Shown here in pieces: positions 1 to 51,369 of a DNA stretch of 51,369 bases. The notes beneath the pieces were generated by a model. The model was given only the letters and a program-made list of their open reading frames with translations, was not told the origin of the DNA and made no database searches. Position 1 is the first letter of the stretch. Each line of letters begins with the position of its first letter. A program made the translations under genes and the position numbers. Origin of the DNA: Marinilabilia salmonicolor JCM 21150 (GTDB taxonomy: Bacteria > Bacteroidota > Bacteroidia > Bacteroidales > Marinilabiliaceae); assembly GCF_000259075.1 (NCBI RefSeq), contig NZ_AJKI01000051.1, forward strand, positions 1 through 51,369. The letters run 5' to 3'.

Positions 1-57
1 GAATAAACCGCTATCAATTAAATAGATACAATGCATTTTAACAAATATTAATAGACA

Positions 58-669
58 CTAGTGAATTACTTTATCAATATGCTGAGTGCAAACAGGGATG
101 ATAGAATAATTAATCAATTTCATTTCTTCTTGTGAAAGTTCGAGTTGCTTTGAAAGGGTATACAAAATTGATTGCTCGTCTGATGTGATTTTTCTATCTT
201 CTCCGTTGTAATCATCATTTTCATAAGCCGTGGTTAAACACGCAGAGTAAATTTTATAGTCACGTAACCTTTGTGGCTCAATTTCTGGTTTCTCCGAGTT
301 TAAATCTTTTTGAAAGGATTTCAGGTTCTTTTCAAGGTCTTTTAATTCTTTCTCATACAGCCGTGCAAACCAATCTTGTTTCATAACACAGTTACCATCC
401 CTGGTTAAAATATCAGTTAGAATATCAAGCTGTGATGTAGTATGCACAAATTCACTATGGACAAACTTTTTGAATTCCCCTTCAACCACCGAAAAAACTT
501 TTGAAACATTTATATTGTCCATGTTTTTTAAATCCTTGGAACCATCAATAAGAATTTTGTCAATCTGTCCACTTATTTTCGGATTTTCACTGATTATAGA
601 ATCAATAATCTTCAGAAAGGAGTTTTTCTCAAAAGAATTAAGTAAACCAAGTATTTTTTCGAGTTTCAT
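58..669 (-). CDS. Hypothetical protein, all-helical
   Basis: A 203-residue soluble protein with no signal peptide or membrane segment. Charged, helix-forming sequence runs throughout, with a Lys/Glu-rich coiled-coil-like stretch near residues 105-125. The C-terminal third (about 150-190) has an acidic segment followed by a Ser-Asp-Glu-Gln helix and an Leu-Ser-Gln-Glu-Glu helix, a layout that faintly recalls TerB-like helical domains; this is only a resemblance. The start is the ATG whose complement lies at 667-669. It stands alone: the next gene on the same strand ends about 680 bp away and the left neighbour is outside the window. Function unknown. Confidence 0.6.
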   Translation of the reverse strand: MKLEKILGLLNSFEKNSFLKIIDSIISENPKISGQIDKILIDGSKDLKNMDNINVSKVFSVVEGEFKKFVHSEFVHTTSQLDILTDILTRDGNCVMKQDWFARLYEKELKDLEKNLKSFQKDLNSEKPEIEPQRLRDYKIYSACLTTAYENDDYNGEDRKITSDEQSILYTLSKQLELSQEEMKLINYSIIPVCTQHIDKVIH

Positions 670-1349
670 TGTATTATGGATTTATCGATTTAAAAGTTTG
701 AATTTATTAATTTTTTTAACACCTACATCTTTATTTAATTAAATATCGGTGATTAACTTTGTGGTTGAGACGAATAGATTATAGGGAAAAGCACTCATCC
801 CTTTATTTTTAGCGCCTGCAATCACAAAATTCTTCTTTACCCTTATTTTAAGTAAGAATTCATAGCTCAAAAAATTATTTATTCTTGAGATTACTGACAC
901 CTTCACTATCATTTGCGTCTGAAAGGGATTCCAGACCGGGTGTGAAAATATCACCTAAAAAGAAAGTAAGATGGCATTACGCTCCTCAATATATATGGAT
1001 AAAAAAAATAACGCATAACAATGACATGCTTTCCCGATCCAACAATTCAATAAAATTTATTTGGCAAATATCCACTATCTTACCTCCATCAATCAGCTAA
1101 AAAATCACTTTTCACCTACCAGAAAACTGTTACTTACCTCCTTCATAACTTGTTCTCTATAAAGCAATAGTTCAATCATTGTTAATTCATTATAAAGTCA
1201 TATTAAATTCAGTTATAATTGAATTTAATTCGACTTTACTATGACTTTATATTGAGTTTAATATGACTTTGATCAATAACAGGTAGAAAGCTGGTACGAA
1301 GCAGATACGGACTTGCCTTTTGCAGGTAACTCATCAACGAATCAGCACT
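670..1349. other. Gene-poor gap with inverted repeat
   Basis: About 680 bp with no convincing gene. Short open frames here have unlikely composition and no family resemblance. The one clear structure is a 14-base perfect inverted repeat: AAAGTCATATTAAA at 1194-1207 and TTTAATATGACTTT at 1257-1270, with more AAAGTC/GACTTT-like units between them. Confidence 0.5.
1194..1270. repeat. Perfect 14-bp inverted repeat, AT-rich
   Basis: AAAGTCATATTAAA (1194-1207) is mirrored by TTTAATATGACTTT (1257-1270) around a 49-bp AT-rich spacer that itself contains two more GACTTTA-like words. It lies about 80 bp beyond the 3' end of the DUF4130 gene. It could be a terminator-like or regulatory hairpin, or a small mobile-element remnant. 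No T-run follows directly. Confidence 0.45.
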
Positions 1350-2111
1350 TCACCGCTTCTCCGTCAAATGCTTCCAGAACCGTTTAGGCATAAACTGGCG
1401 TTGAAGTCGGGGATTCGCCCGTTCCTTGATGGCAATGTGTTTAAAGTAACTGCGCCACATTTGCTGCCATTGTTGTTCATCTGCACTTTGGGCTTCAAGG
1501 GGAAGACTACCGGTTTCTTTATCGAAAGCAGGATTATCAATGGTAATTTCCTCCACAACTTTAGCATCGTAGTAATAACCGTATTTCCTTACTGTGTCAT
1601 ATATAAGCCAGGACTGATCGGAGAAGCGGGACTCAAAGTGATTGAGTGTCATGGGCAACACATCGTATTTGGGCGACACCGGGGCAAACCAGGTACCATC
1701 GGCGGTCTGTTCAAATCGGAGAAACATATACAACCGATGTACTTCTCTCAAAACCTTCCGCTCCATCTGAGTAAACCGCAACACCTCTTCCACCGACAAG
1801 TCTCCGGCGACGTTCTTTTTATTATCAAATAGTTGCCTAAGAATAAACAACATCAAATCTTCCACTCCGCTCTCTCTGGATAAAAACACATGCATAAGAC
1901 GCTGACACAACTGCTTACCACCTGCTTTGGCTATCCCTTTCCAGACGCGGCCTGCCCGATCATCTGCAGTTTTCACCTCTATGGTTTCTTCAAACAGCCC
2001 AGGTGCAACTTCGGGAGGCACAATCCTGGCAGGAAACCGTCCTCTGTCCCAGATCTCAAAAACAGCGGAAAGAAAACCGGGAAATGTTCCGTCGTATTGG
2101 TAGTTGATCAT
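1350..2111 (-). CDS. DUF4130 (TIGR03915) DNA-metabolism protein
   Basis: A 253-residue protein opening with the family's typical Tyr-Asp-Gly-Thr-Phe-x-Gly-Phe-Leu segment (residues 5-14) and ending in the conserved Arg-Phe-Met-Pro-Lys-Arg-Phe-Trp-Lys-x-Leu segment (about 238-249). That matches DUF4130/TIGR03915, known to be encoded beside a radical SAM protein (TIGR03916) and sometimes linked to uracil-DNA glycosylase. The partner lies 117 bp upstream on the same strand, so the two probably form an operon. The biochemical role is not established; DNA repair or modification is the family-level inference. The start is the ATG complementary to 2109-2111. Confidence 0.88.
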   Translation of the reverse strand: MINYQYDGTFPGFLSAVFEIWDRGRFPARIVPPEVAPGLFEETIEVKTADDRAGRVWKGIAKAGGKQLCQRLMHVFLSRESGVEDLMLFILRQLFDNKKNVAGDLSVEEVLRFTQMERKVLREVHRLYMFLRFEQTADGTWFAPVSPKYDVLPMTLNHFESRFSDQSWLIYDTVRKYGYYYDAKVVEEITIDNPAFDKETGSLPLEAQSADEQQWQQMWRSYFKHIAIKERANPRLQRQFMPKRFWKHLTEKR

Positions 2112-2228
2112 GATTGCAGATTAAGTTAAAGATGCCTTTAGATATAAGTTAGCAAGGCAAAAGGCAGAAGAATTAGTTAAATAATTTTCTCAAGAGCATT
2201 TTAAGAACAAAATTCATCTACAAAACGA

Positions 2229-3476
2229 CTAAAACAATTTGAGTTGCACAGTATCCGGAGTCAATTTGCGGGCTGATTTATCCAGAAACATCATCCTCAA
2301 ATGATCCGGTTGATAATCCGGAGCTTTGCGCCCTCCAAGTTCGCGACAGGTAATAAAAAAGCGCGCCCGTTTCATTACAACACCCATTTTCTTCAACAGG
2401 TACGAAGAAACATTTCCATATCGACGTGCAGAAAGAATCAGCCTTGCACTTTTGGGGCCAATTCCCGGCACCCGGAGTAGGGTATGCAAATTGGCCTTTT
2501 GAATGTCCACCGGAAAGATTTCCGGATGGCGCAGCGCGTAAGCCAGCTTGGGATCCAGTTCTAAATCCAGATCAGGATGAGTATCATCTACAATTTCATC
2601 AACTCGAAACTCATAAAACCTCATGAGCCAGTCTGCCTGATAAAGTCGGTTCTCGCGCTTTAGCGGAGGGGCAACAAGAGCCGGCAGACGACTGTCCGAT
2701 GTATTGGTATGGATATAGCCGGAATAATAGACCCGTTTCAGCCGGTTTTCGGTGTAAAGATTACTGGCCAGTCGCAGTACCTGATTGTCCGAATCGGGCG
2801 TAGCTCCAATGATAAGCTGGGTGCTTTGTCCGGCAGGAACAAACTTCGGTGCAGGTTTTGAATTCCTCCTGACCGGGAGGTATTCCTGCTGAGCTTCGTT
2901 GATGAGATGCATAGGCTGCAACACGCTGTTGTAATCTTTTTCCGGAGCCAGGTATTTCAAATTTTCCTCTGAGGGTATTTCAATGTTCACACTCATGCGA
3001 TCCACATACAGACCGGCCTCCCGGATTAAAGCATCATCGGCACCAGGGATAGCTTTAAGATGAATATATCCGTTAAAGCGGTGTACCAGGCGCAAATCCT
3101 TTACCACTTTGGTCAGCCGTGCCATGGTATAATCGGGATTACGCATTACTCCGCTGCTCAGAAACAATCCTTCGATGTAGTTACGACGGTAAAAATTAAT
3201 GGTGATATCCACGAGCTCTTCAGGCGTAAAGGCTGCCCTTGGAATATCATTGTTTCTGCGGTTGGCACAGTAAGCACAATCGTAGATACAATGATTGGTA
3301 AACAAGACCTTGAGCAGAGAAATGCAACGACCATCATCGGCAAAACTGTGACAGATCCCGGCAGATACTGCTGATCCCAGTCCACCGGTACTTTCCCGCT
3401 GACTGCCGCTGGTGGCACACGAAACATCATATTTCGCCGCAGATGCCAGAATTTTTAGTTTTTCGATTTTATCCAT
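2229..3476 (-). CDS. Radical SAM DNA modification/repair protein (TIGR03916)
   Basis: A 415-residue radical SAM protein. The CxxxCxxC cluster motif is visible as Cys-Ile-Tyr-Asp-Cys-Ala-Tyr-Cys near residue 70, which would bind a 4Fe-4S cluster and S-adenosylmethionine. A C-terminal helix-hairpin-helix (Val-Pro-Gly-Ile-Gly-Pro-Lys-Ser-Ala, about residue 340) suggests DNA binding. The N-terminus Lys-Leu-Lys-Ile-Leu-Ala-x-Ala-Ala-Lys-Tyr-Asp-Val-Ser-Cys is typical of the family. I start at the ATG complementary to 3474-3476; a longer in-frame ATG at 3539 would add 21 residues that do not fit the family. It precedes the DUF4130 partner. Substrate unknown. Confidence 0.9.
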   Translation of the reverse strand: MDKIEKLKILASAAKYDVSCATSGSQRESTGGLGSAVSAGICHSFADDGRCISLLKVLFTNHCIYDCAYCANRRNNDIPRAAFTPEELVDITINFYRRNYIEGLFLSSGVMRNPDYTMARLTKVVKDLRLVHRFNGYIHLKAIPGADDALIREAGLYVDRMSVNIEIPSEENLKYLAPEKDYNSVLQPMHLINEAQQEYLPVRRNSKPAPKFVPAGQSTQLIIGATPDSDNQVLRLASNLYTENRLKRVYYSGYIHTNTSDSRLPALVAPPLKRENRLYQADWLMRFYEFRVDEIVDDTHPDLDLELDPKLAYALRHPEIFPVDIQKANLHTLLRVPGIGPKSARLILSARRYGNVSSYLLKKMGVVMKRARFFITCRELGGRKAPDYQPDHLRMMFLDKSARKLTPDTVQLKLF

Positions 3477-3714
3477 ACGGTAATTGATTGAACGGTGGAA
3501 TCGATGAATAATAGGCAGGGAGAACAGAGCTGAGCGCATGGGGCTATGTGCATGGGGCCTGTTGCAGAAAGCGAGACACGGGGGTACTTATAGCCACACG
3601 ACCGTGCGTCTATACCCAAATCCAAGTGACGCAAATGACCCTAAAAACAGCGGAAGTTCCACAACTTACCCCAACTTACCGGGGTAACCGGCTCTCCGCT
3701 CCATGCTCTATGCG

Positions 3715-4533
3715 CTAAGCCTCATGCGCCCCGCCCTTCAGCAAATGCTCTTTCAACTCTCCCACATCACTCTGAATGTGGCTGATTGACCGCATCAGAT
3801 GTTCCACTTCCACCTTCCCCTGCGGCAGTTCGGGACTGATGTAATGAACAAACCTCCAGATTTCCCGGATTTCTTCCACTGCCAGATCATAAGGCTCGTA
3901 AAGAGGGTTGAGGCTGACACATTTCACACTTCCTTTTTCCTTTATTTCATTCTGAATAATCTTAAATGAAATACCGTCATCGCGGGTAAGGACCACACAT
4001 GCATCCCCGTCTTTTATGGTATGCCAGTCGAGGATAAACTCTCCGGTAATCCATGCACCACTGGGAACCGGCAACATGGAATCTCCACTGATTTGAAAGG
4101 TCCGGTATTTCTTTTGTTGATCCAGGAAAGGCAAACGAAAGACCGGCAGTGAACTGATGTATTCAGGATCGGAAAACCCGGTAAGATAGCCAGCCTTGGC
4201 TTTTTCAGGTACCAGTTCGATGTTTTCCTCATTATCGGGCCCTACTGTAGATGTCAACACGCGTAACCGTGAGCCACGCACATAAACGTCATTGCCTCCT
4301 TCCAGGTCTTTCAGCTGGAAATTGGTCAGTTTTCCCAAATCCACCCGAACAAGGGTATCCATGGAAAGCCCGAAATAATCAGCCAGCGAAGTGAGCACAT
4401 CTAATGGCGGACCCGATACTTTATTCTCATAATTATTGAGTGTGGGACGTTTGATTCCCAGGGCCGAAGCCAGGTCGCCCTGGGTAAGGCCCTTGCGTTT
4501 GCGTAACAGCCGAAGATTGAATGCAAAATACAT
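3715..4533 (-). CDS. XRE/S24 LexA-like repressor
   Basis: A 272-residue regulator. Residues 5-60 form a helix-turn-helix of the XRE type. After a linker, residues about 140-225 form an S24 (LexA/phage-repressor) peptidase-like domain, with the nucleophile motif Gly-Asp-Ser-Met (about 150-153) and a candidate general-base Lys in Ser-Phe-Lys (about 190). An Ala-Gly pair near residue 116 could be the self-cleavage bond. The family senses DNA damage or acts like a phage repressor. It lies next to the radical SAM/DUF4130 repair-type pair on the same strand with a 238-bp gap. Two copies of TTAGTTTTTAA sit directly upstream of its start, suggesting autoregulation. Confidence 0.85.
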   Translation of the reverse strand: MYFAFNLRLLRKRKGLTQGDLASALGIKRPTLNNYENKVSGPPLDVLTSLADYFGLSMDTLVRVDLGKLTNFQLKDLEGGNDVYVRGSRLRVLTSTVGPDNEENIELVPEKAKAGYLTGFSDPEYISSLPVFRLPFLDQQKKYRTFQISGDSMLPVPSGAWITGEFILDWHTIKDGDACVVLTRDDGISFKIIQNEIKEKGSVKCVSLNPLYEPYDLAVEEIREIWRFVHYISPELPQGKVEVEHLMRSISHIQSDVGELKEHLLKGGAHEA

Positions 4534-4572
4534 GCTTAGTTTTTAATCGTAAAACAAGATTAGTTTTTAAAC
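4534..4572. promoter_or_regulatory. Candidate operator pair upstream of S24 repressor
   Basis: TTAGTTTTTAA occurs at 4536-4546 (continuing as TCG) and again at 4560-4570 (preceded by GA), 24 bp apart and immediately upstream of the repressor start. Combined, they suggest a GATTA-GTTTT-TAATC palindrome. The clean palindrome appears at 5485-5498 between the AraC gene and the DUF1593 gene. The spacing of about two helical turns fits cooperative dimer binding. This is inference from the sequence. Confidence 0.45.
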
Positions 4573-4610
4573 AAATATATATAGCAGATATCAAATAATC
4601 AATAAAAGAA

Positions 4611-5468
4611 TCAAATAAATCCGGAAAAATTTTTCCTGTACTCCCTGGGAGTACATGTGTTTATTCTTTTAAAAGCTGCATTAAACCGGCTTATTGAATT
4701 AAAACCACATTCGTAACAGATATCCGAAATACTCGAATCTGTTGATATCAGTTTCCGCTGAGCCTGACTGACTCGTTCCTGCATAATATATTCAGTCAAC
4801 GTCAGTCCAAAAGTTCTTTTAAAAACCGAATTTGCATAATCAGGATGTAAACCTGCTTCATAACCAATATCTGCCACTTTAATAGGACGATCAAAATTTC
4901 GGGCAATAAATAAAGCAATTCGTTCTATCTGGCTGATTTCACCATCAGATATCTTTATCGTTCCAGAAGCATTTGTATCTGATACTCTGTCGGCCATTCG
5001 CAATAATCGTGCACGCACTTCCAGCAACGAAGCATCTACCCCCCTATTCTCAGCATAATCATCAATCCATTGCTGAAAAATAAACTTATCATAATGGAAA
5101 TATTTACCCGATTCATCAATCAAAATCTCCCCCTTTAGTACTCTGTCAACAAATACAGCCGGAAATCTCCACTCCAAAAACCGTGAAAGAGGAATGGTTC
5201 CTACAAAGTAAGGAGCTGATTCAGAGAAATCAACAATCTGATGCGGCACAAGCCCCCAAAACAGGGCAAAACTCTTTGGGGGAATGGTTACTCTGGCACC
5301 TTGAAAGAGATAAGTAATGTTTCCCTCAGGAAAAAAATTAATTTCAATTTCATTATGTCTGTCAGGTTTTCTCATTACATCGGGCACCCAAACTTCAAAG
5401 GTCAGCCCATACGGCTTAAATCTGTCCCGGTTTTCATTAAATCTGTGCAAGATCTCGGAATTCGGCAT
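4611..5468 (-). CDS. AraC-family transcriptional regulator
   Basis: A 285-residue regulator. The N-terminal 165 residues are cupin-like (sensor) with a Pro-Pro-Lys-Ser-Phe segment. The C-terminal 100 residues carry the two AraC helix-turn-helix units: Ile-Lys-Val-Ala-Asp-Ile-Gly-Tyr-Glu-Ala-Gly (about 195-206), and Ser-Ile-Ser-Asp-Ile-Cys-Tyr-Glu-Cys-Gly-Phe followed by the Arg-Phe-Asn-Ala-Ala-Phe-Lys-Arg segment (about 245-270). It is divergent from the DUF1593 gene with a 78-bp shared promoter region that holds a GATTA-N4-TAATC palindrome, so it may control that gene. The ligand is unknown; a sugar or nucleoside is a guess from context. Confidence 0.9.
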   Translation of the reverse strand: MPNSEILHRFNENRDRFKPYGLTFEVWVPDVMRKPDRHNEIEINFFPEGNITYLFQGARVTIPPKSFALFWGLVPHQIVDFSESAPYFVGTIPLSRFLEWRFPAVFVDRVLKGEILIDESGKYFHYDKFIFQQWIDDYAENRGVDASLLEVRARLLRMADRVSDTNASGTIKISDGEISQIERIALFIARNFDRPIKVADIGYEAGLHPDYANSVFKRTFGLTLTEYIMQERVSQAQRKLISTDSSISDICYECGFNSISRFNAAFKRINTCTPREYRKNFSGFI

Positions 5469-5484
5469 ATATATTTTAAAATCA

Positions 5485-5498
5485 GATTAGTTTTAATC
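5485..5498. promoter_or_regulatory. Palindromic operator GATTA-N4-TAATC
   Basis: GATTAGTTTTAATC is a perfect 5-bp inverted repeat with a 4-base spacer, 17 bp upstream of the AraC start and about 50 bp upstream of the divergent DUF1593 gene. Near copies lie upstream of the S24 repressor (4536-4548 and 4558-4570), which suggests one regulator acts at both places. Confidence 0.45.
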
Positions 5499-5546
5499 GG
5501 AATGCGAGACTAAATTTACACTTTAAAATGTAAAACAATACTAAGT

Positions 5547-6962
5547 ATGAAAAAGAACTGGTTATTTTTTATTCTGCTTATTTCAATAGTGCAGGGAGCC
5601 GTATCCCAGAAAAATAAGTCTCTACAAATTAATCCCTCCGAACTGAAACCACGAATCGTGGTACTCACAGATATCTCGACCTGGGAACCAGATGACAGTG
5701 AGTCGTTGGTCAGACTCCTGGTCAACGCGGATCTTTTTGAGATTGAAGGACTTGTTTACACCACAGGCTGGAGCCTAGAGGAAACCCGTGACGACTTTCT
5801 CCAACTTATTCACGACAGGATTGATGCCTACGAAAAGGACCTTCCGAATCTTATGAAACGATCAGCACAAACAAATTTCAAACAGGATGAATCAAAACAG
5901 GAAGTCGGCTACTGGCCCAGTCCTGATTATTTAAGATCCCGTACTATGACAGGCAGCCAGAAAAGAGGCATGGAGCATATCGGAGAAGATAACATTTCGA
6001 ACGGAAGCAACCTGATTATTAATCAGGCTGACGAGAACGACGACCGTCCTTTATGGATATTACTTTGGGGTGGTGGCAATACCCTTGCACAAGCCATCTG
6101 GCAGGTTCAGGAGCAAAAAGATGAGAATGCCCTCAGAGGCTTCCTGCATAAAATCCCAACCTATGCAATTACCGACCAGGACAGATCTTACAAAAGCGGC
6201 ACACCCTATAACACCAGTTCCCAGCAGTGGATACGCACAGAATTTGAAAAAGATCTGATGTATCTCTGGGATGAATGCGCCTGGAAATATCAGAATGGAA
6301 CCGGACGAAAAAACTGGGAAGCGTATGCACATCACATTCAAAGTAAAGGAAACCTGGGAAAGCAATATCCAAAATATAAATACGGAGTAGAAGGAGATAC
6401 TCCCTCATTCCTCCATGTCATTCCCAATGGACTAAATAATCCGCTTGCTCCGAATCAGGCCGGATGGGGTGGCTATTTCGAATGGGGTATCGGACCTGAC
6501 AGCATCTCCAGTGCATATACCAATCATAAAGGGAAAGCTTTTGAGATTTGCAACAAATATGAAGATCGTTTTTATCCGGCCACTTTCAATGATTTTGTTG
6601 CAAGAATGGCCTGGGCAGACCGCGGTGAAGGAAACCGAAACCCGCAAATAATACTGAACGGAGACAAAAACATTTCTCCCATACATATTAGCCAAAAACC
6701 CGGAAAAAAAATAAAACTTGATGCCTCAAAGTCTCATGATCCCGATGGAGATCAACTCAGGTTCAAATGGTGGATCATGCCTGAAGCAGGAAACTGCAGT
6801 GAGAAGATTACAATCTCTGACAATCATTCAAGTTCAATAAAATTAAGCATACCCGGGGAATCTGATGGTCAGACTTTTCATGTGATATGCGAAGTCACCG
6901 ACAACGGGAAGCCGAATCTAACCAGTTACCGACGAATCGTTGTTCATTCAACTTCAGACTAA
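5547..6962 (+). CDS. Exported DUF1593 nucleoside-hydrolase-like protein
   Basis: A 471-residue secreted or periplasmic protein. Residues 1-20 form a signal peptide. The mature N-terminal domain (about 30-330) matches DUF1593, related to inosine-uridine nucleoside hydrolases: a calcium-type acidic motif (Asp-Ile-Ser-Thr-Trp-Glu-Pro-Asp-Asp-Ser-Glu-Ser, residues about 42-53) and Trp-Gly-Gly-Gly-Asn-Thr-Leu (about 173-179). The C-terminal 90 residues are an Ig-like module with Asp-Pro-Asp-Gly-Asp. The family is often found with polysaccharide-degradation genes; the exact substrate is unknown. Control by the divergent AraC gene is likely. Confidence 0.85.
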   Translation: MKKNWLFFILLISIVQGAVSQKNKSLQINPSELKPRIVVLTDISTWEPDDSESLVRLLVNADLFEIEGLVYTTGWSLEETRDDFLQLIHDRIDAYEKDLPNLMKRSAQTNFKQDESKQEVGYWPSPDYLRSRTMTGSQKRGMEHIGEDNISNGSNLIINQADENDDRPLWILLWGGGNTLAQAIWQVQEQKDENALRGFLHKIPTYAITDQDRSYKSGTPYNTSSQQWIRTEFEKDLMYLWDECAWKYQNGTGRKNWEAYAHHIQSKGNLGKQYPKYKYGVEGDTPSFLHVIPNGLNNPLAPNQAGWGGYFEWGIGPDSISSAYTNHKGKAFEICNKYEDRFYPATFNDFVARMAWADRGEGNRNPQIILNGDKNISPIHISQKPGKKIKLDASKSHDPDGDQLRFKWWIMPEAGNCSEKITISDNHSSSIKLSIPGESDGQTFHVICEVTDNGKPNLTSYRRIVVHSTSD

Positions 6963-7010
6963 CAACCATCTTCTTCATATCTTTCGTATCTTGTTCGATC
7001 AAATTTTTGA

Positions 7011-7214
7011 TAGTTAGTTTCTGTCCATAAAGTACCACTTGCGTCGTTACGCTTGCCGCCAAAATACTCATTTACGATTAGTAAACTCCTTTTTTGGCGA
7101 CTTGCGCCACCGCTAAAGCTTTAGGCGGCACGCGGTCGCAAGCCTAGCAACTGGCACTTTCTGACCAGAAACATGACTAAAAACAAATTTTGCTTAGTTT
7201 ATGGACAGACTCTA
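7011..7214. repeat. MITE-like element, copy 1
   Basis: It begins TAGTTAGTTTCTGTCCATAA and ends TTTATGGACAGACTCTA, so its ends are inverted copies of each other. The inside holds further small hairpins, for example TTTAC-GATTA-GTAAA near 7071-7085. It abuts copy 2, sharing the TAGT-type border. No coding capacity; probably a non-autonomous mobile element or palindromic repeat. Confidence 0.55.
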
Positions 7215-7371
7215 GTTAGTTTCTGTCCATAAACTAAGCGTTTTTCACGTGTTTGAACTAGAAAGTTCAAATTCAAGGCGTGTGAAAAATCTAAACCGCA
7301 GAATACTAATGTATTTGAGGATTTAGATTTTGAGCAACAACGCAGAAGTTGGACTTTATAGACAAACACTA
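7213..7371. repeat. MITE-like element, copy 2
   Basis: It begins with the same TAGTTAGTTTCTGTCCATAA as copy 1 and ends TTTATAGACAAACACTA (7355-7371). It shares the terminal inverted repeat but has a different interior. It lies head to tail with copy 1, and the border bases overlap. Confidence 0.55.
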
Positions 7372-7445
7372 GTTAGTCTTTGCAGGGAAACACCAACTAC
7401 TTCGTCATTCTCGTGTTTGGCGCTTTCTTATCAAAGACTGAACAA
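7370..7445. repeat. MITE-like element, copy 3 (partial)
   Basis: It starts TAGTTAGTCTTTG and contains CACCAACTACTTCGTCATTC and TTTCTTATCAAAGACTGAA, both closely matched in the element at 10168-10325. It lacks a clean right end and runs into the leader of the cysteine-cluster gene at 7482, so it may supply that gene's promoter or 5' leader. Confidence 0.45.
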
Positions 7446-7481
7446 ACTTAAATTTTCTTGCAAGCATTATTTACAAAAGAT

Positions 7482-8204
7482 ATGACTCAACAAATACGTC
7501 CTGAAGGTTTCGAACAAATTTTCTTTGCCGATGGCAACAACCTGAGCAAGGCCTATCCCGTGCAACAGGATCTCTCAAAATTAAAAATTGCCCAGCGACA
7601 GCTCTATCACAATGTTGATTTGCTGATTGATGCCTTTTCGCAACGCTGCGAGAGTGACAATGTACCGGTGGCCTGCCATATGGGTTGCCAATGGTGCTGC
7701 CATCAGGCCGTTTTTGCCACCACCAACGAAATGGTGGTACTGGTGGATTATCTGGAAAAAAGATTTTCGCCAGAAGTGATTGGCGAGGTAAAGCAAAAAG
7801 CAAAGGCAAAAGAAGAAAAACTTTCCAGTCTGTCACCCAAAGAAGCATTAAACACCAGTCACCCCTGTCCGTTTCTGAGAAAAGGCAGCTGCATGGTTTA
7901 CCCGGTGCGCCCACTGGGATGCCGCATTTATCTCTCCTCGAATGAGAAAAGTTGTCATGCAAAATTCCTGAATCCGCAGGATCCCCAGGCTGTTCCTGCC
8001 CTTTTTGATTTCACCCTGAAAGCCGGGCGACAACTCAACGAAGGATTTGCGACGGCATTGAAGGAGGAAGGCCTCTCCGTGGAGGAACACCGCATTGAGC
8101 ACATTCTTATCAAGTTACTGGAGTCTCCGGATAAAAAAAATGAATGGCTGCACGGGGCAACCATTCATGATAGTTTTCCTTTTGATGAAATCTCTGAAGA
8201 CTAG
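7482..8204 (+). CDS. YkgJ-family cysteine cluster protein
   Basis: A 240-residue cytoplasmic protein with the CxxxCxxCC arrangement (Cys-His-Met-Gly-Cys-Gln-Trp-Cys-Cys, about residues 64-72) and a second group, Cys-Pro-Phe-Leu-x4-Cys-x-Val-Tyr-x3-Pro-x-Gly-Cys-Arg (about 128-147). These are the signature of the YkgJ / Fe-S or zinc-chelating family (CxxCxxCC type); its function is not established. I use the ATG at 7482, with an AAAAGA stretch just upstream, over the TTG at 7458. It is preceded by three repeat elements and stands alone. Confidence 0.85.
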   Translation: MTQQIRPEGFEQIFFADGNNLSKAYPVQQDLSKLKIAQRQLYHNVDLLIDAFSQRCESDNVPVACHMGCQWCCHQAVFATTNEMVVLVDYLEKRFSPEVIGEVKQKAKAKEEKLSSLSPKEALNTSHPCPFLRKGSCMVYPVRPLGCRIYLSSNEKSCHAKFLNPQDPQAVPALFDFTLKAGRQLNEGFATALKEEGLSVEEHRIEHILIKLLESPDKKNEWLHGATIHDSFPFDEISED

Positions 8205-8281
8205 TTCATATCTCTCATTAAACCTACCTAAGACATAAAACAGTTAACACTATTGATTTCAATTAGTTCTATTTATGTATT

Positions 8282-8522
8282 TCTTTTAAAGGAATACATA
8301 ATGTTGCTATGTTTTTAAAAGGCCAAAGATCTTTAAGCAATAGCCTGGTGCAACGCCCCACGAAAATTGTAATAAATACTCCCCCTCTCATTATTGGTCG
8401 CGTTGCGACCAATAATGAGAGGGAAGTTGGGGGATACCTTTAAACCCAGGGCGTTGCCCCGGGCTATTGCTTTCAGGCCTTCAGCCTGCTTACACCTTCC
8501 CTGTTTATGTAAAAGGTAGGCT
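8282..8522 (+). repeat. REP-like intergenic repeat, copy A
   Basis: A copy of a family also found at 13880-14040 (reverse) and 33002-33190. It contains a perfect 19-bp-arm hairpin at 8383-8423 (CCCTCTCATTATTGGTCGC, loop GTT) and the conserved tail CTATTGCTTTCAGGCCTTCA (8463-8482). The first 58 bases (8283-8340) match 33003-33060 with only a few changes. It is bounded by the cysteine-cluster gene and the AbgT gene. Open frames inside it are not genes. Confidence 0.7.
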
Positions 8523-8609
8523 ATAAAATTCAAGACATTAAAAAAACACAGGTTTTCTTTCAGCTTTAAGCTACTTCTGCCTTCTGCCTTACAACTATAA
8601 ACCTGATAA

Positions 8610-10142
8610 TTAGTTAGGCATCACATATTCCAACCCTGCACCTGGCCCCAGCGGAAGACCAAAAGTCAGCCAGATTACCAGCAGGATACTCCATCCGATA
8701 AAGAACGCGATAGAATAAGGTATCATCGTGGCCATAACAGTTCCCAGTCCTGCCTTTTCATCGTATTTATTAAAATAGGCAATAATCAGAGCAAAAAAGC
8801 TCATCATAGGCGAAATGATGTTGGTCACTGAGTCTCCGATGCGATAAACCGCCTGGGAGAGTTCGGGTGAATATCCCAACAACATAAACATCGGCACAAA
8901 AATAGGTGCCATTATCGCCCACTTGGCCGAAGCACTTCCCATCAGCATATTAATTGATGCCGACAAAAGCACAAATAACAACATAAGAGGAATTGCTCCT
9001 AAATCGGCAGCCATCAAAGCTTCTGCTCCATTCACTGCCATTATTACCCCCAGGTTACTCCACTTAAAGTAGGCCACAAACTGGGCTGCGAAGAAAACCA
9101 ATACAAAATAGGTCGTCAGCGTACGCATACTGTCGGCCATGCTTTTGGCAACGTCAGAGTCGTTTTTGAACTTCCCCATCACGGCACCGTAAACAATTCC
9201 CATGGTACCGGCAATCAGAAACAACAAAGCAATCACACCTCGAATAATGGGAGAAGACAAAATACCTCCATCTTCTCCTCTCAGAAGGCCATCTTCAGGA
9301 ATAATACCTATAAGAATAATGGTTACCCAAACCACAAAGACCAAAAGACTCCAGAGTAATCCCTTTTTCTCTTTAGATGACAATCGTTCCAGTTTCTCGT
9401 CTCCTTCGGGACCGTCATACTTACCAAAACGGGGAGCAATGACTTTCTCGGTAACCCAGGTGCCTACTGTGGCAATCAGAAAAGTGGATACAATCATAAA
9501 ATAGTAGTTGGCCGTAGGGTTGACCTCATAGGCCGGATCTATAATGCGGGCGGCTTCCTGCGACAATCCTGCCAGCAGGGGATCCACGGTTCCCAATATC
9601 AGATTGGCACTGAAGCCACCGGAAACACCGGCAAAGGCGGCTGCCATTCCCACAATAGGATGTCGGCCGACAGACTGAAAAATAATTCCTCCCAAAGGTA
9701 TCAGAAGCACATAACCTATGTCGCTGGCAAAGTTGGAGAGGATTCCTGAAAATACCAGTACAAAAGTGAGCAGACGCTTGGGCGATGACAGCACCAGCAG
9801 GCGAATAAAAGCTGCTATCAGACCACTCGACTCAGCAATACCAATTCCCAGCATGGCCACCATCACAATCCCCAAAGGGGCAAATCCGGTGTAGTTCTCC
9901 ACCATTCGATCCATAATCATGGCAATGCCCTCTTTACTGAAAAGATTCACCACCTGAATGGTTTCACCGGTTCCGGGATGCTGAACCGTCCATCCCAACC
10001 AGGCGCCTACAGCCGATAAAATAAGAGCTGCCAACGCGAATATTCCAAACAACGTCGCAGGATGCGGAAGAGCATTCCCCCCTTTTTCCAGAATATTAAG
10101 GAACCTGTCAAAAAAACTTTTCTTCTTAACTTTTTCACTCAT
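8610..10142 (-). CDS. AbgT-family transporter
   Basis: A 510-residue inner-membrane protein, the usual length for AbgT (p-aminobenzoyl-glutamate transporter) proteins. It has many hydrophobic segments and the typical N-terminal segment Asn-Ala-Leu-Pro-His-Pro-Ala-Thr-Leu-Phe (about 21-30). Family members import p-aminobenzoyl-glutamate, a folate breakdown product, or export sulfonamides using the proton gradient. I start at the ATG complementary to 10140-10142; the longer frame from 10190 adds 16 residues lying inside a repeat element. No neighbouring abgA/abgB peptidase gene is present, so the substrate cannot be assigned. Confidence 0.9.
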   Translation of the reverse strand: MSEKVKKKSFFDRFLNILEKGGNALPHPATLFGIFALAALILSAVGAWLGWTVQHPGTGETIQVVNLFSKEGIAMIMDRMVENYTGFAPLGIVMVAMLGIGIAESSGLIAAFIRLLVLSSPKRLLTFVLVFSGILSNFASDIGYVLLIPLGGIIFQSVGRHPIVGMAAAFAGVSGGFSANLILGTVDPLLAGLSQEAARIIDPAYEVNPTANYYFMIVSTFLIATVGTWVTEKVIAPRFGKYDGPEGDEKLERLSSKEKKGLLWSLLVFVVWVTIILIGIIPEDGLLRGEDGGILSSPIIRGVIALLFLIAGTMGIVYGAVMGKFKNDSDVAKSMADSMRTLTTYFVLVFFAAQFVAYFKWSNLGVIMAVNGAEALMAADLGAIPLMLLFVLLSASINMLMGSASAKWAIMAPIFVPMFMLLGYSPELSQAVYRIGDSVTNIISPMMSFFALIIAYFNKYDEKAGLGTVMATMIPYSIAFFIGWSILLVIWLTFGLPLGPGAGLEYVMPN

Positions 10143-10167
10143 GCGTAATGCTTTAAATATGTATAGA

Positions 10168-10325
10168 TAGTCGTTGTAATAAAACACCAACTACTTCGTT
10201 ATTCTCGTTTTTGAAACAGTCGTTTACGAGAAGTAAACTCCTTGTTTTCAAAAACTTCAAAAGCCTCGTATTTGGCGCATTCTTATCAAAGACTGAAAAA
10301 AACCTTGGTTTTATTACAGACACTA
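10168..10325. repeat. MITE-like element, copy 4
   Basis: The ends are inverted: TAGTCGTTGTAATAAAAC (10168-10185) against GTTTTATTACAGACACTA (10308-10325). The inside holds the hairpin GTTTAC-GAGAA-GTAAAC and the words CACCAACTACTTCGT and TCTTATCAAAGACTGAA shared with the copy at 7370-7445. It lies 26 bp upstream of the AbgT start and may provide its leader. Confidence 0.55.
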
Positions 10326-10715
10326 GCCTGAACTATTCATAAATTATCTATTACAATGCTCAACTACCGGCTAAATACAGGCGTCCTCAATAAAATTGAC
10401 TCGAAAATAAATTTTTATTCCCTTCATCAATTTTCTTTGCGGTTGCCCGTATTTATTGGTATTTAAACATCTCATGACGAAAACTTATGAATAGACCAGC
10501 AGGCTAGATAAACTTTTCCGGCCCGAAAATATAAAAATATCGTTACAACCAAACTGACAGATGTTTTCCAACCCCGCAACTTTTTTTTCGTCTCAATAAT
10601 GACACACCAAAGGGATAAAAGTTTAAGATCCTTACACCAACAATAGATTTCCTTTGATTAATGTAACTTTTTGCCGCTTTTTAAGTATGTACATTATTAT
10701 AAAATCTTTTTGAAC
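10326..10715. other. Gap upstream of SprB-repeat gene
   Basis: About 390 bp with no gene, hairpin or repeat that I can support. It is AT-rich towards the start of the SprB-repeat gene and must hold its promoter, but I see no exact TAnnTTTG box at a clear position. Confidence 0.4.
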
Positions 10716-13634
10716 ATGGGCCCATTTTACCACTTATTTCCAGCCAATCCCGCCTTCCTGCGCAGGATTCCGGCGCTTATTATTTTCGGACTATTTTTGT
10801 CCGGCTTCTTTACCACAACTTCTGCTGCCAACGAAAAGGATTGCAGTGAGGGTTTTACCACGACCATCGAATCTGTGGAAATTCAGGGTCAATGCATTAT
10901 TTATGACCTCCTGATAGAAGCTACAGGAGAATCTAAATTTGCGCTTTCCCATTTTGTTGCTGCCATTCCCTGTGGCAATATTTCTGATGCCTCCAATTCC
11001 CGCGGATGGAAGATGGAATACCCTGTCACCGATCCAACCACGGGCATTTCAGGGATAAAAGTAGATGATATTGAATACTTTGGCGAAAACGGCAACGAAA
11101 CTTTTCGGTTGACCTTCACCGTTTGTGCCAGCGACGAATCGTGTCTGGAACTGCTCACTGAACAAAATCTGGAAGTGGCCTACAAAGCAGGCACATGTAT
11201 CACTTCGGAGACCATTCCATCTGCCGTTCACCCGCTAAGTGCCAATTACGAGGTCACACACCTCAACTGCTCCGGAGAAGCCAATGGCAGCATTGCTGTC
11301 ACCGTAAACGGGGGTGTTCCTCCCTATCGCTTTCAGTGGTCTAATGGTGCCACCACCCAAAATCTGGAAAATATTCCATCAGGAGTTTACAACCTGACAA
11401 TCACGGATGCAGCAGACAGCACTATATCGCTTTCAGCACAGGTGAACAGTCCCGCTCCCATCAGCATCACCGCATCGCAAACCAACACCGGATGCGGACA
11501 GAGCTCGGGCACAATCGACCTGACAGTTACGGGCGGAAAAGCCCCCTATACATTTCAGTGGAACAACGGTGCTGTTACCGAAGATCTCAACAAGCTCTCC
11601 GGCGGGAATTTCAGTGTCACCATTACCGACAGCAATGGTTGTCAGCAACAGAAATCCTTTACCATCAGTGAAACCTCTTCGATTGAAATTGATGTCACTC
11701 AATCCAACATTCAATGTCACGAAAACGGCACAGGAAGTATTGAAACAACTGTATCCGGGGGGACTGAGCCCTACTCATTTCTCTGGTCTACCGGCGACAC
11801 CATTCCAAATCTCACCGGACTATCAGAAGGCACCTATTTCCTCTGGGTTACTGATGCCATTGGATGTACACAATCCAGCCAAATATCAATAATCCGGGAA
11901 CAGCTGATTGCTGAAATCACATCGACCAACACCGGGTGTCTCGAAGATAATGGCAGTGCCACTATCACAGACATCAATGGAACCGCCCCTTACGACATTG
12001 CCTGGAGTACAGGCGACACAACACTTACCGCTGAAAATTTGACGGCGGGCAACCACACCGTTCAGATTACTGATGCCAATGGATGTGAGATTTCCGAAGA
12101 AGTGAACATCGGCCGGGAAGAAGGTCCTCAAATCAATGTATCTGCTGAATGGACCGGTTGCACAGCCGATGACTCAATTTATGTATCCCTGAATGCAACA
12201 GATGGTCAGTCACCCTACGAATGGACGGTCAACGATATGCCTTCTGCTTCTGAATTTTACCTCAGCGAAGCCGGAGATTTGGTGGTTACTGTGACTGGAA
12301 GTAATGGATGTGCCAACACTGAAGCGGTGACCGTTTCACCATCCACTCCGGGCCCTGAATTCCGCCTAAGCGTCATAGATGCCAGCTGCACCAACCCGGA
12401 AGGTGCGGCCTCCGTAGTATTGGAAAACGCCACAACTTTGCCTGTTTACTGGGACGGCATTCAGGGATCGACCTACAAAAGCGGTCTCCAGCCTGGAAGT
12501 CATGAAGTCACTGTGACAGATGAAGATGGATGTGAAACCACCAGAACATTCTCCATCAGCGAAGTCATTGTTCCCACAGCAGAAATTCTGACCACCATCA
12601 CTACAGTGGACTGCGAAAGCAACAACAATCAACTGACGGCCAGCGCCACCAATGCCGAAACCATTGAGTGGGAATTTGAAAGTGCCGACAGCTCGTGGTT
12701 CTTTACTTCAACAACTGAAGAAGCAGCCTCTTACACCTCAGGTACCGGAAGTGCCATTGCTTTCATCCATGCAACCAGCAGCAGCGGATGCATAGCTTCA
12801 GATTACATACTGCTTGAATGCAGCGGAGCATCCCAGCCTACCGACTCTATTGATGACGGGACTGACAATGAACTGCCTGACGATGGCTCTCCTGATGATT
12901 CCAATGGCGATGACGGTTCTGAAGATGATAATCAGGACGAAGACAACGGAGACGATTCTGTTGACACTCCTTGCAGCGGCGGATGCTACGAAGTATCGGC
13001 AGAACCGGTAATCTCAAACGGACAGGATTGTTTTGCCTACAGTTATACCATTACAAGTGATGGATCGTGCCGTTACGATTTATCACACCTCATCATTGAA
13101 CTTCCGGAAGGTCAGGTAGCCTCTAATGTTTTCAATTCTATGTATTTCCCCATGGAAATCAATGCCACAGACCCGAAATCCGGAATTTATGGTATCAAAG
13201 TAGATGAAGTGAAGGGCTTTGGAGAAACCAACACAGAGATGGAAGTCAGCTTTGAAGTTTGTCACGAACCACTTCAAATGGAAGCAACCAGGCTGGCTTT
13301 CAAAGCCGGACAATGCCTCGACATCATAAGCTTTGAGCACGACAACGATCAAACGGCCTCTTCTATGGATAAAGGAGAAATTGATCTCAAGGTTTATCCT
13401 AATCCCTCGCCATCAAAAGTCACATTCTCATTTACGGTTCCAGCCACAACAGATGTAACCATCGATCTGTACGATGTTGCAGGCAACAAAGTGGAAACCG
13501 TTTTTGATGGAGAAGCTCTTCAGGATATCAATTACGAAATCCCCGTGCAACTGAACAGAAGCCCGGAAAAACTGTTTTATTACAATATGCAGGCAGGAGA
13601 AGAGCAGAAAAGCGGGAAAATTCTGAGGTATTAA
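10716..13634 (+). CDS. Secreted SprB-repeat protein with T9SS sorting domain
   Basis: A 972-residue exported protein. It has a signal/transmembrane segment (about residues 17-38), a first 115-residue domain with paired cysteines, then about six SprB-type repeats, each with a Gly-Gly-x-x-Pro-Tyr-x-x-x-Trp core and ending near Asp-Ala-x-Gly-Cys. A Asp/Gly/Glu-rich acidic linker follows (about 715-755), then a second copy of the N-terminal domain and a C-terminal type A T9SS sorting domain (Tyr-Pro-Asn-Pro motif, last 85 residues). Expected to be exported by the type IX system to the cell surface, perhaps for gliding or adhesion. I start at the ATG at 10716 rather than a TTG at 10671. Confident on class, not on ligand. 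Confidence 0.85.
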   Translation: MGPFYHLFPANPAFLRRIPALIIFGLFLSGFFTTTSAANEKDCSEGFTTTIESVEIQGQCIIYDLLIEATGESKFALSHFVAAIPCGNISDASNSRGWKMEYPVTDPTTGISGIKVDDIEYFGENGNETFRLTFTVCASDESCLELLTEQNLEVAYKAGTCITSETIPSAVHPLSANYEVTHLNCSGEANGSIAVTVNGGVPPYRFQWSNGATTQNLENIPSGVYNLTITDAADSTISLSAQVNSPAPISITASQTNTGCGQSSGTIDLTVTGGKAPYTFQWNNGAVTEDLNKLSGGNFSVTITDSNGCQQQKSFTISETSSIEIDVTQSNIQCHENGTGSIETTVSGGTEPYSFLWSTGDTIPNLTGLSEGTYFLWVTDAIGCTQSSQISIIREQLIAEITSTNTGCLEDNGSATITDINGTAPYDIAWSTGDTTLTAENLTAGNHTVQITDANGCEISEEVNIGREEGPQINVSAEWTGCTADDSIYVSLNATDGQSPYEWTVNDMPSASEFYLSEAGDLVVTVTGSNGCANTEAVTVSPSTPGPEFRLSVIDASCTNPEGAASVVLENATTLPVYWDGIQGSTYKSGLQPGSHEVTVTDEDGCETTRTFSISEVIVPTAEILTTITTVDCESNNNQLTASATNAETIEWEFESADSSWFFTSTTEEAASYTSGTGSAIAFIHATSSSGCIASDYILLECSGASQPTDSIDDGTDNELPDDGSPDDSNGDDGSEDDNQDEDNGDDSVDTPCSGGCYEVSAEPVISNGQDCFAYSYTITSDGSCRYDLSHLIIELPEGQVASNVFNSMYFPMEINATDPKSGIYGIKVDEVKGFGETNTEMEVSFEVCHEPLQMEATRLAFKAGQCLDIISFEHDNDQTASSMDKGEIDLKVYPNPSPSKVTFSFTVPATTDVTIDLYDVAGNKVETVFDGEALQDINYEIPVQLNRSPEKLFYYNMQAGEEQKSGKILRY

Positions 13635-13778
13635 AACACTGTTTTTTAACCTCCCCAGGGACATCGGATTAAAACATGAAGGATCGCTTTAACACAAATC
13701 ATTTCAACAACTTTTTTCAATAATAAAAGCATTACAATGAAAGAACGCTAACAAAGTACCCCCTCAATACAAAGAAGA

Positions 13779-13841
13779 TGAGCTGCGGAGCTGCGAAAGA
13801 ACAATTATTTTTTTCTGTCGCAGGCCTGCAGCTCTTTTTAT
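13779..13841. terminator. Terminator-like hairpin after SprB-repeat gene
   Basis: GAGCTGCGGAGCTGCGA pairs imperfectly with TCGCAGGCCTGCAGCTC across an AT-rich loop and is followed by TTTTTAT. It sits 145 bp after the stop at 13634. A similar GAGCTGCAGAGCT hairpin lies at 17314-17380, so this may be a dispersed hairpin type rather than a plain terminator. Confidence 0.45.
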
Positions 13842-13879
13842 TTGGCAGAATCATTTTCTTCTGCCACTCTGGCCCCGTT

Positions 13880-14040
13880 CATGACACTTAAACTACCTTG
13901 TACATAAAAACACGTATGGTTTAAACAGGCTGAAGGCCTGAGAGCAATAGCCCTGGGTATAAAGGTATCTCCTACGCCTTCATTATTGGTCGAAACGCGA
14001 CCAATAATGAGATAAGAAGTTATCAATACCCAATCGAAAT
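13880..14040 (-). repeat. REP-like intergenic repeat, copy B (reverse)
   Basis: Reverse-complement copy of the family at 8282-8522. It contains CAGGCTGAAGGCCTGA (13926-13941), the AGCAATAGCCC segment and the hairpin CATTATTGGTCG / CGACCAATAATG (about 13979-14007). It ends about 70 bp before the start of the GNAT-nitrilase gene and may carry its leader. Confidence 0.65.
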
Positions 14041-14112
14041 ATTTCCGATCAACGAAAATATACATTCGAAGAAAATTTGTATATTTTCGAGACATCAAAA
14101 AAAACAAAGAGT

Positions 14113-15651
14113 ATGAGTGAAGAGATTGAAAAAGTAGAGCTACGACAACTAAATATCGACGATTACCAGGAATTACGCACCACAGAGGAAGAGGCTTACC
14201 GCAATTGGGAAGGCCCCGCCTGGGATGAACAAAACATCCGCACACTCCTGGATATCTTTCCTGAAGGACAGTTGGCCGTATTGGTGAATGACAAGGTAGT
14301 GGGATGCGCGCTTTCTCTTATCGTCAATTATGAACGTTTTGGTGACGAACACTCTTACAACGAGATTACGGGCAACATGACCTTCAGCACACACAACCCG
14401 CGTGGTGATATTTTATACGGAATTGATATTTTTATTCGCCCAGAATACCGTGGCTTACGATTGGGACGCCGACTCTACGACGCACGCAAAGAGCTGTGCG
14501 AACATCTTAACCTTAAGGGAATTGTATTTGGCGGTCGCATTCCCCACTACCACAAGGTATCGGAAGAGATGACCCCAAAAGAGTACATTCAGAAAGTCAA
14601 ATACAAAGAGTTGTACGACCCCACGCTGACATTCCAGCTGGCCAATGATTTTCACGTCAAAAAAGTGCTGAAAGGGTATCTGCCGGATGATCATGAGTCC
14701 AAGGAGTATGCGGTATTGCTGGGTTGGGACAATATTTACTACACCAAACGGGGTAAGGAGCTGTCCCAGACCAAATCCATTGTACGATTGGGACTGGTAC
14801 AGTGGCAAATGCGCCACTACCCCACAGTGGACGATGTGTTTGAACAGGTGGAATATTTTGTGGATGCCGTATCGGCTTACAAAAGTGATTTCATCCTGTT
14901 TCCGGAATTCTTCAATGCCCCGATGATGGCACGTTACAACCAGATGTCAGAACCGGAAGCCATTCGTCAGCTGGCACAGTACACCGAGGAGTGCCGCGAC
15001 CGGTTCGTGCAGCTGGCCATAAGCTACAATGTCAACATCATAACAGGAAGTATGCCCCTGATAAGGGATGATAAACTTTACAATGTCGGGTATGTGTGTC
15101 GTCGCAACGGAACATACGACATGTACGAAAAAATCCATGTTACCCCTGACGAGGTAAAATCCTGGGGGCTCTCGGGAAGCGACAAACTCAAGGTATTTGA
15201 AACCGACTGTGGAAAAATAGGGGTACTGATATGTTACGACGTGGAATTCCCCGAGCTTTCCCGCCTTCTGGCCGAGCAGGATATGAAAATACTTTTTGTC
15301 CCATTCCTTACCGACACCCAGAACGGCTACAGTCGTGTACGGTATTGTGCCAGAGCCCGCGCTATTGAGAATGAGTGCTTTGTTGCCATGGCCGGATCGG
15401 TCGGCAACCTGCCGAAGGTCTCGAACATGAACATTCAATATGCCCAGAGTGCCGTATTTACTCCTTGCGACTTCGCCTTTCCCACCAACGGTATCAAAAC
15501 CGAAGCCACCCCCAACACCGAGATGATTCTGGTGGCCGATGTAGATCTGGATTTGCTCTCGGAACTGCATGCTTACGGAAGTGTAAGAAACCTGCGCGAC
15601 CGTCGCACCGACGTATTTGATCTGAGATTGAAAAGCGGACTTATTGAATAA
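14113..15651 (+). CDS. GNAT acetyltransferase-nitrilase fusion protein
   Basis: A 512-residue cytoplasmic two-domain protein. The N-terminal 200 residues are a GNAT acetyltransferase, with acetyl-CoA loop Arg-Gly-Leu-Arg-Leu-Gly-Arg-Arg (about 115-122). The C-terminal half is a carbon-nitrogen hydrolase with the full catalytic triad: Glu in Phe-Pro-Glu-Phe-Phe (about 264), Lys in Tyr-Glu-Lys-Ile-His (about 339) and Cys in Leu-Ile-Cys-Tyr-Asp (about 373). This fusion is a known bacterial architecture of uncertain substrate. I start at ATG 14113; the upstream ATG at 14077 adds 12 unlikely residues. It is followed by a second GNAT and a racemase on the same strand, which suggests an amino-acid or amide pathway. 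Confidence 0.88.
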   Translation: MSEEIEKVELRQLNIDDYQELRTTEEEAYRNWEGPAWDEQNIRTLLDIFPEGQLAVLVNDKVVGCALSLIVNYERFGDEHSYNEITGNMTFSTHNPRGDILYGIDIFIRPEYRGLRLGRRLYDARKELCEHLNLKGIVFGGRIPHYHKVSEEMTPKEYIQKVKYKELYDPTLTFQLANDFHVKKVLKGYLPDDHESKEYAVLLGWDNIYYTKRGKELSQTKSIVRLGLVQWQMRHYPTVDDVFEQVEYFVDAVSAYKSDFILFPEFFNAPMMARYNQMSEPEAIRQLAQYTEECRDRFVQLAISYNVNIITGSMPLIRDDKLYNVGYVCRRNGTYDMYEKIHVTPDEVKSWGLSGSDKLKVFETDCGKIGVLICYDVEFPELSRLLAEQDMKILFVPFLTDTQNGYSRVRYCARARAIENECFVAMAGSVGNLPKVSNMNIQYAQSAVFTPCDFAFPTNGIKTEATPNTEMILVADVDLDLLSELHAYGSVRNLRDRRTDVFDLRLKSGLIE

Positions 15652-15727
15652 TGACAGAACAAATGTGTTCTGTTGAACATTTTTCCCAAAAGTCAGTTTA
15701 TTTTACGACAACATTAAAATAACAACT

Positions 15728-16171
15728 ATGTACAAAACCAATATTTTCAATCCGGAAAACCGGCCCTCTGAACCCCAAAAACAGGAAATTATTGATTTTC
15801 TCTATACGCATCTCGATCGTTTTGGCGATCCTAAAGAAGACATCAGCAAAGCCATTGATTACTCGTTAAAACTCTCTGATTCCTTCGGAGGATTTGTTCT
15901 TGAAATGAGAGACGACAATCAGGTTATCGGTGCTGTGGTAATAAACAAGACCGGCATGGACGGTTATATTCCCGGGAACATCCTGGTTTATATTGCCATG
16001 CACCGTGATTATCGTGGCAAAGGACTAGGGAAAGACCTGATGGAGAAAGCTCTGAACGAAGCTGCAGGAGACGTAGCACTGCATGTGGAGCCCGACAACC
16101 CGGCAAAGAAACTTTACGAAAGACTGGGCTTTACCAATAAGTATCTCGAAATGCGTTACAAACCACAATAA
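15728..16171 (+). CDS. GNAT-family N-acetyltransferase
   Basis: A 147-residue single-domain GNAT enzyme. The acetyl-CoA pyrophosphate-binding loop Arg-Gly-Lys-Gly-Leu-Gly-Lys (about 97-103) follows a beta-strand ending His-Arg-Asp-Tyr, and Glu-Pro-Asp-Asn-Pro-Ala-Lys-Lys-Leu-Tyr-Glu-Arg-Leu-Gly-Phe (about 121-135) is the usual C-terminal signature. It starts 76 bp after the fusion gene and ends only 7 bp before the racemase start, so it is probably co-transcribed and coupled to the racemase. The substrate is probably an amino group on an amino acid or its derivative (inference). Confidence 0.87.
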   Translation: MYKTNIFNPENRPSEPQKQEIIDFLYTHLDRFGDPKEDISKAIDYSLKLSDSFGGFVLEMRDDNQVIGAVVINKTGMDGYIPGNILVYIAMHRDYRGKGLGKDLMEKALNEAAGDVALHVEPDNPAKKLYERLGFTNKYLEMRYKPQ

Positions 16172-16178
16172 CCAGACC

Positions 16179-17249
16179 ATGGCATTTATCACTCTCGACA
16201 GAAAAAAACTCAAAGAAAACTATAACTACCTCAACAATCTTTTTGGAGAACACAACATCGATTGGGCCATAGTGACCAAGATGCTTTGTGGCAACAAAGC
16301 CTACCTTAAAGAGGTATTCGATCTGGGCATCAAACAGGTTTGCGACTCCCGGGTATCTAACCTGAAAGCCATAAAAACAGTGAACCCGGAGATGGAAACC
16401 ATTTACATCAAGCCGCCACCAAAACGCTCCATCCCAAGTATTGTTCGTTATGCCGATGTGAGCATGAATACCACTTTTGAAACAGTTCAGCTGCTTTCGG
16501 AAGAGGCCAGACGCCAGGGGAAGACTCACAAGATCATCATCATGGTGGAGATGGGCGAATTGCGTGAAGGCGTGATGCGCAATGATGTGGTGGACTTCTA
16601 CTCCAGAGTCTTTGAGATGCCCAACATTGAAGTCATCGGTATCGGCACCAATCTCAGCTGCCTTTACGGAGTATTGCCTAATCAGGACAAACTCATTCAG
16701 CTGAGCCTTTACAAACAGCTGATAGAAAATAAATTCAACAAGAAAATACCTTTTGTTTCCGGTGGTAGTTCGGTGACCATTCCCCTTATTCATCAAGGAT
16801 TGCTGCCCGAAACCATCAATCACTTCCGTGTGGGAGAAACCCTTTTTCTGGGCACCAATGTTTACGATGGTTCCCAATTTGACTTCATGCACAATGATGT
16901 CATCAAAGTTTATGCAGAGATCATTGAATTGTTTGAGAAACCAACAGTTCCACAAGGCGATATGGGCTCCAACCTGGAAGGCGAAACCTTTGAATTCGAT
17001 CAGGATAAATCCAACGAACGATCATGCAGAGCACTGATAGACCTGGGACTGCTGGATATTGAGGAAAAACGGCTCATTCCTGCCAACGATTCATTTGACC
17101 TGGCCGGAGCCAGTTCGGATATGATTGTTGTTAATCTGGGAGACAACGAGCGTAACATGAAAGTAGGTGACCTGCTGGAGTTTAAAACCGACTACATGGG
17201 CGCGCTCAGATTACTCAACTCAAGGTATATCGATAAGCGGGTAATTTAG
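16179..17249 (+). CDS. Alanine/ornithine-racemase-like PLP enzyme
   Basis: A 356-residue fold-type III PLP enzyme of the alanine racemase N-terminal / ornithine racemase (YhfX-like) group. The PLP lysine is in Val-Thr-Lys-Met-Leu-Cys-Gly-Asn (about residue 30), and Ser-Gly-Gly-Ser-Ser (about 200-204) fits the phosphate-binding loop. It converts L- and D-forms of an amino acid in the cytoplasm; ornithine is a common substrate in this subfamily but is not proved here. The frame is open back to 16083, but the ATG at 16179 gives the proper N-terminus Met-Ala-Phe-Ile-Thr-Leu. Third gene of the GNAT-nitrilase operon. Confidence 0.85.
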   Translation: MAFITLDRKKLKENYNYLNNLFGEHNIDWAIVTKMLCGNKAYLKEVFDLGIKQVCDSRVSNLKAIKTVNPEMETIYIKPPPKRSIPSIVRYADVSMNTTFETVQLLSEEARRQGKTHKIIIMVEMGELREGVMRNDVVDFYSRVFEMPNIEVIGIGTNLSCLYGVLPNQDKLIQLSLYKQLIENKFNKKIPFVSGGSSVTIPLIHQGLLPETINHFRVGETLFLGTNVYDGSQFDFMHNDVIKVYAEIIELFEKPTVPQGDMGSNLEGETFEFDQDKSNERSCRALIDLGLLDIEEKRLIPANDSFDLAGASSDMIVVNLGDNERNMKVGDLLEFKTDYMGALRLLNSRYIDKRVI

Positions 17250-17313
17250 CGTTTAGCTACCAACTTCAGCCGCAGGGCGGCGGCAGAATGGTAAAAAAAA
17301 CAATTCTATAATG

Positions 17314-17380
17314 TGACAGGAGCTGCAGAGCTAGGTCAAAACCAAAAACATTTGCCGTCACAGCTCTGCAGTTCTTGTCA
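17314..17380. repeat. Long inverted repeat after racemase gene
   Basis: TGACAGGAGCTGCAGAGCT (17314-17332) pairs with AGCTCTGCAGTTCTTGTCA (17362-17380), matching 17 of 19 positions around a 29-base loop. It is 65 bp beyond the racemase stop. It may act as a terminator, but no T-run follows. It resembles the hairpin at 13779-13841 (shared GAGCTGC / GCAGCTC). Confidence 0.5.
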
Positions 17381-17517
17381 TATTGAATTACTTTTGTATA
17401 AATGCGTCCCCACAACACTGCTACAGCTAATTAACTTCCACCACACTCCCGTTTGCCCCAATCCATGATTTGCTTATATTTGTTTACCAGCAAAAATACT
17501 GACAAATAAAAGCAGCA

Positions 17518-18570
17518 ATGACATTACTGATTTTATACTTAATTCTTGCACTTGGCGTATCTTTTCTGTGCTCTATTCTGGAAGCGGTATTATTCTCCAC
17601 AACAGCCTCCTACATCGAGATTAAAAAGATGCAGAATGTAAGAGGGGCTCAATTATTTTCAAACCTAAAAACCAATATCGACCGTCCCATTTCTGCCATC
17701 CTGTCTATCAATACCATAGCCCACACTGTGGGGGCTGCAGGAGTAGGAGCCCAGGCAGTTTATGTTTTTGGAGAAGTCTGGTTTGGAGTAATCTCGGCCA
17801 TTCTTACGCTATTGATTCTCATTGTTTCCGAGATAATCCCCAAAACCATTGGTGCCACGTTCTGGCGCAACCTGGCCATTCCTGCGGGTTACACCATTCG
17901 TATTCTGATGATCATCGCCTATCCGCTGGTAATTTTTTCGGAACTAATCACCAAACTCATGCCTAAAAGCAAGCATCCCTCAACGGTTAGCCGTGAAGAG
18001 ATTGAAGCCATGTCATCAATTGGGGCCAAAGAGGGAATTCTAAATCAGGATGAAGGAAATATTATCCTTAACGCCATGCGTCTGGATATGATGCGGGTGA
18101 AAGAAATCATGACTCCTCGAACAGTAGTCGTAGCCTGTCCGAGAAATATGACCTCTGCAGAATTCATTGACCATAAGGAATATCTGGAATACAGCCGGAT
18201 TCCGGTATTTAAGAAAAACATCGATGACACGGAGGCGTATGTACTCAAGGCAGATGTTCTGGAATCGGTAGCCAGAGGAAATTGTTCTAACGCACTTCAT
18301 CGTATCGAAAGAATGATTAAAATGGTTCCGGAAGCAATGAATCTCAGGCAACTCTTTGAAGAAATGATTTCCGAAAATGAGCACACCGCTCTTGTAGTCA
18401 ACGAATATGGCGCCATGGAAGGAATTGTCACCCTTGAAGACATCATTGAAACACTCATAGGGCGCGAAATCGTGGACGAAACCGACACGTACGCCGACAT
18501 GCAGGAACTGGCGCGGGAGAGGTGGCATGGAAAAATGAATAAGATTTATCCCCGATTCTGGCGCAAATAA
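17518..18570 (+). CDS. CNNM/CorC-type (DUF21-CBS) membrane protein
   Basis: A 350-residue inner-membrane protein. The N-terminal DUF21 domain (about 1-165) has four hydrophobic segments and Glu-Ile-Ile-Pro-Lys-Thr-Ile-Gly (about 107-114). It is followed by a CBS pair (about 190-320) with Met-Thr-Pro-Arg (about 199-202) and Val-Asn-Glu-Tyr-Gly-Ala-Met-Glu-Gly-Ile-Val-Thr-Leu-Glu-Asp (about 298-312). It lacks the C-terminal CorC_HlyC transporter-associated domain, so it is a short member. The family is linked to magnesium or cobalt efflux, sometimes labelled hemolysin. The start ATG at 17518 is well placed; the gene stands alone. Confidence 0.88.
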   Translation: MTLLILYLILALGVSFLCSILEAVLFSTTASYIEIKKMQNVRGAQLFSNLKTNIDRPISAILSINTIAHTVGAAGVGAQAVYVFGEVWFGVISAILTLLILIVSEIIPKTIGATFWRNLAIPAGYTIRILMIIAYPLVIFSELITKLMPKSKHPSTVSREEIEAMSSIGAKEGILNQDEGNIILNAMRLDMMRVKEIMTPRTVVVACPRNMTSAEFIDHKEYLEYSRIPVFKKNIDDTEAYVLKADVLESVARGNCSNALHRIERMIKMVPEAMNLRQLFEEMISENEHTALVVNEYGAMEGIVTLEDIIETLIGREIVDETDTYADMQELARERWHGKMNKIYPRFWRK

Positions 18571-18764
18571 GTAATTTAGTTTATAGTTTGTAGTCATTAG
18601 TCAGTAGTGAAAGGGGCACACCTGTCGTATATTGCCATCTTGAGAAGCAGGGATAAGAAACTCATCACGAAAATCCACAAATTAATCAGGCTAAGTGAGC
18701 ACCTTTTTTTTAACTTAGTAAACTCAATTTCAGATTATTTTTTTAGACTATTACTCATAAAACT

Positions 18765-20168
18765 ATGCGAAAGCTATTCTCTTTGTTCATTACCCTGGTT
18801 CTGTTTGGCACTGTTTTACCTGCCCAAACCAGTGAAGAAGCTGAGAACCTGATTTACCGTCTTCGGATCTTCAGCGAAATCAACAGTACCAGCTGGGTGC
18901 ATACTCAAAATGCTTTTGATGAAGCAAAAGCAATGGAGGCCGATGCGATTCTCATTCATCTAAACACATACGGAGGCCAGGTGCTTTTTGCCGACTCCAT
19001 CAGAACACGTATTCTCAACAGTGAAATACCGGTGCACGTGTTCATTGACAACAATGCAGCAAGTGCCGGTGCCCTCATATCTATTGCCTGTGACAGTATT
19101 TATATGCGACCGGGAGCAAATATAGGAGCTGCCACAGTAGTAAACCAGACCGGTGAACAAATGCCTGACAAATACCAGTCTTACATGCGCTCCACCATTC
19201 GCGCCACAGCCGAGTCGCACGGGAAAGACACCATCATCACCCCCACCGATACCATTATAAGATGGGTACGCGACCCTCAAATAGCAGAAGCTATGGTAGA
19301 TGAGCGGGTTTACATCCCGGGGGTTATTGATACCGGCAAAGTGCTAACCCTGACTGCTCTGGAGGCCATCGACCTGGATTTTTGCGAAGGCACGGCAAAC
19401 TCGGTTGATGAAGTGATTGAAAAACTGGAATTGAAACCCTACGAATTGAAAACCTACGAACCCTCTTTTTACGATGGACTAAAAGGTTTTCTGACGAGCC
19501 CGGTACTACAGGGTATTTTGGTATTGCTCATTATAGGGGGACTCTATTTTGAGTTACAATCGCCCGGAATTGGATTTCCTCTTATCGTATCCATAGCCGC
19601 GGCGATTCTGTATTTTGCACCGCTCTACATTGATGGATTGGCTGCTAACTGGGAAATTCTGATTTTCATTATCGGCATCGCCCTGATTGCCGTTGAGATA
19701 TTTGCCATCCCCGGATTTGGCATAGCAGGAATTTCGGGAATAATAATGGCGCTGACAGGGCTGACATTGAGTTTACTTGAAAATACAGCATTTGACTTTT
19801 CACCTGTTGATACCACAGCTTTTTTCACTGCTTTGCTTACCGTCTTTCTGGGTATTTTCGGCGGTTTTATCGTAAGTATCTGGCTCAGTCAGAAAATTCT
19901 AACCACCACATCAGGTCCTTTCTCAAAACTGGCTCTTCAGACCACCCAGCCTTTGGATCAGGGATATGTAAGCATTGATGCTGATATGAAAAAGCTGGTT
20001 GGAAAAACAGGCAAAGCATATACAGTGCTGCGTCCATCGGGACGAGTAGAGGTTGAAGGAAAAATTTATGACGCCCGCGCTTCAGAAGGATTTATCGAAA
20101 AAGATGAAACAGTAGAAATTTCTGCATTCTGGTCCGGTCAACTGGTGGTCAGGCAGGTAGAGGAATAA
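18765..20168 (+). CDS. NfeD-family membrane-bound ClpP-type protease
   Basis: A 467-residue protein: a signal peptide (1-20), then a ClpP/SppA-like domain (about 28-235) with the nucleophile in Ala-Ala-Ser-Ala-Gly-Ala (about 98-103) and a candidate Lys near 140 (Pro-Asp-Lys-Tyr). Four to five transmembrane helices (about 240-375) and a C-terminal NfeD OB-fold (about 400-465) follow. Family members cleave hydrophobic segments, often of stomatin (SPFH) partners; no SPFH gene is adjacent here. The start at 18765 gives a clean signal peptide. An intrinsic terminator lies at 20271-20308. Confidence 0.9.
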   Translation: MRKLFSLFITLVLFGTVLPAQTSEEAENLIYRLRIFSEINSTSWVHTQNAFDEAKAMEADAILIHLNTYGGQVLFADSIRTRILNSEIPVHVFIDNNAASAGALISIACDSIYMRPGANIGAATVVNQTGEQMPDKYQSYMRSTIRATAESHGKDTIITPTDTIIRWVRDPQIAEAMVDERVYIPGVIDTGKVLTLTALEAIDLDFCEGTANSVDEVIEKLELKPYELKTYEPSFYDGLKGFLTSPVLQGILVLLIIGGLYFELQSPGIGFPLIVSIAAAILYFAPLYIDGLAANWEILIFIIGIALIAVEIFAIPGFGIAGISGIIMALTGLTLSLLENTAFDFSPVDTTAFFTALLTVFLGIFGGFIVSIWLSQKILTTTSGPFSKLALQTTQPLDQGYVSIDADMKKLVGKTGKAYTVLRPSGRVEVEGKIYDARASEGFIEKDETVEISAFWSGQLVVRQVEE

Positions 20169-20270
20169 AATTTGCAATTTAAATATTGCAATTTGAGCTT
20201 ATTTTTGCTAACCTTAATAGAAGACAATCACAAAACGATAGTCTAAAATACTAAATTTCAGACAAGTAAA

Positions 20271-20308
20271 AAAACGACCAAAATTTCATTTTTTGGTCGT
20301 TTTTTTTG
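20271..20308 (+). terminator. Intrinsic terminator after NfeD gene
   Basis: AAAACGACCAAAA pairs with TTTTTGGTCGTTTT across a short loop and runs into eight T residues. It lies about 100 bp after the NfeD stop. Because the stem is preceded by A residues it may work in both directions. Confidence 0.85.
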
Positions 20309-20465
20309 ACAGGGGTGTATTACCATATCAAAAATCACTATTTTAGTTCATGAAACAGAGGAGCAATATTTGCTTTCCAACCGTTTCAACGTTCTCACAA
20401 ATGCCACAAATAAAGGCACTTAAGAAATCTTTAATTTTATTAATTTATTAATTGAGAATTGAATC

Positions 20466-20687
20466 ATGAAATCCAGGAAGCTGCCCAAAAAGCACAATGA
20501 TGATTTCGATGCTTTCGAAAAACCAAAAAAATCGGGAGCTAAAGTAACTAAAGGTAAAAGATCCAAAAAGCCATCCATCTATGATGAATTGGATGAATTG
20601 CATGAAATGGATGATTTTGTGCTAAGCGACAGAGAGTACAGGGGTTTCGACGACCTCTATAGTGATGATGATGATGCCCTGTATTAA
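20466..20687 (+). CDS. Small charged hypothetical protein
   Basis: A 73-residue protein with a basic N-terminal half (many Lys, residues 1-38) and an acidic C-terminal half (Asp/Glu-rich, ending Asp-Asp-Asp-Asp-Ala-Leu-Tyr). No membrane segment and no cysteine. Real-gene evidence: an ATG start, a leader after a terminator, and a strong intrinsic terminator starting 26 bp after its stop. The polar layout suggests binding to a nucleic acid or ribosome, but the family is not recognised. Confidence 0.65.
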   Translation: MKSRKLPKKHNDDFDAFEKPKKSGAKVTKGKRSKKPSIYDELDELHEMDDFVLSDREYRGFDDLYSDDDDALY

Positions 20688-20712
20688 AGAGGCAATGTTG
20701 AACCATTTAAAT

Positions 20713-20742
20713 AAAAAAGGTCACCTTCGGGTGGCCTTTTTT
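20713..20742 (+). terminator. Intrinsic terminator after small protein
   Basis: AAAAAAGGTCACC and GGTGGCCTTTTTT pair around TTCG, followed by more T residues. It lies 26 bp after the 73-residue gene and 65 bp before the DUF2520 start. The stable UUCG-type loop makes this one of the clearest terminators in the window. Confidence 0.9.
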
Positions 20743-20807
20743 CTTTTTTCTAAAACATCACAAAAATTTCCCCTAAATTAGTGTTTCACAAAAATGCTGA
20801 TTTATTT

Positions 20808-21587
20808 ATGGTCAATATCACATCTGTAGTACTGCTGGGAACGGGAAATGTCGGGACCCATCTCGCAAAAGCGCTCACCGAATCGGGTATTGAAATCCGG
20901 CAGATTTACAGCCGATCACAGGAAAATGCAGAAGAGTTGGCACTGCCCAAACACATTCAGGCCATTTCCGATTTAAAGGAAGCGGATGCCACTGCCGACC
21001 TGTGGCTGATATCGGTTTCTGATGATGCCATTCCCGAAATCGCCAAATCACTTCCCGATTTTGATGGAATTGTAGCACACACCGCAGGAAGTGTACCCAT
21101 GGAAGTCCTCTCCAGATTCAAAAAAAGTGGTGTTTTCTATCCGTTTCAAACTCTTAGTAAAAAAAGAAAAATAGATTACAACGATGTTCCATTTCTTATT
21201 GAAGGAAGCGACGAAGCAACCACACAAAAACTGCTTAAGCTGGCCGGCATCCTGTCTGCAAAAGTCAGTCGGGCAGATTCCACCCTCCGGGCCATCCTGC
21301 ATATTGCGGCCGTTCTTTCCTGCAACTTTGTAAACCATCTTTACAGTTTGTCGGCCGACCTGTTGGAAAGCGGCGGTCTTTCGTTCAAATACCTGACCCC
21401 GCTCATCAAGGAAACCACACAGAAAATATTATACATGTCCCCTCGGGAGGCCCAAACAGGACCGGCAATCAGAAATGACAAGGAAGTTATGGATAAACAT
21501 CTGCAGCGACTGGAAAACAATCCGTCACTCAGAGAAATATACCGGTTAATAAGCGATGACATATTAAAATACCACAAACGGGAATAA
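20808..21587 (+). CDS. DUF2520 NAD(P)-binding oxidoreductase-like protein
   Basis: A 259-residue protein with a Rossmann start (Leu-Leu-Gly-Thr-Gly-Asn-Val-Gly-Thr-His-Leu, about 8-18) and a C-terminal all-helical DUF2520 domain. It resembles pyrroline-5-carboxylate or imidazolonepropionate-type reductases in fold. The reaction is not established. I use the ATG at 20808 over a GTG at 20781. It is first of a run (HAD phosphatase, UbiA, Maf, S46 peptidase) commonly kept together in Bacteroidota, so a shared envelope or housekeeping role is possible. Confidence 0.85.
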   Translation: MVNITSVVLLGTGNVGTHLAKALTESGIEIRQIYSRSQENAEELALPKHIQAISDLKEADATADLWLISVSDDAIPEIAKSLPDFDGIVAHTAGSVPMEVLSRFKKSGVFYPFQTLSKKRKIDYNDVPFLIEGSDEATTQKLLKLAGILSAKVSRADSTLRAILHIAAVLSCNFVNHLYSLSADLLESGGLSFKYLTPLIKETTQKILYMSPREAQTGPAIRNDKEVMDKHLQRLENNPSLREIYRLISDDILKYHKRE

Positions 21588-21672
21588 ATTGTTATTTTCG
21601 CCTGACATTGCAGTCCCGGAACATTAAACAACCGGAACAAGAAATTTGATAATCGTTAAAAAAAACCAAAAT

Positions 21673-22188
21673 ATGACCAATTTCAAAGAAGACCTGATGA
21701 AAGTAAAGGCTTTTGCCTTTGATGTGGACGGTGTTTTGTCGTGGCAGGTAATTCCGCTCCATCCTTCCGGAGAACCTATGCGAACAGCCAATATCAAGGA
21801 TGGATTTGTCATGCAACTGGCAGTAAAACTAGGCTATCCGGTAGCCATTATTACCGGCGGGAATACGGAATCTGTAAAACAGCGATACCTCAACCTGGGA
21901 GTACCGGATGTCTATATGGGTGCATCGGAAAAAATCAATCAGTTTAATGAATGGATCTCAAAACACGACCTGAAACCAGAGAATGTACTTTACATGGGCG
22001 ATGATCTTCCCGACTACCCAGTAATGAAGGAGGTAGGTGTACCCGTTTGCCCGGCAGACGCCGTAGAAGAGATCAAATCGCTCTGTAAATACATCAGTCA
22101 CGCAAAAGGTGGAGAAGGCTGCGTTCGCGATGTAATGGAACAAGTGCTGAGGGCCCAGGGGAAATGGGGTACAGACTTATCCTGGTAA
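21673..22188 (+). CDS. KdsC-like HAD phosphatase
   Basis: A 171-residue HAD-superfamily phosphatase of the KdsC/YrbI type. Motif I is Phe-Asp-Val-Asp-Gly-Val (about 15-20), motif II has Ile-Ile-Thr-Gly-Gly (about 58-62), and motif IV is Tyr-Met-Gly-Asp-Asp-Leu-Pro-Asp (about 108-115). KdsC removes phosphate from KDO-8-phosphate for lipopolysaccharide inner-core synthesis; no kds gene lies beside it, so the substrate is inferred from family. The frame is open back to 21646, but the ATG at 21673 gives the usual N-terminus. Confidence 0.85.
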
Positions 22189-22290
22189 GACAGGAATGAG
22201 GATTGAGGGATGAGGGTTAGGCAAAATTATTCCACCCCAACGGCTCATCACTCACCAGTTCGTTAGCTCATCAGCTCAAAACTAAAAACA

Positions 22291-23235
22291 ATGGCATATC
22301 TGAATCTTATTCGTTACAAAAACCTCATCATCATTGTATTGCTTCAGATTTTGTTGCGATATGGGTTATTAATTCCGATACTGGACTATTTCGGGGTGAG
22401 TCCTGAACTGAGTCACCTCAGATTCGGTCTTTTGGTGTTGGCCACGGTCCTTCTGGCAGCATCCGGGTATGTCATCAACAACTATTTTGACGTGAGCATC
22501 GACCGCATCAACAAGCCCGACAATGTGGTGGTGGGACGACAAGTTCCGAGGCGTACCGCATTGTTGCTGCATGTGATTTTTACTTTCACCGGGGTATTTA
22601 TCGGACTTTTTCTGGCTTACATCACACGCAAAGAAAACTATGCGCTGATGTTTATCGTGATTCCCGGTCTTTTATGGTATTACTCCACAACCCTGAAAAA
22701 ACAGATGCTCGTAGGCAACCTGACCATTGCCTTGCTCACCGCCCTGGTTCCGTTTGTAGTAGTTTCCATCGAATTTGCCTCACTGGCAAGAATACATGGA
22801 AATACCATCTTACAGTCAGAAGCCTGCTCCACGGCATGGTTCTGGACTACCGGGTTTGCTTTCTTTGCCTTTATCAGCACCCTTATGCGCGAGCTCATAA
22901 AAGACATGGAAGATGTTGAGGGAGACCGCGAAGCCGGATGCCGCACCCTCCCTGTTGAAATGGGCATTGATTATTCCAGAACAATCGTTGTCATCCTGTC
23001 CATTGCTTCGGTAGCCGCCCTCTGGTTCATACTCATATTTGTCCCCCAGCTCAGAAACAGCTGGATAACCATAGGCTATTTTTCCCTCTTCCTTACCATA
23101 CCATATATCATCCTGGCATTAAAAACACTAACCTCCAAAACCAAGAAAGACTTTGCCTTTATCAGCGGCTTAAGTAAAATTATAATGCTGATGGGAATTT
23201 TATTCATCATCGTAGCCCGGACCTTTTTTGTTTAA
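22291..23235 (+). CDS. UbiA-family prenyltransferase (GGGP-type)
   Basis: A 314-residue integral membrane prenyltransferase with about nine hydrophobic segments. The first Asp-rich motif is Asn-Asn-Tyr-Phe-Asp-Val-x-Ile-Asp-Arg-Ile-Asn-Lys-Pro (about 64-77), the second Lys-Asp-Met-Glu-Asp-Val-Glu-Gly-Asp (about 206-214). These bind magnesium-diphosphate of the prenyl donor. Bacteroidota members of this type are usually annotated as geranylgeranylglycerol-phosphate geranylgeranyltransferase-like; the real acceptor is not known. It follows the KdsC-like gene by about 100 bp and precedes Maf by 30 bp. Confidence 0.87.
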   Translation: MAYLNLIRYKNLIIIVLLQILLRYGLLIPILDYFGVSPELSHLRFGLLVLATVLLAASGYVINNYFDVSIDRINKPDNVVVGRQVPRRTALLLHVIFTFTGVFIGLFLAYITRKENYALMFIVIPGLLWYYSTTLKKQMLVGNLTIALLTALVPFVVVSIEFASLARIHGNTILQSEACSTAWFWTTGFAFFAFISTLMRELIKDMEDVEGDREAGCRTLPVEMGIDYSRTIVVILSIASVAALWFILIFVPQLRNSWITIGYFSLFLTIPYIILALKTLTSKTKKDFAFISGLSKIIMLMGILFIIVARTFFV

Positions 23236-23265
23236 CTGTTGTCAGAAACTTGAAAGAACTTTTTA

Positions 23266-23853
23266 ATGATTCTTCAAAACCTTGAAAAATATTGCATTAC
23301 ACTTGCATCGGGGTCGCCCCGCAGACATGACCTGCTAAAAAAAGCCGGAATAAATTTCACCATAGGTAAAGGAAAGGATGTTCCTGAAGAGGTACCTCCC
23401 GGAATGCATATTGACGAAGTGGCGCTCTATCTTGCCCGATTAAAGGCCGATGCATGGAAAGACATCTGGCAGCACCCCGACCAATTGGTCATAACTGCCG
23501 ACACCATTGTGGCCATAGACAATAAAGTAATTGGGAAGCCGGAGAATAGGAAACACGCCATTCAAATGCTGGAGACGCTCTCAGGCAGATCCCACCGGGT
23601 CATCACAGGTGTTGCAGCCCGCTCTGCGGATAAAGAAATTGCTTTCTCGGATATTACCACCGTTCATTTTAAACCCCTCAGTGCAGAACAAATCCAATAT
23701 TACATCGATCGGTACGAACCCTTTGATAAAGCAGGCTCTTATGGCATTCAGGAGTGGATCGGAATTGTGGGCATCGAGCGCATTGACGGAAGTTACTTCA
23801 ATGTGATGGGGTTACCGGTTTCCAGGCTGATGGATGAACTGGAGAAGTTTTGA
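23266..23853 (+). CDS. Maf-family nucleotide pyrophosphatase
   Basis: A 195-residue Maf protein. Key motifs are Leu-Ala-Ser-Gly-Ser-Pro-Arg-Arg (about 13-20), Ile-Thr-Ala-Asp-Thr-Ile-Val (about 75-81) with the catalytic Asp, and Phe-Asp-Lys-Ala-Gly-Ser-Tyr-Gly-Ile-Gln (about 154-163). The last resembles the dTTP/UTP-hydrolysing YhdE type. It would hydrolyse non-canonical or excess nucleoside triphosphates to monophosphates in the cytoplasm. Its 30-bp gap after UbiA suggests co-transcription. Confidence 0.92.
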   Translation: MILQNLEKYCITLASGSPRRHDLLKKAGINFTIGKGKDVPEEVPPGMHIDEVALYLARLKADAWKDIWQHPDQLVITADTIVAIDNKVIGKPENRKHAIQMLETLSGRSHRVITGVAARSADKEIAFSDITTVHFKPLSAEQIQYYIDRYEPFDKAGSYGIQEWIGIVGIERIDGSYFNVMGLPVSRLMDELEKF

Positions 23854-23981
23854 AAATAAGCAGACACTTCTTTAATGATAAACACCAAACGGAAGCCGGA
23901 AGTTAGAGGTTAGAATATTGGTTAGAGAAGTGAAAAAATTTATAATTTGACAAGACAAAAACCGTAAAAAACAATCATAAC

Positions 23982-26147
23982 ATGAAGAAGTTATTACTCA
24001 TTATCATTTCTTTTCATTTGGCCTTTACCATATCGGCCAAAGAAGGTATGTGGATTCCACTGCTGTTGGAGAAATACAACATCGAAGAGATGCAGGAGAT
24101 GGGCTTTAAACTGACCGCCGAAGACATCTACAGCATCAACCAGGCAAGTATGAAAGATGCAGTAATGATCTTTAACGGAGGTTGCACCGCCGAGCTGATT
24201 TCTGATCAGGGGCTGATCATCACCAATCATCATTGTGGTTATTCGGCCATCCAATCGCACAGTACGGTAGAGAATGACTACCTGACGGATGGATTCTGGG
24301 CCATGTCGAAACAAGAAGAGTTGCCCAACCCTGACATGACGGTCACTTTTCTGAAGCGAATGGAAGATGTCACCGACAGTGTTCTGTCAGGGGTAAAAGA
24401 AACCATGACCATGAAAGAAAGGGACGAGATCATTCAAAAAAATACTGATAAAATCAAAAAAGAAGCTGTAAAGGACACCCACTTTACAGCAACGATAAAG
24501 CCATTTTTCCATGGCAACCAATACTTTCTGTTTGTCAACGAAGTTTTTAAAGATGTGCGACTCGTGGGAGCTCCCCCATCAGCCATCGGAAAATTTGGCG
24601 GCGACACCGACAACTGGATGTGGCCAAGACACACCGGTGATTTCTCTGTCTTCCGCATTTATGCCAATGAGGACAATGAGCCTGCAGAATACAATGCCGC
24701 AAACAAGCCCTACAAACCCGCCAAACATTTCCCGGTTTCGCTCAAAGGAGTTTATGAAGGCGATTTCACCATGGTATTCGGATACCCGGGAAGCACCTAC
24801 CAATATGTTCCCTCTTTCCACCTGGAAATGCTTACCGAAAAAGTTTATCCCGGACTGATTGACATCCGTACCCATAAACTGAACATTATGGATAAATATA
24901 TGGAGCAAGACCGGGGAGTACGAATAAAGTATGCAGCCAAAAATGCCAGTGTTTCCAATTCATGGAAAAGATGGCGGGGAGAAATTAGGGGCCTGGATAT
25001 TCTCAACGCATATCAAAAGAAAGAAGATTACCAGGCAGGTTTTCAAAAATGGGTGGAGGAAAACTCCGAACGGGAAGCACAATACGGAATGCTTTTGAGT
25101 GAGTATGAAGAGTTGTATTCCTCCCTTGGAGAGGTACGTCTGGGACGAGATATGCTTCTGGAAGTAATCTTCCGCAACGGCATCGAAGTTGCCAGAGTTG
25201 CCTCTCTTTTCCGGGAACTGGCATCTATTTACGAAAAAGAAGAAGCGCCGCATAACGAAGAAGTGGAAAAAATAAAATCCAACATCAAAAAAGAGCTGGA
25301 AAGCATCTTTAAAGACTACTATCAACCCGTTGATAAAGAAATCACTGCAGACATATTATCACTCTACAAAAACACGGTTGACGACGATTATTTACCGGCT
25401 TTCTATGGTGAAATTACCGGGAAACACAAAGGAGATTACAATGCCTATGCCGACCGGCTTTTCAAAAAAACCATTTTCGCCGATGAGGCATCATCCACCG
25501 AATTTCTTGAAAACTTCTCAGCCCGCAGTGTGAAAAAGCTCAAGAAAGATCCGGCCTGGGTATTGTACGAAAATTTCATGGATGTATATGGAGATCAGAT
25601 TTATCCGGTGTATCAATCGCTCAACCATAAAGCAGACAGCCTGAACCGTCTTTATATGAATGCGCAAATGGATTATGAGTCGGATAAAAACTTGTACCCC
25701 GATGCCAACTTTACCCTCAGGGTAGGCTATGGAAAGGTAAAAGGATACCAGGCCCGGGATGCAGTTCAATATCTTCATCAGACCACCCTGGAAGGCATTA
25801 TGGAGAAAGACAACCCTGAAATTTATGATTACAGGGTGCCCGGGCGCTTAAAAGAACTCTATCACAACAAAGACTATGGCAGATATGAGGAAAACGGAAC
25901 AGTTCCCGTATGTTTCATAGCCACCAATCACACCACCGGAGGAAATTCAGGAAGTCCGGTGGTCAACGCAGAAGGTCATCTGATTGGTGTCAATTTCGAC
26001 AGAGCCTGGGAAGGGGTCATGAGCGATTTGATGTTCAACCCCGAGCAGTGCAGAAACATTTCCATCGACATCAGATATGCTCTTTTTATTATCGACAAAT
26101 TTGCCGGAGCCGGCTATCTGCTGGATGAGATGACCATCATAGAATAA
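23982..26147 (+). CDS. S46 dipeptidyl-peptidase, DPP11-like
   Basis: A 721-residue exported serine peptidase, close to the length of Porphyromonas DPP11. Residues 1-19 form a signal peptide. The triad is His in Thr-Asn-His-His-Cys-Gly-Tyr (about 83), Asp in Arg-His-Thr-Gly-Asp-Phe (about 222) and Ser656 in Gly-Gly-Asn-Ser-Gly-Ser-Pro. Arg674 in Val-Asn-Phe-Asp-Arg matches the Arg that gives DPP11 its Asp/Glu preference, where DPP7 has Gly. It should remove dipeptides with acidic second residues from the N-termini of peptides in the periplasm, feeding amino-acid uptake. Confidence 0.9.
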   Translation: MKKLLLIIISFHLAFTISAKEGMWIPLLLEKYNIEEMQEMGFKLTAEDIYSINQASMKDAVMIFNGGCTAELISDQGLIITNHHCGYSAIQSHSTVENDYLTDGFWAMSKQEELPNPDMTVTFLKRMEDVTDSVLSGVKETMTMKERDEIIQKNTDKIKKEAVKDTHFTATIKPFFHGNQYFLFVNEVFKDVRLVGAPPSAIGKFGGDTDNWMWPRHTGDFSVFRIYANEDNEPAEYNAANKPYKPAKHFPVSLKGVYEGDFTMVFGYPGSTYQYVPSFHLEMLTEKVYPGLIDIRTHKLNIMDKYMEQDRGVRIKYAAKNASVSNSWKRWRGEIRGLDILNAYQKKEDYQAGFQKWVEENSEREAQYGMLLSEYEELYSSLGEVRLGRDMLLEVIFRNGIEVARVASLFRELASIYEKEEAPHNEEVEKIKSNIKKELESIFKDYYQPVDKEITADILSLYKNTVDDDYLPAFYGEITGKHKGDYNAYADRLFKKTIFADEASSTEFLENFSARSVKKLKKDPAWVLYENFMDVYGDQIYPVYQSLNHKADSLNRLYMNAQMDYESDKNLYPDANFTLRVGYGKVKGYQARDAVQYLHQTTLEGIMEKDNPEIYDYRVPGRLKELYHNKDYGRYEENGTVPVCFIATNHTTGGNSGSPVVNAEGHLIGVNFDRAWEGVMSDLMFNPEQCRNISIDIRYALFIIDKFAGAGYLLDEMTIIE

Positions 26148-26184
26148 ATGAGTTAACGGCAGGTGTCGGAAACTCCAAAAATAT

Positions 26185-26230
26185 AAAACCCGTGCTGATT
26201 CAATAATCTGATCAGTTCACGGGTTTTTTT
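26185..26230. terminator. Bidirectional terminator between S46 and crtB
   Basis: AAAACCCGTG (26185-26194) pairs with CACGGGTTTT (26218-26227) around an inner CTGAT/ATCAG stem, flanked by A and T runs. It sits between two converging genes, so it can end both transcripts. Confidence 0.8.
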
Positions 26231-26243
26231 CAGAATATTTCAA

Positions 26244-27086
26244 TTAGACCTGACCCAATTCATTTTTCACAACTCCCTGGAACAGCAAACTCATCTTCAC
26301 CCAGTTGCTTACTCTTATCCGACGTCGCATGATGGCTTTGGGAGGAGTTCTTTTTATTTTTCGAAAAAGTTTAAGATAATAGATATAAGCGATGTAAACT
26401 CCTAACCTGGCGCTCTTATTAAGTTTCACAATACCCTGATAGGCCTCCCGGAAATCGGTTTCTATCTCCAACTCAATCTTTGCCTTTTGGACTGCAGAAA
26501 AATTCAGCAGATCCACATTCGGAAAATAACTCCGTCCTCGCTCCTCCAGGTCGGATTGAACATCCCTTAGAAAATTGACCTTCTGAAATGCTTCCCCCAA
26601 TTTCCGTGCAGGATGTTTCAATGTATCGTAGCCCTTCGGGTCGCCTTTATAGAAAACTCTGAGACACATCAACCCAACCACCTCTGCAGAACCATAGACG
26701 TAGCTCTCAAACTTTTTACGGTCATAAATTTTATGATCCAGATCCATGGCCATACTTTCAAAAAAAGCTTCAATCAACTCATGGTCGATGGAATACTCAT
26801 TTACCACCAGCTGAAAACTCTGCAATATGGGATTGGTAGAGATCCCCTCATCAATAGAGAGATAAGTCTCTTTTCTGAAGCGTTCCAACAGCACCGATTT
26901 ATCATGTTCATGAAAAGTATCAACAATTTCGTCGGCAAACCGCACAAATCCATAGATGGCATAAACTGCCCTGCGAATTTCGGGAGCAAGCAATCTTATT
27001 CCCAGTGAAAAGCTGGTGCTGTATTTCCGGGTTGTATGCCGGCTACATGCCAGTGCATTTTGGTTGTATAATTCGATACTGTTCAT
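26244..27086 (-). CDS. crtB: Phytoene synthase
   Basis: A 280-residue squalene/phytoene synthase. The two aspartate-rich motifs that bind magnesium-diphosphate are visible: Asp-Glu-Ile-Val-Asp (about 54-58) and Asp-Val-Gln-Ser-Asp (about 172-176), the latter within Asn-Phe-Leu-Arg-Asp. It condenses two geranylgeranyl diphosphates to 15-cis-phytoene, the first committed step of C40 carotenoids. I start at the ATG complementary to 27084-27086; a longer frame adds four residues. It follows the desaturase gene by 35 bp on the same strand, so the pair forms an operon. Squalene synthase is less likely given the neighbours. Confidence 0.92.
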   Translation of the reverse strand: MNSIELYNQNALACSRHTTRKYSTSFSLGIRLLAPEIRRAVYAIYGFVRFADEIVDTFHEHDKSVLLERFRKETYLSIDEGISTNPILQSFQLVVNEYSIDHELIEAFFESMAMDLDHKIYDRKKFESYVYGSAEVVGLMCLRVFYKGDPKGYDTLKHPARKLGEAFQKVNFLRDVQSDLEERGRSYFPNVDLLNFSAVQKAKIELEIETDFREAYQGIVKLNKSARLGVYIAYIYYLKLFRKIKRTPPKAIMRRRIRVSNWVKMSLLFQGVVKNELGQV

Positions 27087-27121
27087 CACAAAAATCATTA
27101 AATTAAAACCCTTAACCTACA

Positions 27122-28585
27122 TTAAACCTCCATTTGCTCCACCGTCAGCTTTGAGCCAATCACCACCATCGGCAATCCGGTACCCGGAACTGTGGAAGCC
27201 CCGGTATAAAACAAATTCTTCAACTTCTCATCCTTATTCGAAGGGCGCAGGTAAGCCATCTGTCCCATATTATGACCAAGTCCCAGACCACTTCCACGAT
27301 GCAGATTAAACATCCTTTCCCATTCCACAGGAGTATAAATTGTTTGAGAAACCCTGTTTTCAATCAAATCAAAACCCACTCTTTCAGATAAATCTTTCAG
27401 GATGCCCTCTGTAATTTCATTTTTATCCGACCAGTCGGGTCGAAAACGTAAATCAGGCACCGGAACCAGAATGAAAAGCGATTCACATCCCTCCGGCGCA
27501 CTTTCCGGATTGTGCCGGGACAGCACATTTACATAGTAATAAGGTTTTTGAAGCGAAACCTGATTCTTAAATATGCCGTTGGCATAATCCCTGAAATTGG
27601 TGCCCAAAAAATAGTTGTGGTGATGAATGTGAGGAATTTTCCCTTTCACGCCGAGATAAATGGTAAAGGGAGCCATGGTCCATCGCATCTCATCAAGCTT
27701 CTCCATACGAAACGACCTGCGATTCAGAACAGCCCCTCTGAACCAGGCGGCATCAGCATTGATTACATACTGATCAGCTTCCCATCTTCTGCCTTGCTGG
27801 TCAATCAGTGCCTTAACCTGATTTTTTGTCTGCTCCACCCCAACGATTTCCGTATCATAATGTATTTCCACTCCTCTCCTTTTCAGCTCATCAACCAAAC
27901 CTTCAACAATCTTGTACATCCCTCCACGCACATTATAGTAGCCATCGTGCTTCAACTCAGTATAGGATAAAAGAGTGAAAACAGCAGGCGTATCAAAAGG
28001 TGTACCTCCAAGAAAAAAAGCTACCAGTGACAGTATTTCCTTGACCTCACGAGATTCAAAGTGCCGTTCCACCTCACTCCAGAAAGTACGAATTAATTTT
28101 GGCGCATGCCTGATGGGAACCTGAACCAAAGCCTGAAGATATTCCCACCAGTGATCAAAATTTCTGCGGATAATGAGATTCTCTGTATCATGAAACAAAG
28201 CACCTGTAGTTTGCAGATAACGATTTAACTTTTTCTCCAGATCCGGTTCTATACCCTTAAACTCTTCAGCAAGTTTGTGTACATCCTTATATATTCTGAA
28301 AGTCTTACCTGTATCGCTAAAATTTACCGCATAAAGCGGATCCAACTCATGGAATTCGAAAGGTAACTCCCAGTCACAGGAACGTGCAAGTTCATGAAAT
28401 TCATAGCTCATACTAAAAAACGATGGCCCCATATCAAAGGTAAAACCATCTTTGGTGAGCCTGTTGAGGCGGCCACCGGCCTGATGAAATTTCTCCACCA
28501 TTACCACTTTTTGCCCTTTACTGGTCAATCGAAGAGCTGTTGACAATCCGCCAAGACCGGTTCCTGCTATTAAAACTTTGCCCAT
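27122..28585 (-). CDS. crtI: Phytoene desaturase (CrtI-type)
   Basis: A 487-residue FAD-dependent desaturase. The dinucleotide-binding start is Gly-Thr-Gly-Leu-Gly-Gly (about 8-13), then Gly-Gly-Arg-Leu-Asn (about 37-41) and Phe-Asp-Met-Gly-Pro-Ser (about 50-55). The C-terminus has Gly-Ala-Ser-Thr-Val-Pro-Gly-Thr-Gly-Leu-Pro, diagnostic of CrtI proteins. It converts phytoene to lycopene. It is first of the crtI-crtB operon. The second desaturase at 28958 is divergent and looks like the 3,4-desaturase, so this one is assigned CrtI; the assignment within the family is inference. Confidence 0.88.
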   Translation of the reverse strand: MGKVLIAGTGLGGLSTALRLTSKGQKVVMVEKFHQAGGRLNRLTKDGFTFDMGPSFFSMSYEFHELARSCDWELPFEFHELDPLYAVNFSDTGKTFRIYKDVHKLAEEFKGIEPDLEKKLNRYLQTTGALFHDTENLIIRRNFDHWWEYLQALVQVPIRHAPKLIRTFWSEVERHFESREVKEILSLVAFFLGGTPFDTPAVFTLLSYTELKHDGYYNVRGGMYKIVEGLVDELKRRGVEIHYDTEIVGVEQTKNQVKALIDQQGRRWEADQYVINADAAWFRGAVLNRRSFRMEKLDEMRWTMAPFTIYLGVKGKIPHIHHHNYFLGTNFRDYANGIFKNQVSLQKPYYYVNVLSRHNPESAPEGCESLFILVPVPDLRFRPDWSDKNEITEGILKDLSERVGFDLIENRVSQTIYTPVEWERMFNLHRGSGLGLGHNMGQMAYLRPSNKDEKLKNLFYTGASTVPGTGLPMVVIGSKLTVEQMEV

Positions 28586-28616
28586 TTATTTATCTATTTC
28601 TTTTTCAATTTCACTC

Positions 28617-28650
28617 AATTTTCTGTTAATTTCAACTTCGACAGAAAATT
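28617..28650. promoter_or_regulatory. Perfect 10-bp inverted repeat upstream of crtI
   Basis: AATTTTCTGT (28617-28626) and ACAGAAAATT (28641-28650) pair perfectly around 14 bases. It lies 32 bp upstream of the crtI start and just beyond the end of the small frame at 28660. It could be an operator for crtIB or a terminator for the small frame. Confidence 0.4.
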
Positions 28651-28659
28651 ATCCACATT

Positions 28660-28848
28660 TTATAAATGCTTATCGTCTTTACACAACATCCAAGGATTTG
28701 TAAACCTCATGCCCTTAACCTTTTTTTCAATAAATTTATCCGGAAAGTCATGAGTTAACATAAGTCGGTTAAAGAAATATGCTTTCCCTGACATAAGGGA
28801 ATCCTGATATTTATCCAGATCATTTTCTAACATACGTTTAACAATCAT
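28660..28848 (-). CDS. Possible small protein in carotenoid divergon
   Basis: A 62-residue frame between the divergent carotenoid operons, with natural-looking mixed composition and no membrane segment. It might be a small regulator, a truncated gene or a chance frame; no family is recognised. A perfect inverted repeat follows its stop. Listed as tentative because the 372-bp gap it occupies would otherwise be empty. Confidence 0.3.
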   Translation of the reverse strand: MIVKRMLENDLDKYQDSLMSGKAYFFNRLMLTHDFPDKFIEKKVKGMRFTNPWMLCKDDKHL

Positions 28849-28957
28849 TCAAATAAAGGAAACACAAAAAGTACAAATCACCTTTTAAAAAAATTAGTTT
28901 AAAGGAAAATAAATATACTTTTTAAACACACACCATGATTATTTTGTTTATTTTTAA

Positions 28958-30439
28958 ATGAAAAAAATGAAACAAAAAAAGTGCATCATTATAGGAGCCG
29001 GAATTGGCGGGCTTGCAACTTCAGTGAGATTGGCAGCTCTAGGCTATGAAGTACTAGTTTTGGAAAAAAACAGACTCCCCGGAGGAAAGATGCAACAAAT
29101 AGAAAGAGATGGTTTTCGCTTCGACACAGGGCCTTCGCTCTTTACGCTCCCCCATCTGGTCACAGATCTTTTGGCTCTGGGATCAACACCTTCTGATCTG
29201 ACCTTTAAATTTAATAAACTTAAAAATGTATGCCGATATTTTTATGACGACGGAACCATCATCAATGTGCCGGAAAAACCCGAAGATTTTGCCAGGGAAA
29301 TAGAAATTAAAACGGGTGAACCGGCAGCAAACATCCTAAACTACTTAAAAACAGCAAATGACCGGTATCAGTCATCAGCTGATTTGTTCATTTTCAACCC
29401 TCTGAAAAACATAATCTCCTCGGTTCGAAATAAAAAGCCGAAAGAACTGAAGCCAATGTTGAAGGTAAAACCTTTGCGAACCATGCACAAGGAGAATCAA
29501 ATTTCATTTCGCAGCCCACAGGTAATCCAGATTTTTGACAGATATGCCACTTACAACGGTTCTTCGCCTTACAAAGCATCCAGTATGCTGAATATGATTT
29601 CGCATCTGGAGCACAATGAAGGCGCATTCTTCCCGGAAAAAGGGATGTACAGCATCGTTGAAGCTATCTTTCACAAAGCCCTTTCTCTGGGCGTTAAATT
29701 TCAATTTGACACCGTTGTCAACAATTTGATTTCTGAAAAAAACCGCATCACGAAAGTAATTACCGGGAATGACGAATTGAATGCCGATGTGGTGGTTTCA
29801 GATATGGATGTGAACATGCTTTACCGGGGACCGGCAAAAAAGCTAAAAATGCCCGGATCAGTCAAAAAGCCGGATCTTTCGTCTTCTGCCATCATTTTTT
29901 ACTGGGGAATGAAACAATCCTTTCCACAATTAGATGTTCACAACATCCTTTTCTCCGGCGATTATCAGCGTGAATTCCAGTCCATTTTCAAAGATCATCA
30001 ACTTTCCAACGACCCTACGGTTTATATCTTTATCAGTTCCAAAATAGTGAAAGCAGACGCTCCGGAAGGAAAAGAGAACTGGTTTGTAATGATCAATGTG
30101 CCTCCGGGTACAGAGAAAGTAAATCAAAAATGGATTGATCAGGCCCGGGAGAATATTTTTAAAAAAATTCATCGTACATTGAAAATCAATCCACGGGAAA
30201 AGATTCTTTGCGAAGAAATTGCTACCTCAAAAACCATTGAGCGCAACACCGGATCCTGGAAAGGAGCCCTGTACGGGAACAATTCCAACTCTATCTGGTC
30301 GGCTTTTTTGAGGCATCAAAACAAATCAGGAAAATACAACAACCTGTTTTTTACTGGCGGAAGCGTTCATCCCGGAGGAGGCATTCCTCTTTGTCTGGCC
30401 TCAGCAGCAATTGTGGGAAAAGAAATAGAACAATTATGA
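28958..30439 (+). CDS. crtD: Carotenoid 3,4-desaturase (CrtD-like)
   Basis: A 493-residue FAD desaturase paralogous to CrtI. The nucleotide-binding motif is Gly-Ala-Gly-Ile-Gly-Gly (about 13-18), followed by Gly-Gly-Lys-Met (about 42-45) and Phe-Asp-Thr-Gly-Pro-Ser-Leu-Phe-Thr (about 54-62); the C-terminus carries Gly-Gly-Ser-Val-His-Pro-Gly-Gly-Gly-Ile-Pro. The Asp-Thr-Gly-Pro-Ser-Leu-Phe-Thr stretch is typical of Bacteroidota CrtD (1-hydroxycarotenoid 3,4-desaturase). Its stop overlaps the next ATG as ATGA, so it is coupled to the hydratase, matching the expected order hydration then desaturation. A start at 28967 is also possible. Confidence 0.85.
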   Translation: MKKMKQKKCIIIGAGIGGLATSVRLAALGYEVLVLEKNRLPGGKMQQIERDGFRFDTGPSLFTLPHLVTDLLALGSTPSDLTFKFNKLKNVCRYFYDDGTIINVPEKPEDFAREIEIKTGEPAANILNYLKTANDRYQSSADLFIFNPLKNIISSVRNKKPKELKPMLKVKPLRTMHKENQISFRSPQVIQIFDRYATYNGSSPYKASSMLNMISHLEHNEGAFFPEKGMYSIVEAIFHKALSLGVKFQFDTVVNNLISEKNRITKVITGNDELNADVVVSDMDVNMLYRGPAKKLKMPGSVKKPDLSSSAIIFYWGMKQSFPQLDVHNILFSGDYQREFQSIFKDHQLSNDPTVYIFISSKIVKADAPEGKENWFVMINVPPGTEKVNQKWIDQARENIFKKIHRTLKINPREKILCEEIATSKTIERNTGSWKGALYGNNSNSIWSAFLRHQNKSGKYNNLFFTGGSVHPGGGIPLCLASAAIVGKEIEQL

Positions 30440-31098
30440 CAGAAAAATTAAGACAATTAACCCGGAAGCACCTCACTCCTGAGAGGATCAACCGGTTCTG
30501 GCTCATTTATTACACGGTGGGCGTCATTGGTTTTGCGCAACCGGTTAGCCGCGAGCTGTTCCAAAACCTAACAGGGCTATCCATCCTGATGTCCACTGCC
30601 ATCATGTTGTACTTCCACCGCCCCTGGAATGTAGCTTTTATCGGAGCATTAACATTTGTACTTCTGGGAGGCATTTTCATTGAAGCTGTGGGAGTAAACA
30701 CAGGTATCGTTTTCGGTGAATATCAATACGGGGCTACTTTGGGACCAAAAATTGCAGGCACTCCCCTGCTCATCGGCATCAACTGGGTAATGCTGATCTA
30801 TATTGTCTGGCAGATAGTACAAAAAATTAACATCAGGGGAGCCGGTCAACTCCTGATTGGTGCTACCCTGCTGGTGGGCTACGATTTGTTTTTGGAACCC
30901 ATTGCCATGAGCACCGATATGTGGAATTGGGCAGGACAACAGGTGCCACACCAGAATTATATAGCATGGTTTATTATCTCCCTTGTGTTTCTGAGTATAT
31001 TTAAAATGGCAAAAATCAACTATCAAAACCCCGTTGCTCCGGGGTTGTTGGCGGCCCAGGCAGGGTTTTTCTTTTTACTGAACCTGCTGAACATCTGA
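30436..31098 (+). CDS. cruF: Carotenoid hydratase (CruF-like)
   Basis: A 220-residue inner-membrane protein with six to seven hydrophobic segments. It matches the carotenoid biosynthesis protein family (CruF, DUF422), including Gly-Val-Asn-Thr-Gly-x-x-Phe-Gly-x-Tyr-x-Tyr (about 88-100) and Gly-Ile-Asn-Trp (about 114-117). CruF adds water to the 1,2 double bond of lycopene- or gamma-carotene-type ends. It is coupled to crtD by the ATGA overlap at 30436 and followed by an acyltransferase and a glycosyltransferase. Confidence 0.85.
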   Translation: MTEKLRQLTRKHLTPERINRFWLIYYTVGVIGFAQPVSRELFQNLTGLSILMSTAIMLYFHRPWNVAFIGALTFVLLGGIFIEAVGVNTGIVFGEYQYGATLGPKIAGTPLLIGINWVMLIYIVWQIVQKINIRGAGQLLIGATLLVGYDLFLEPIAMSTDMWNWAGQQVPHQNYIAWFIISLVFLSIFKMAKINYQNPVAPGLLAAQAGFFFLLNLLNI

Positions 31099-31126
31099 TT
31101 TACCGAATAAAACAAATCTTTTTTTT

Positions 31127-31747
31127 ATGATAAAAGCATCACATAAACCTCTATTAGTCTGGTTTTTTAAAGTATTTACAAAAATAATCATCCACTCCAA
31201 ATTTCATAAAATCTTCATAGAGGGGGACACTTCTCCTACAACATCTTCCATGTTGGTCATCAACAACCATTTCTCATGGTGGGATGGCTTTTTTATCCAC
31301 TACCTAAACAATAAGCTTTGGAAAAAACGTTTTCATGTAATGATGCTTGAGGAAGAACTGGAAAAACGAAAATTTCTATCAAAAGGAGGTGCCTTTTCCA
31401 TACGAAGAAATCATTCCACCACCGCAACATCTCTGATATATGCCAAAAACATCCTTAAAAACGATGCACAAAATTTACTGCTGATGTATCCGCAGGGAAA
31501 ACTCCAATCAATGGCCAGCCGCTACCTGCGTTTTGAGCCCGGAGTACAGCATCTGGTGGATAAAACAAAAGTACCGGTAAAAATGGTTGTATCTCTGGTG
31601 GATTTCTTTGAAAAGCCGCGGCCATCGGTCTGGCTTTACCTCAAAGATTTGTATTATGACCCTGAATCAGAGCAAACCATCGAACAAAGCTTTAACTTGT
31701 TCATGGATGAATGCATTGAACATCACAATCAAGACACCGACCTTTAG
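31127..31747 (+). CDS. PlsC-family acyltransferase
   Basis: A 206-residue acyltransferase of the lysophospholipid (PlsC) family. The catalytic HX4D motif is His-Phe-Ser-Trp-Trp-Asp (about 46-51), and Pro-Gln-Gly-Lys-Leu-Gln (about 122-127) matches the second conserved block. There is one hydrophobic N-terminal patch and no signal peptide. Its position in the carotenoid operon, next to a glycosyltransferase, suggests that it acylates a carotenoid glycoside, like CruD in green sulfur bacteria. That role is inference; a general lipid role is the alternative. Confidence 0.8.
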   Translation: MIKASHKPLLVWFFKVFTKIIIHSKFHKIFIEGDTSPTTSSMLVINNHFSWWDGFFIHYLNNKLWKKRFHVMMLEEELEKRKFLSKGGAFSIRRNHSTTATSLIYAKNILKNDAQNLLLMYPQGKLQSMASRYLRFEPGVQHLVDKTKVPVKMVVSLVDFFEKPRPSVWLYLKDLYYDPESEQTIEQSFNLFMDECIEHHNQDTDL

Positions 31748-31877
31748 CATAAAACGAGCATAACAACGATTACCACAACAAGAACACCCACAAATATCTG
31801 AATATAACCCCCATCCGACATATAAAAAAAATAAATATTATACGGGTAAAACAACACAAAAAACACCCCAAACAAGA

Positions 31878-32975
31878 ATGGATTTTCTCACCACAACTGC
31901 CTTCATTGCTCTGACAATCATCTCCATCAGGTGGATGACTGCCTTACTGAATCTCCTGACCGGAATCCCACGCTTCATACCTTTCCAGAAGAAGACAAAT
32001 GAGATTTCCATTTTAATACCTGCAAGAAATGAAGCCAAAAATCTTCCTACACTTTTAAAGGGGCTTACTCAATGTGACAGCTCCGTGGGAGAAATCATCG
32101 TCTATAATGATCAATCGGAGGATGACACCGCAGCCGTTATAAAGAAATGGTCACAACACGATCCGAGAATCAGATTAATAGAAGGGATGGAAGTGCCCCC
32201 CGGATGGAAAGGAAAAAACCACGCCTGTTATCACCTGGCAAAAAAAGCCGGCGGTCGTTATTTGTTGTTTTTAGATGCTGATGTAACGGTGAGTCAGGAA
32301 GCCATAGACCTTGCTTTTTCCAGTCTCAGGAGTGATCAGTTAACCCTTTTCTCCTTTTTCCCCCGTCAGGAGATGAAGACACAGGGAGAATGGCTGTTGG
32401 TTGCCCAGGTAAACATCATACTCCTTTCGCTTCTGCCACTAAGTGTGTCCAGTTTTATCCCATGGTCCCTTATGACAGCCGCCAATGGTCAGTTTATGCT
32501 TTTCGATGGCGACGCCTACCGGAAATATCAATTTCATAAAATCATGAAAGCCCGGGCTGTGGAAGATATTGCCATTGCACAGTACATCAAGAAGAAAAAA
32601 TTGAAAGTCAGAACGGTTCCCGGTCCGGAAGGGGTTAAATGCCGGATGTATCACAATTACCGGGAGGCATTGATGGGCCTTGCCCGAAGTGCCCGGTTCT
32701 TTTTTGGAGGCAGCATTGTGGCAGGATGGTTGTATACATTTTTTTCATCGCTGGGATGGTTGCCGGTAGTAGTGACCCTGTCCACCACATGGATTTTGTT
32801 TTACTTCCTGTTATTAATTTCCATGCGTATTTTTGTAAGCCAGGTCAGTGGTCAATCCGCCATTAAGAATCTTTTGCTGATGCCTTTGCAACAAGCAGCG
32901 CTGATTCATCTTTTTTATACTGCCACCAAACAATTGATTTTAAAGAAAACCACATGGAAAGGACGAAGTATATAG
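31878..32975 (+). CDS. GT2 glycosyltransferase (CruC/CrtQ-like)
   Basis: A 365-residue membrane-anchored glycosyltransferase 2. An N-terminal helix (1-25) precedes the GT-A domain with Tyr-Asn-Asp-Gln-Ser-x-Asp-Asp-Thr (about 76-84), the DxD motif Leu-Asp-Ala-Asp-Val (about 132-136) and an acceptor Val-Glu-Asp (about 230) with Ala-x-Tyr. Two to three C-terminal helices follow (about 280-345). GT2 proteins of this shape glycosylate hydroxylated carotenoids (CruC/CrtQ type). It is 130 bp after the acyltransferase and is the last clear gene of the carotenoid operon. Confidence 0.82.
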   Translation: MDFLTTTAFIALTIISIRWMTALLNLLTGIPRFIPFQKKTNEISILIPARNEAKNLPTLLKGLTQCDSSVGEIIVYNDQSEDDTAAVIKKWSQHDPRIRLIEGMEVPPGWKGKNHACYHLAKKAGGRYLLFLDADVTVSQEAIDLAFSSLRSDQLTLFSFFPRQEMKTQGEWLLVAQVNIILLSLLPLSVSSFIPWSLMTAANGQFMLFDGDAYRKYQFHKIMKARAVEDIAIAQYIKKKKLKVRTVPGPEGVKCRMYHNYREALMGLARSARFFFGGSIVAGWLYTFFSSLGWLPVVVTLSTTWILFYFLLLISMRIFVSQVSGQSAIKNLLLMPLQQAALIHLFYTATKQLILKKTTWKGRSI

Positions 32976-33001
32976 CAGTCCTCCAAAAAGCGAGGCTTTT
33001 T

Positions 33002-33190
33002 GCTTTTAAAGGAATACACAATATTGTTAAGTTTTTAAAAGGCCAACGGTCTTTAAGCAACAGTCTGGGGCAAAACCCCAGGAAAATTGTAATAAAGAGA
33101 GGGGGCGTGGAGGATACCCTAAGCCCCGGGGCGTTGCCCTGGACTATTGTTTTCAGGCCTTCAGCCGGTTTACACTTTACCAGTTTTATG
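33002..33190 (+). repeat. REP-like intergenic repeat, copy C
   Basis: Copy of the 8282-8522 family: 33003-33060 matches 8283-8340, and CTATTGTTTTCAGGCCTTCA (33143-33162) matches 8463-8482. It lacks the large central hairpin. It lies exactly in the apparent N-terminal part of a longer open frame from 32954, so that extension is not protein. Confidence 0.7.
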
Positions 33191-33943
33191 TATAAGTTAG
33201 TGTTACTGATTATTATTTTTTCAGGCCAACTGAGTCAAACGACTCAGGGACAAAGCCACGATGAGCTCTTTTTTGAGTGTTATACCACCACCAATATGGA
33301 GCCGTGGAAGATAGAAATGGAAAACATGGCAGCACAAAAAGAACCAGGAAATTACCACCAGCTGTTTGAAGTGGTGCTGGCCTGGTATGGCTACATTGGC
33401 TATTGCCTGGGCAATGACAAGGAAGATGAAGCCGAACAATACCTCGAAACCGGATGGGAATACCTGGATGAGCTAATTGAAATGGAGCCATCCAACGCTG
33501 CGCCCCATGCGCTCAAAAGCGGTTTTTACGGATTTGAGATGGCTCTGGCACGTTACAAAGCCCTTATTCTGGGCCCCAGAAGTGTCTCCACTCTAAAAAC
33601 AGCAGCCTCTATCGACAGTACCAACATTCATTATCTGATAGAGAAAGGCAACCAGATGTACTATATGCCCACAATGCTGGGGGGAGATAAAGAGATAGCC
33701 CTGCACCATTACAAACATGCAATAGAACTCATGGAATCGGGCGAAAGGTATCATCAGGGACACTGGTTCTACCTCAATACCCTGGTTACCCTCGGATATT
33801 CCTACCAATCGACGGAGCATATACAGGAAGCACGTATTATTTATCAAAAGATCCAGCGCATAGCGCCCACTTTCAAATGGTTTAACGAAGAGGTGTGGCC
33901 CCGTTTTATAAAGAAATACGGAGCAGGAATTAAACTGGATTAA
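33188..33943 (+). CDS. Exported TPR-like protein
   Basis: A 251-residue protein with a signal peptide (residues 1-22, Met-Tyr-Lys-Leu-Val-Leu-Leu-Ile-Ile-Ile-Phe) and TPR-like helical repeats. Examples are Glu-Ala-Glu-Gln-Tyr-Leu-Glu-Thr-Gly (about 80-88) and Ala-Arg-Ile-Ile-Tyr-Gln-Lys-Ile (about 219-226). The frame is open back to 32954, but the first 78 residues of that version are encoded by the REP-like repeat, so I start at the ATG at 33188. It resembles the TRAP-T / TatT-type periplasmic TPR proteins only loosely. It follows the carotenoid operon; a functional link is unproved. Confidence 0.72.
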   Translation: MYKLVLLIIIFSGQLSQTTQGQSHDELFFECYTTTNMEPWKIEMENMAAQKEPGNYHQLFEVVLAWYGYIGYCLGNDKEDEAEQYLETGWEYLDELIEMEPSNAAPHALKSGFYGFEMALARYKALILGPRSVSTLKTAASIDSTNIHYLIEKGNQMYYMPTMLGGDKEIALHHYKHAIELMESGERYHQGHWFYLNTLVTLGYSYQSTEHIQEARIIYQKIQRIAPTFKWFNEEVWPRFIKKYGAGIKLD

Positions 33944-33959
33944 GTTGATGAGCAAACCT

Positions 33960-34164
33960 GTTTCATCAGTATAAAATTTATCTAAGTTATTGGTCTGATG
34001 GAACTCGCCTATGGGAATTTATACATTGTCCTTTGTGGCATCCCTTAGCATGCTCGTTTCATCAGTATAAAATTTACTTTTTAAGGTCGGATGGATCTCG
34101 CGATTTCCTTATGCATGCCCTTTTGTGGTTGATTTTAGAAATCAACGCTCCATGTTCGTTTCAT
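33960..34164 (+). repeat. Imperfect tandem repeat, about 96-102 bp units
   Basis: GTTTCATCAGTATAAAATTT occurs at 33960-33979 and again at 34056-34075, and GTTTCAT starts a third partial unit at 34158. The units also share GGTC-x-GATGGA-x-CTCGC and CCTTTTGTGG-type words. It lies between the TPR gene and the exonuclease gene and may contain its promoter. It is not coding; an apparent long N-terminus of the exonuclease frame here is rejected. Confidence 0.55.
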
Positions 34165-34245
34165 TATTTTTTAGGTAGTCACCTCCTGAATAACTATTTT
34201 TGTTTCTTATCATTTTCGATTAATAAAGAAATAAGGTATCAACAC

Positions 34246-35019
34246 ATGCAATTAAATTTAAAAAATCCAATCGTTTTCTTCGATCTGGAAACCACCGGCA
34301 TTAACATTGCCAACGACCGCATAGTAGAAATTTCTGTCCTTAAAATAGATACTGACGGTAACGAAGAGGTGAAAACCATGCGCATCAATCCCGAAGTACC
34401 GATTCCCCAAAAAACATCGGAGATTCATGGCATTTATGATGAGGATGTGAAGGATGAACCCACCTTCAAAGAAGTGGGTCGCCAGTTGGCCACTTTTATG
34501 GAAGGCTGCGATATAGCCGGCTTCAACTCCAACAAGTTTGACATCCCGTTACTGGCTGAGGAATTCATTCGTGCAGAAGTGGATTTCGATATGACCAAGC
34601 GCAAATTCATTGACGTCCAGACCATTTTCCACAAAATGGAGAAACGTACCCTTGAAGCTGCCTACAAATTTTACTGCGATAAAAACCTGGACGATGCCCA
34701 CAGTGCAGAAGCCGATACCCGGGCCACCTACGAGGTGCTGAAAGCCCAGCTGGATCGCTATTCCGACCTGAAAAACGACATGGAGTGGCTCTCCAAATTC
34801 TCTGCACACAACCGAAATGCCGATTTTGCCGGACGCATCATCTTCAATGACAAAGGTGTCGAAGTATTTAATTTTGGAAAATACAAAGGCAAGCCCGTCA
34901 CCGAAGTACTGGACACAGATCCCGGCTATTACGGCTGGATGATGAATGGTGATTTCCCATTATTTACAAAAAAGGTGCTGACAAATATTAAGTTGAGAAA
35001 TGCATTTGGAAAGGGGTGA
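34246..35019 (+). CDS. DnaQ-like 3'-5' exonuclease
   Basis: A 257-residue protein with a DEDD exonuclease fold in the first 170 residues. Exo I is Phe-Phe-Asp-Leu-Glu-Thr-Thr-Gly (about 11-18), Exo II is Gly-Phe-Asn-Ser-Asn-Lys-Phe-Asp (about 91-98) and Exo III has His-Ser-Ala-Glu-Ala-Asp (about 150-155), which makes it DEDDh. The C-terminal 70 residues with Phe-Gly-Lys-Tyr-Lys-Gly-Lys-Pro-Val resemble the putative quorum-sensing-regulated (DUF3820-like) segment found after such exonucleases. The true start is the ATG at 34246. The stop is 3 bp before the next start, so it is co-transcribed. Confidence 0.88.
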   Translation: MQLNLKNPIVFFDLETTGINIANDRIVEISVLKIDTDGNEEVKTMRINPEVPIPQKTSEIHGIYDEDVKDEPTFKEVGRQLATFMEGCDIAGFNSNKFDIPLLAEEFIRAEVDFDMTKRKFIDVQTIFHKMEKRTLEAAYKFYCDKNLDDAHSAEADTRATYEVLKAQLDRYSDLKNDMEWLSKFSAHNRNADFAGRIIFNDKGVEVFNFGKYKGKPVTEVLDTDPGYYGWMMNGDFPLFTKKVLTNIKLRNAFGKG

Positions 35020-35022
35020 AAA

Positions 35023-35634
35023 ATGAAAATACTCTGCATAGGCCGTAATTACGTAGATCACGCAACCGAACTAAACAACCCGGTTCCCGCAGAACCGGTT
35101 ATTTTCTCCAAGCCTGACACGGCGTTGTTGCGCAACAACGACCCGTTTTTTCTGCCCGATTTCGCCAACGATTTTCATCATGAGGTGGAGATTGTGGTTC
35201 GCATCAACAAGCTGGGAAAGAACATTGAGGAGAGATTTGCCCACCGGTATTATGAAGAGATCAGTCTGGGCATTGATTTCACAGCCCGTGATTTGCAGGA
35301 TCAGCTAAAGAAAAAAGGCCTGCCCTGGGAAAAGAGCAAAGCCTTTGATCATTCGGCAGTGATTTCAAAGTTTGTAAATAAAGACCAGTTTCCGGATTTG
35401 AACAACCTAAATTTCAGGTTGGACATCAATCACGAAACCCGCCAAAAAGGCAATACGGCTGATATGATTTTTAGCATTGACCAGCTGATTGCGCATGTCT
35501 CCAAATATTTTACCCTCAAAATCGGTGATTACCTTTATACCGGAACCCCTGCCGGCGTTAGCCCTGTGAAAATTGGCGACCGACTTCAGGGATTTATTGA
35601 GAACGAAGCATTTTTTGATTTTGAAGTAAAATAA
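35023..35634 (+). CDS. FAH-family hydrolase (FAHD1-like)
   Basis: A 203-residue short fumarylacetoacetate-hydrolase-family protein. The metal site is suggested by His-Glu-Val-Glu-Ile-Val (about 47-52) and Gly-Ile-Asp-Phe-Thr-Ala-Arg-Asp (about 83-90), with a C-terminal Tyr-Thr-Gly-Thr-Pro-Ala-Gly-Val (about 172-179). Such short forms are acylpyruvase/oxaloacetate decarboxylase-like (FAHD1). The start at 35023 is 3 bp after the exonuclease stop and is preceded by AAGGGGTG, a fair ribosome site. Confidence 0.88.
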   Translation: MKILCIGRNYVDHATELNNPVPAEPVIFSKPDTALLRNNDPFFLPDFANDFHHEVEIVVRINKLGKNIEERFAHRYYEEISLGIDFTARDLQDQLKKKGLPWEKSKAFDHSAVISKFVNKDQFPDLNNLNFRLDINHETRQKGNTADMIFSIDQLIAHVSKYFTLKIGDYLYTGTPAGVSPVKIGDRLQGFIENEAFFDFEVK

Positions 35635-35711
35635 GCAAAGAGCAGAGGGCACAGAGCATGGAGAATGGAGAATTTGAGCCTTGCTTAGTTTCTTTCAGCT
35701 TTTTCATTAAG

Positions 35712-35930
35712 GTATCACCCCTACCGGGGCTTTTCCGTACATTGCAAAACCATTTCTACCAAACTGTCGCCCCGCCGGGGCTGGAATAGACAGATTGAGA
35801 AGTACATACATTTCAGCATTTTTTCCCATCGGAAAATGCCAAAATCATCCATTTTTGCTGGTAAAATGGGACAGCCCCGGATGGGGTGACACCTGCAAAT
35901 ACATTTTTCTGTCACCCCTGCCGAGGGTTC
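35712..35930. repeat. Cluster of GTCACCCC modules
   Basis: Four related hairpin modules: ATCACCCCTACCGGGGCTT (about 35714), GTCGCCCCGCCGGGGCT (35766-35782), the inverse AGCCCCGGATGGGGTGAC (about 35873) and GTCACCCCTGCCGAGGG (about 35911). Together they are probably a dispersed palindromic element. They lie in a 420-bp gap between converging genes. Confidence 0.6.
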
Positions 35931-35995
35931 ATCATCACTCTTGTCGTTTATTCTCTACCAACCTACTCACTTTTTCAGGGAGAAGACACTCAGTA

Positions 35996-36037
35996 CTCCT
36001 TGCCCCATGCTCCTTGCCCCATGCTCCTTGCCCCATG
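35996..36037. repeat. 14-bp tandem repeat, three units
   Basis: CTCCTTGCCCCATG is repeated three times at 35996-36009, 36010-36023 and 36024-36037, followed by a variant CTCCATGCG. It lies just beyond the 3' end of the adaptor gene. A comparable CTCCATGCTCTATGCGC word sits at the end of the S24 repressor gene (about 3700). Confidence 0.85.
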
Positions 36038-36054
36038 CTCCATGCGCAGTGCCC

Positions 36055-37449
36055 TTAGTGATTATGCCCCTCATGCCCTCCGGCCCCCGCCTTCTTCATC
36101 TCCGACATTAAGGCTTCCGCATTACTGACAGCAAATTCTGCTTTTTGCAGATGCTCATCCTCCAGTTTAACCTCAGTCATTCCGGCTTCAGACACTCCGG
36201 TTACCACTTCTATACGTTCAAAAACTACATATTCAGCATTATGTTCTTCTCCATGATCATGCTCTTCGGAATGTTTTTGACCGTTGTCTTCGGCATGCTC
36301 GTGTCCTTTATGGGGTTCAGATGCTTCATGTGTCTCCTGAAAATGTTCAGCTTCATGTATCTCTTCCACCACCCTAAAGACAAAATGTTTTCCCTCAGCT
36401 GCCACAATGGCCTCTTCGGGCAAAGCCCATACGGCTTCATTCCCATTCTGAATATAAGCCACCACAGCCATTCCCGGCAGCAAGTCATCATTCCGGTCGG
36501 TAATCTCAGCATGAACCAAAGCAGTCCGTGATTCCGGATCGAATCGTTTCGATTTTTTCAACACAGATCCTCTCATAACACCGGCTCCTGAATTATTGGC
36601 CGGTCTGAAGGTCAACTGCTGCCCTTCATCTATGAGGGGAAGGTCTTTTTCATAAACTTTCAGGTCGAGATGTACCTGACGGTAATCAGCCACATGAAAA
36701 ACCTCTTTTTCGGCCGGGACAAATACTCCCCTGTTTGCCATAACAGCATTCACATATCCTGAAACAGGCGCCGGCAAAGGATAACGACTACTCATATTCT
36801 CAGGGCTTACTCCATCAGCAGAAATATTGATCATTTCGAGTTTCTTCTTCAGGCTTTGCAGCTGCGCAAGGTTATTGTTATACTCCGCCTCAATGCGTTG
36901 AAAAGTTCTGGCTGCATTGACACTGTCCCGCAGCAAGCGACTCTGTCGATTGTATTCCTGCTCCAGGTACTTGTCCTGATTTTTAGCTTTCAGATAATCC
37001 TGCTGAAGCGCCACCACATCCGGATGCTCAATGTAAGCCAGCACTTGCCCCTTTTGCACCTGATCTCCCTCAATTACACGGATATTCGTCACTACTCCTC
37101 CGATAAACGAACTTACCGAAGCCTCAGAAGCCGGTGGCAGCGCTATATTTCCAAAAGTCTTTATTACATCGGAAAGTTTTTCCAGTGAAGGCTGCCCCGT
37201 TTCAATATTCACACTTCTCATTTGCTGAGGAGTAACCAACACCTGGCTTTCTGCCAGTTCTTCCTTAACAGCCTCTACACTGCCAGCCTCATGGTTATGA
37301 CCTTCATGTGCATCGTGTTCCTCCCCGGCATGTGCATCTGCACTATGGCCGTCATGATCAGCATCTGCCGATCCTCCGCAGGCAGGAAAAAGCAACATAA
37401 CTCCTGCCATCAAAAGCAAAACAGTTTTATTTGATATCTGTATCTTCAT
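36055..37449 (-). CDS. RND efflux membrane-fusion lipoprotein (CusB/CzcB-like)
   Basis: A 464-residue periplasmic adaptor. The N-terminal lipobox is Leu-Phe-Pro-Ala-Cys (about 20-24), indicating a lipoprotein. A His/Asp/Glu-rich metal-binding stretch (about 28-58) is followed by the barrel-sandwich domains (about 120-340). A second His-rich segment lies near 370-410 and the C-terminus ends Gly-His-Glu-Gly-His-Asn-His. It links the inner-membrane pump to the outer channel. It is the last gene of the metal-efflux operon, 41 bp after the pump. The many His suggest zinc, nickel or cobalt rather than copper only. Confidence 0.9.
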   Translation of the reverse strand: MKIQISNKTVLLLMAGVMLLFPACGGSADADHDGHSADAHAGEEHDAHEGHNHEAGSVEAVKEELAESQVLVTPQQMRSVNIETGQPSLEKLSDVIKTFGNIALPPASEASVSSFIGGVVTNIRVIEGDQVQKGQVLAYIEHPDVVALQQDYLKAKNQDKYLEQEYNRQSRLLRDSVNAARTFQRIEAEYNNNLAQLQSLKKKLEMINISADGVSPENMSSRYPLPAPVSGYVNAVMANRGVFVPAEKEVFHVADYRQVHLDLKVYEKDLPLIDEGQQLTFRPANNSGAGVMRGSVLKKSKRFDPESRTALVHAEITDRNDDLLPGMAVVAYIQNGNEAVWALPEEAIVAAEGKHFVFRVVEEIHEAEHFQETHEASEPHKGHEHAEDNGQKHSEEHDHGEEHNAEYVVFERIEVVTGVSEAGMTEVKLEDEHLQKAEFAVSNAEALMSEMKKAGAGGHEGHNH

Positions 37450-37490
37450 GATTCTGTATTTCTTATTTATATCATTCCGCTTAAAAATCT

Positions 37491-40400
37491 CTATTCACCG
37501 ATCATATACTCCAGTCGGGCAACGGTGTTGTTGTAATCTCGCAGTACTGCAAAGTATTCCAGTCTTATATTTGTTGCCTGATCGAAGTACTGCACATATT
37601 GCAGGTAATCAATATTTCCTGCCTCGTACTGAAGCCGGGCATTTTTATCGATCAGACCGGCCTCTTTGAGGCGACTCTCCCGGAAAAACTGAAGTTGCTT
37701 ACGCAGATTCTTCAGGTCATTGCACTGGTTCAGAAAACCTGTCTCCACAGATCGCTCATAAGCACGATGTTGCTCATTAACAATTTCAGCTTCAAGGCGT
37801 GCACTCTTATTTTTGCCGCTCTCGCCCCAAATGTCGATGGGAAATTTGACTCCTACCTCAAAAGCATTAAACCCATCCCCTCCATTCACATCTGTTTTAC
37901 TGAAACGCACAAAAGGGTTGGGCCAGGAACCTGATCGCAACATCTTACTTTGGGCTTTGGCGACTTCCACATCCCCCTGAGAAACATTCAACCCCGGATG
38001 TTGACGGAAGGAAATTGTATCGATTGATTCAAGGGCGAAATCAAACTCCGTCAAGACTGAATCCCGAACCATTACCGGTTCCTCTGAAAAGACGACTTCC
38101 TGCAACCGATTCAGACTGTTTTGATAGGCTATCCGGGCCTTTTCCATTTGCTGAACGATCTCCTTGAATTTCGAACTTGCAGACACTCTTTCCAGATAAG
38201 AAATATCTCCGGTTTGATACTTTAATTCTCCGGCTTTACTCAGATCTGAAAATTGCTCCCGGAGTTGCTGCATCAAAGAGAGTTTTTGTCGGGCAAAAAG
38301 CACTTCATTATAGGCCATTTTTACCTCACGGGTCAATGCGGCCTGCGATTGCAACAATGCTGTCCGTGTCCTGTCGGTTCTTCTATCTGCCAGTTTCGCA
38401 CGGGCCGCATACTCCAGTGGATTGCTGAATTCCTGCTCCACCGACCAGGTTTTACGTCCACTCCCCTCATTTTCGTTTTCGAAGGCCAGTCTGGTGTCTG
38501 GTAAATCAAAAGCTGCAGATTTCTCTGCCCTGCTTTGTTCAATCGTCAATTGTCCCGAGCGAACAACCGGATGATTTTCCAGTGCCATCTGTATCGCCTG
38601 ATTCAAAGACAACGCAGTGTTTTGCTGCCCCAAAACGGGAAGCGACAGCAGGGCAATCAGTAAAAAAGAAAAAGTACGTTTCATTCTGCCACGATTTGTA
38701 GAATTTTTATTGCCGGAGATCACCGACAAGGAAGGCACCCGTATTTTTTGTCCTTTAAAAGTGTAAATCACGGGCAAAAGGAACAAAGTCAGCAAGGTAG
38801 CTGTAATCAAGCCACCCACTACCACTGTGGCCAGCGGCCTTTGCACTTCTGCACCCGAAGAGGTGGATATGGCCATTGGCAGAAAACCGAGCGCATCAGT
38901 CAACGCCGTCAGAATTACCGGTCGCAGGCGCATGTCAGTACCATGATAGACCCGCCGGAAAGGATTCCTCATTCCTTCCTCCTTCAGTTCATTGAAGAAA
39001 CTCATCAGCACCACTCCATTGAGCACTGCAATTCCAAACAAGGCTATAAAACCCACCCCGGCAGAAATACTGAAAGGCATTCCACGAAGCCATAAAGAAA
39101 AAACTCCCCCAATAGCTGCCAGCGGGACTGCCGAAAAGACCAACAGTGCCTGACGGGAAGATCCAAAAGTAAAATAGAGCAGTACGAAGATAAATGCCAA
39201 CACCAGGGGTACCACCCAGGAAAGTCGTTGTTTGGCACTTTGCAAACTCTTAAAGTCGCCGGCATACGAAACATTGTATCCCTTAGGCAGGTTTAAACGC
39301 CTATCCAGTTCCTGCTGCACCTCCTCCACAAAAGACTCCGTATCCCGGCCATCTATATTGATATCCACCTCCAGTTTTCGCTTTACTCCTTCACGTGAGA
39401 TGGCAGCGGGACCTGCCTGCATCCTGATATCAGCCACTTCGCTCAAACGCACCTGCTCTCCATTGGGCCTTTTCAGATACAAATCCCCGATGGCATCCGG
39501 GTTGTTGCGATAATCATCTGCCAATCGCACCACCTGCGAAAATTGACGCTCTCCCTCGTAAACAATACCGGCTTTGGCTCCGGAATAAGCAGACTGGATA
39601 GTCCGGTTGACCGTTTCAATATCCAATCCGTAACGCGCCAGTTGATCGCGGTCGTAGCGTACCACCATCTGCGGCAGGCCAATTACTTTCTGCACATTGA
39701 GATCTCCGGCACCCGGAATATCCTCAATTATTGCACGGGCCACATTACCATAATGAAACAAAGTATCCAGATCTTCCCCATAGATATTTAACAGCACATC
39801 GGCAGAGGAGCCTGTCAGCAGGTGATTGAACAACATCTCGACGGGTTGGGCAAAAAAGAAACTAACGCCCGGCACCTGAGAAGACATTTCTCTCTTCATC
39901 AGTGCTTCCAGTTCATCTTTGGTTTCAGCTCTTACCCACTGATCTTTGGGCGACAGGTTAATAATCATTTTGGCCATTTCCAGCGACATAGGATCCGTGG
40001 GAATTTCTCCGGTTCCAATCTTGGTGGCCACCTGTTCCACCTCATCTGGAAAATTCTCCATCAGTACTTTCTCCAGTTTGGTATTGATCCCCACCGTTTC
40101 GGAAAGCGAAGTGCCGGGTTGCAACAAAGGATGGATGGCAAAATCCCCCTCATCAAGCTGGGGGATAAAGACAGCTCCCAAACTGCTAAAGAGCAATACT
40201 GCAACCACAAAAAGAGCCACAATACCGGCAGTGACCGCATATCTGAATCGCAAAGCCATTCCCAACAATTTTTGGTAACCACGACGAATACTGCCGATTA
40301 TTTTATCAGCTAGTCCGGGTTTATTGCTCTTTTCGGGTCTCAAAACCCATGCAGCCATCATAGGCACATAAGTCAGACACAATACCATGGCACCAATAAG

Positions 40401-41864
40401 GGCCGTTCCGAAAGTAATAGCCATGGGCCGGAACATCTTCCCTTCCTGCCCGGTGAGCGTCAGGATAGGAACGAAAACAATCAGAATAATCAACTGTCCA
40501 AATATGGCGGTTCGCATCATTCGACCTGATGCCCATCCGGTAATCTCATTGACTTTTTGCTTCAATTCGATTCCGTTCAACTGCTGCAAATGCTGCATCC
40601 GCTTACTGATCTGAAAAACCACAAATTCCACAATGATTACAGCTCCGTCGATTATAATACCAAAATCAACCGCGCCCAAACTGATCAGGTTCGCCGACAA
40701 ATTGAAAGAGTACATTACCCCCAAAGCAAAAAGTAAGGACAAGGGAATGACTGAAGCTGTAATAAGTCCGGAACGCAGGTTTCCCATCAGGAAAACCAAT
40801 ACAAAAATAACAATCAAAGCACCCAGCACCAGATTCTCGACCACCGTAGCAGTTGTTTTTTCGATGAGGGTGGAGCGATCGAGAAATGGCTCAATCTGAA
40901 CGCCTTCAGGCAAGGCCTCCTTAACACGGGGCAACCGTTCCTTTACATTGGCAATTACTTCAGCAGGGTTTTCTCCACGCAACATCATTATTTTACCTCC
41001 CACGGCTTCGCCTTTGCCATTGTAAGTAAAAGCACCAAAACGGGGCGCATGCCCAAACTGCACATCGGCCAAATCCCCAATTCTCAGCGGGGTATCTCCA
41101 TTGACTTGAATTACCGTTGAACGGATATCCTCCAGCGAAGTAGTTAAACCCTCACCACGGATAAAATAGGCTCTCCTGTTTTTCTCGATATAACTGCCAC
41201 CCGTATTGGCATTGTTCTTTTTCAAAGCCTCAAAAATATCCACAATGGTAACTCCGTAACTACGCAAACGATCAGGATTTACAAATACTTCATACTGTTT
41301 CAGGTAGCCTCCCATGGTATTGACACCCACCACACCGGGAATATTGATCAGTTCCTTCTTCACAATCCAGTCCTGAATCTCCCGCAAATCAGTGGCTGAA
41401 TATTGATCTTCATAGCCCTCTTCGGCACTGATCACATATTGGTAAATCTCTCCCAGACCACTTGTCAAAGGCCCCATAGAGGGCTCTCCAACCCCTGCCG
41501 GTAGTTTTCCGGAAATATCCTTCAATTTCTCAGATACCAATTGACGCGGTTTGTACATCCCCATCTCATCTTCAAATACCAGGGTAATGTCGGACAATCC
41601 AAACTTCGAACGGGAACGTATCTCAATTAAGCCGGGAAGATTCCCCATCTCCAGCTCCACCGGATAGGTGATTAATCGTTCAATCTCCTCCGTTGCCAGA
41701 TCGGGAGCATAAGTGGTGACTTTCACCTGGTTGTTGGTCAAATCGGGTACCGTATTGAGTGGCAAATGAAGCATCGCATACAGTCCCCATCCTATCCAGG
41801 CCAGGATAAAAAGCCCAACAATAAACTTGTTCTTTATTGAAAAGGCAATTATTTTGTTGATCAT
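37491..41864 (-). CDS. CzcA-type RND pump fused to TolC-like channel
   Basis: A 1457-residue fusion. Residues 1-1060 are a heavy-metal RND pump with the transmembrane signature Asp-Phe-Gly-x3-Asp-Gly-Ala-x3-Val-Glu (about 405), typical of the divalent-cation (zinc/cobalt/cadmium) HME class rather than copper/silver. Residues 1061-1457 are a TolC/CusC-like outer-membrane factor that begins with an internal Met-Lys-Arg-Thr-Phe plus a hydrophobic segment ending Val-Leu-Gly-Gln-Gln, which looks like a signal peptide. The start is the ATG complementary to 41862-41864; the frame from 41912 adds 16 residues. The cytoplasmic/periplasmic join would need cleavage or a separate start at 38684. Confidence 0.88.
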   Translation of the reverse strand: MINKIIAFSIKNKFIVGLFILAWIGWGLYAMLHLPLNTVPDLTNNQVKVTTYAPDLATEEIERLITYPVELEMGNLPGLIEIRSRSKFGLSDITLVFEDEMGMYKPRQLVSEKLKDISGKLPAGVGEPSMGPLTSGLGEIYQYVISAEEGYEDQYSATDLREIQDWIVKKELINIPGVVGVNTMGGYLKQYEVFVNPDRLRSYGVTIVDIFEALKKNNANTGGSYIEKNRRAYFIRGEGLTTSLEDIRSTVIQVNGDTPLRIGDLADVQFGHAPRFGAFTYNGKGEAVGGKIMMLRGENPAEVIANVKERLPRVKEALPEGVQIEPFLDRSTLIEKTTATVVENLVLGALIVIFVLVFLMGNLRSGLITASVIPLSLLFALGVMYSFNLSANLISLGAVDFGIIIDGAVIIVEFVVFQISKRMQHLQQLNGIELKQKVNEITGWASGRMMRTAIFGQLIILIVFVPILTLTGQEGKMFRPMAITFGTALIGAMVLCLTYVPMMAAWVLRPEKSNKPGLADKIIGSIRRGYQKLLGMALRFRYAVTAGIVALFVVAVLLFSSLGAVFIPQLDEGDFAIHPLLQPGTSLSETVGINTKLEKVLMENFPDEVEQVATKIGTGEIPTDPMSLEMAKMIINLSPKDQWVRAETKDELEALMKREMSSQVPGVSFFFAQPVEMLFNHLLTGSSADVLLNIYGEDLDTLFHYGNVARAIIEDIPGAGDLNVQKVIGLPQMVVRYDRDQLARYGLDIETVNRTIQSAYSGAKAGIVYEGERQFSQVVRLADDYRNNPDAIGDLYLKRPNGEQVRLSEVADIRMQAGPAAISREGVKRKLEVDINIDGRDTESFVEEVQQELDRRLNLPKGYNVSYAGDFKSLQSAKQRLSWVVPLVLAFIFVLLYFTFGSSRQALLVFSAVPLAAIGGVFSLWLRGMPFSISAGVGFIALFGIAVLNGVVLMSFFNELKEEGMRNPFRRVYHGTDMRLRPVILTALTDALGFLPMAISTSSGAEVQRPLATVVVGGLITATLLTLFLLPVIYTFKGQKIRVPSLSVISGNKNSTNRGRMKRTFSFLLIALLSLPVLGQQNTALSLNQAIQMALENHPVVRSGQLTIEQSRAEKSAAFDLPDTRLAFENENEGSGRKTWSVEQEFSNPLEYAARAKLADRRTDRTRTALLQSQAALTREVKMAYNEVLFARQKLSLMQQLREQFSDLSKAGELKYQTGDISYLERVSASSKFKEIVQQMEKARIAYQNSLNRLQEVVFSEEPVMVRDSVLTEFDFALESIDTISFRQHPGLNVSQGDVEVAKAQSKMLRSGSWPNPFVRFSKTDVNGGDGFNAFEVGVKFPIDIWGESGKNKSARLEAEIVNEQHRAYERSVETGFLNQCNDLKNLRKQLQFFRESRLKEAGLIDKNARLQYEAGNIDYLQYVQYFDQATNIRLEYFAVLRDYNNTVARLEYMIGE

Positions 41865-42151
41865 AAAAATAAAATTGAAATACTTGCTTTTTTGGCCAGC
41901 GGCACCATTCATTTATCGCAGATACATTCAAAATGTGCTGTTGTTAGTAATTCGTATTCGCTACAGGCAATGGCAATTACTTCAAAAACACCATCGACTG
42001 ATAACTTCTGATATCACAACTTTCAGCGAAAAAAAAGCCGACAACCAAATACAAGATATTTGTAAAAAAAAGTTGGTTCGGAAATCAAAAAATCGTTGAC
42101 ATCAAGAATGCCATGAAATACAACCAATTCAATTTCCCCTAAAATGAAGTA

Positions 42152-42553
42152 TTAAACCATTGGAGGTCCGCGCCGGGATACCGGGAATAGAATAAAAATT
42201 TCCGGATCGGAGGATTCAGGCTTACAATAATACCTTACACCTTCATCATTTACCGGAGCATCAGTCAATAAAAAGGGGGCAACAAAAAATCCGGGAAAGG
42301 AAGACACATGTGGCTGTGCGATCTTTACAACTGTCTGGCGCTCGACTGTAATGTCATTAAACGCATGACAGTGGTTCTCTGATGAATCAGAAGACGAATC
42401 ACTTTCATGTTCGTTACCGCATCCTCCCTGATGATCCAGGTGAGTTGAAGTATAAGCCGAATGAAAATGGTGATGATGTGGAATAACTTCATGGAAAAAG
42501 ATGACCAGGCCGGCCAGCCACAGCAGAAATAATCCTGTATTTTTCCAATTCAT
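42152..42553 (-). CDS. Small His-rich protein upstream of metal pump
   Basis: A 133-residue protein with one N-terminal hydrophobic segment (about 8-22) and a His-His-His-His-Phe-His cluster (about 26-31), followed by a Ser/Asp/Glu-rich stretch and a Cys-His pair. It looks like a membrane-anchored periplasmic metal-binding protein. It begins the metal-efflux operon on the same strand, 287 bp before the pump. The start is the ATG complementary to 42551-42553; the longer frame adds 18 residues. Family not recognised, although such proteins commonly sit by Bacteroidota cation pumps. Confidence 0.7.
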   Translation of the reverse strand: MNWKNTGLFLLWLAGLVIFFHEVIPHHHHFHSAYTSTHLDHQGGCGNEHESDSSSDSSENHCHAFNDITVERQTVVKIAQPHVSSFPGFFVAPFLLTDAPVNDEGVRYYCKPESSDPEIFILFPVSRRGPPMV

Positions 42554-42941
42554 CTTCACTCTTTCCGGTTTTTTTATCACATTGTTTGCAAATATATTAA
42601 AAAACAAAACAGGCCAAAGCTCATCTTACTGATCTTTTTACCTGCTGATTCTCTAATTCCACCACACCAAAACCTAAAAAACCATCCCTTTTGGGATGTC
42701 AACTGAAATCCTGTTTCCTTTAAATCTTAGAAGAGAAATCACTAAGTCATTCAAAATTATTCGAAAAACAGTCAAAAAGAACCCAAATATTTAATATATT
42801 TGAAAAAACCAACTCTTACCACTCCAAATTAGCCCGGTCCCAGCGCCTTTCACAAAATGCTTTTTGGTGTTGTAAGCAGTAAATGCCAAAAGCGATGCAA
42901 TACCTCTACTTTTCTTCCGGAAACAATCAACCCCCAATAGT
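42554..42941. other. Transition zone before cassette array
   Basis: About 390 bp between the metal-efflux genes and the first core site. I see no gene. Base composition changes here towards the AT-rich cassette region, and this is where an integrase gene and attI would be expected if the array were a complete integron; neither is visible. Confidence 0.5.
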
Positions 42942-43021
42942 ATACAAACGATGCCATAATAGTTATAAACACAATGTCGCTATGGATGTATAACGTCAAT
43001 GTGTTTATGGGGACGTTGGGC
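42942..43021 (+). repeat. Left boundary recombination site (degenerate attC or attI)
   Basis: It ends in the core GTTGGGC (43015-43021), which fits GTTRRRY. An ATAAACACA / TGTGTTTAT stem (42964-42972 and 43000-43008) folds the middle. The left core is not a clear RYYYAAC. It differs from the two later attC sites, so it may be the attC of an older cassette or an attI-like site. Confidence 0.5.
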
Positions 43022-43067
43022 ACAAACCGAACAAAAACATCATCTCTGATAAAAAAATGTTAATTAA

Positions 43068-43844
43068 ATGAATTCCATTAACAATCGTCTGAAAGACTTA
43101 TATATGAATAGGTTTTCAACTGGAGAACCTTGTTTTTTGCAAATATTACGAGAAAAGAGACGTGCTCTTAATCGAAATCAACATCCTGCTTATCCATTCC
43201 TATTAAAAGTAAATGAAGAAAAAGACAATAATTCAAAGTGTAAAATAATTGTTTTTGGTCAAGAAACAAATAGTTGGGAGCATAAGGTCAATGATTCAAT
43301 AATTCCAATTAACAGATCCTCTGAATTCGTTGCCAAAACTGTTGATACATTTATGGACTTCTACCATGATTTTATGAGTCTAAAAGTTAATAAAAATGGT
43401 AAAAAATCTCCATTCTGGAGAACTTTAACTAAGATAAATACAGAATTTGAGGCTAGTCATATTGAAATTTTATGGAATAATATTTATAAACTCGGCAATA
43501 AACAAAAGAGAAAAAATAAGCCCGTTAAATCCATAAGAGAATTAGAGAATAAATATTTCAATGTTATTAATGAGGAGTTGGAGATTATTAAACCAAAATA
43601 TCTTATATTTTTAACAGGTCCAAATTATGAATCTCGTTTAGAAAAGACTATAAAAGTCAAGAAAAAATGGCAGGTAACTCCTGAAATTCCGATACGAGAG
43701 CTTGCTAAATTCAAATTGGTAAATGGTTTAACAGCTTATCGGACTTATCATCCTAATTATTTACATTACAACAAGAAAAACAATCATATTGACCTAATAA
43801 TAAAGGAAATAAAATCACATATAAACTCAAATGAAAATGAATGA
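43068..43844 (+). CDS. Cassette 1 protein with UDG-like motifs
   Basis: A 258-residue soluble protein, first gene of integron cassette 1. Ile-Ile-Val-Phe-Gly-Gln-Glu-Thr-Asn-Ser-Trp (about 60-70), a central Trp-Asn-Asn (about 136-138) and a C-terminal Thr-Tyr-His-Pro-Asn-Tyr-Leu (about 225-231) resemble the water-activating and His-Pro motifs of the uracil-DNA glycosylase superfamily. The catalytic Asp is not evident, so it could be a fold relative with another role. The next gene's frame begins inside its last codons. AT-rich codon use differs from the backbone. Confidence is for a real gene; function is low. Confidence 0.72.
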   Translation: MNSINNRLKDLYMNRFSTGEPCFLQILREKRRALNRNQHPAYPFLLKVNEEKDNNSKCKIIVFGQETNSWEHKVNDSIIPINRSSEFVAKTVDTFMDFYHDFMSLKVNKNGKKSPFWRTLTKINTEFEASHIEILWNNIYKLGNKQKRKNKPVKSIRELENKYFNVINEELEIIKPKYLIFLTGPNYESRLEKTIKVKKKWQVTPEIPIRELAKFKLVNGLTAYRTYHPNYLHYNKKNNHIDLIIKEIKSHINSNENE

Positions 43845-43848
43845 CATT

Positions 43849-44706
43849 ATGAAAAAGCTTGTTCTCCTAATTTTAGTTACAATACTTTATGTTAATGGCT
43901 ATAGCCAAAAAAACAAGGAAGAATATTCAGGTCGTTATGAAAATGGAACGGCTTCATATGAATATTATGAAAACGAAGATTTTGAAAGAATATTTCACGG
44001 AAATTTTGAGTATAAAATTGGCACCTCTTTTTCTGCAAATGGACAGTTTAATAACAATTTACGAAGTGGTAAATGGACAATTGTACGTAGGGACAAAAAC
44101 AAATATGATGATGGAACTGTAATTATAGAAATTGTTAATGTTACCTATGAACAGGGCAAGTTAGTTGGGAAAGCAACGTATAAAAAAACGGATGAGAAAA
44201 CCAAAGATGTTCTTGCAGAATCTATTGGAAATTTCATTGATAATAAATTAATAGGTAATTTCACCTTTGAATCAAATGATAAAAGGCAAAGAAATATTTT
44301 TTCAATTTCAATAAATTTAAATAATAAAGGTCTTGCAAATGGTTTATCAATCATAAAATATTCAACTGATACAGGAATTAAATTTGAAGATAGGAGGAAG
44401 TTTGGTAATGGAGCCCTATACTGGAGATTATTTCGAAATTTAACAACTGGTGAAATCATAGAAAAATATGATAATAAATCTATTATAGAGGAATATAGCG
44501 ATACGACAGCAACCTATTACCACAGAACTTTTATTGATATTAACAAATACCCATATGACAGTTATTGGGACTTATACAATGCCATTGAATTTTGGAGCAA
44601 TCTAAACTGCAGTAATTGTGGTAATATGTATAGCTATAATCCTTTGTATGTTTTAAATAAGGGTATTATCAAAAATAAATTTTTCCCAGTAAAGAAAAAA
44701 AAATAA
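43849..44706 (+). CDS. Cassette 1 exported MORN-like protein
   Basis: A 285-residue protein with a signal peptide (residues 1-19, ending Val-Asn-Gly-Tyr-Ser-Gln), followed by repeated Tyr/Gly units such as Gly-Arg-Tyr-Glu-Asn-Gly and Gly-Lys-Leu-Val-Gly-Lys-Ala-Thr-Tyr. These resemble MORN-type repeats. A Cys-Ser-Asn-Cys-Gly pair lies near residue 260. I use the ATG at 43849, just after the stop of the previous gene; an ATG at 43831 overlaps that gene and adds six residues. It is the second gene in cassette 1. Function unknown. Confidence 0.7.
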   Translation: MKKLVLLILVTILYVNGYSQKNKEEYSGRYENGTASYEYYENEDFERIFHGNFEYKIGTSFSANGQFNNNLRSGKWTIVRRDKNKYDDGTVIIEIVNVTYEQGKLVGKATYKKTDEKTKDVLAESIGNFIDNKLIGNFTFESNDKRQRNIFSISINLNNKGLANGLSIIKYSTDTGIKFEDRRKFGNGALYWRLFRNLTTGEIIEKYDNKSIIEEYSDTTATYYHRTFIDINKYPYDSYWDLYNAIEFWSNLNCSNCGNMYSYNPLYVLNKGIIKNKFFPVKKKK

Positions 44707-44714
44707 TGGTCAGT

Positions 44715-44855
44715 GCCCAACAAAGCTATATACGCCAGCCGTGGCATCCACAGCATATTGAGGGTTTCGTATTCCCCTCTCCCATGCGTTCAAGCTGATA
44801 AAGCCATAGCTAGTCTGAAAGCCACGCCCAGGCGCATATAGCCGGGACGTTAGGT
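44715..44855 (+). repeat. attC site between cassettes 1 and 2
   Basis: R'' is GCCCAAC (44715-44721) and R' is GTTAGGT (44849-44855). The arms GCTATATACGCC and GGCGCATATAGC pair near the ends. R'' with two more bases (GTGCCCAAC, 44713-44721) is the exact reverse complement of GTTGGGCAC at 43015-43023, the start of cassette 1. This is 141 bp, a long attC, and is nearly identical to the one at 46207-46347. Confidence 0.88.
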
Positions 44856-44890
44856 GGCATTAAAAGTGCATAAAAACAAAAACAACACAA

Positions 44891-45592
44891 ATGAATAAAA
44901 ACATAATTCTAATATTTATAGAAATCGCCATTTTTTTAACTCTTTTAGTTTTTGGCATTCTAATAGTAATGAACCCCGACAACACAACTTATAAAGCTGT
45001 AATTTCTGCTTCTGGAGTATTATTGTTTGGGGCAGAGATATATCGAAGATTTATTTCATTGAAGAGAACTAAGTCTGATATTAATATAAATTTAAATCCA
45101 GCTAACACAATATTTTGCTATTACATAAACGACAAAAACAAAAAATTAGTAACAGTTTTATTTTATGACCTTCAAATTGTTAACAAATCAGATAAACCTT
45201 TTACCATCAAAGAAGTGCAAATTGAATATTATTTTCAAGGGGAAAAAATAGTGGCAAACCCTTTTTATTTGTTTACTATTTCTGAATATTCACCTCATGA
45301 AAAAAAGAAAGTTGATACACTTATAGTACATACCCCAATGGGAAAAATTGGATATTACCATTGGAACAATATTCAACAAGAAATAGCAAAAAACAATATT
45401 CTTTCTTCAGGAGGGATACTGAGAGCAAGTTGTTCATTCATTTTAAACATAAATAGCGTAGAAAAAGCAAGTCAAATAAAACACTTAAAAGTAATAATCA
45501 AGGATTACAATGGAGATAAAACAAAGCACCCCGTTTTTATACAAGAAAAAAGCTGGAGAAATCACAAAAACACATATGTATACAGCAAATAG
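44891..45592 (+). CDS. Cassette 2 membrane protein A
   Basis: A 233-residue protein with two N-terminal transmembrane helices (about 4-25 and 34-53), followed by a soluble, beta-rich cytoplasmic or periplasmic domain of about 180 residues with many Lys, Tyr and Asn. No catalytic motif is recognised. It lies 38 bp before the second gene of the cassette. Such two-helix plus soluble-domain proteins are common among defence and toxin genes, but that is only a pattern. Confidence 0.72.
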   Translation: MNKNIILIFIEIAIFLTLLVFGILIVMNPDNTTYKAVISASGVLLFGAEIYRRFISLKRTKSDININLNPANTIFCYYINDKNKKLVTVLFYDLQIVNKSDKPFTIKEVQIEYYFQGEKIVANPFYLFTISEYSPHEKKKVDTLIVHTPMGKIGYYHWNNIQQEIAKNNILSSGGILRASCSFILNINSVEKASQIKHLKVIIKDYNGDKTKHPVFIQEKSWRNHKNTYVYSK

Positions 45593-45630
45593 CATATTCT
45601 TAAGCATAGCTCAATATTAAAACTCGAATT

Positions 45631-46212
45631 ATGACGAAAGAAATAATTGATAATATAATATTCCTTATAACGGGAGCTGCAATTCCTATTATAATATCCT
45701 TAATAAACAACTATACTCAAGGCAAGCGAGATATTCAAAAATTTAAAAATGATAGAATCTCTCAGCAAGAAAAAAGAAAATTCGAGGTTCAAAATGAATA
45801 CAAATTATTCTTAAGACAATCTATAGAAGAGATAATAACTCTTTTGGGACTATTAAAACATGCGGTATCTATTACCTCAAGTATAATTCATTCAAAAAAA
45901 AATATAAGTATAAACGAATATGATGAACTATATGAAAAAGAAGTAGAGCGCTTAATAAAGCTAAAAACCCTCATTCTGACAAGATTTCCAGAGTTTTCCA
46001 ACAAAATATCCAGTATTGAAGGTTGTCATAACAGATACTGGGGAGAACAAAGAATGCTTTTATTAATTAACCCTAAAACCGAACTAGGTGAATTTCAAAC
46101 AAAAATGGAAAGAATTTTTCCTATTACTGAGGAAACGAGCAATTCAATTGATATGCTAATTAAGGAACTTATAAAACACTCAGAATCTATTAAGAAATAT
46201 AACGCCACCTAA
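45631..46212 (+). CDS. Cassette 2 membrane protein B, coiled coil
   Basis: A 193-residue protein with one N-terminal transmembrane helix (about 6-28), followed by a charged coiled-coil stretch (Gln-Gly-Lys-Arg-Asp-Ile to Lys-Arg-Lys-Phe, about 30-55) and a helical domain. No family recognised. The stop falls within the R'' box of the next attC, so the gene fills the cassette exactly. A pairing with protein A is inferred from tight spacing. Confidence 0.7.
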   Translation: MTKEIIDNIIFLITGAAIPIIISLINNYTQGKRDIQKFKNDRISQQEKRKFEVQNEYKLFLRQSIEEIITLLGLLKHAVSITSSIIHSKKNISINEYDELYEKEVERLIKLKTLILTRFPEFSNKISSIEGCHNRYWGEQRMLLLINPKTELGEFQTKMERIFPITEETSNSIDMLIKELIKHSESIKKYNAT

Positions 46213-46347
46213 CAAAGCTATTATACGCCAGCCGTGGCATCCACAGCATATTGAGGGTTTTGTATTTCCCAAAACCATGCGTTCAAGCTGATAAAGTCAC
46301 AGCGGGTTGAAAGCCACGCCCAGGCGCATATAGCCGGGACGTTGTAC
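46207..46347 (+). repeat. attC site between cassettes 2 and 3
   Basis: R'' is ACCTAAC (46207-46213), within GCCACCTAAC (46204-46213), the exact reverse complement of GTTAGGTGGC at 44849-44858. R' is GTTGTAC (46341-46347), one base off the GTTRRRY rule. The body is close to that of the site at 44715-44855. The ends pair as TTATACGCC and GGCGCATATAG. Confidence 0.88.
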
Positions 46348-46453
46348 GCAAGCCGAAAAAACGACACAGCAGTAACATGATTGCAGATTTGAAAAGAGAA
46401 AAAATGGAAAATGCCACCCCACAAAAGCAAGAGTTTGGCAGCCCTTCCCTGCA

Positions 46454-46467
46454 ACCATCCCTTCGCT
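46454..46467 (+). repeat. 14-bp direct repeat, left copy
   Basis: ACCATCCCTTCGCT appears here and again at 51143-51156. The two copies flank the restriction-modification and retron genes. The bases after each copy are also loosely alike (CACAT and TTTGGCA words). Confidence 0.5.
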
Positions 46468-46546
46468 GCCAAACACATGCTTTTTTTGGCAACGCACTCG
46501 CTTCGTTGATAAGAAAGTGGTAAATTGTGAGACTTTTTAAATTGAT

Positions 46547-49351
46547 ATGATTACAAAAGAAGAAGCATATAAGAAAATACAGGAATTAGTTACCCGATTT
46601 GGAGAACAAATTGATTCTTACAAACAGACTGATTATAATGAGACCTTGACAAGGCGAGATTTTATTGACCCTTTATTCAAAGCATTAGGTTGGGACGTTG
46701 ATAATTCACAGGGATATGCAGAAGCATACAGAGAAGTAATTCACGAAGACAGGGTTAAAGTTGGCAAAGCAACCAAAGCCCCTGATTATTCATTTAGGTT
46801 AGGTGGAGGCAAAAGATTATTTTTTGTTGAGGCTAAAAAACCAAGTATTTCAATAAAAGATGATATTACAGTTGCTTATCAAATCCGTCGTTATGGTTGG
46901 AGTGCAAAGCTTCCAATTAGTATAATTACTGACTTTGAAGAATTTGCTGTATATGATTGTACAAAGAAACCAAATCCTACAGACAAATCAGGAGTTGCAC
47001 GGATTAAATACATAAACTTTAAAGATTATCTGACAGAGTTCGAATATTTGTGGGATACTTTCTCAAAAGAGCATGTTTTAAAAGGTAGTTTTGACAAGTA
47101 CATACAGAGCGATACTGTTAAAAAAGGCACGGCAACAGTTGATAAAGAATTTCTTTCATCATTGGATAATTGGCGAACATATCTTGCAACAACAATCAGC
47201 CTGAGAAATAAAGAACTTGACGAAGACGAAATAAACTATGCCGTACAACTTACAATTGATAGATTAATATTTTTAAGAATTGCCGAAGACAGAGGTGTTG
47301 AGCAATATGGACAGCTGAAAAATTCTGTAAATCAAAAAGGAGAATCCTATCAGAACTTATTTTTTAATTTCAAGAAAGCGGACGAAAAGTATAATTCTGG
47401 ATTATTTGATTTTTCAAAGGATGTAATTTCAGAAAAACTACTAATTGATAATAAAGTTATAAAAACGATTGTCAATGAAATGTATTACCCTGAAAGCCCT
47501 TATGAATTTTCGGTTATCTCAGTAGAAATTCTTGGGAGTGCATACGAACAATTTCTTGGGAAAGTAATTCGTATAACTCCAGCCCATCACGCCAAAATTG
47601 AAGAAAAACCCGAAGTACGGAAAGCTGGCGGAGTTTATTATACTCCGCAATATGTTGTTGATTACATTGTAAAAAATACCATTGGTAAACTGATAGACGG
47701 AAAAACACCAAAACAAATAGAAAAAATTAAAATTGCTGACCCTGCCTGCGGCAGTGGCAGTTTTTTAATTGGTGCTTATCAGTATTTATTGGACTATCAT
47801 AAAAACTACTATACAGAGAACGGAACCAAAACAGGTAAAAAGGATAGCCCAACAACTCCCGAAGGAAATTTAACATCGGCTGAGAAAAAGAAAATATTGC
47901 TTAATAATATTTACGGCGTTGATATTGACCTTAATGCAGTTGAAGTAACCAAATTGAGTCTGTTGCTCAAATGCATGGAAGGCGAAACAGAAACGAGTAT
48001 TGCCCAGCAACAAAAGCTTTGGCATGAAAGGATTTTGCCAACACTTGATGAGAATATAAAAAGTGGTAATAGTCTTGTTGAAACTGATTTTTATGATGCT
48101 GTACTCGATTTTGGTGAAGAAAAAAAGATAAAACCTTTCAATTGGCAAAAGGCATTTCCCGATGTTTTTATAAATGGTGGTTTCGATGTAATAATTGGTA
48201 ATCCACCTTATGTTATGTTACAAAACCTTGAAACAAGAGAAGTTTTTGATTATGCTTTAAATAAATATATCTCAGCAAAATATAAAATTGACACTTACCA
48301 ATTATTCACAGAACGTTCAATAAAGTTATTGAAGCAAAATGGACTTTTGGGCTTTATTACTCCAAATACCTTTTTAAAAAATATTCATTCTGAACCATTA
48401 CGAAAATACGTTTTAGAAAATACGCTAATAAAAGAGTTTTTGCTATTTAACTATTCGGTTTTTTCATCCGCTAGCGTTGATACTTGTGTATTTATTTTTG
48501 AAAAAGCTGAAGCAAAAAAGAATAGCCATTTTGATGTTTTAAAATCGGATATTGAATTTGTTGTTGAAAAAATATCAGATATTCACCAGAATTCACTTTT
48601 TGAAAACAATAGGTTAGATTTCAATTTACTTACGTCTGACATAGACAATAAACTACTTTCAAAAATTGTAAAGAATTCAATGCCATTATCTACATATTGC
48701 GGTGCTTATTTTGGTATTCAAACTTTTGATAGAAAAACTTATGTGAGCAAAGAAAAAGTAAACAAGAATTATGAACCTGTTATAGATGGCGGAAATATTG
48801 AACCTTATTATTTAAAGACGCATAGTGAATACGTAAACTACTTACCAGAAGCAATCAAAAGTGGTGGTAATGAATCTATTTATCGACAAGACAGGATATG
48901 TATAAGGCAAATCGGAACTTATCCAATTTCAACTTTTGTTAAAGCAAATATTTTTACATTAAATACCATTTATAACGTTTATCTTAAACAAGATAACATT
49001 GCGAATCTTAAGTTTCTACTAGGGATAATAAATTCAAATGTTACAAAGTACTTTTGGAAGAAAACAAATTCAGATGAGAAAAAGACTTTTCCAAAAATAA
49101 AGAAAGAAGCTATTTTATCAATACCAATTCCAGCAATTAAAGATACATCAAAAGCATTGCATGATAATATATGCAATCTTGTAGACCAATTATTACAGCT
49201 AAATGAGGAAGCACATTCCGTTAAACTTGAAACAAAAAGACAATCGATAGAAAACAAAATTGATTATTGTAATGAAAAAATTAACTCAATTACTTATCAA
49301 CTATTTGATTTAAAAGAGGATGGAATAAGCATTGTTGAAAATGTTGAATAA
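46547..49351 (+). CDS. Type IIG restriction-modification enzyme (Eco57I-like)
   Basis: A 934-residue single-chain restriction enzyme and adenine methyltransferase. The N-terminal nuclease site is PD-(D/E)xK-like, with Asp80 and Glu95-Ala-Lys97. The methyltransferase motif I is Asp-Pro-Ala-Cys-Gly-Ser-Gly-Ser-Phe-Leu (about 398-407) and motif IV is Asn-Pro-Pro-Tyr (about 551-554), giving N6-adenine specificity. A target-recognition region fills the C-terminal 300 residues. It would cut unmodified invading DNA while protecting its own site. It is the first gene of integron cassette 3; a separate specificity subunit is not needed. Confidence 0.9.
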   Translation: MITKEEAYKKIQELVTRFGEQIDSYKQTDYNETLTRRDFIDPLFKALGWDVDNSQGYAEAYREVIHEDRVKVGKATKAPDYSFRLGGGKRLFFVEAKKPSISIKDDITVAYQIRRYGWSAKLPISIITDFEEFAVYDCTKKPNPTDKSGVARIKYINFKDYLTEFEYLWDTFSKEHVLKGSFDKYIQSDTVKKGTATVDKEFLSSLDNWRTYLATTISLRNKELDEDEINYAVQLTIDRLIFLRIAEDRGVEQYGQLKNSVNQKGESYQNLFFNFKKADEKYNSGLFDFSKDVISEKLLIDNKVIKTIVNEMYYPESPYEFSVISVEILGSAYEQFLGKVIRITPAHHAKIEEKPEVRKAGGVYYTPQYVVDYIVKNTIGKLIDGKTPKQIEKIKIADPACGSGSFLIGAYQYLLDYHKNYYTENGTKTGKKDSPTTPEGNLTSAEKKKILLNNIYGVDIDLNAVEVTKLSLLLKCMEGETETSIAQQQKLWHERILPTLDENIKSGNSLVETDFYDAVLDFGEEKKIKPFNWQKAFPDVFINGGFDVIIGNPPYVMLQNLETREVFDYALNKYISAKYKIDTYQLFTERSIKLLKQNGLLGFITPNTFLKNIHSEPLRKYVLENTLIKEFLLFNYSVFSSASVDTCVFIFEKAEAKKNSHFDVLKSDIEFVVEKISDIHQNSLFENNRLDFNLLTSDIDNKLLSKIVKNSMPLSTYCGAYFGIQTFDRKTYVSKEKVNKNYEPVIDGGNIEPYYLKTHSEYVNYLPEAIKSGGNESIYRQDRICIRQIGTYPISTFVKANIFTLNTIYNVYLKQDNIANLKFLLGIINSNVTKYFWKKTNSDEKKTFPKIKKEAILSIPIPAIKDTSKALHDNICNLVDQLLQLNEEAHSVKLETKRQSIENKIDYCNEKINSITYQLFDLKEDGISIVENVE

Positions 49352-49401
49352 TTGTTAATAAAAAGAATGTATAAATATTTTAACTGTCAGTTATATTTTA
49401 T

Positions 49402-49409
49402 TATATTTG
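49402..49409 (+). promoter_or_regulatory. Bacteroidota -7 promoter box
   Basis: TATATTTG fits the TAnnTTTG -7 box of Bacteroidota. It lies 51 bp after the stop of the type IIG gene and just before the structured non-coding region, placing the likely transcript start near 49415. A clear TTTG -33 element is not seen. Confidence 0.55.
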
Positions 49410-49414
49410 CATCA

Positions 49415-49733
49415 TAGTTCTTTGAAATTGCTTTGGTAAAAAGCTGTAATGTAACTCACGTAGTAAAGTGTATTTAGTTACACAACCTATATAGGTTCTA
49501 TTGGGGAGAACAGTTGTTTTGTAGTATGTATGTTAGTCTGCTAATCGGTCAACACTACTCAATCCAATTATTATCAACTCAATAACTGCTATTTAATATA
49601 AGAATAATTATTAATAGTTTCTTTTGGCAGGAATATTTAGGGGTGAAAATTTGAACAACGCATATGAGTTAAGTTACAGGCATATTGTAAAATTGGCAGG
49701 GCGATATTGCCCTGTAATTAAACTTTATAACAT
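49415..49733 (+). ncRNA. Candidate retron msr-msd RNA
   Basis: A 320-bp non-coding stretch after a promoter box and before the retron genes. It holds several stem-loops: TGTAACT / AGTTACA (49450-49482), the palindrome AACCTATATAGGTT (49484-49497), a nested CAGTT...AACTG structure (49511-49588) with inner GTAGT/ACTAC, a CTATT/AATAG hairpin (about 49589-49617) and a long final hairpin that runs into the next start codon. Position, promoter and folding fit a retron msr-msd template, but a clear a1/a2 pair and branching G were not established, so this is a candidate. Confidence 0.45.
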
Positions 49734-49738
49734 ATGCG
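49659..49738 (+). promoter_or_regulatory. Long hairpin covering the next start codon
   Basis: CGCATATG (49659-49666) pairs with CATATGCG (49731-49738). Inside, TTACAGG pairs with CCTGTAA and CAGGGC pairs with GCCCTG (loop GATATT). The ATG at 49734 lies within the 3' arm. It could control translation or be the msd stem of the retron RNA. Confidence 0.6.
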
Positions 49739-49979
49739 TAAATTAAATTTTTACCAAAACGTTGATAGCTTGGTACAAGGTATTGATGCTATCGTTTCGA
49801 AGAACCGTTGTTCTTTCTCAGATGATGAATTGCAACTATTACAGGAATGTAAAATTGCATTATTGAAATTCAAAAAGGCAGAAAAAGGGTTAAAGCCTGA
49901 CCTTAACATTTTGGTTAAAGTCGTAAATCTTTTATCCCGTATATTTTTCACCTTAAACAATTTCGATGACATATTCTAA
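49734..49979 (+). CDS. Small helical protein, retron accessory candidate
   Basis: An 81-residue soluble protein, predicted mostly helical, with Ser-Asp-Asp-Glu-Leu-Gln-Leu-Leu-Gln-Glu-Cys (about 29-39) and Leu-Leu-Lys-Phe-Lys-Lys-Ala (about 44-50). Its start codon is inside a long hairpin. It is 36 bp before the XRE gene. It is not recognised; it might be an adaptor or toxin partner. The composition looks natural, so I keep it as a gene. Confidence 0.65.
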   Translation: MRKLNFYQNVDSLVQGIDAIVSKNRCSFSDDELQLLQECKIALLKFKKAEKGLKPDLNILVKVVNLLSRIFFTLNNFDDIF

Positions 49980-50015
49980 ATCTGACACCCCTAATTTTTT
50001 CAAAAACTGACGGTT

Positions 50016-50324
50016 ATGAATTTAGGTCTTACAATAAAGAATGTTAGAAAGCAGAAGGGTTTTAAGCAAAACAAATTTGCTGAATTGTGTAATATAACTC
50101 AGTCTTATCTTTCTCAAATAGAGAATAATGCTAAAGACCCAAATCTTTCAATTTTGAAAATTATTTCTGAAAAATTAGAAACCCCATTACCAGTTTTGTT
50201 TTTTCTATCAATGGAAAATAGTGATGTTCCAGAGAAAAAACAACAAGCTTTTAGTATGATTGCACCTTCAATAAAATCACTTGTTAATGAATTTTTTGTA
50301 AATACTGAACTTGTTAATGATTAA
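50016..50324 (+). CDS. XRE-family helix-turn-helix protein in retron operon
   Basis: A 102-residue protein with an XRE helix-turn-helix at about 5-60 (Lys-Gln-Asn-Lys-Phe-Ala-Glu-Leu-Cys-Asn-Ile-Thr-Gln-Ser-Tyr-Leu-Ser-Gln-Ile-Glu), followed by a short helical tail. The stop (50322-50324) overlaps the start of the reverse transcriptase (50317), so the two are translationally coupled. HTH proteins occur as accessory genes in some retron types; here it may be a repressor, an antitoxin or the effector. Confidence 0.85.
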   Translation: MNLGLTIKNVRKQKGFKQNKFAELCNITQSYLSQIENNAKDPNLSILKIISEKLETPLPVLFFLSMENSDVPEKKQQAFSMIAPSIKSLVNEFFVNTELVND

Positions 50325-51132
50325 TACTTTAAAACATCTTGCATTTATTCTTAAAGTAAATCTCAGTGAGATTGAAAGTATTATTCAGAATATTGATAAG
50401 TATTATACGGAACGTGTAATTACAAAAGAAGGTAAAAACGGAAAAACAAAGTCAAGGACTATTAATCCGAGCCATAACAGATTAAAAGTCATTCAAAAAC
50501 GAATTCAAAAAAATATACTTTTAAACGTTCGCTTACCTGATTATGCCTATGGTGCAGTGAAAGGACGAGATAATGTTGATAACACTAATGTTCATAAAGG
50601 CAAGAAATACAAGTTTACAACAGATTTACGTAATTTTTTTCCTTCAATTAGCCACCATCATGTTTTTAAGATGTTTCGCTTGAATGATTTTTCTCCAGAA
50701 GTTTCAAGGGTTTTAACACAATTGACAACTTATAAAGGAAAACTTCCGCAAGGTTCTCCTACATCATCAACCATCGCAAATTTAGTTTTTGTACAGACTG
50801 GTAACAATTTGAGTTTATTTGCAAAGCAATATAACATTACTTTCACATCTTTTGTTGATGATTTAACCTTTTCATCACCTGTAGATTTTAAGGAAAAATC
50901 AAATATGATTATTGAAATGGTTACAAAAGATGGATTTAAAATAAGCCATAACAAAACAAATTATTCGAGAAATCCTATTGTAACTGGACTTATTCCAATG
51001 AATAATTATTTGCGTTTACCTGATTCATTTATGGATAAACTTAAGGATTCATCTGGAAAGACAAAGGAACAAATAAAGGGACTTTTACTTTATAAACAGA
51101 AGGTTGACAGAATAAATGGAAAAATCAAATAG
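50317..51132 (+). CDS. Retron-type reverse transcriptase
   Basis: A 271-residue compact reverse transcriptase. Retron marks are Asn-Thr-Asn-Val-His (89-93, the NAxxH-type motif), Asp-Leu-Arg-Asn-Phe-Phe-Pro-Ser-Ile (103-111), Leu-Pro-Gln-Gly-Ser-Pro-Thr-Ser (143-150), the catalytic box Phe-Val-Asp-Asp (179-182, most retrons have Tyr-Ala-Asp-Asp) and Val-Thr-Gly (222-224). It lacks maturase and endonuclease domains, so it is not a group II intron enzyme, and its LPQG box excludes diversity-generating elements. I use the ATG at 50317 over a TTG at 50311. It should make msDNA from the upstream RNA. Confidence 0.85.
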   Translation: MINTLKHLAFILKVNLSEIESIIQNIDKYYTERVITKEGKNGKTKSRTINPSHNRLKVIQKRIQKNILLNVRLPDYAYGAVKGRDNVDNTNVHKGKKYKFTTDLRNFFPSISHHHVFKMFRLNDFSPEVSRVLTQLTTYKGKLPQGSPTSSTIANLVFVQTGNNLSLFAKQYNITFTSFVDDLTFSSPVDFKEKSNMIIEMVTKDGFKISHNKTNYSRNPIVTGLIPMNNYLRLPDSFMDKLKDSSGKTKEQIKGLLLYKQKVDRINGKIK

Positions 51133-51142
51133 CCTTACACAC

Positions 51143-51156
51143 ACCATCCCTTCGCT
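51143..51156 (+). repeat. 14-bp direct repeat, right copy
   Basis: ACCATCCCTTCGCT, identical to 46454-46467. It lies 11 bp after the reverse transcriptase stop. The flanking bases (CACAT, TTTGGCA) also resemble those after the left copy. Confidence 0.5.
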
Positions 51157-51300
51157 CTCAGGCACATTTGGCATTCCCGCAAGGCTAGCCCTCAATCCAA
51201 AAATGCCAAAAGAGCCTTCAAGCCCGTCCCGCTCCAACGCACGGATCGTGAAACATTCCGATAAAATTGAGACAAATAGATTAAGAAATAATAACGGCCA

Positions 51301-51307
51301 GCGTACA
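51301..51307 (+). repeat. Split R'' core closing cassette 3
   Basis: GCGTACA here, with the next A, gives eight of the nine bases of GCGTACAAC, the reverse complement of GTTGTACGC at 46341-46349. The remaining bases of the core are displaced by the intron that starts at 51308. The rest of this attC should lie on the far side of the intron, outside the window. Confidence 0.75.
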
Positions 51308-51369
51308 ATCGAGTAGACTGCCGCTAGGTCAATGACCTAGCGGAGAGCCTCTCACACCACCATACGTAC
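51308..51369 (-). mobile_element. 3' end of group IIC-attC intron (domains V-VI)
   Basis: Read on the minus strand, the end is a domain V-like 3' strand (GTACGTATGGTGGTGTGAGAGG-type, 51348-51369), then a perfect domain VI stem (CCGCTAGGTC / GACCTAGCGG, 51321-51343), then CTACTCGAT at 51308-51316, a normal group II 3' end. It is opposite to the cassettes and cuts the R'' core between GT and T, the known site of group IIC-attC introns. The rest, including the maturase gene if any, lies outside the window. Confidence 0.75.

Follow-up and report, generated by a model that had tools for sequence, protein, structure and literature searches.

A type VI retron operon of Marinilabilia salmonicolor and a candidate RNA switch at the start of its small-protein gene

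What kind of retron, if any, is formed by a reverse transcriptase (RT) gene of Marinilabilia salmonicolor JCM 21150 that lies behind a structured non-coding stretch and genes for a small protein (SP) and an XRE-family protein (HTH), and how might its effector be controlled? An undescribed retron subtype had been proposed for this locus in the initial annotation of the 51,369-nucleotide stretch of contig NZ_AJKI01000051.1, the whole of which is called the window here. The msr-msd RNA, SP, HTH protein and RT would be carried on a single transcript, and the elements of the operon are as follows.

49402-49409, + strand: TAnnTTTG (-7) promoter box TATATTTG, read from the sequence and assigned through the Bacteroidota promoter consensus
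49416-49427, + strand: AGTTCTTTGAAA, boxA-like, conserved in alignments of relatives and placed where the transcript presumably starts
about 49415-49733, + strand: non-coding RNA comprising msr, msd and the leader of the SP gene, with inferred ends
49734-49979, + strand: SP, open reading frame for a small helical protein of 81 aa, the proposed effector (PADLOC SP_VI, 5.5e-19)
50016-50324, + strand: HTH, XRE-family DNA-binding protein of 102 aa (PADLOC HTH_VI, 1.5e-29; Pfam HTH_3, 5.1e-14)
50317-51132, + strand: retron RT of 271 aa, from ATG 50317 to the stop codon (PADLOC RT_VI, 1.6e-77)

Matches to the PADLOC protein models RT_VI, HTH_VI and SP_VI indicated that the RT, HTH and SP genes of type VI are all present, and on these sequence grounds the locus is almost certainly a type VI retron operon, an established class of bacterial RT-based defence system. 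In PMC8541194, which cites Mestre et al. 2020, type VI retrons are described as an RT gene with genes for a DNA-binding protein and a small protein, the same three protein families as in M. salmonicolor. Since PADLOC has a separate type VI model for every one of these proteins, the proposal of an undescribed subtype was rejected; the locus shows no difference that would warrant one, and the a2/a1' switch and R1/R2 repeat described below also occur in relatives. The broader description of a retron operon composed of RNA, RT and accessory proteins was borne out, the non-coding stretch carrying an msr-msd-like RNA, and the overlap of 8 bp between the XRE and RT genes was read directly from the sequence.

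The RT scored 258.6 bits with RT_VI and 184.2 bits with the next model, RT_III-A (8.4e-55), a lead of 74 bits, and retron models occupied the top ranks listed for this protein by PADLOC. Matching PDB sequences numbered 13, including 10 named as retron and 3 named only as RNA-directed DNA polymerase. The best of these in a sequence search were Kva2 (Retron-Kva2, 5.7e-24) and Ec86 (2.1e-23), the latter a type II-A retron; the RTs of both are homologous to that of M. salmonicolor but their effectors differ from those of a type VI locus, and we know of no SP-type leader for either. Kva2 is classed as type IX in the abstract of PMC13405049. It is hardly credible that the RT is instead of the DRT, Abi, DGR, CRISPR-linked or group II intron kind and the leader unrelated to it, a reading for which weak NCBIfam matches to Drt2 (3.7e-7; 29.7 bits against a cut-off of 390) and group II maturase (1.1e-5; 24.7 against 300) could be cited. 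Those scores, like that of Drt4 (21.1 against 450), are far under the cut-offs, whereas the runner-up to RT_VI is itself a retron model, the PDB matches are as just given, the msr hairpin covaries and a1/a2 arms are present.

The NTNVH, LPQGSP, FVDD and VTG motifs noted earlier were all found in the RT. Two features that had been considered unusual proved to be ordinary. A length of 271 aa is normal in comparison with the 279 positions of the RT_VI profile and the 255-289 aa of own-phylum RTs, counted from the start of the match (the 202-aa RT of L057 is cut by a contig end), and nearly every own-phylum RT compared has F/Y-V/I-DD, of which Phe-Val-Asp-Asp is one form, as its catalytic box.

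Which protein is the effector was considered from the gene content of related loci. An SP-like open reading frame was recognised by eye in all 25 distinct own-phylum loci found with the RT as query. Of the 36 distinct own-phylum loci in which an SP open reading frame precedes the RT, 7 had no HTH gene, and RT_VI was the best RT model for all 7. On the RT tree, absence of the HTH gene needs 6 changes, at least 4 of them on starred branches (L096 counted), and one HTH-less locus, L002, has an RT 74% identical to that of M. salmonicolor. The HTH protein is not an obligatory partner of the type VI retron, and because SP is kept where the HTH gene is missing, SP is the better effector candidate on conservation alone. 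Among redundant loci, L061 is a repeat of L051 and L050 of L003, and L058 is almost identical to L051. L006 and L007 (27-28% over 79 residues) and L093, L097 and L098 lie outside the locus sample, and 10 of 16 loci read (L071-L076, L080, L083, L087 and L089) were set aside because they showed no SP-HTH or SP-RT arrangement before the RT.

The effector candidate SP is probably a small growth-inhibiting helical peptide. In agreement with its earlier description as an 81-residue helical protein, its low-confidence AlphaFold2 model (pLDDT 67.4, pTM 0.49) shows three helices. Two of six small proteins scanned from HTH-less loci matched SP_VI (3.5e-7 and 0.0066). The opposite assignment, with the HTH protein as effector or antitoxin partner and SP as an accessory, is improbable. 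It would fit the occurrence of the HTH gene in 29 of the 36 own-phylum loci as well as in L091, L092, L094, L095 and L101-L104 from phages and E. coli, but the 7 HTH-less type VI loci, L002 included, keep SP and the non-coding RNA and are spread over several RT-tree branches, and the candidate HTH operator lies at the promoter of the operon itself.

49380-49394, + strand: TTAACT-N3-AGTTAT, a candidate operator lying upstream of the -7 box, with family consensus TTAACTNNNAGTTAA, from motif scoring

Among HTH-bearing loci, 18 of 24 (18 of 25 if L020 is counted) had a candidate operator scoring at least 9 of 12, as opposed to 1 of 7 HTH-less loci, an association that was drawn post hoc and was not significant on independent tree pairs. 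The chances appear about even that the HTH protein regulates transcription of its own operon by acting on this promoter palindrome. As a search handle, HTH_VI was unspecific, with matches in 7 of 14 control genomes.

A non-coding RNA flanked by arms a1 and a2 is the general retron plan, and corresponding elements were located upstream of the SP gene.

49445-49458, + strand: a1 arm TGTAATGTAACTCA, from the permutation test of a1:a2 complementarity
49468-49483, + strand: msr hairpin 1, GTGTA / TACAC with loop TTTAGT, from covariation
49484-49497, + strand: msr hairpin 2, AACC / GGTT, by eye in the alignment
49665-49678, + strand: a2 arm TGAGTTAAGTTACA, common to both alternative pairings, from permutation with the pairs checked base by base

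The first msr hairpin was paired in 65 of 65 cells from 13 distinct rows, and 3 of its 5 pairs were changed on both sides; the rows were picked by loop type, with L040, L051, L054, L065 and the L041-type group excluded. Because comparison of duplex energies with mononucleotide shuffles was uninformative in such AU-rich sequence, complementarity within loci was compared with that across loci by permutation, a design that takes no account of relatedness between loci, from which the distant L020 was excluded. Complementarity of a1 and a2 was locus-specific, none of 20,000 permutations being as good (n=31, five later-found loci included). With the same design and sample, 4 of 5 controls were flat; comparison of a2 with the initial 40 nt of the SP gene, intended as a control, gave 182 of 20,000. 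An Rfam search of the window and leader gave no match at the gathering score, and a permissive search gave no retron family. The msd was too variable for one MAFFT/RNAalifold alignment of the whole non-coding RNA.

The same a2 arm can, as judged from base complementarity, pair with a second segment just before the SP start.

49713-49729, + strand: a1' arm TGTAATTAAACTTTATA, which resembles a1 and lies directly before the SP start, from the a2:a1' permutation
49658-49666, + strand: 5' half ACGCATATG of a 9-bp stem closing over the SP start codon, from the folding model
49731-49739, + strand: 3' half CATATGCGT of that stem, paired with 49658-49666 and containing the SP ATG at 49734-49736, from the folding model
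49697-49714, + strand: small leader hairpin CAGGGC-GATATT-GCCCTG, by eye in 27 leaders

Complementarity of a2 and a1' was likewise locus-specific (0 of 20,000 permutations, n=31; 12 of 50,000 in nine later loci), and in 25 of 31 loci at least 6 nt of a2 were shared by the stretches used in the two pairings. In models of the full RNA, the a2:a1' state was favoured at -83.3 as opposed to -78.1 kcal/mol for a1:a2. The leader from 49656 to 49742 folds at -29 kcal/mol (z -4.98), and none of 200 shuffles was as good; together with covariation of the msr hairpin, this folding above chance agrees with the structured non-coding stretch that had been described behind the TAnnTTTG box. For 24 of 36 loci, the SP start was predicted to be less accessible with the real a2 than with shuffled a2 (Wilcoxon p 0.0016), L020 being kept in this shuffle-controlled test, which supersedes an uncontrolled Wilcoxon test that included L096. 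For the M. salmonicolor leader alone, 15% of a2 shuffles reached equal or lower accessibility. When eight leaders were folded, results for L003 and L095 were not significant and the start in L004 was covered by a partner other than a2.

Folding of a2 back on a1' would hide the SP start codon and hold translation down, and in the retron fold a2 would pair with a1 instead, opening the leader hairpin. In the model of the a1:a2 state, the SP ATG was still paired while its surroundings opened, the unpaired fraction over 49714-49745 rising from 0.32 to 0.51. The leader hairpin may in this way restrain SP translation until it is opened by the retron fold or by reverse-transcribed DNA. In the minimum-energy model, the small palindrome at 49697-49714 was paired otherwise, inside the long a2:a1' stem. 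Binding of this palindrome by the HTH protein was ruled out since the hairpin is also present in HTH-less loci.

A short direct repeat flanks a2.

49624-49631, + strand: R1 TTGGCAGG, probably the 3' arm of a hairpin within the msd, from permutation and a complement upstream
49693-49700, + strand: R2 TTGGCAGG, between a2 and a1', from permutation

R1 and R2 are alike within a locus and differ between loci (0 of 20,000 permutations, n=26; 3 of 50,000 in nine later loci), and in L040, L049, L053 and L059 the best repeat was not at the usual places. As R1 and R2 are the same, any reverse transcript of the msd that extends over R1 would also be complementary to R2 inside the leader hairpin, and an antisense switch of the SP message by msDNA is conceivable, a reading put forward here tentatively. 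In 2025, reverse-transcribed single-stranded DNA was reportedly found to derepress translation of a retron antiviral protein, which would be the same kind of mechanism as that proposed for SP. The repeat could instead reflect a protein site shared by R1 and R2 or a common RNA partner located upstream of R1. The wider form of this explanation, that R1/R2 and a1' are conserved for double binding of RT (or SP) or for competition for one upstream RNA partner, seems somewhat doubtful. A locus-specific complement was present directly upstream of R1 (0 of 20,000 permutations, n=28; L053, L049 and L059 excluded because of unreliable R1/R2 calls) and was also matched by R2 (40 of 20,000, n=28), but the match of R2 is weaker than that of R1 and follows from the identity of the repeats, and the location of R2 within the start-codon hairpin speaks for a role in regulation.

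Taken as a whole, a type VI retron with SP as effector, the HTH protein as autoregulator and control of SP translation by RNA or msDNA is a moderately probable explanation of the locus, in which it is presumed that R1 is reverse transcribed, that the switch works in the direction given, that SP is toxic and that phage is the trigger. That type VI retrons in general set effector translation by such a nucleic-acid switch, with toggling of a2 and pairing of R1-complement DNA with R2, is possible but short of probable. Under the switch, the cell would sense the presence, loss or over-production of msDNA directly through a changed SP level, and protein-protein silencing of the effector would not be needed. 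Compared with this, retrons are described in the abstract of PMC12548924 as complexes that sequester a toxic effector, and overlap of the HTH and RT genes suggests matched amounts of their products, as might be expected if RT-msDNA bound and silenced SP, or SP and HTH, after translation and the leader served ordinary translational coupling. We consider such a classical tripartite retron rather unlikely here, as it leaves unexplained both the locus-specific a1' complementary to a2 before the SP start and the direct repeat R1/R2 within each locus. The switch, if msDNA is indeed antisense to the effector message, would be a second use of retron DNA besides protein sequestration. A literature search found no description of the roles of type VI SP and HTH, of a link of msDNA to both, or of the a2/a1' switch and R1/R2 repeat of type VI retrons. 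The present comparison defines a1, a2, a1', R1, R2 and the operator as separately alterable elements.

Relatives outside the phylum were also noted. The search for relatives gave no phage records at 1e-25 and 43 at 1e-5, and viral contigs searched by peptide patterns yielded no close relative. The phage-borne type VI retrons of P2_2H1, ST147-VIM1phi7.1, vB_YenM_56.17, MuM16-1 and KS5 share the SP-HTH-RT order (SP of MuM16-1 and KS5 identified by eye) and a leader hairpin over the SP Shine-Dalgarno sequence. They differ from the M. salmonicolor retron in the length of the RT (310-318 as opposed to 271 aa) and, in the first four, of SP (48-54 as opposed to 81 aa). The phage RTs of L091 and L094 were also best matched by RT_VI; the small protein of L091 gave no match to the SP_VI model, and R2 of this locus is degenerate. 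In phage and E. coli leaders, the stem pairs with the SP Shine-Dalgarno sequence, one A-U pair of it being replaced by G-C, and a1:a2 seemed by eye to have no overlap with the anti-Shine-Dalgarno strand. Permutations among proteobacterial relatives, weak tests with n=5 and L096 included, gave 1504 of 20,000 for R1/R2 and 6029 of 20,000 for a2:a1'. L096 was rejected as an HTH-less type VI locus, being better assigned to type V (RT_V 283.7 as opposed to RT_VI 224.6); it is outside the 36 loci but inside the n=5 and n=36 permutation tests and the RT tree. Of 5426 complete E. coli genomes, 98 carry most of a P2_2H1-like copy, which makes the roles of SP and HTH and their link to msDNA testable in a laboratory strain.

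In agreement with the initial annotation, all elements ascribed to the retron operon, including the 8-bp overlap between the genes for the XRE protein (HTH) and the reverse transcriptase (RT) and the RT motifs NTNVH, LPQGSP, FVDD and VTG, were located in the sequence:

49402-49409, + strand: TAnnTTTG box
about 49415 to 49733, + strand: non-coding stretch
49734-49979, + strand: small protein (SP) ORF, 81 aa, PADLOC SP_VI
50016-50324, + strand: XRE (HTH) ORF, 102 aa, PADLOC HTH_VI
50317-51132, + strand: RT ORF, overlapping the XRE gene by 8 bp

PADLOC models of type VI retrons gave the best match for RT (RT_VI, 1.6e-77, followed by RT_III-A, 8.4e-55), for HTH (HTH_VI, 1.5e-29) and for SP (SP_VI, 5.5e-19). 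Among 13 distinct PDB sequences matched by RT at E ≤ 0.001, 10 were named as retron (Kva2, Ec86, Ec67, Ec78, Ec83 and others) and three were called RNA-directed DNA polymerase only. Judged by these matches and by the description of type VI retrons in PMC8541194 (after Mestre et al.), the operon belongs to the type VI retrons. The undescribed retron subtype suggested earlier was thus not borne out, and was rejected because type VI models were best for all three proteins. Pfam matches in the operon were RVT_1 and HTH_3, and the best NCBIfam model for RT was retron St85 (1.9e-41, under that model's cut-off). The window RT was the sole match at E ≤ 0.001 in its own genome (4.98 Mb, 72 contigs).

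RT relatives were collected from genome contigs (six loci, L002-L005 being full-length) and from genome samples of the phylum (13 of 395 at 1e-30) and order (10 of 393 at 1e-40), both including the window's own genome, and of another order (7 of 395 at 1e-35). The class was sampled with RT_VI (38 of 395 at 1e-45), and six of 32 plasmid records and six of 43 phage records were fetched. An SP-like ORF was present in all 25 distinct loci obtained with the RT query from the phylum, order and other-order samples. Comparisons were made among 36 distinct own-phylum loci with such an ORF 5' of RT, ORFs and SP starts being assigned by eye; Bacteroidota was assumed as the phylum on the strength of the named relatives. 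SP presence in this set is partly a selection, ten class-sample loci in which RT was longer and was not preceded by such an ORF having been set aside.

The RNA elements discussed below were placed in the window as follows:

49445-49458, + strand: a1 arm, complementary to a2
49624-49631, + strand: R1, direct repeat 5' of a2, TTGGCAGG
49658-49666 with 49731-49739, + strand: 9-bp stem around the SP start codon (predicted fold)
49665-49678, + strand: a2 arm, complementary to a1 and a1'
49693-49700, + strand: R2, direct repeat 3' of a2, TTGGCAGG
49713-49729, + strand: a1', a1-like segment just 5' of the SP start, complementary to a2

Alignments of relatives indicated a conserved AGTTCTTTGAAA at the presumed 5' end of the RNA, as well as a first msr hairpin with a TTAAGT-like loop and a stem that was GTGTA/TACAC in the window and GCGAA/TTCGC, CCGA/TCGG or GCCAA/TTGGC in relatives. 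In 13 distinct rows, selected because they share this type of loop, all 65 cells were paired and three of five pairs had changed on both sides; the pairing percentage or covariation score was matched by 0 of 500 shuffles and the bare count of both-side-changed pairs by 274 of 500. Complementarity of a1 to a2 averaged 25.5 within a locus as opposed to 19.6 across loci (0 of 20,000 permutations, n=31, uncorrected for relatedness).

Comparable results were obtained for a2 and a1', with complementarity of 24.9 within as opposed to 19.0 across loci (0 of 20,000 permutations, n=31, again uncorrected for relatedness). For nine loci added once the pattern had been noticed, of which five also belong to the set of 31, the count was 12 of 50,000. 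Four of five controls were flat (9601, 18829, 19717 and 18730 of 20,000), while the fifth, which compared a2 with the initial 40 nt of the SP gene, adjoining a1', was not (182 of 20,000). The a1:a2 and a2:a1' pairings would be mostly mutually exclusive, because in 25 of 31 loci the stretches of a2 that they use have 6 nt or more in common. The leader, the RNA just 5' of the SP gene, was predicted to fold at -29 kcal/mol in the window (z -4.98), and z was -2 or lower in six of eight leaders folded, L003 (-0.8) and L095 (-1.5) falling short; in the L004 leader, the SP start was predicted to be covered by a partner other than a2. In a model of the full retron RNA of this locus, the minimum was the a2:a1' state (-83.3), with the a1:a2 state 5.2 kcal/mol above; in the latter, the region of the SP start opened partly and the ATG stayed paired. 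Compared with dinucleotide shuffles of a2, 24 of 36 loci had lower predicted accessibility around the SP start (p 0.0016); in the window's own case, 15% of the shuffles were equally low.

The direct repeat differed between loci and was the same within one (e.g., TGTAACAGG, TATGGACACGG, AGGAGCAGGG, TTGAGCACGG and AGGCGGGC), although the best match lay outside the usual R1 and R2 places in L040, L049, L053 and L059. Within-locus similarity was matched by 0 of 20,000 permutations for 26 discovery loci, 147 of 20,000 for the next five, 2119 of 50,000 for the last four alone and 3 of 50,000 for these nine together; four controls were flat (2482, 14063, 8062 and 4692 of 20,000). On its 5' side, within the msd part, R1 had a locus-specific complement (0 of 20,000, n=28), and this complement was also matched by R2 (40 of 20,000, n=28).

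In the mechanism proposed here, SP would be the effector and its translation would normally be held down by the leader hairpin, which the retron fold, or reverse-transcribed DNA carrying anti-R1, would disturb through a2 and R2. The RNA elements of this proposed switch are shown by the comparison of loci; we infer that R1 would be copied into DNA, that this DNA would reach R2, the direction of the effect, toxicity of SP and any phage trigger. In a 2025 report, ssDNA made by reverse transcription reportedly relieves translational repression of an antiviral retron protein; if this is correct, the work would support the reading proposed here and also make it less novel. The proposed leader switch and the concerted direct repeat are features that the relatives have too, and they merit further study.

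Among proteobacterial relatives, the SP message of phage and E. coli loci had a visible Shine-Dalgarno sequence, predicted to be covered by a leader hairpin. In this enterobacterial stem 58 of 60 cells were paired and one A-U pair was replaced by G-C on both sides, but four distinct rows did not suffice for significance (64 of 500 shuffles reached this level). The a2:a1' test was not significant in proteobacterial loci (6029 of 20,000, n=5), and a1:a2 apparently did not overlap the anti-Shine-Dalgarno segment of phage and E. coli loci, which therefore would not switch by simple exclusion. The repeat was weak in five proteobacterial loci, L096 included (1504 of 20,000); TGGAGCAG occupied both places in the type VI retron of phage P2_2H1 and in three E. 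coli variants. Of 5426 complete E. coli genomes, 99 contained a match to the P2_2H1-type operon, always on the chromosome, and in 98 of these the match covered at least 80% of the operon. The RT of L096 (Edwardsiella plasmid p2) was type V-like (RT_V, 283.7 bits) and had a 57-aa ORF 5' of it; the repeat GTCTGGCA and what may be an RBS hairpin were noted there by eye. Type V retrons may therefore share the leader scheme.

In 29 of 36 own-phylum loci HTH separated SP from RT, and it was absent from seven (L002, L038, L044, L046, L051, L052 and L054), in all of which RT_VI was the best RT model. Searches of the available DNA of these seven by tblastn with five HTH queries, which matched both control loci, found no HTH except a 33-residue match in L038 (E 0.009). 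With L096 counted, HTH absence takes six changes on the RT tree, at least four of them on starred branches; the sister of the window RT was that of HTH-less L002 (support 94/83, slightly below a star). Of the small proteins from HTH-less loci, mostly more cationic, two of six scanned matched SP_VI; the sole phage small protein scanned, from L091, did not. The small-protein frame of L054 was interrupted early (assembly error or decay). In many HTH-bearing loci a palindrome, TTAACTNNNAGTTAA, lay about 34-44 nt 5' of a TTCTTTG element. Scored with a consensus derived from the same data, it reached at least 9 of 12 in 18 of 24 HTH-bearing loci (L020 left out) versus one of seven HTH-less loci (Fisher p 0.007), a score reached by 11-18% of shuffled segments, and the association was not significant on independent tree pairs. 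Among later loci, L105 and L108 reached 9, L107 was below and L106 was unscored. With moderate confidence, HTH is a candidate autoregulator of the operon. HTH_VI-like proteins also occurred in L017 and L018 (2.7e-23 and 4.6e-23); a search of the DNA available for these two loci gave no RT relative.

The gene 5' of the retron (46547-49351) encodes a type IIG restriction-modification protein (PADLOC, 1.6e-209), directly adjacent, and the two perhaps form a small defence island. An imperfect 25-nt repeat (84%; 46454-46478 and 51143-51167) flanks this unit, possibly delimiting a mobile element or cassette. The contig's final 64 bases (51306-51369) were identical to a stretch of another contig of the same genome (C18:10853-10916), beside or in a match to Rfam group II intron RF00029 (L100; E 3.2e-4, below gathering); a copy of a group II intron is the probable site of the contig break. 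Elsewhere in the window (about 26244-33943), ORFs resembled, by eye, carotenoid biosynthesis genes and their neighbours. Tyrosine recombinase-like ORFs were seen by eye upstream of the retron RNA in L038, L057 and L066, and the type VI-like retron of L060, a Riemerella anatipestifer plasmid, was flanked on its two sides by a recombinase gene and by an IS4351-type transposase that adjoins floR.
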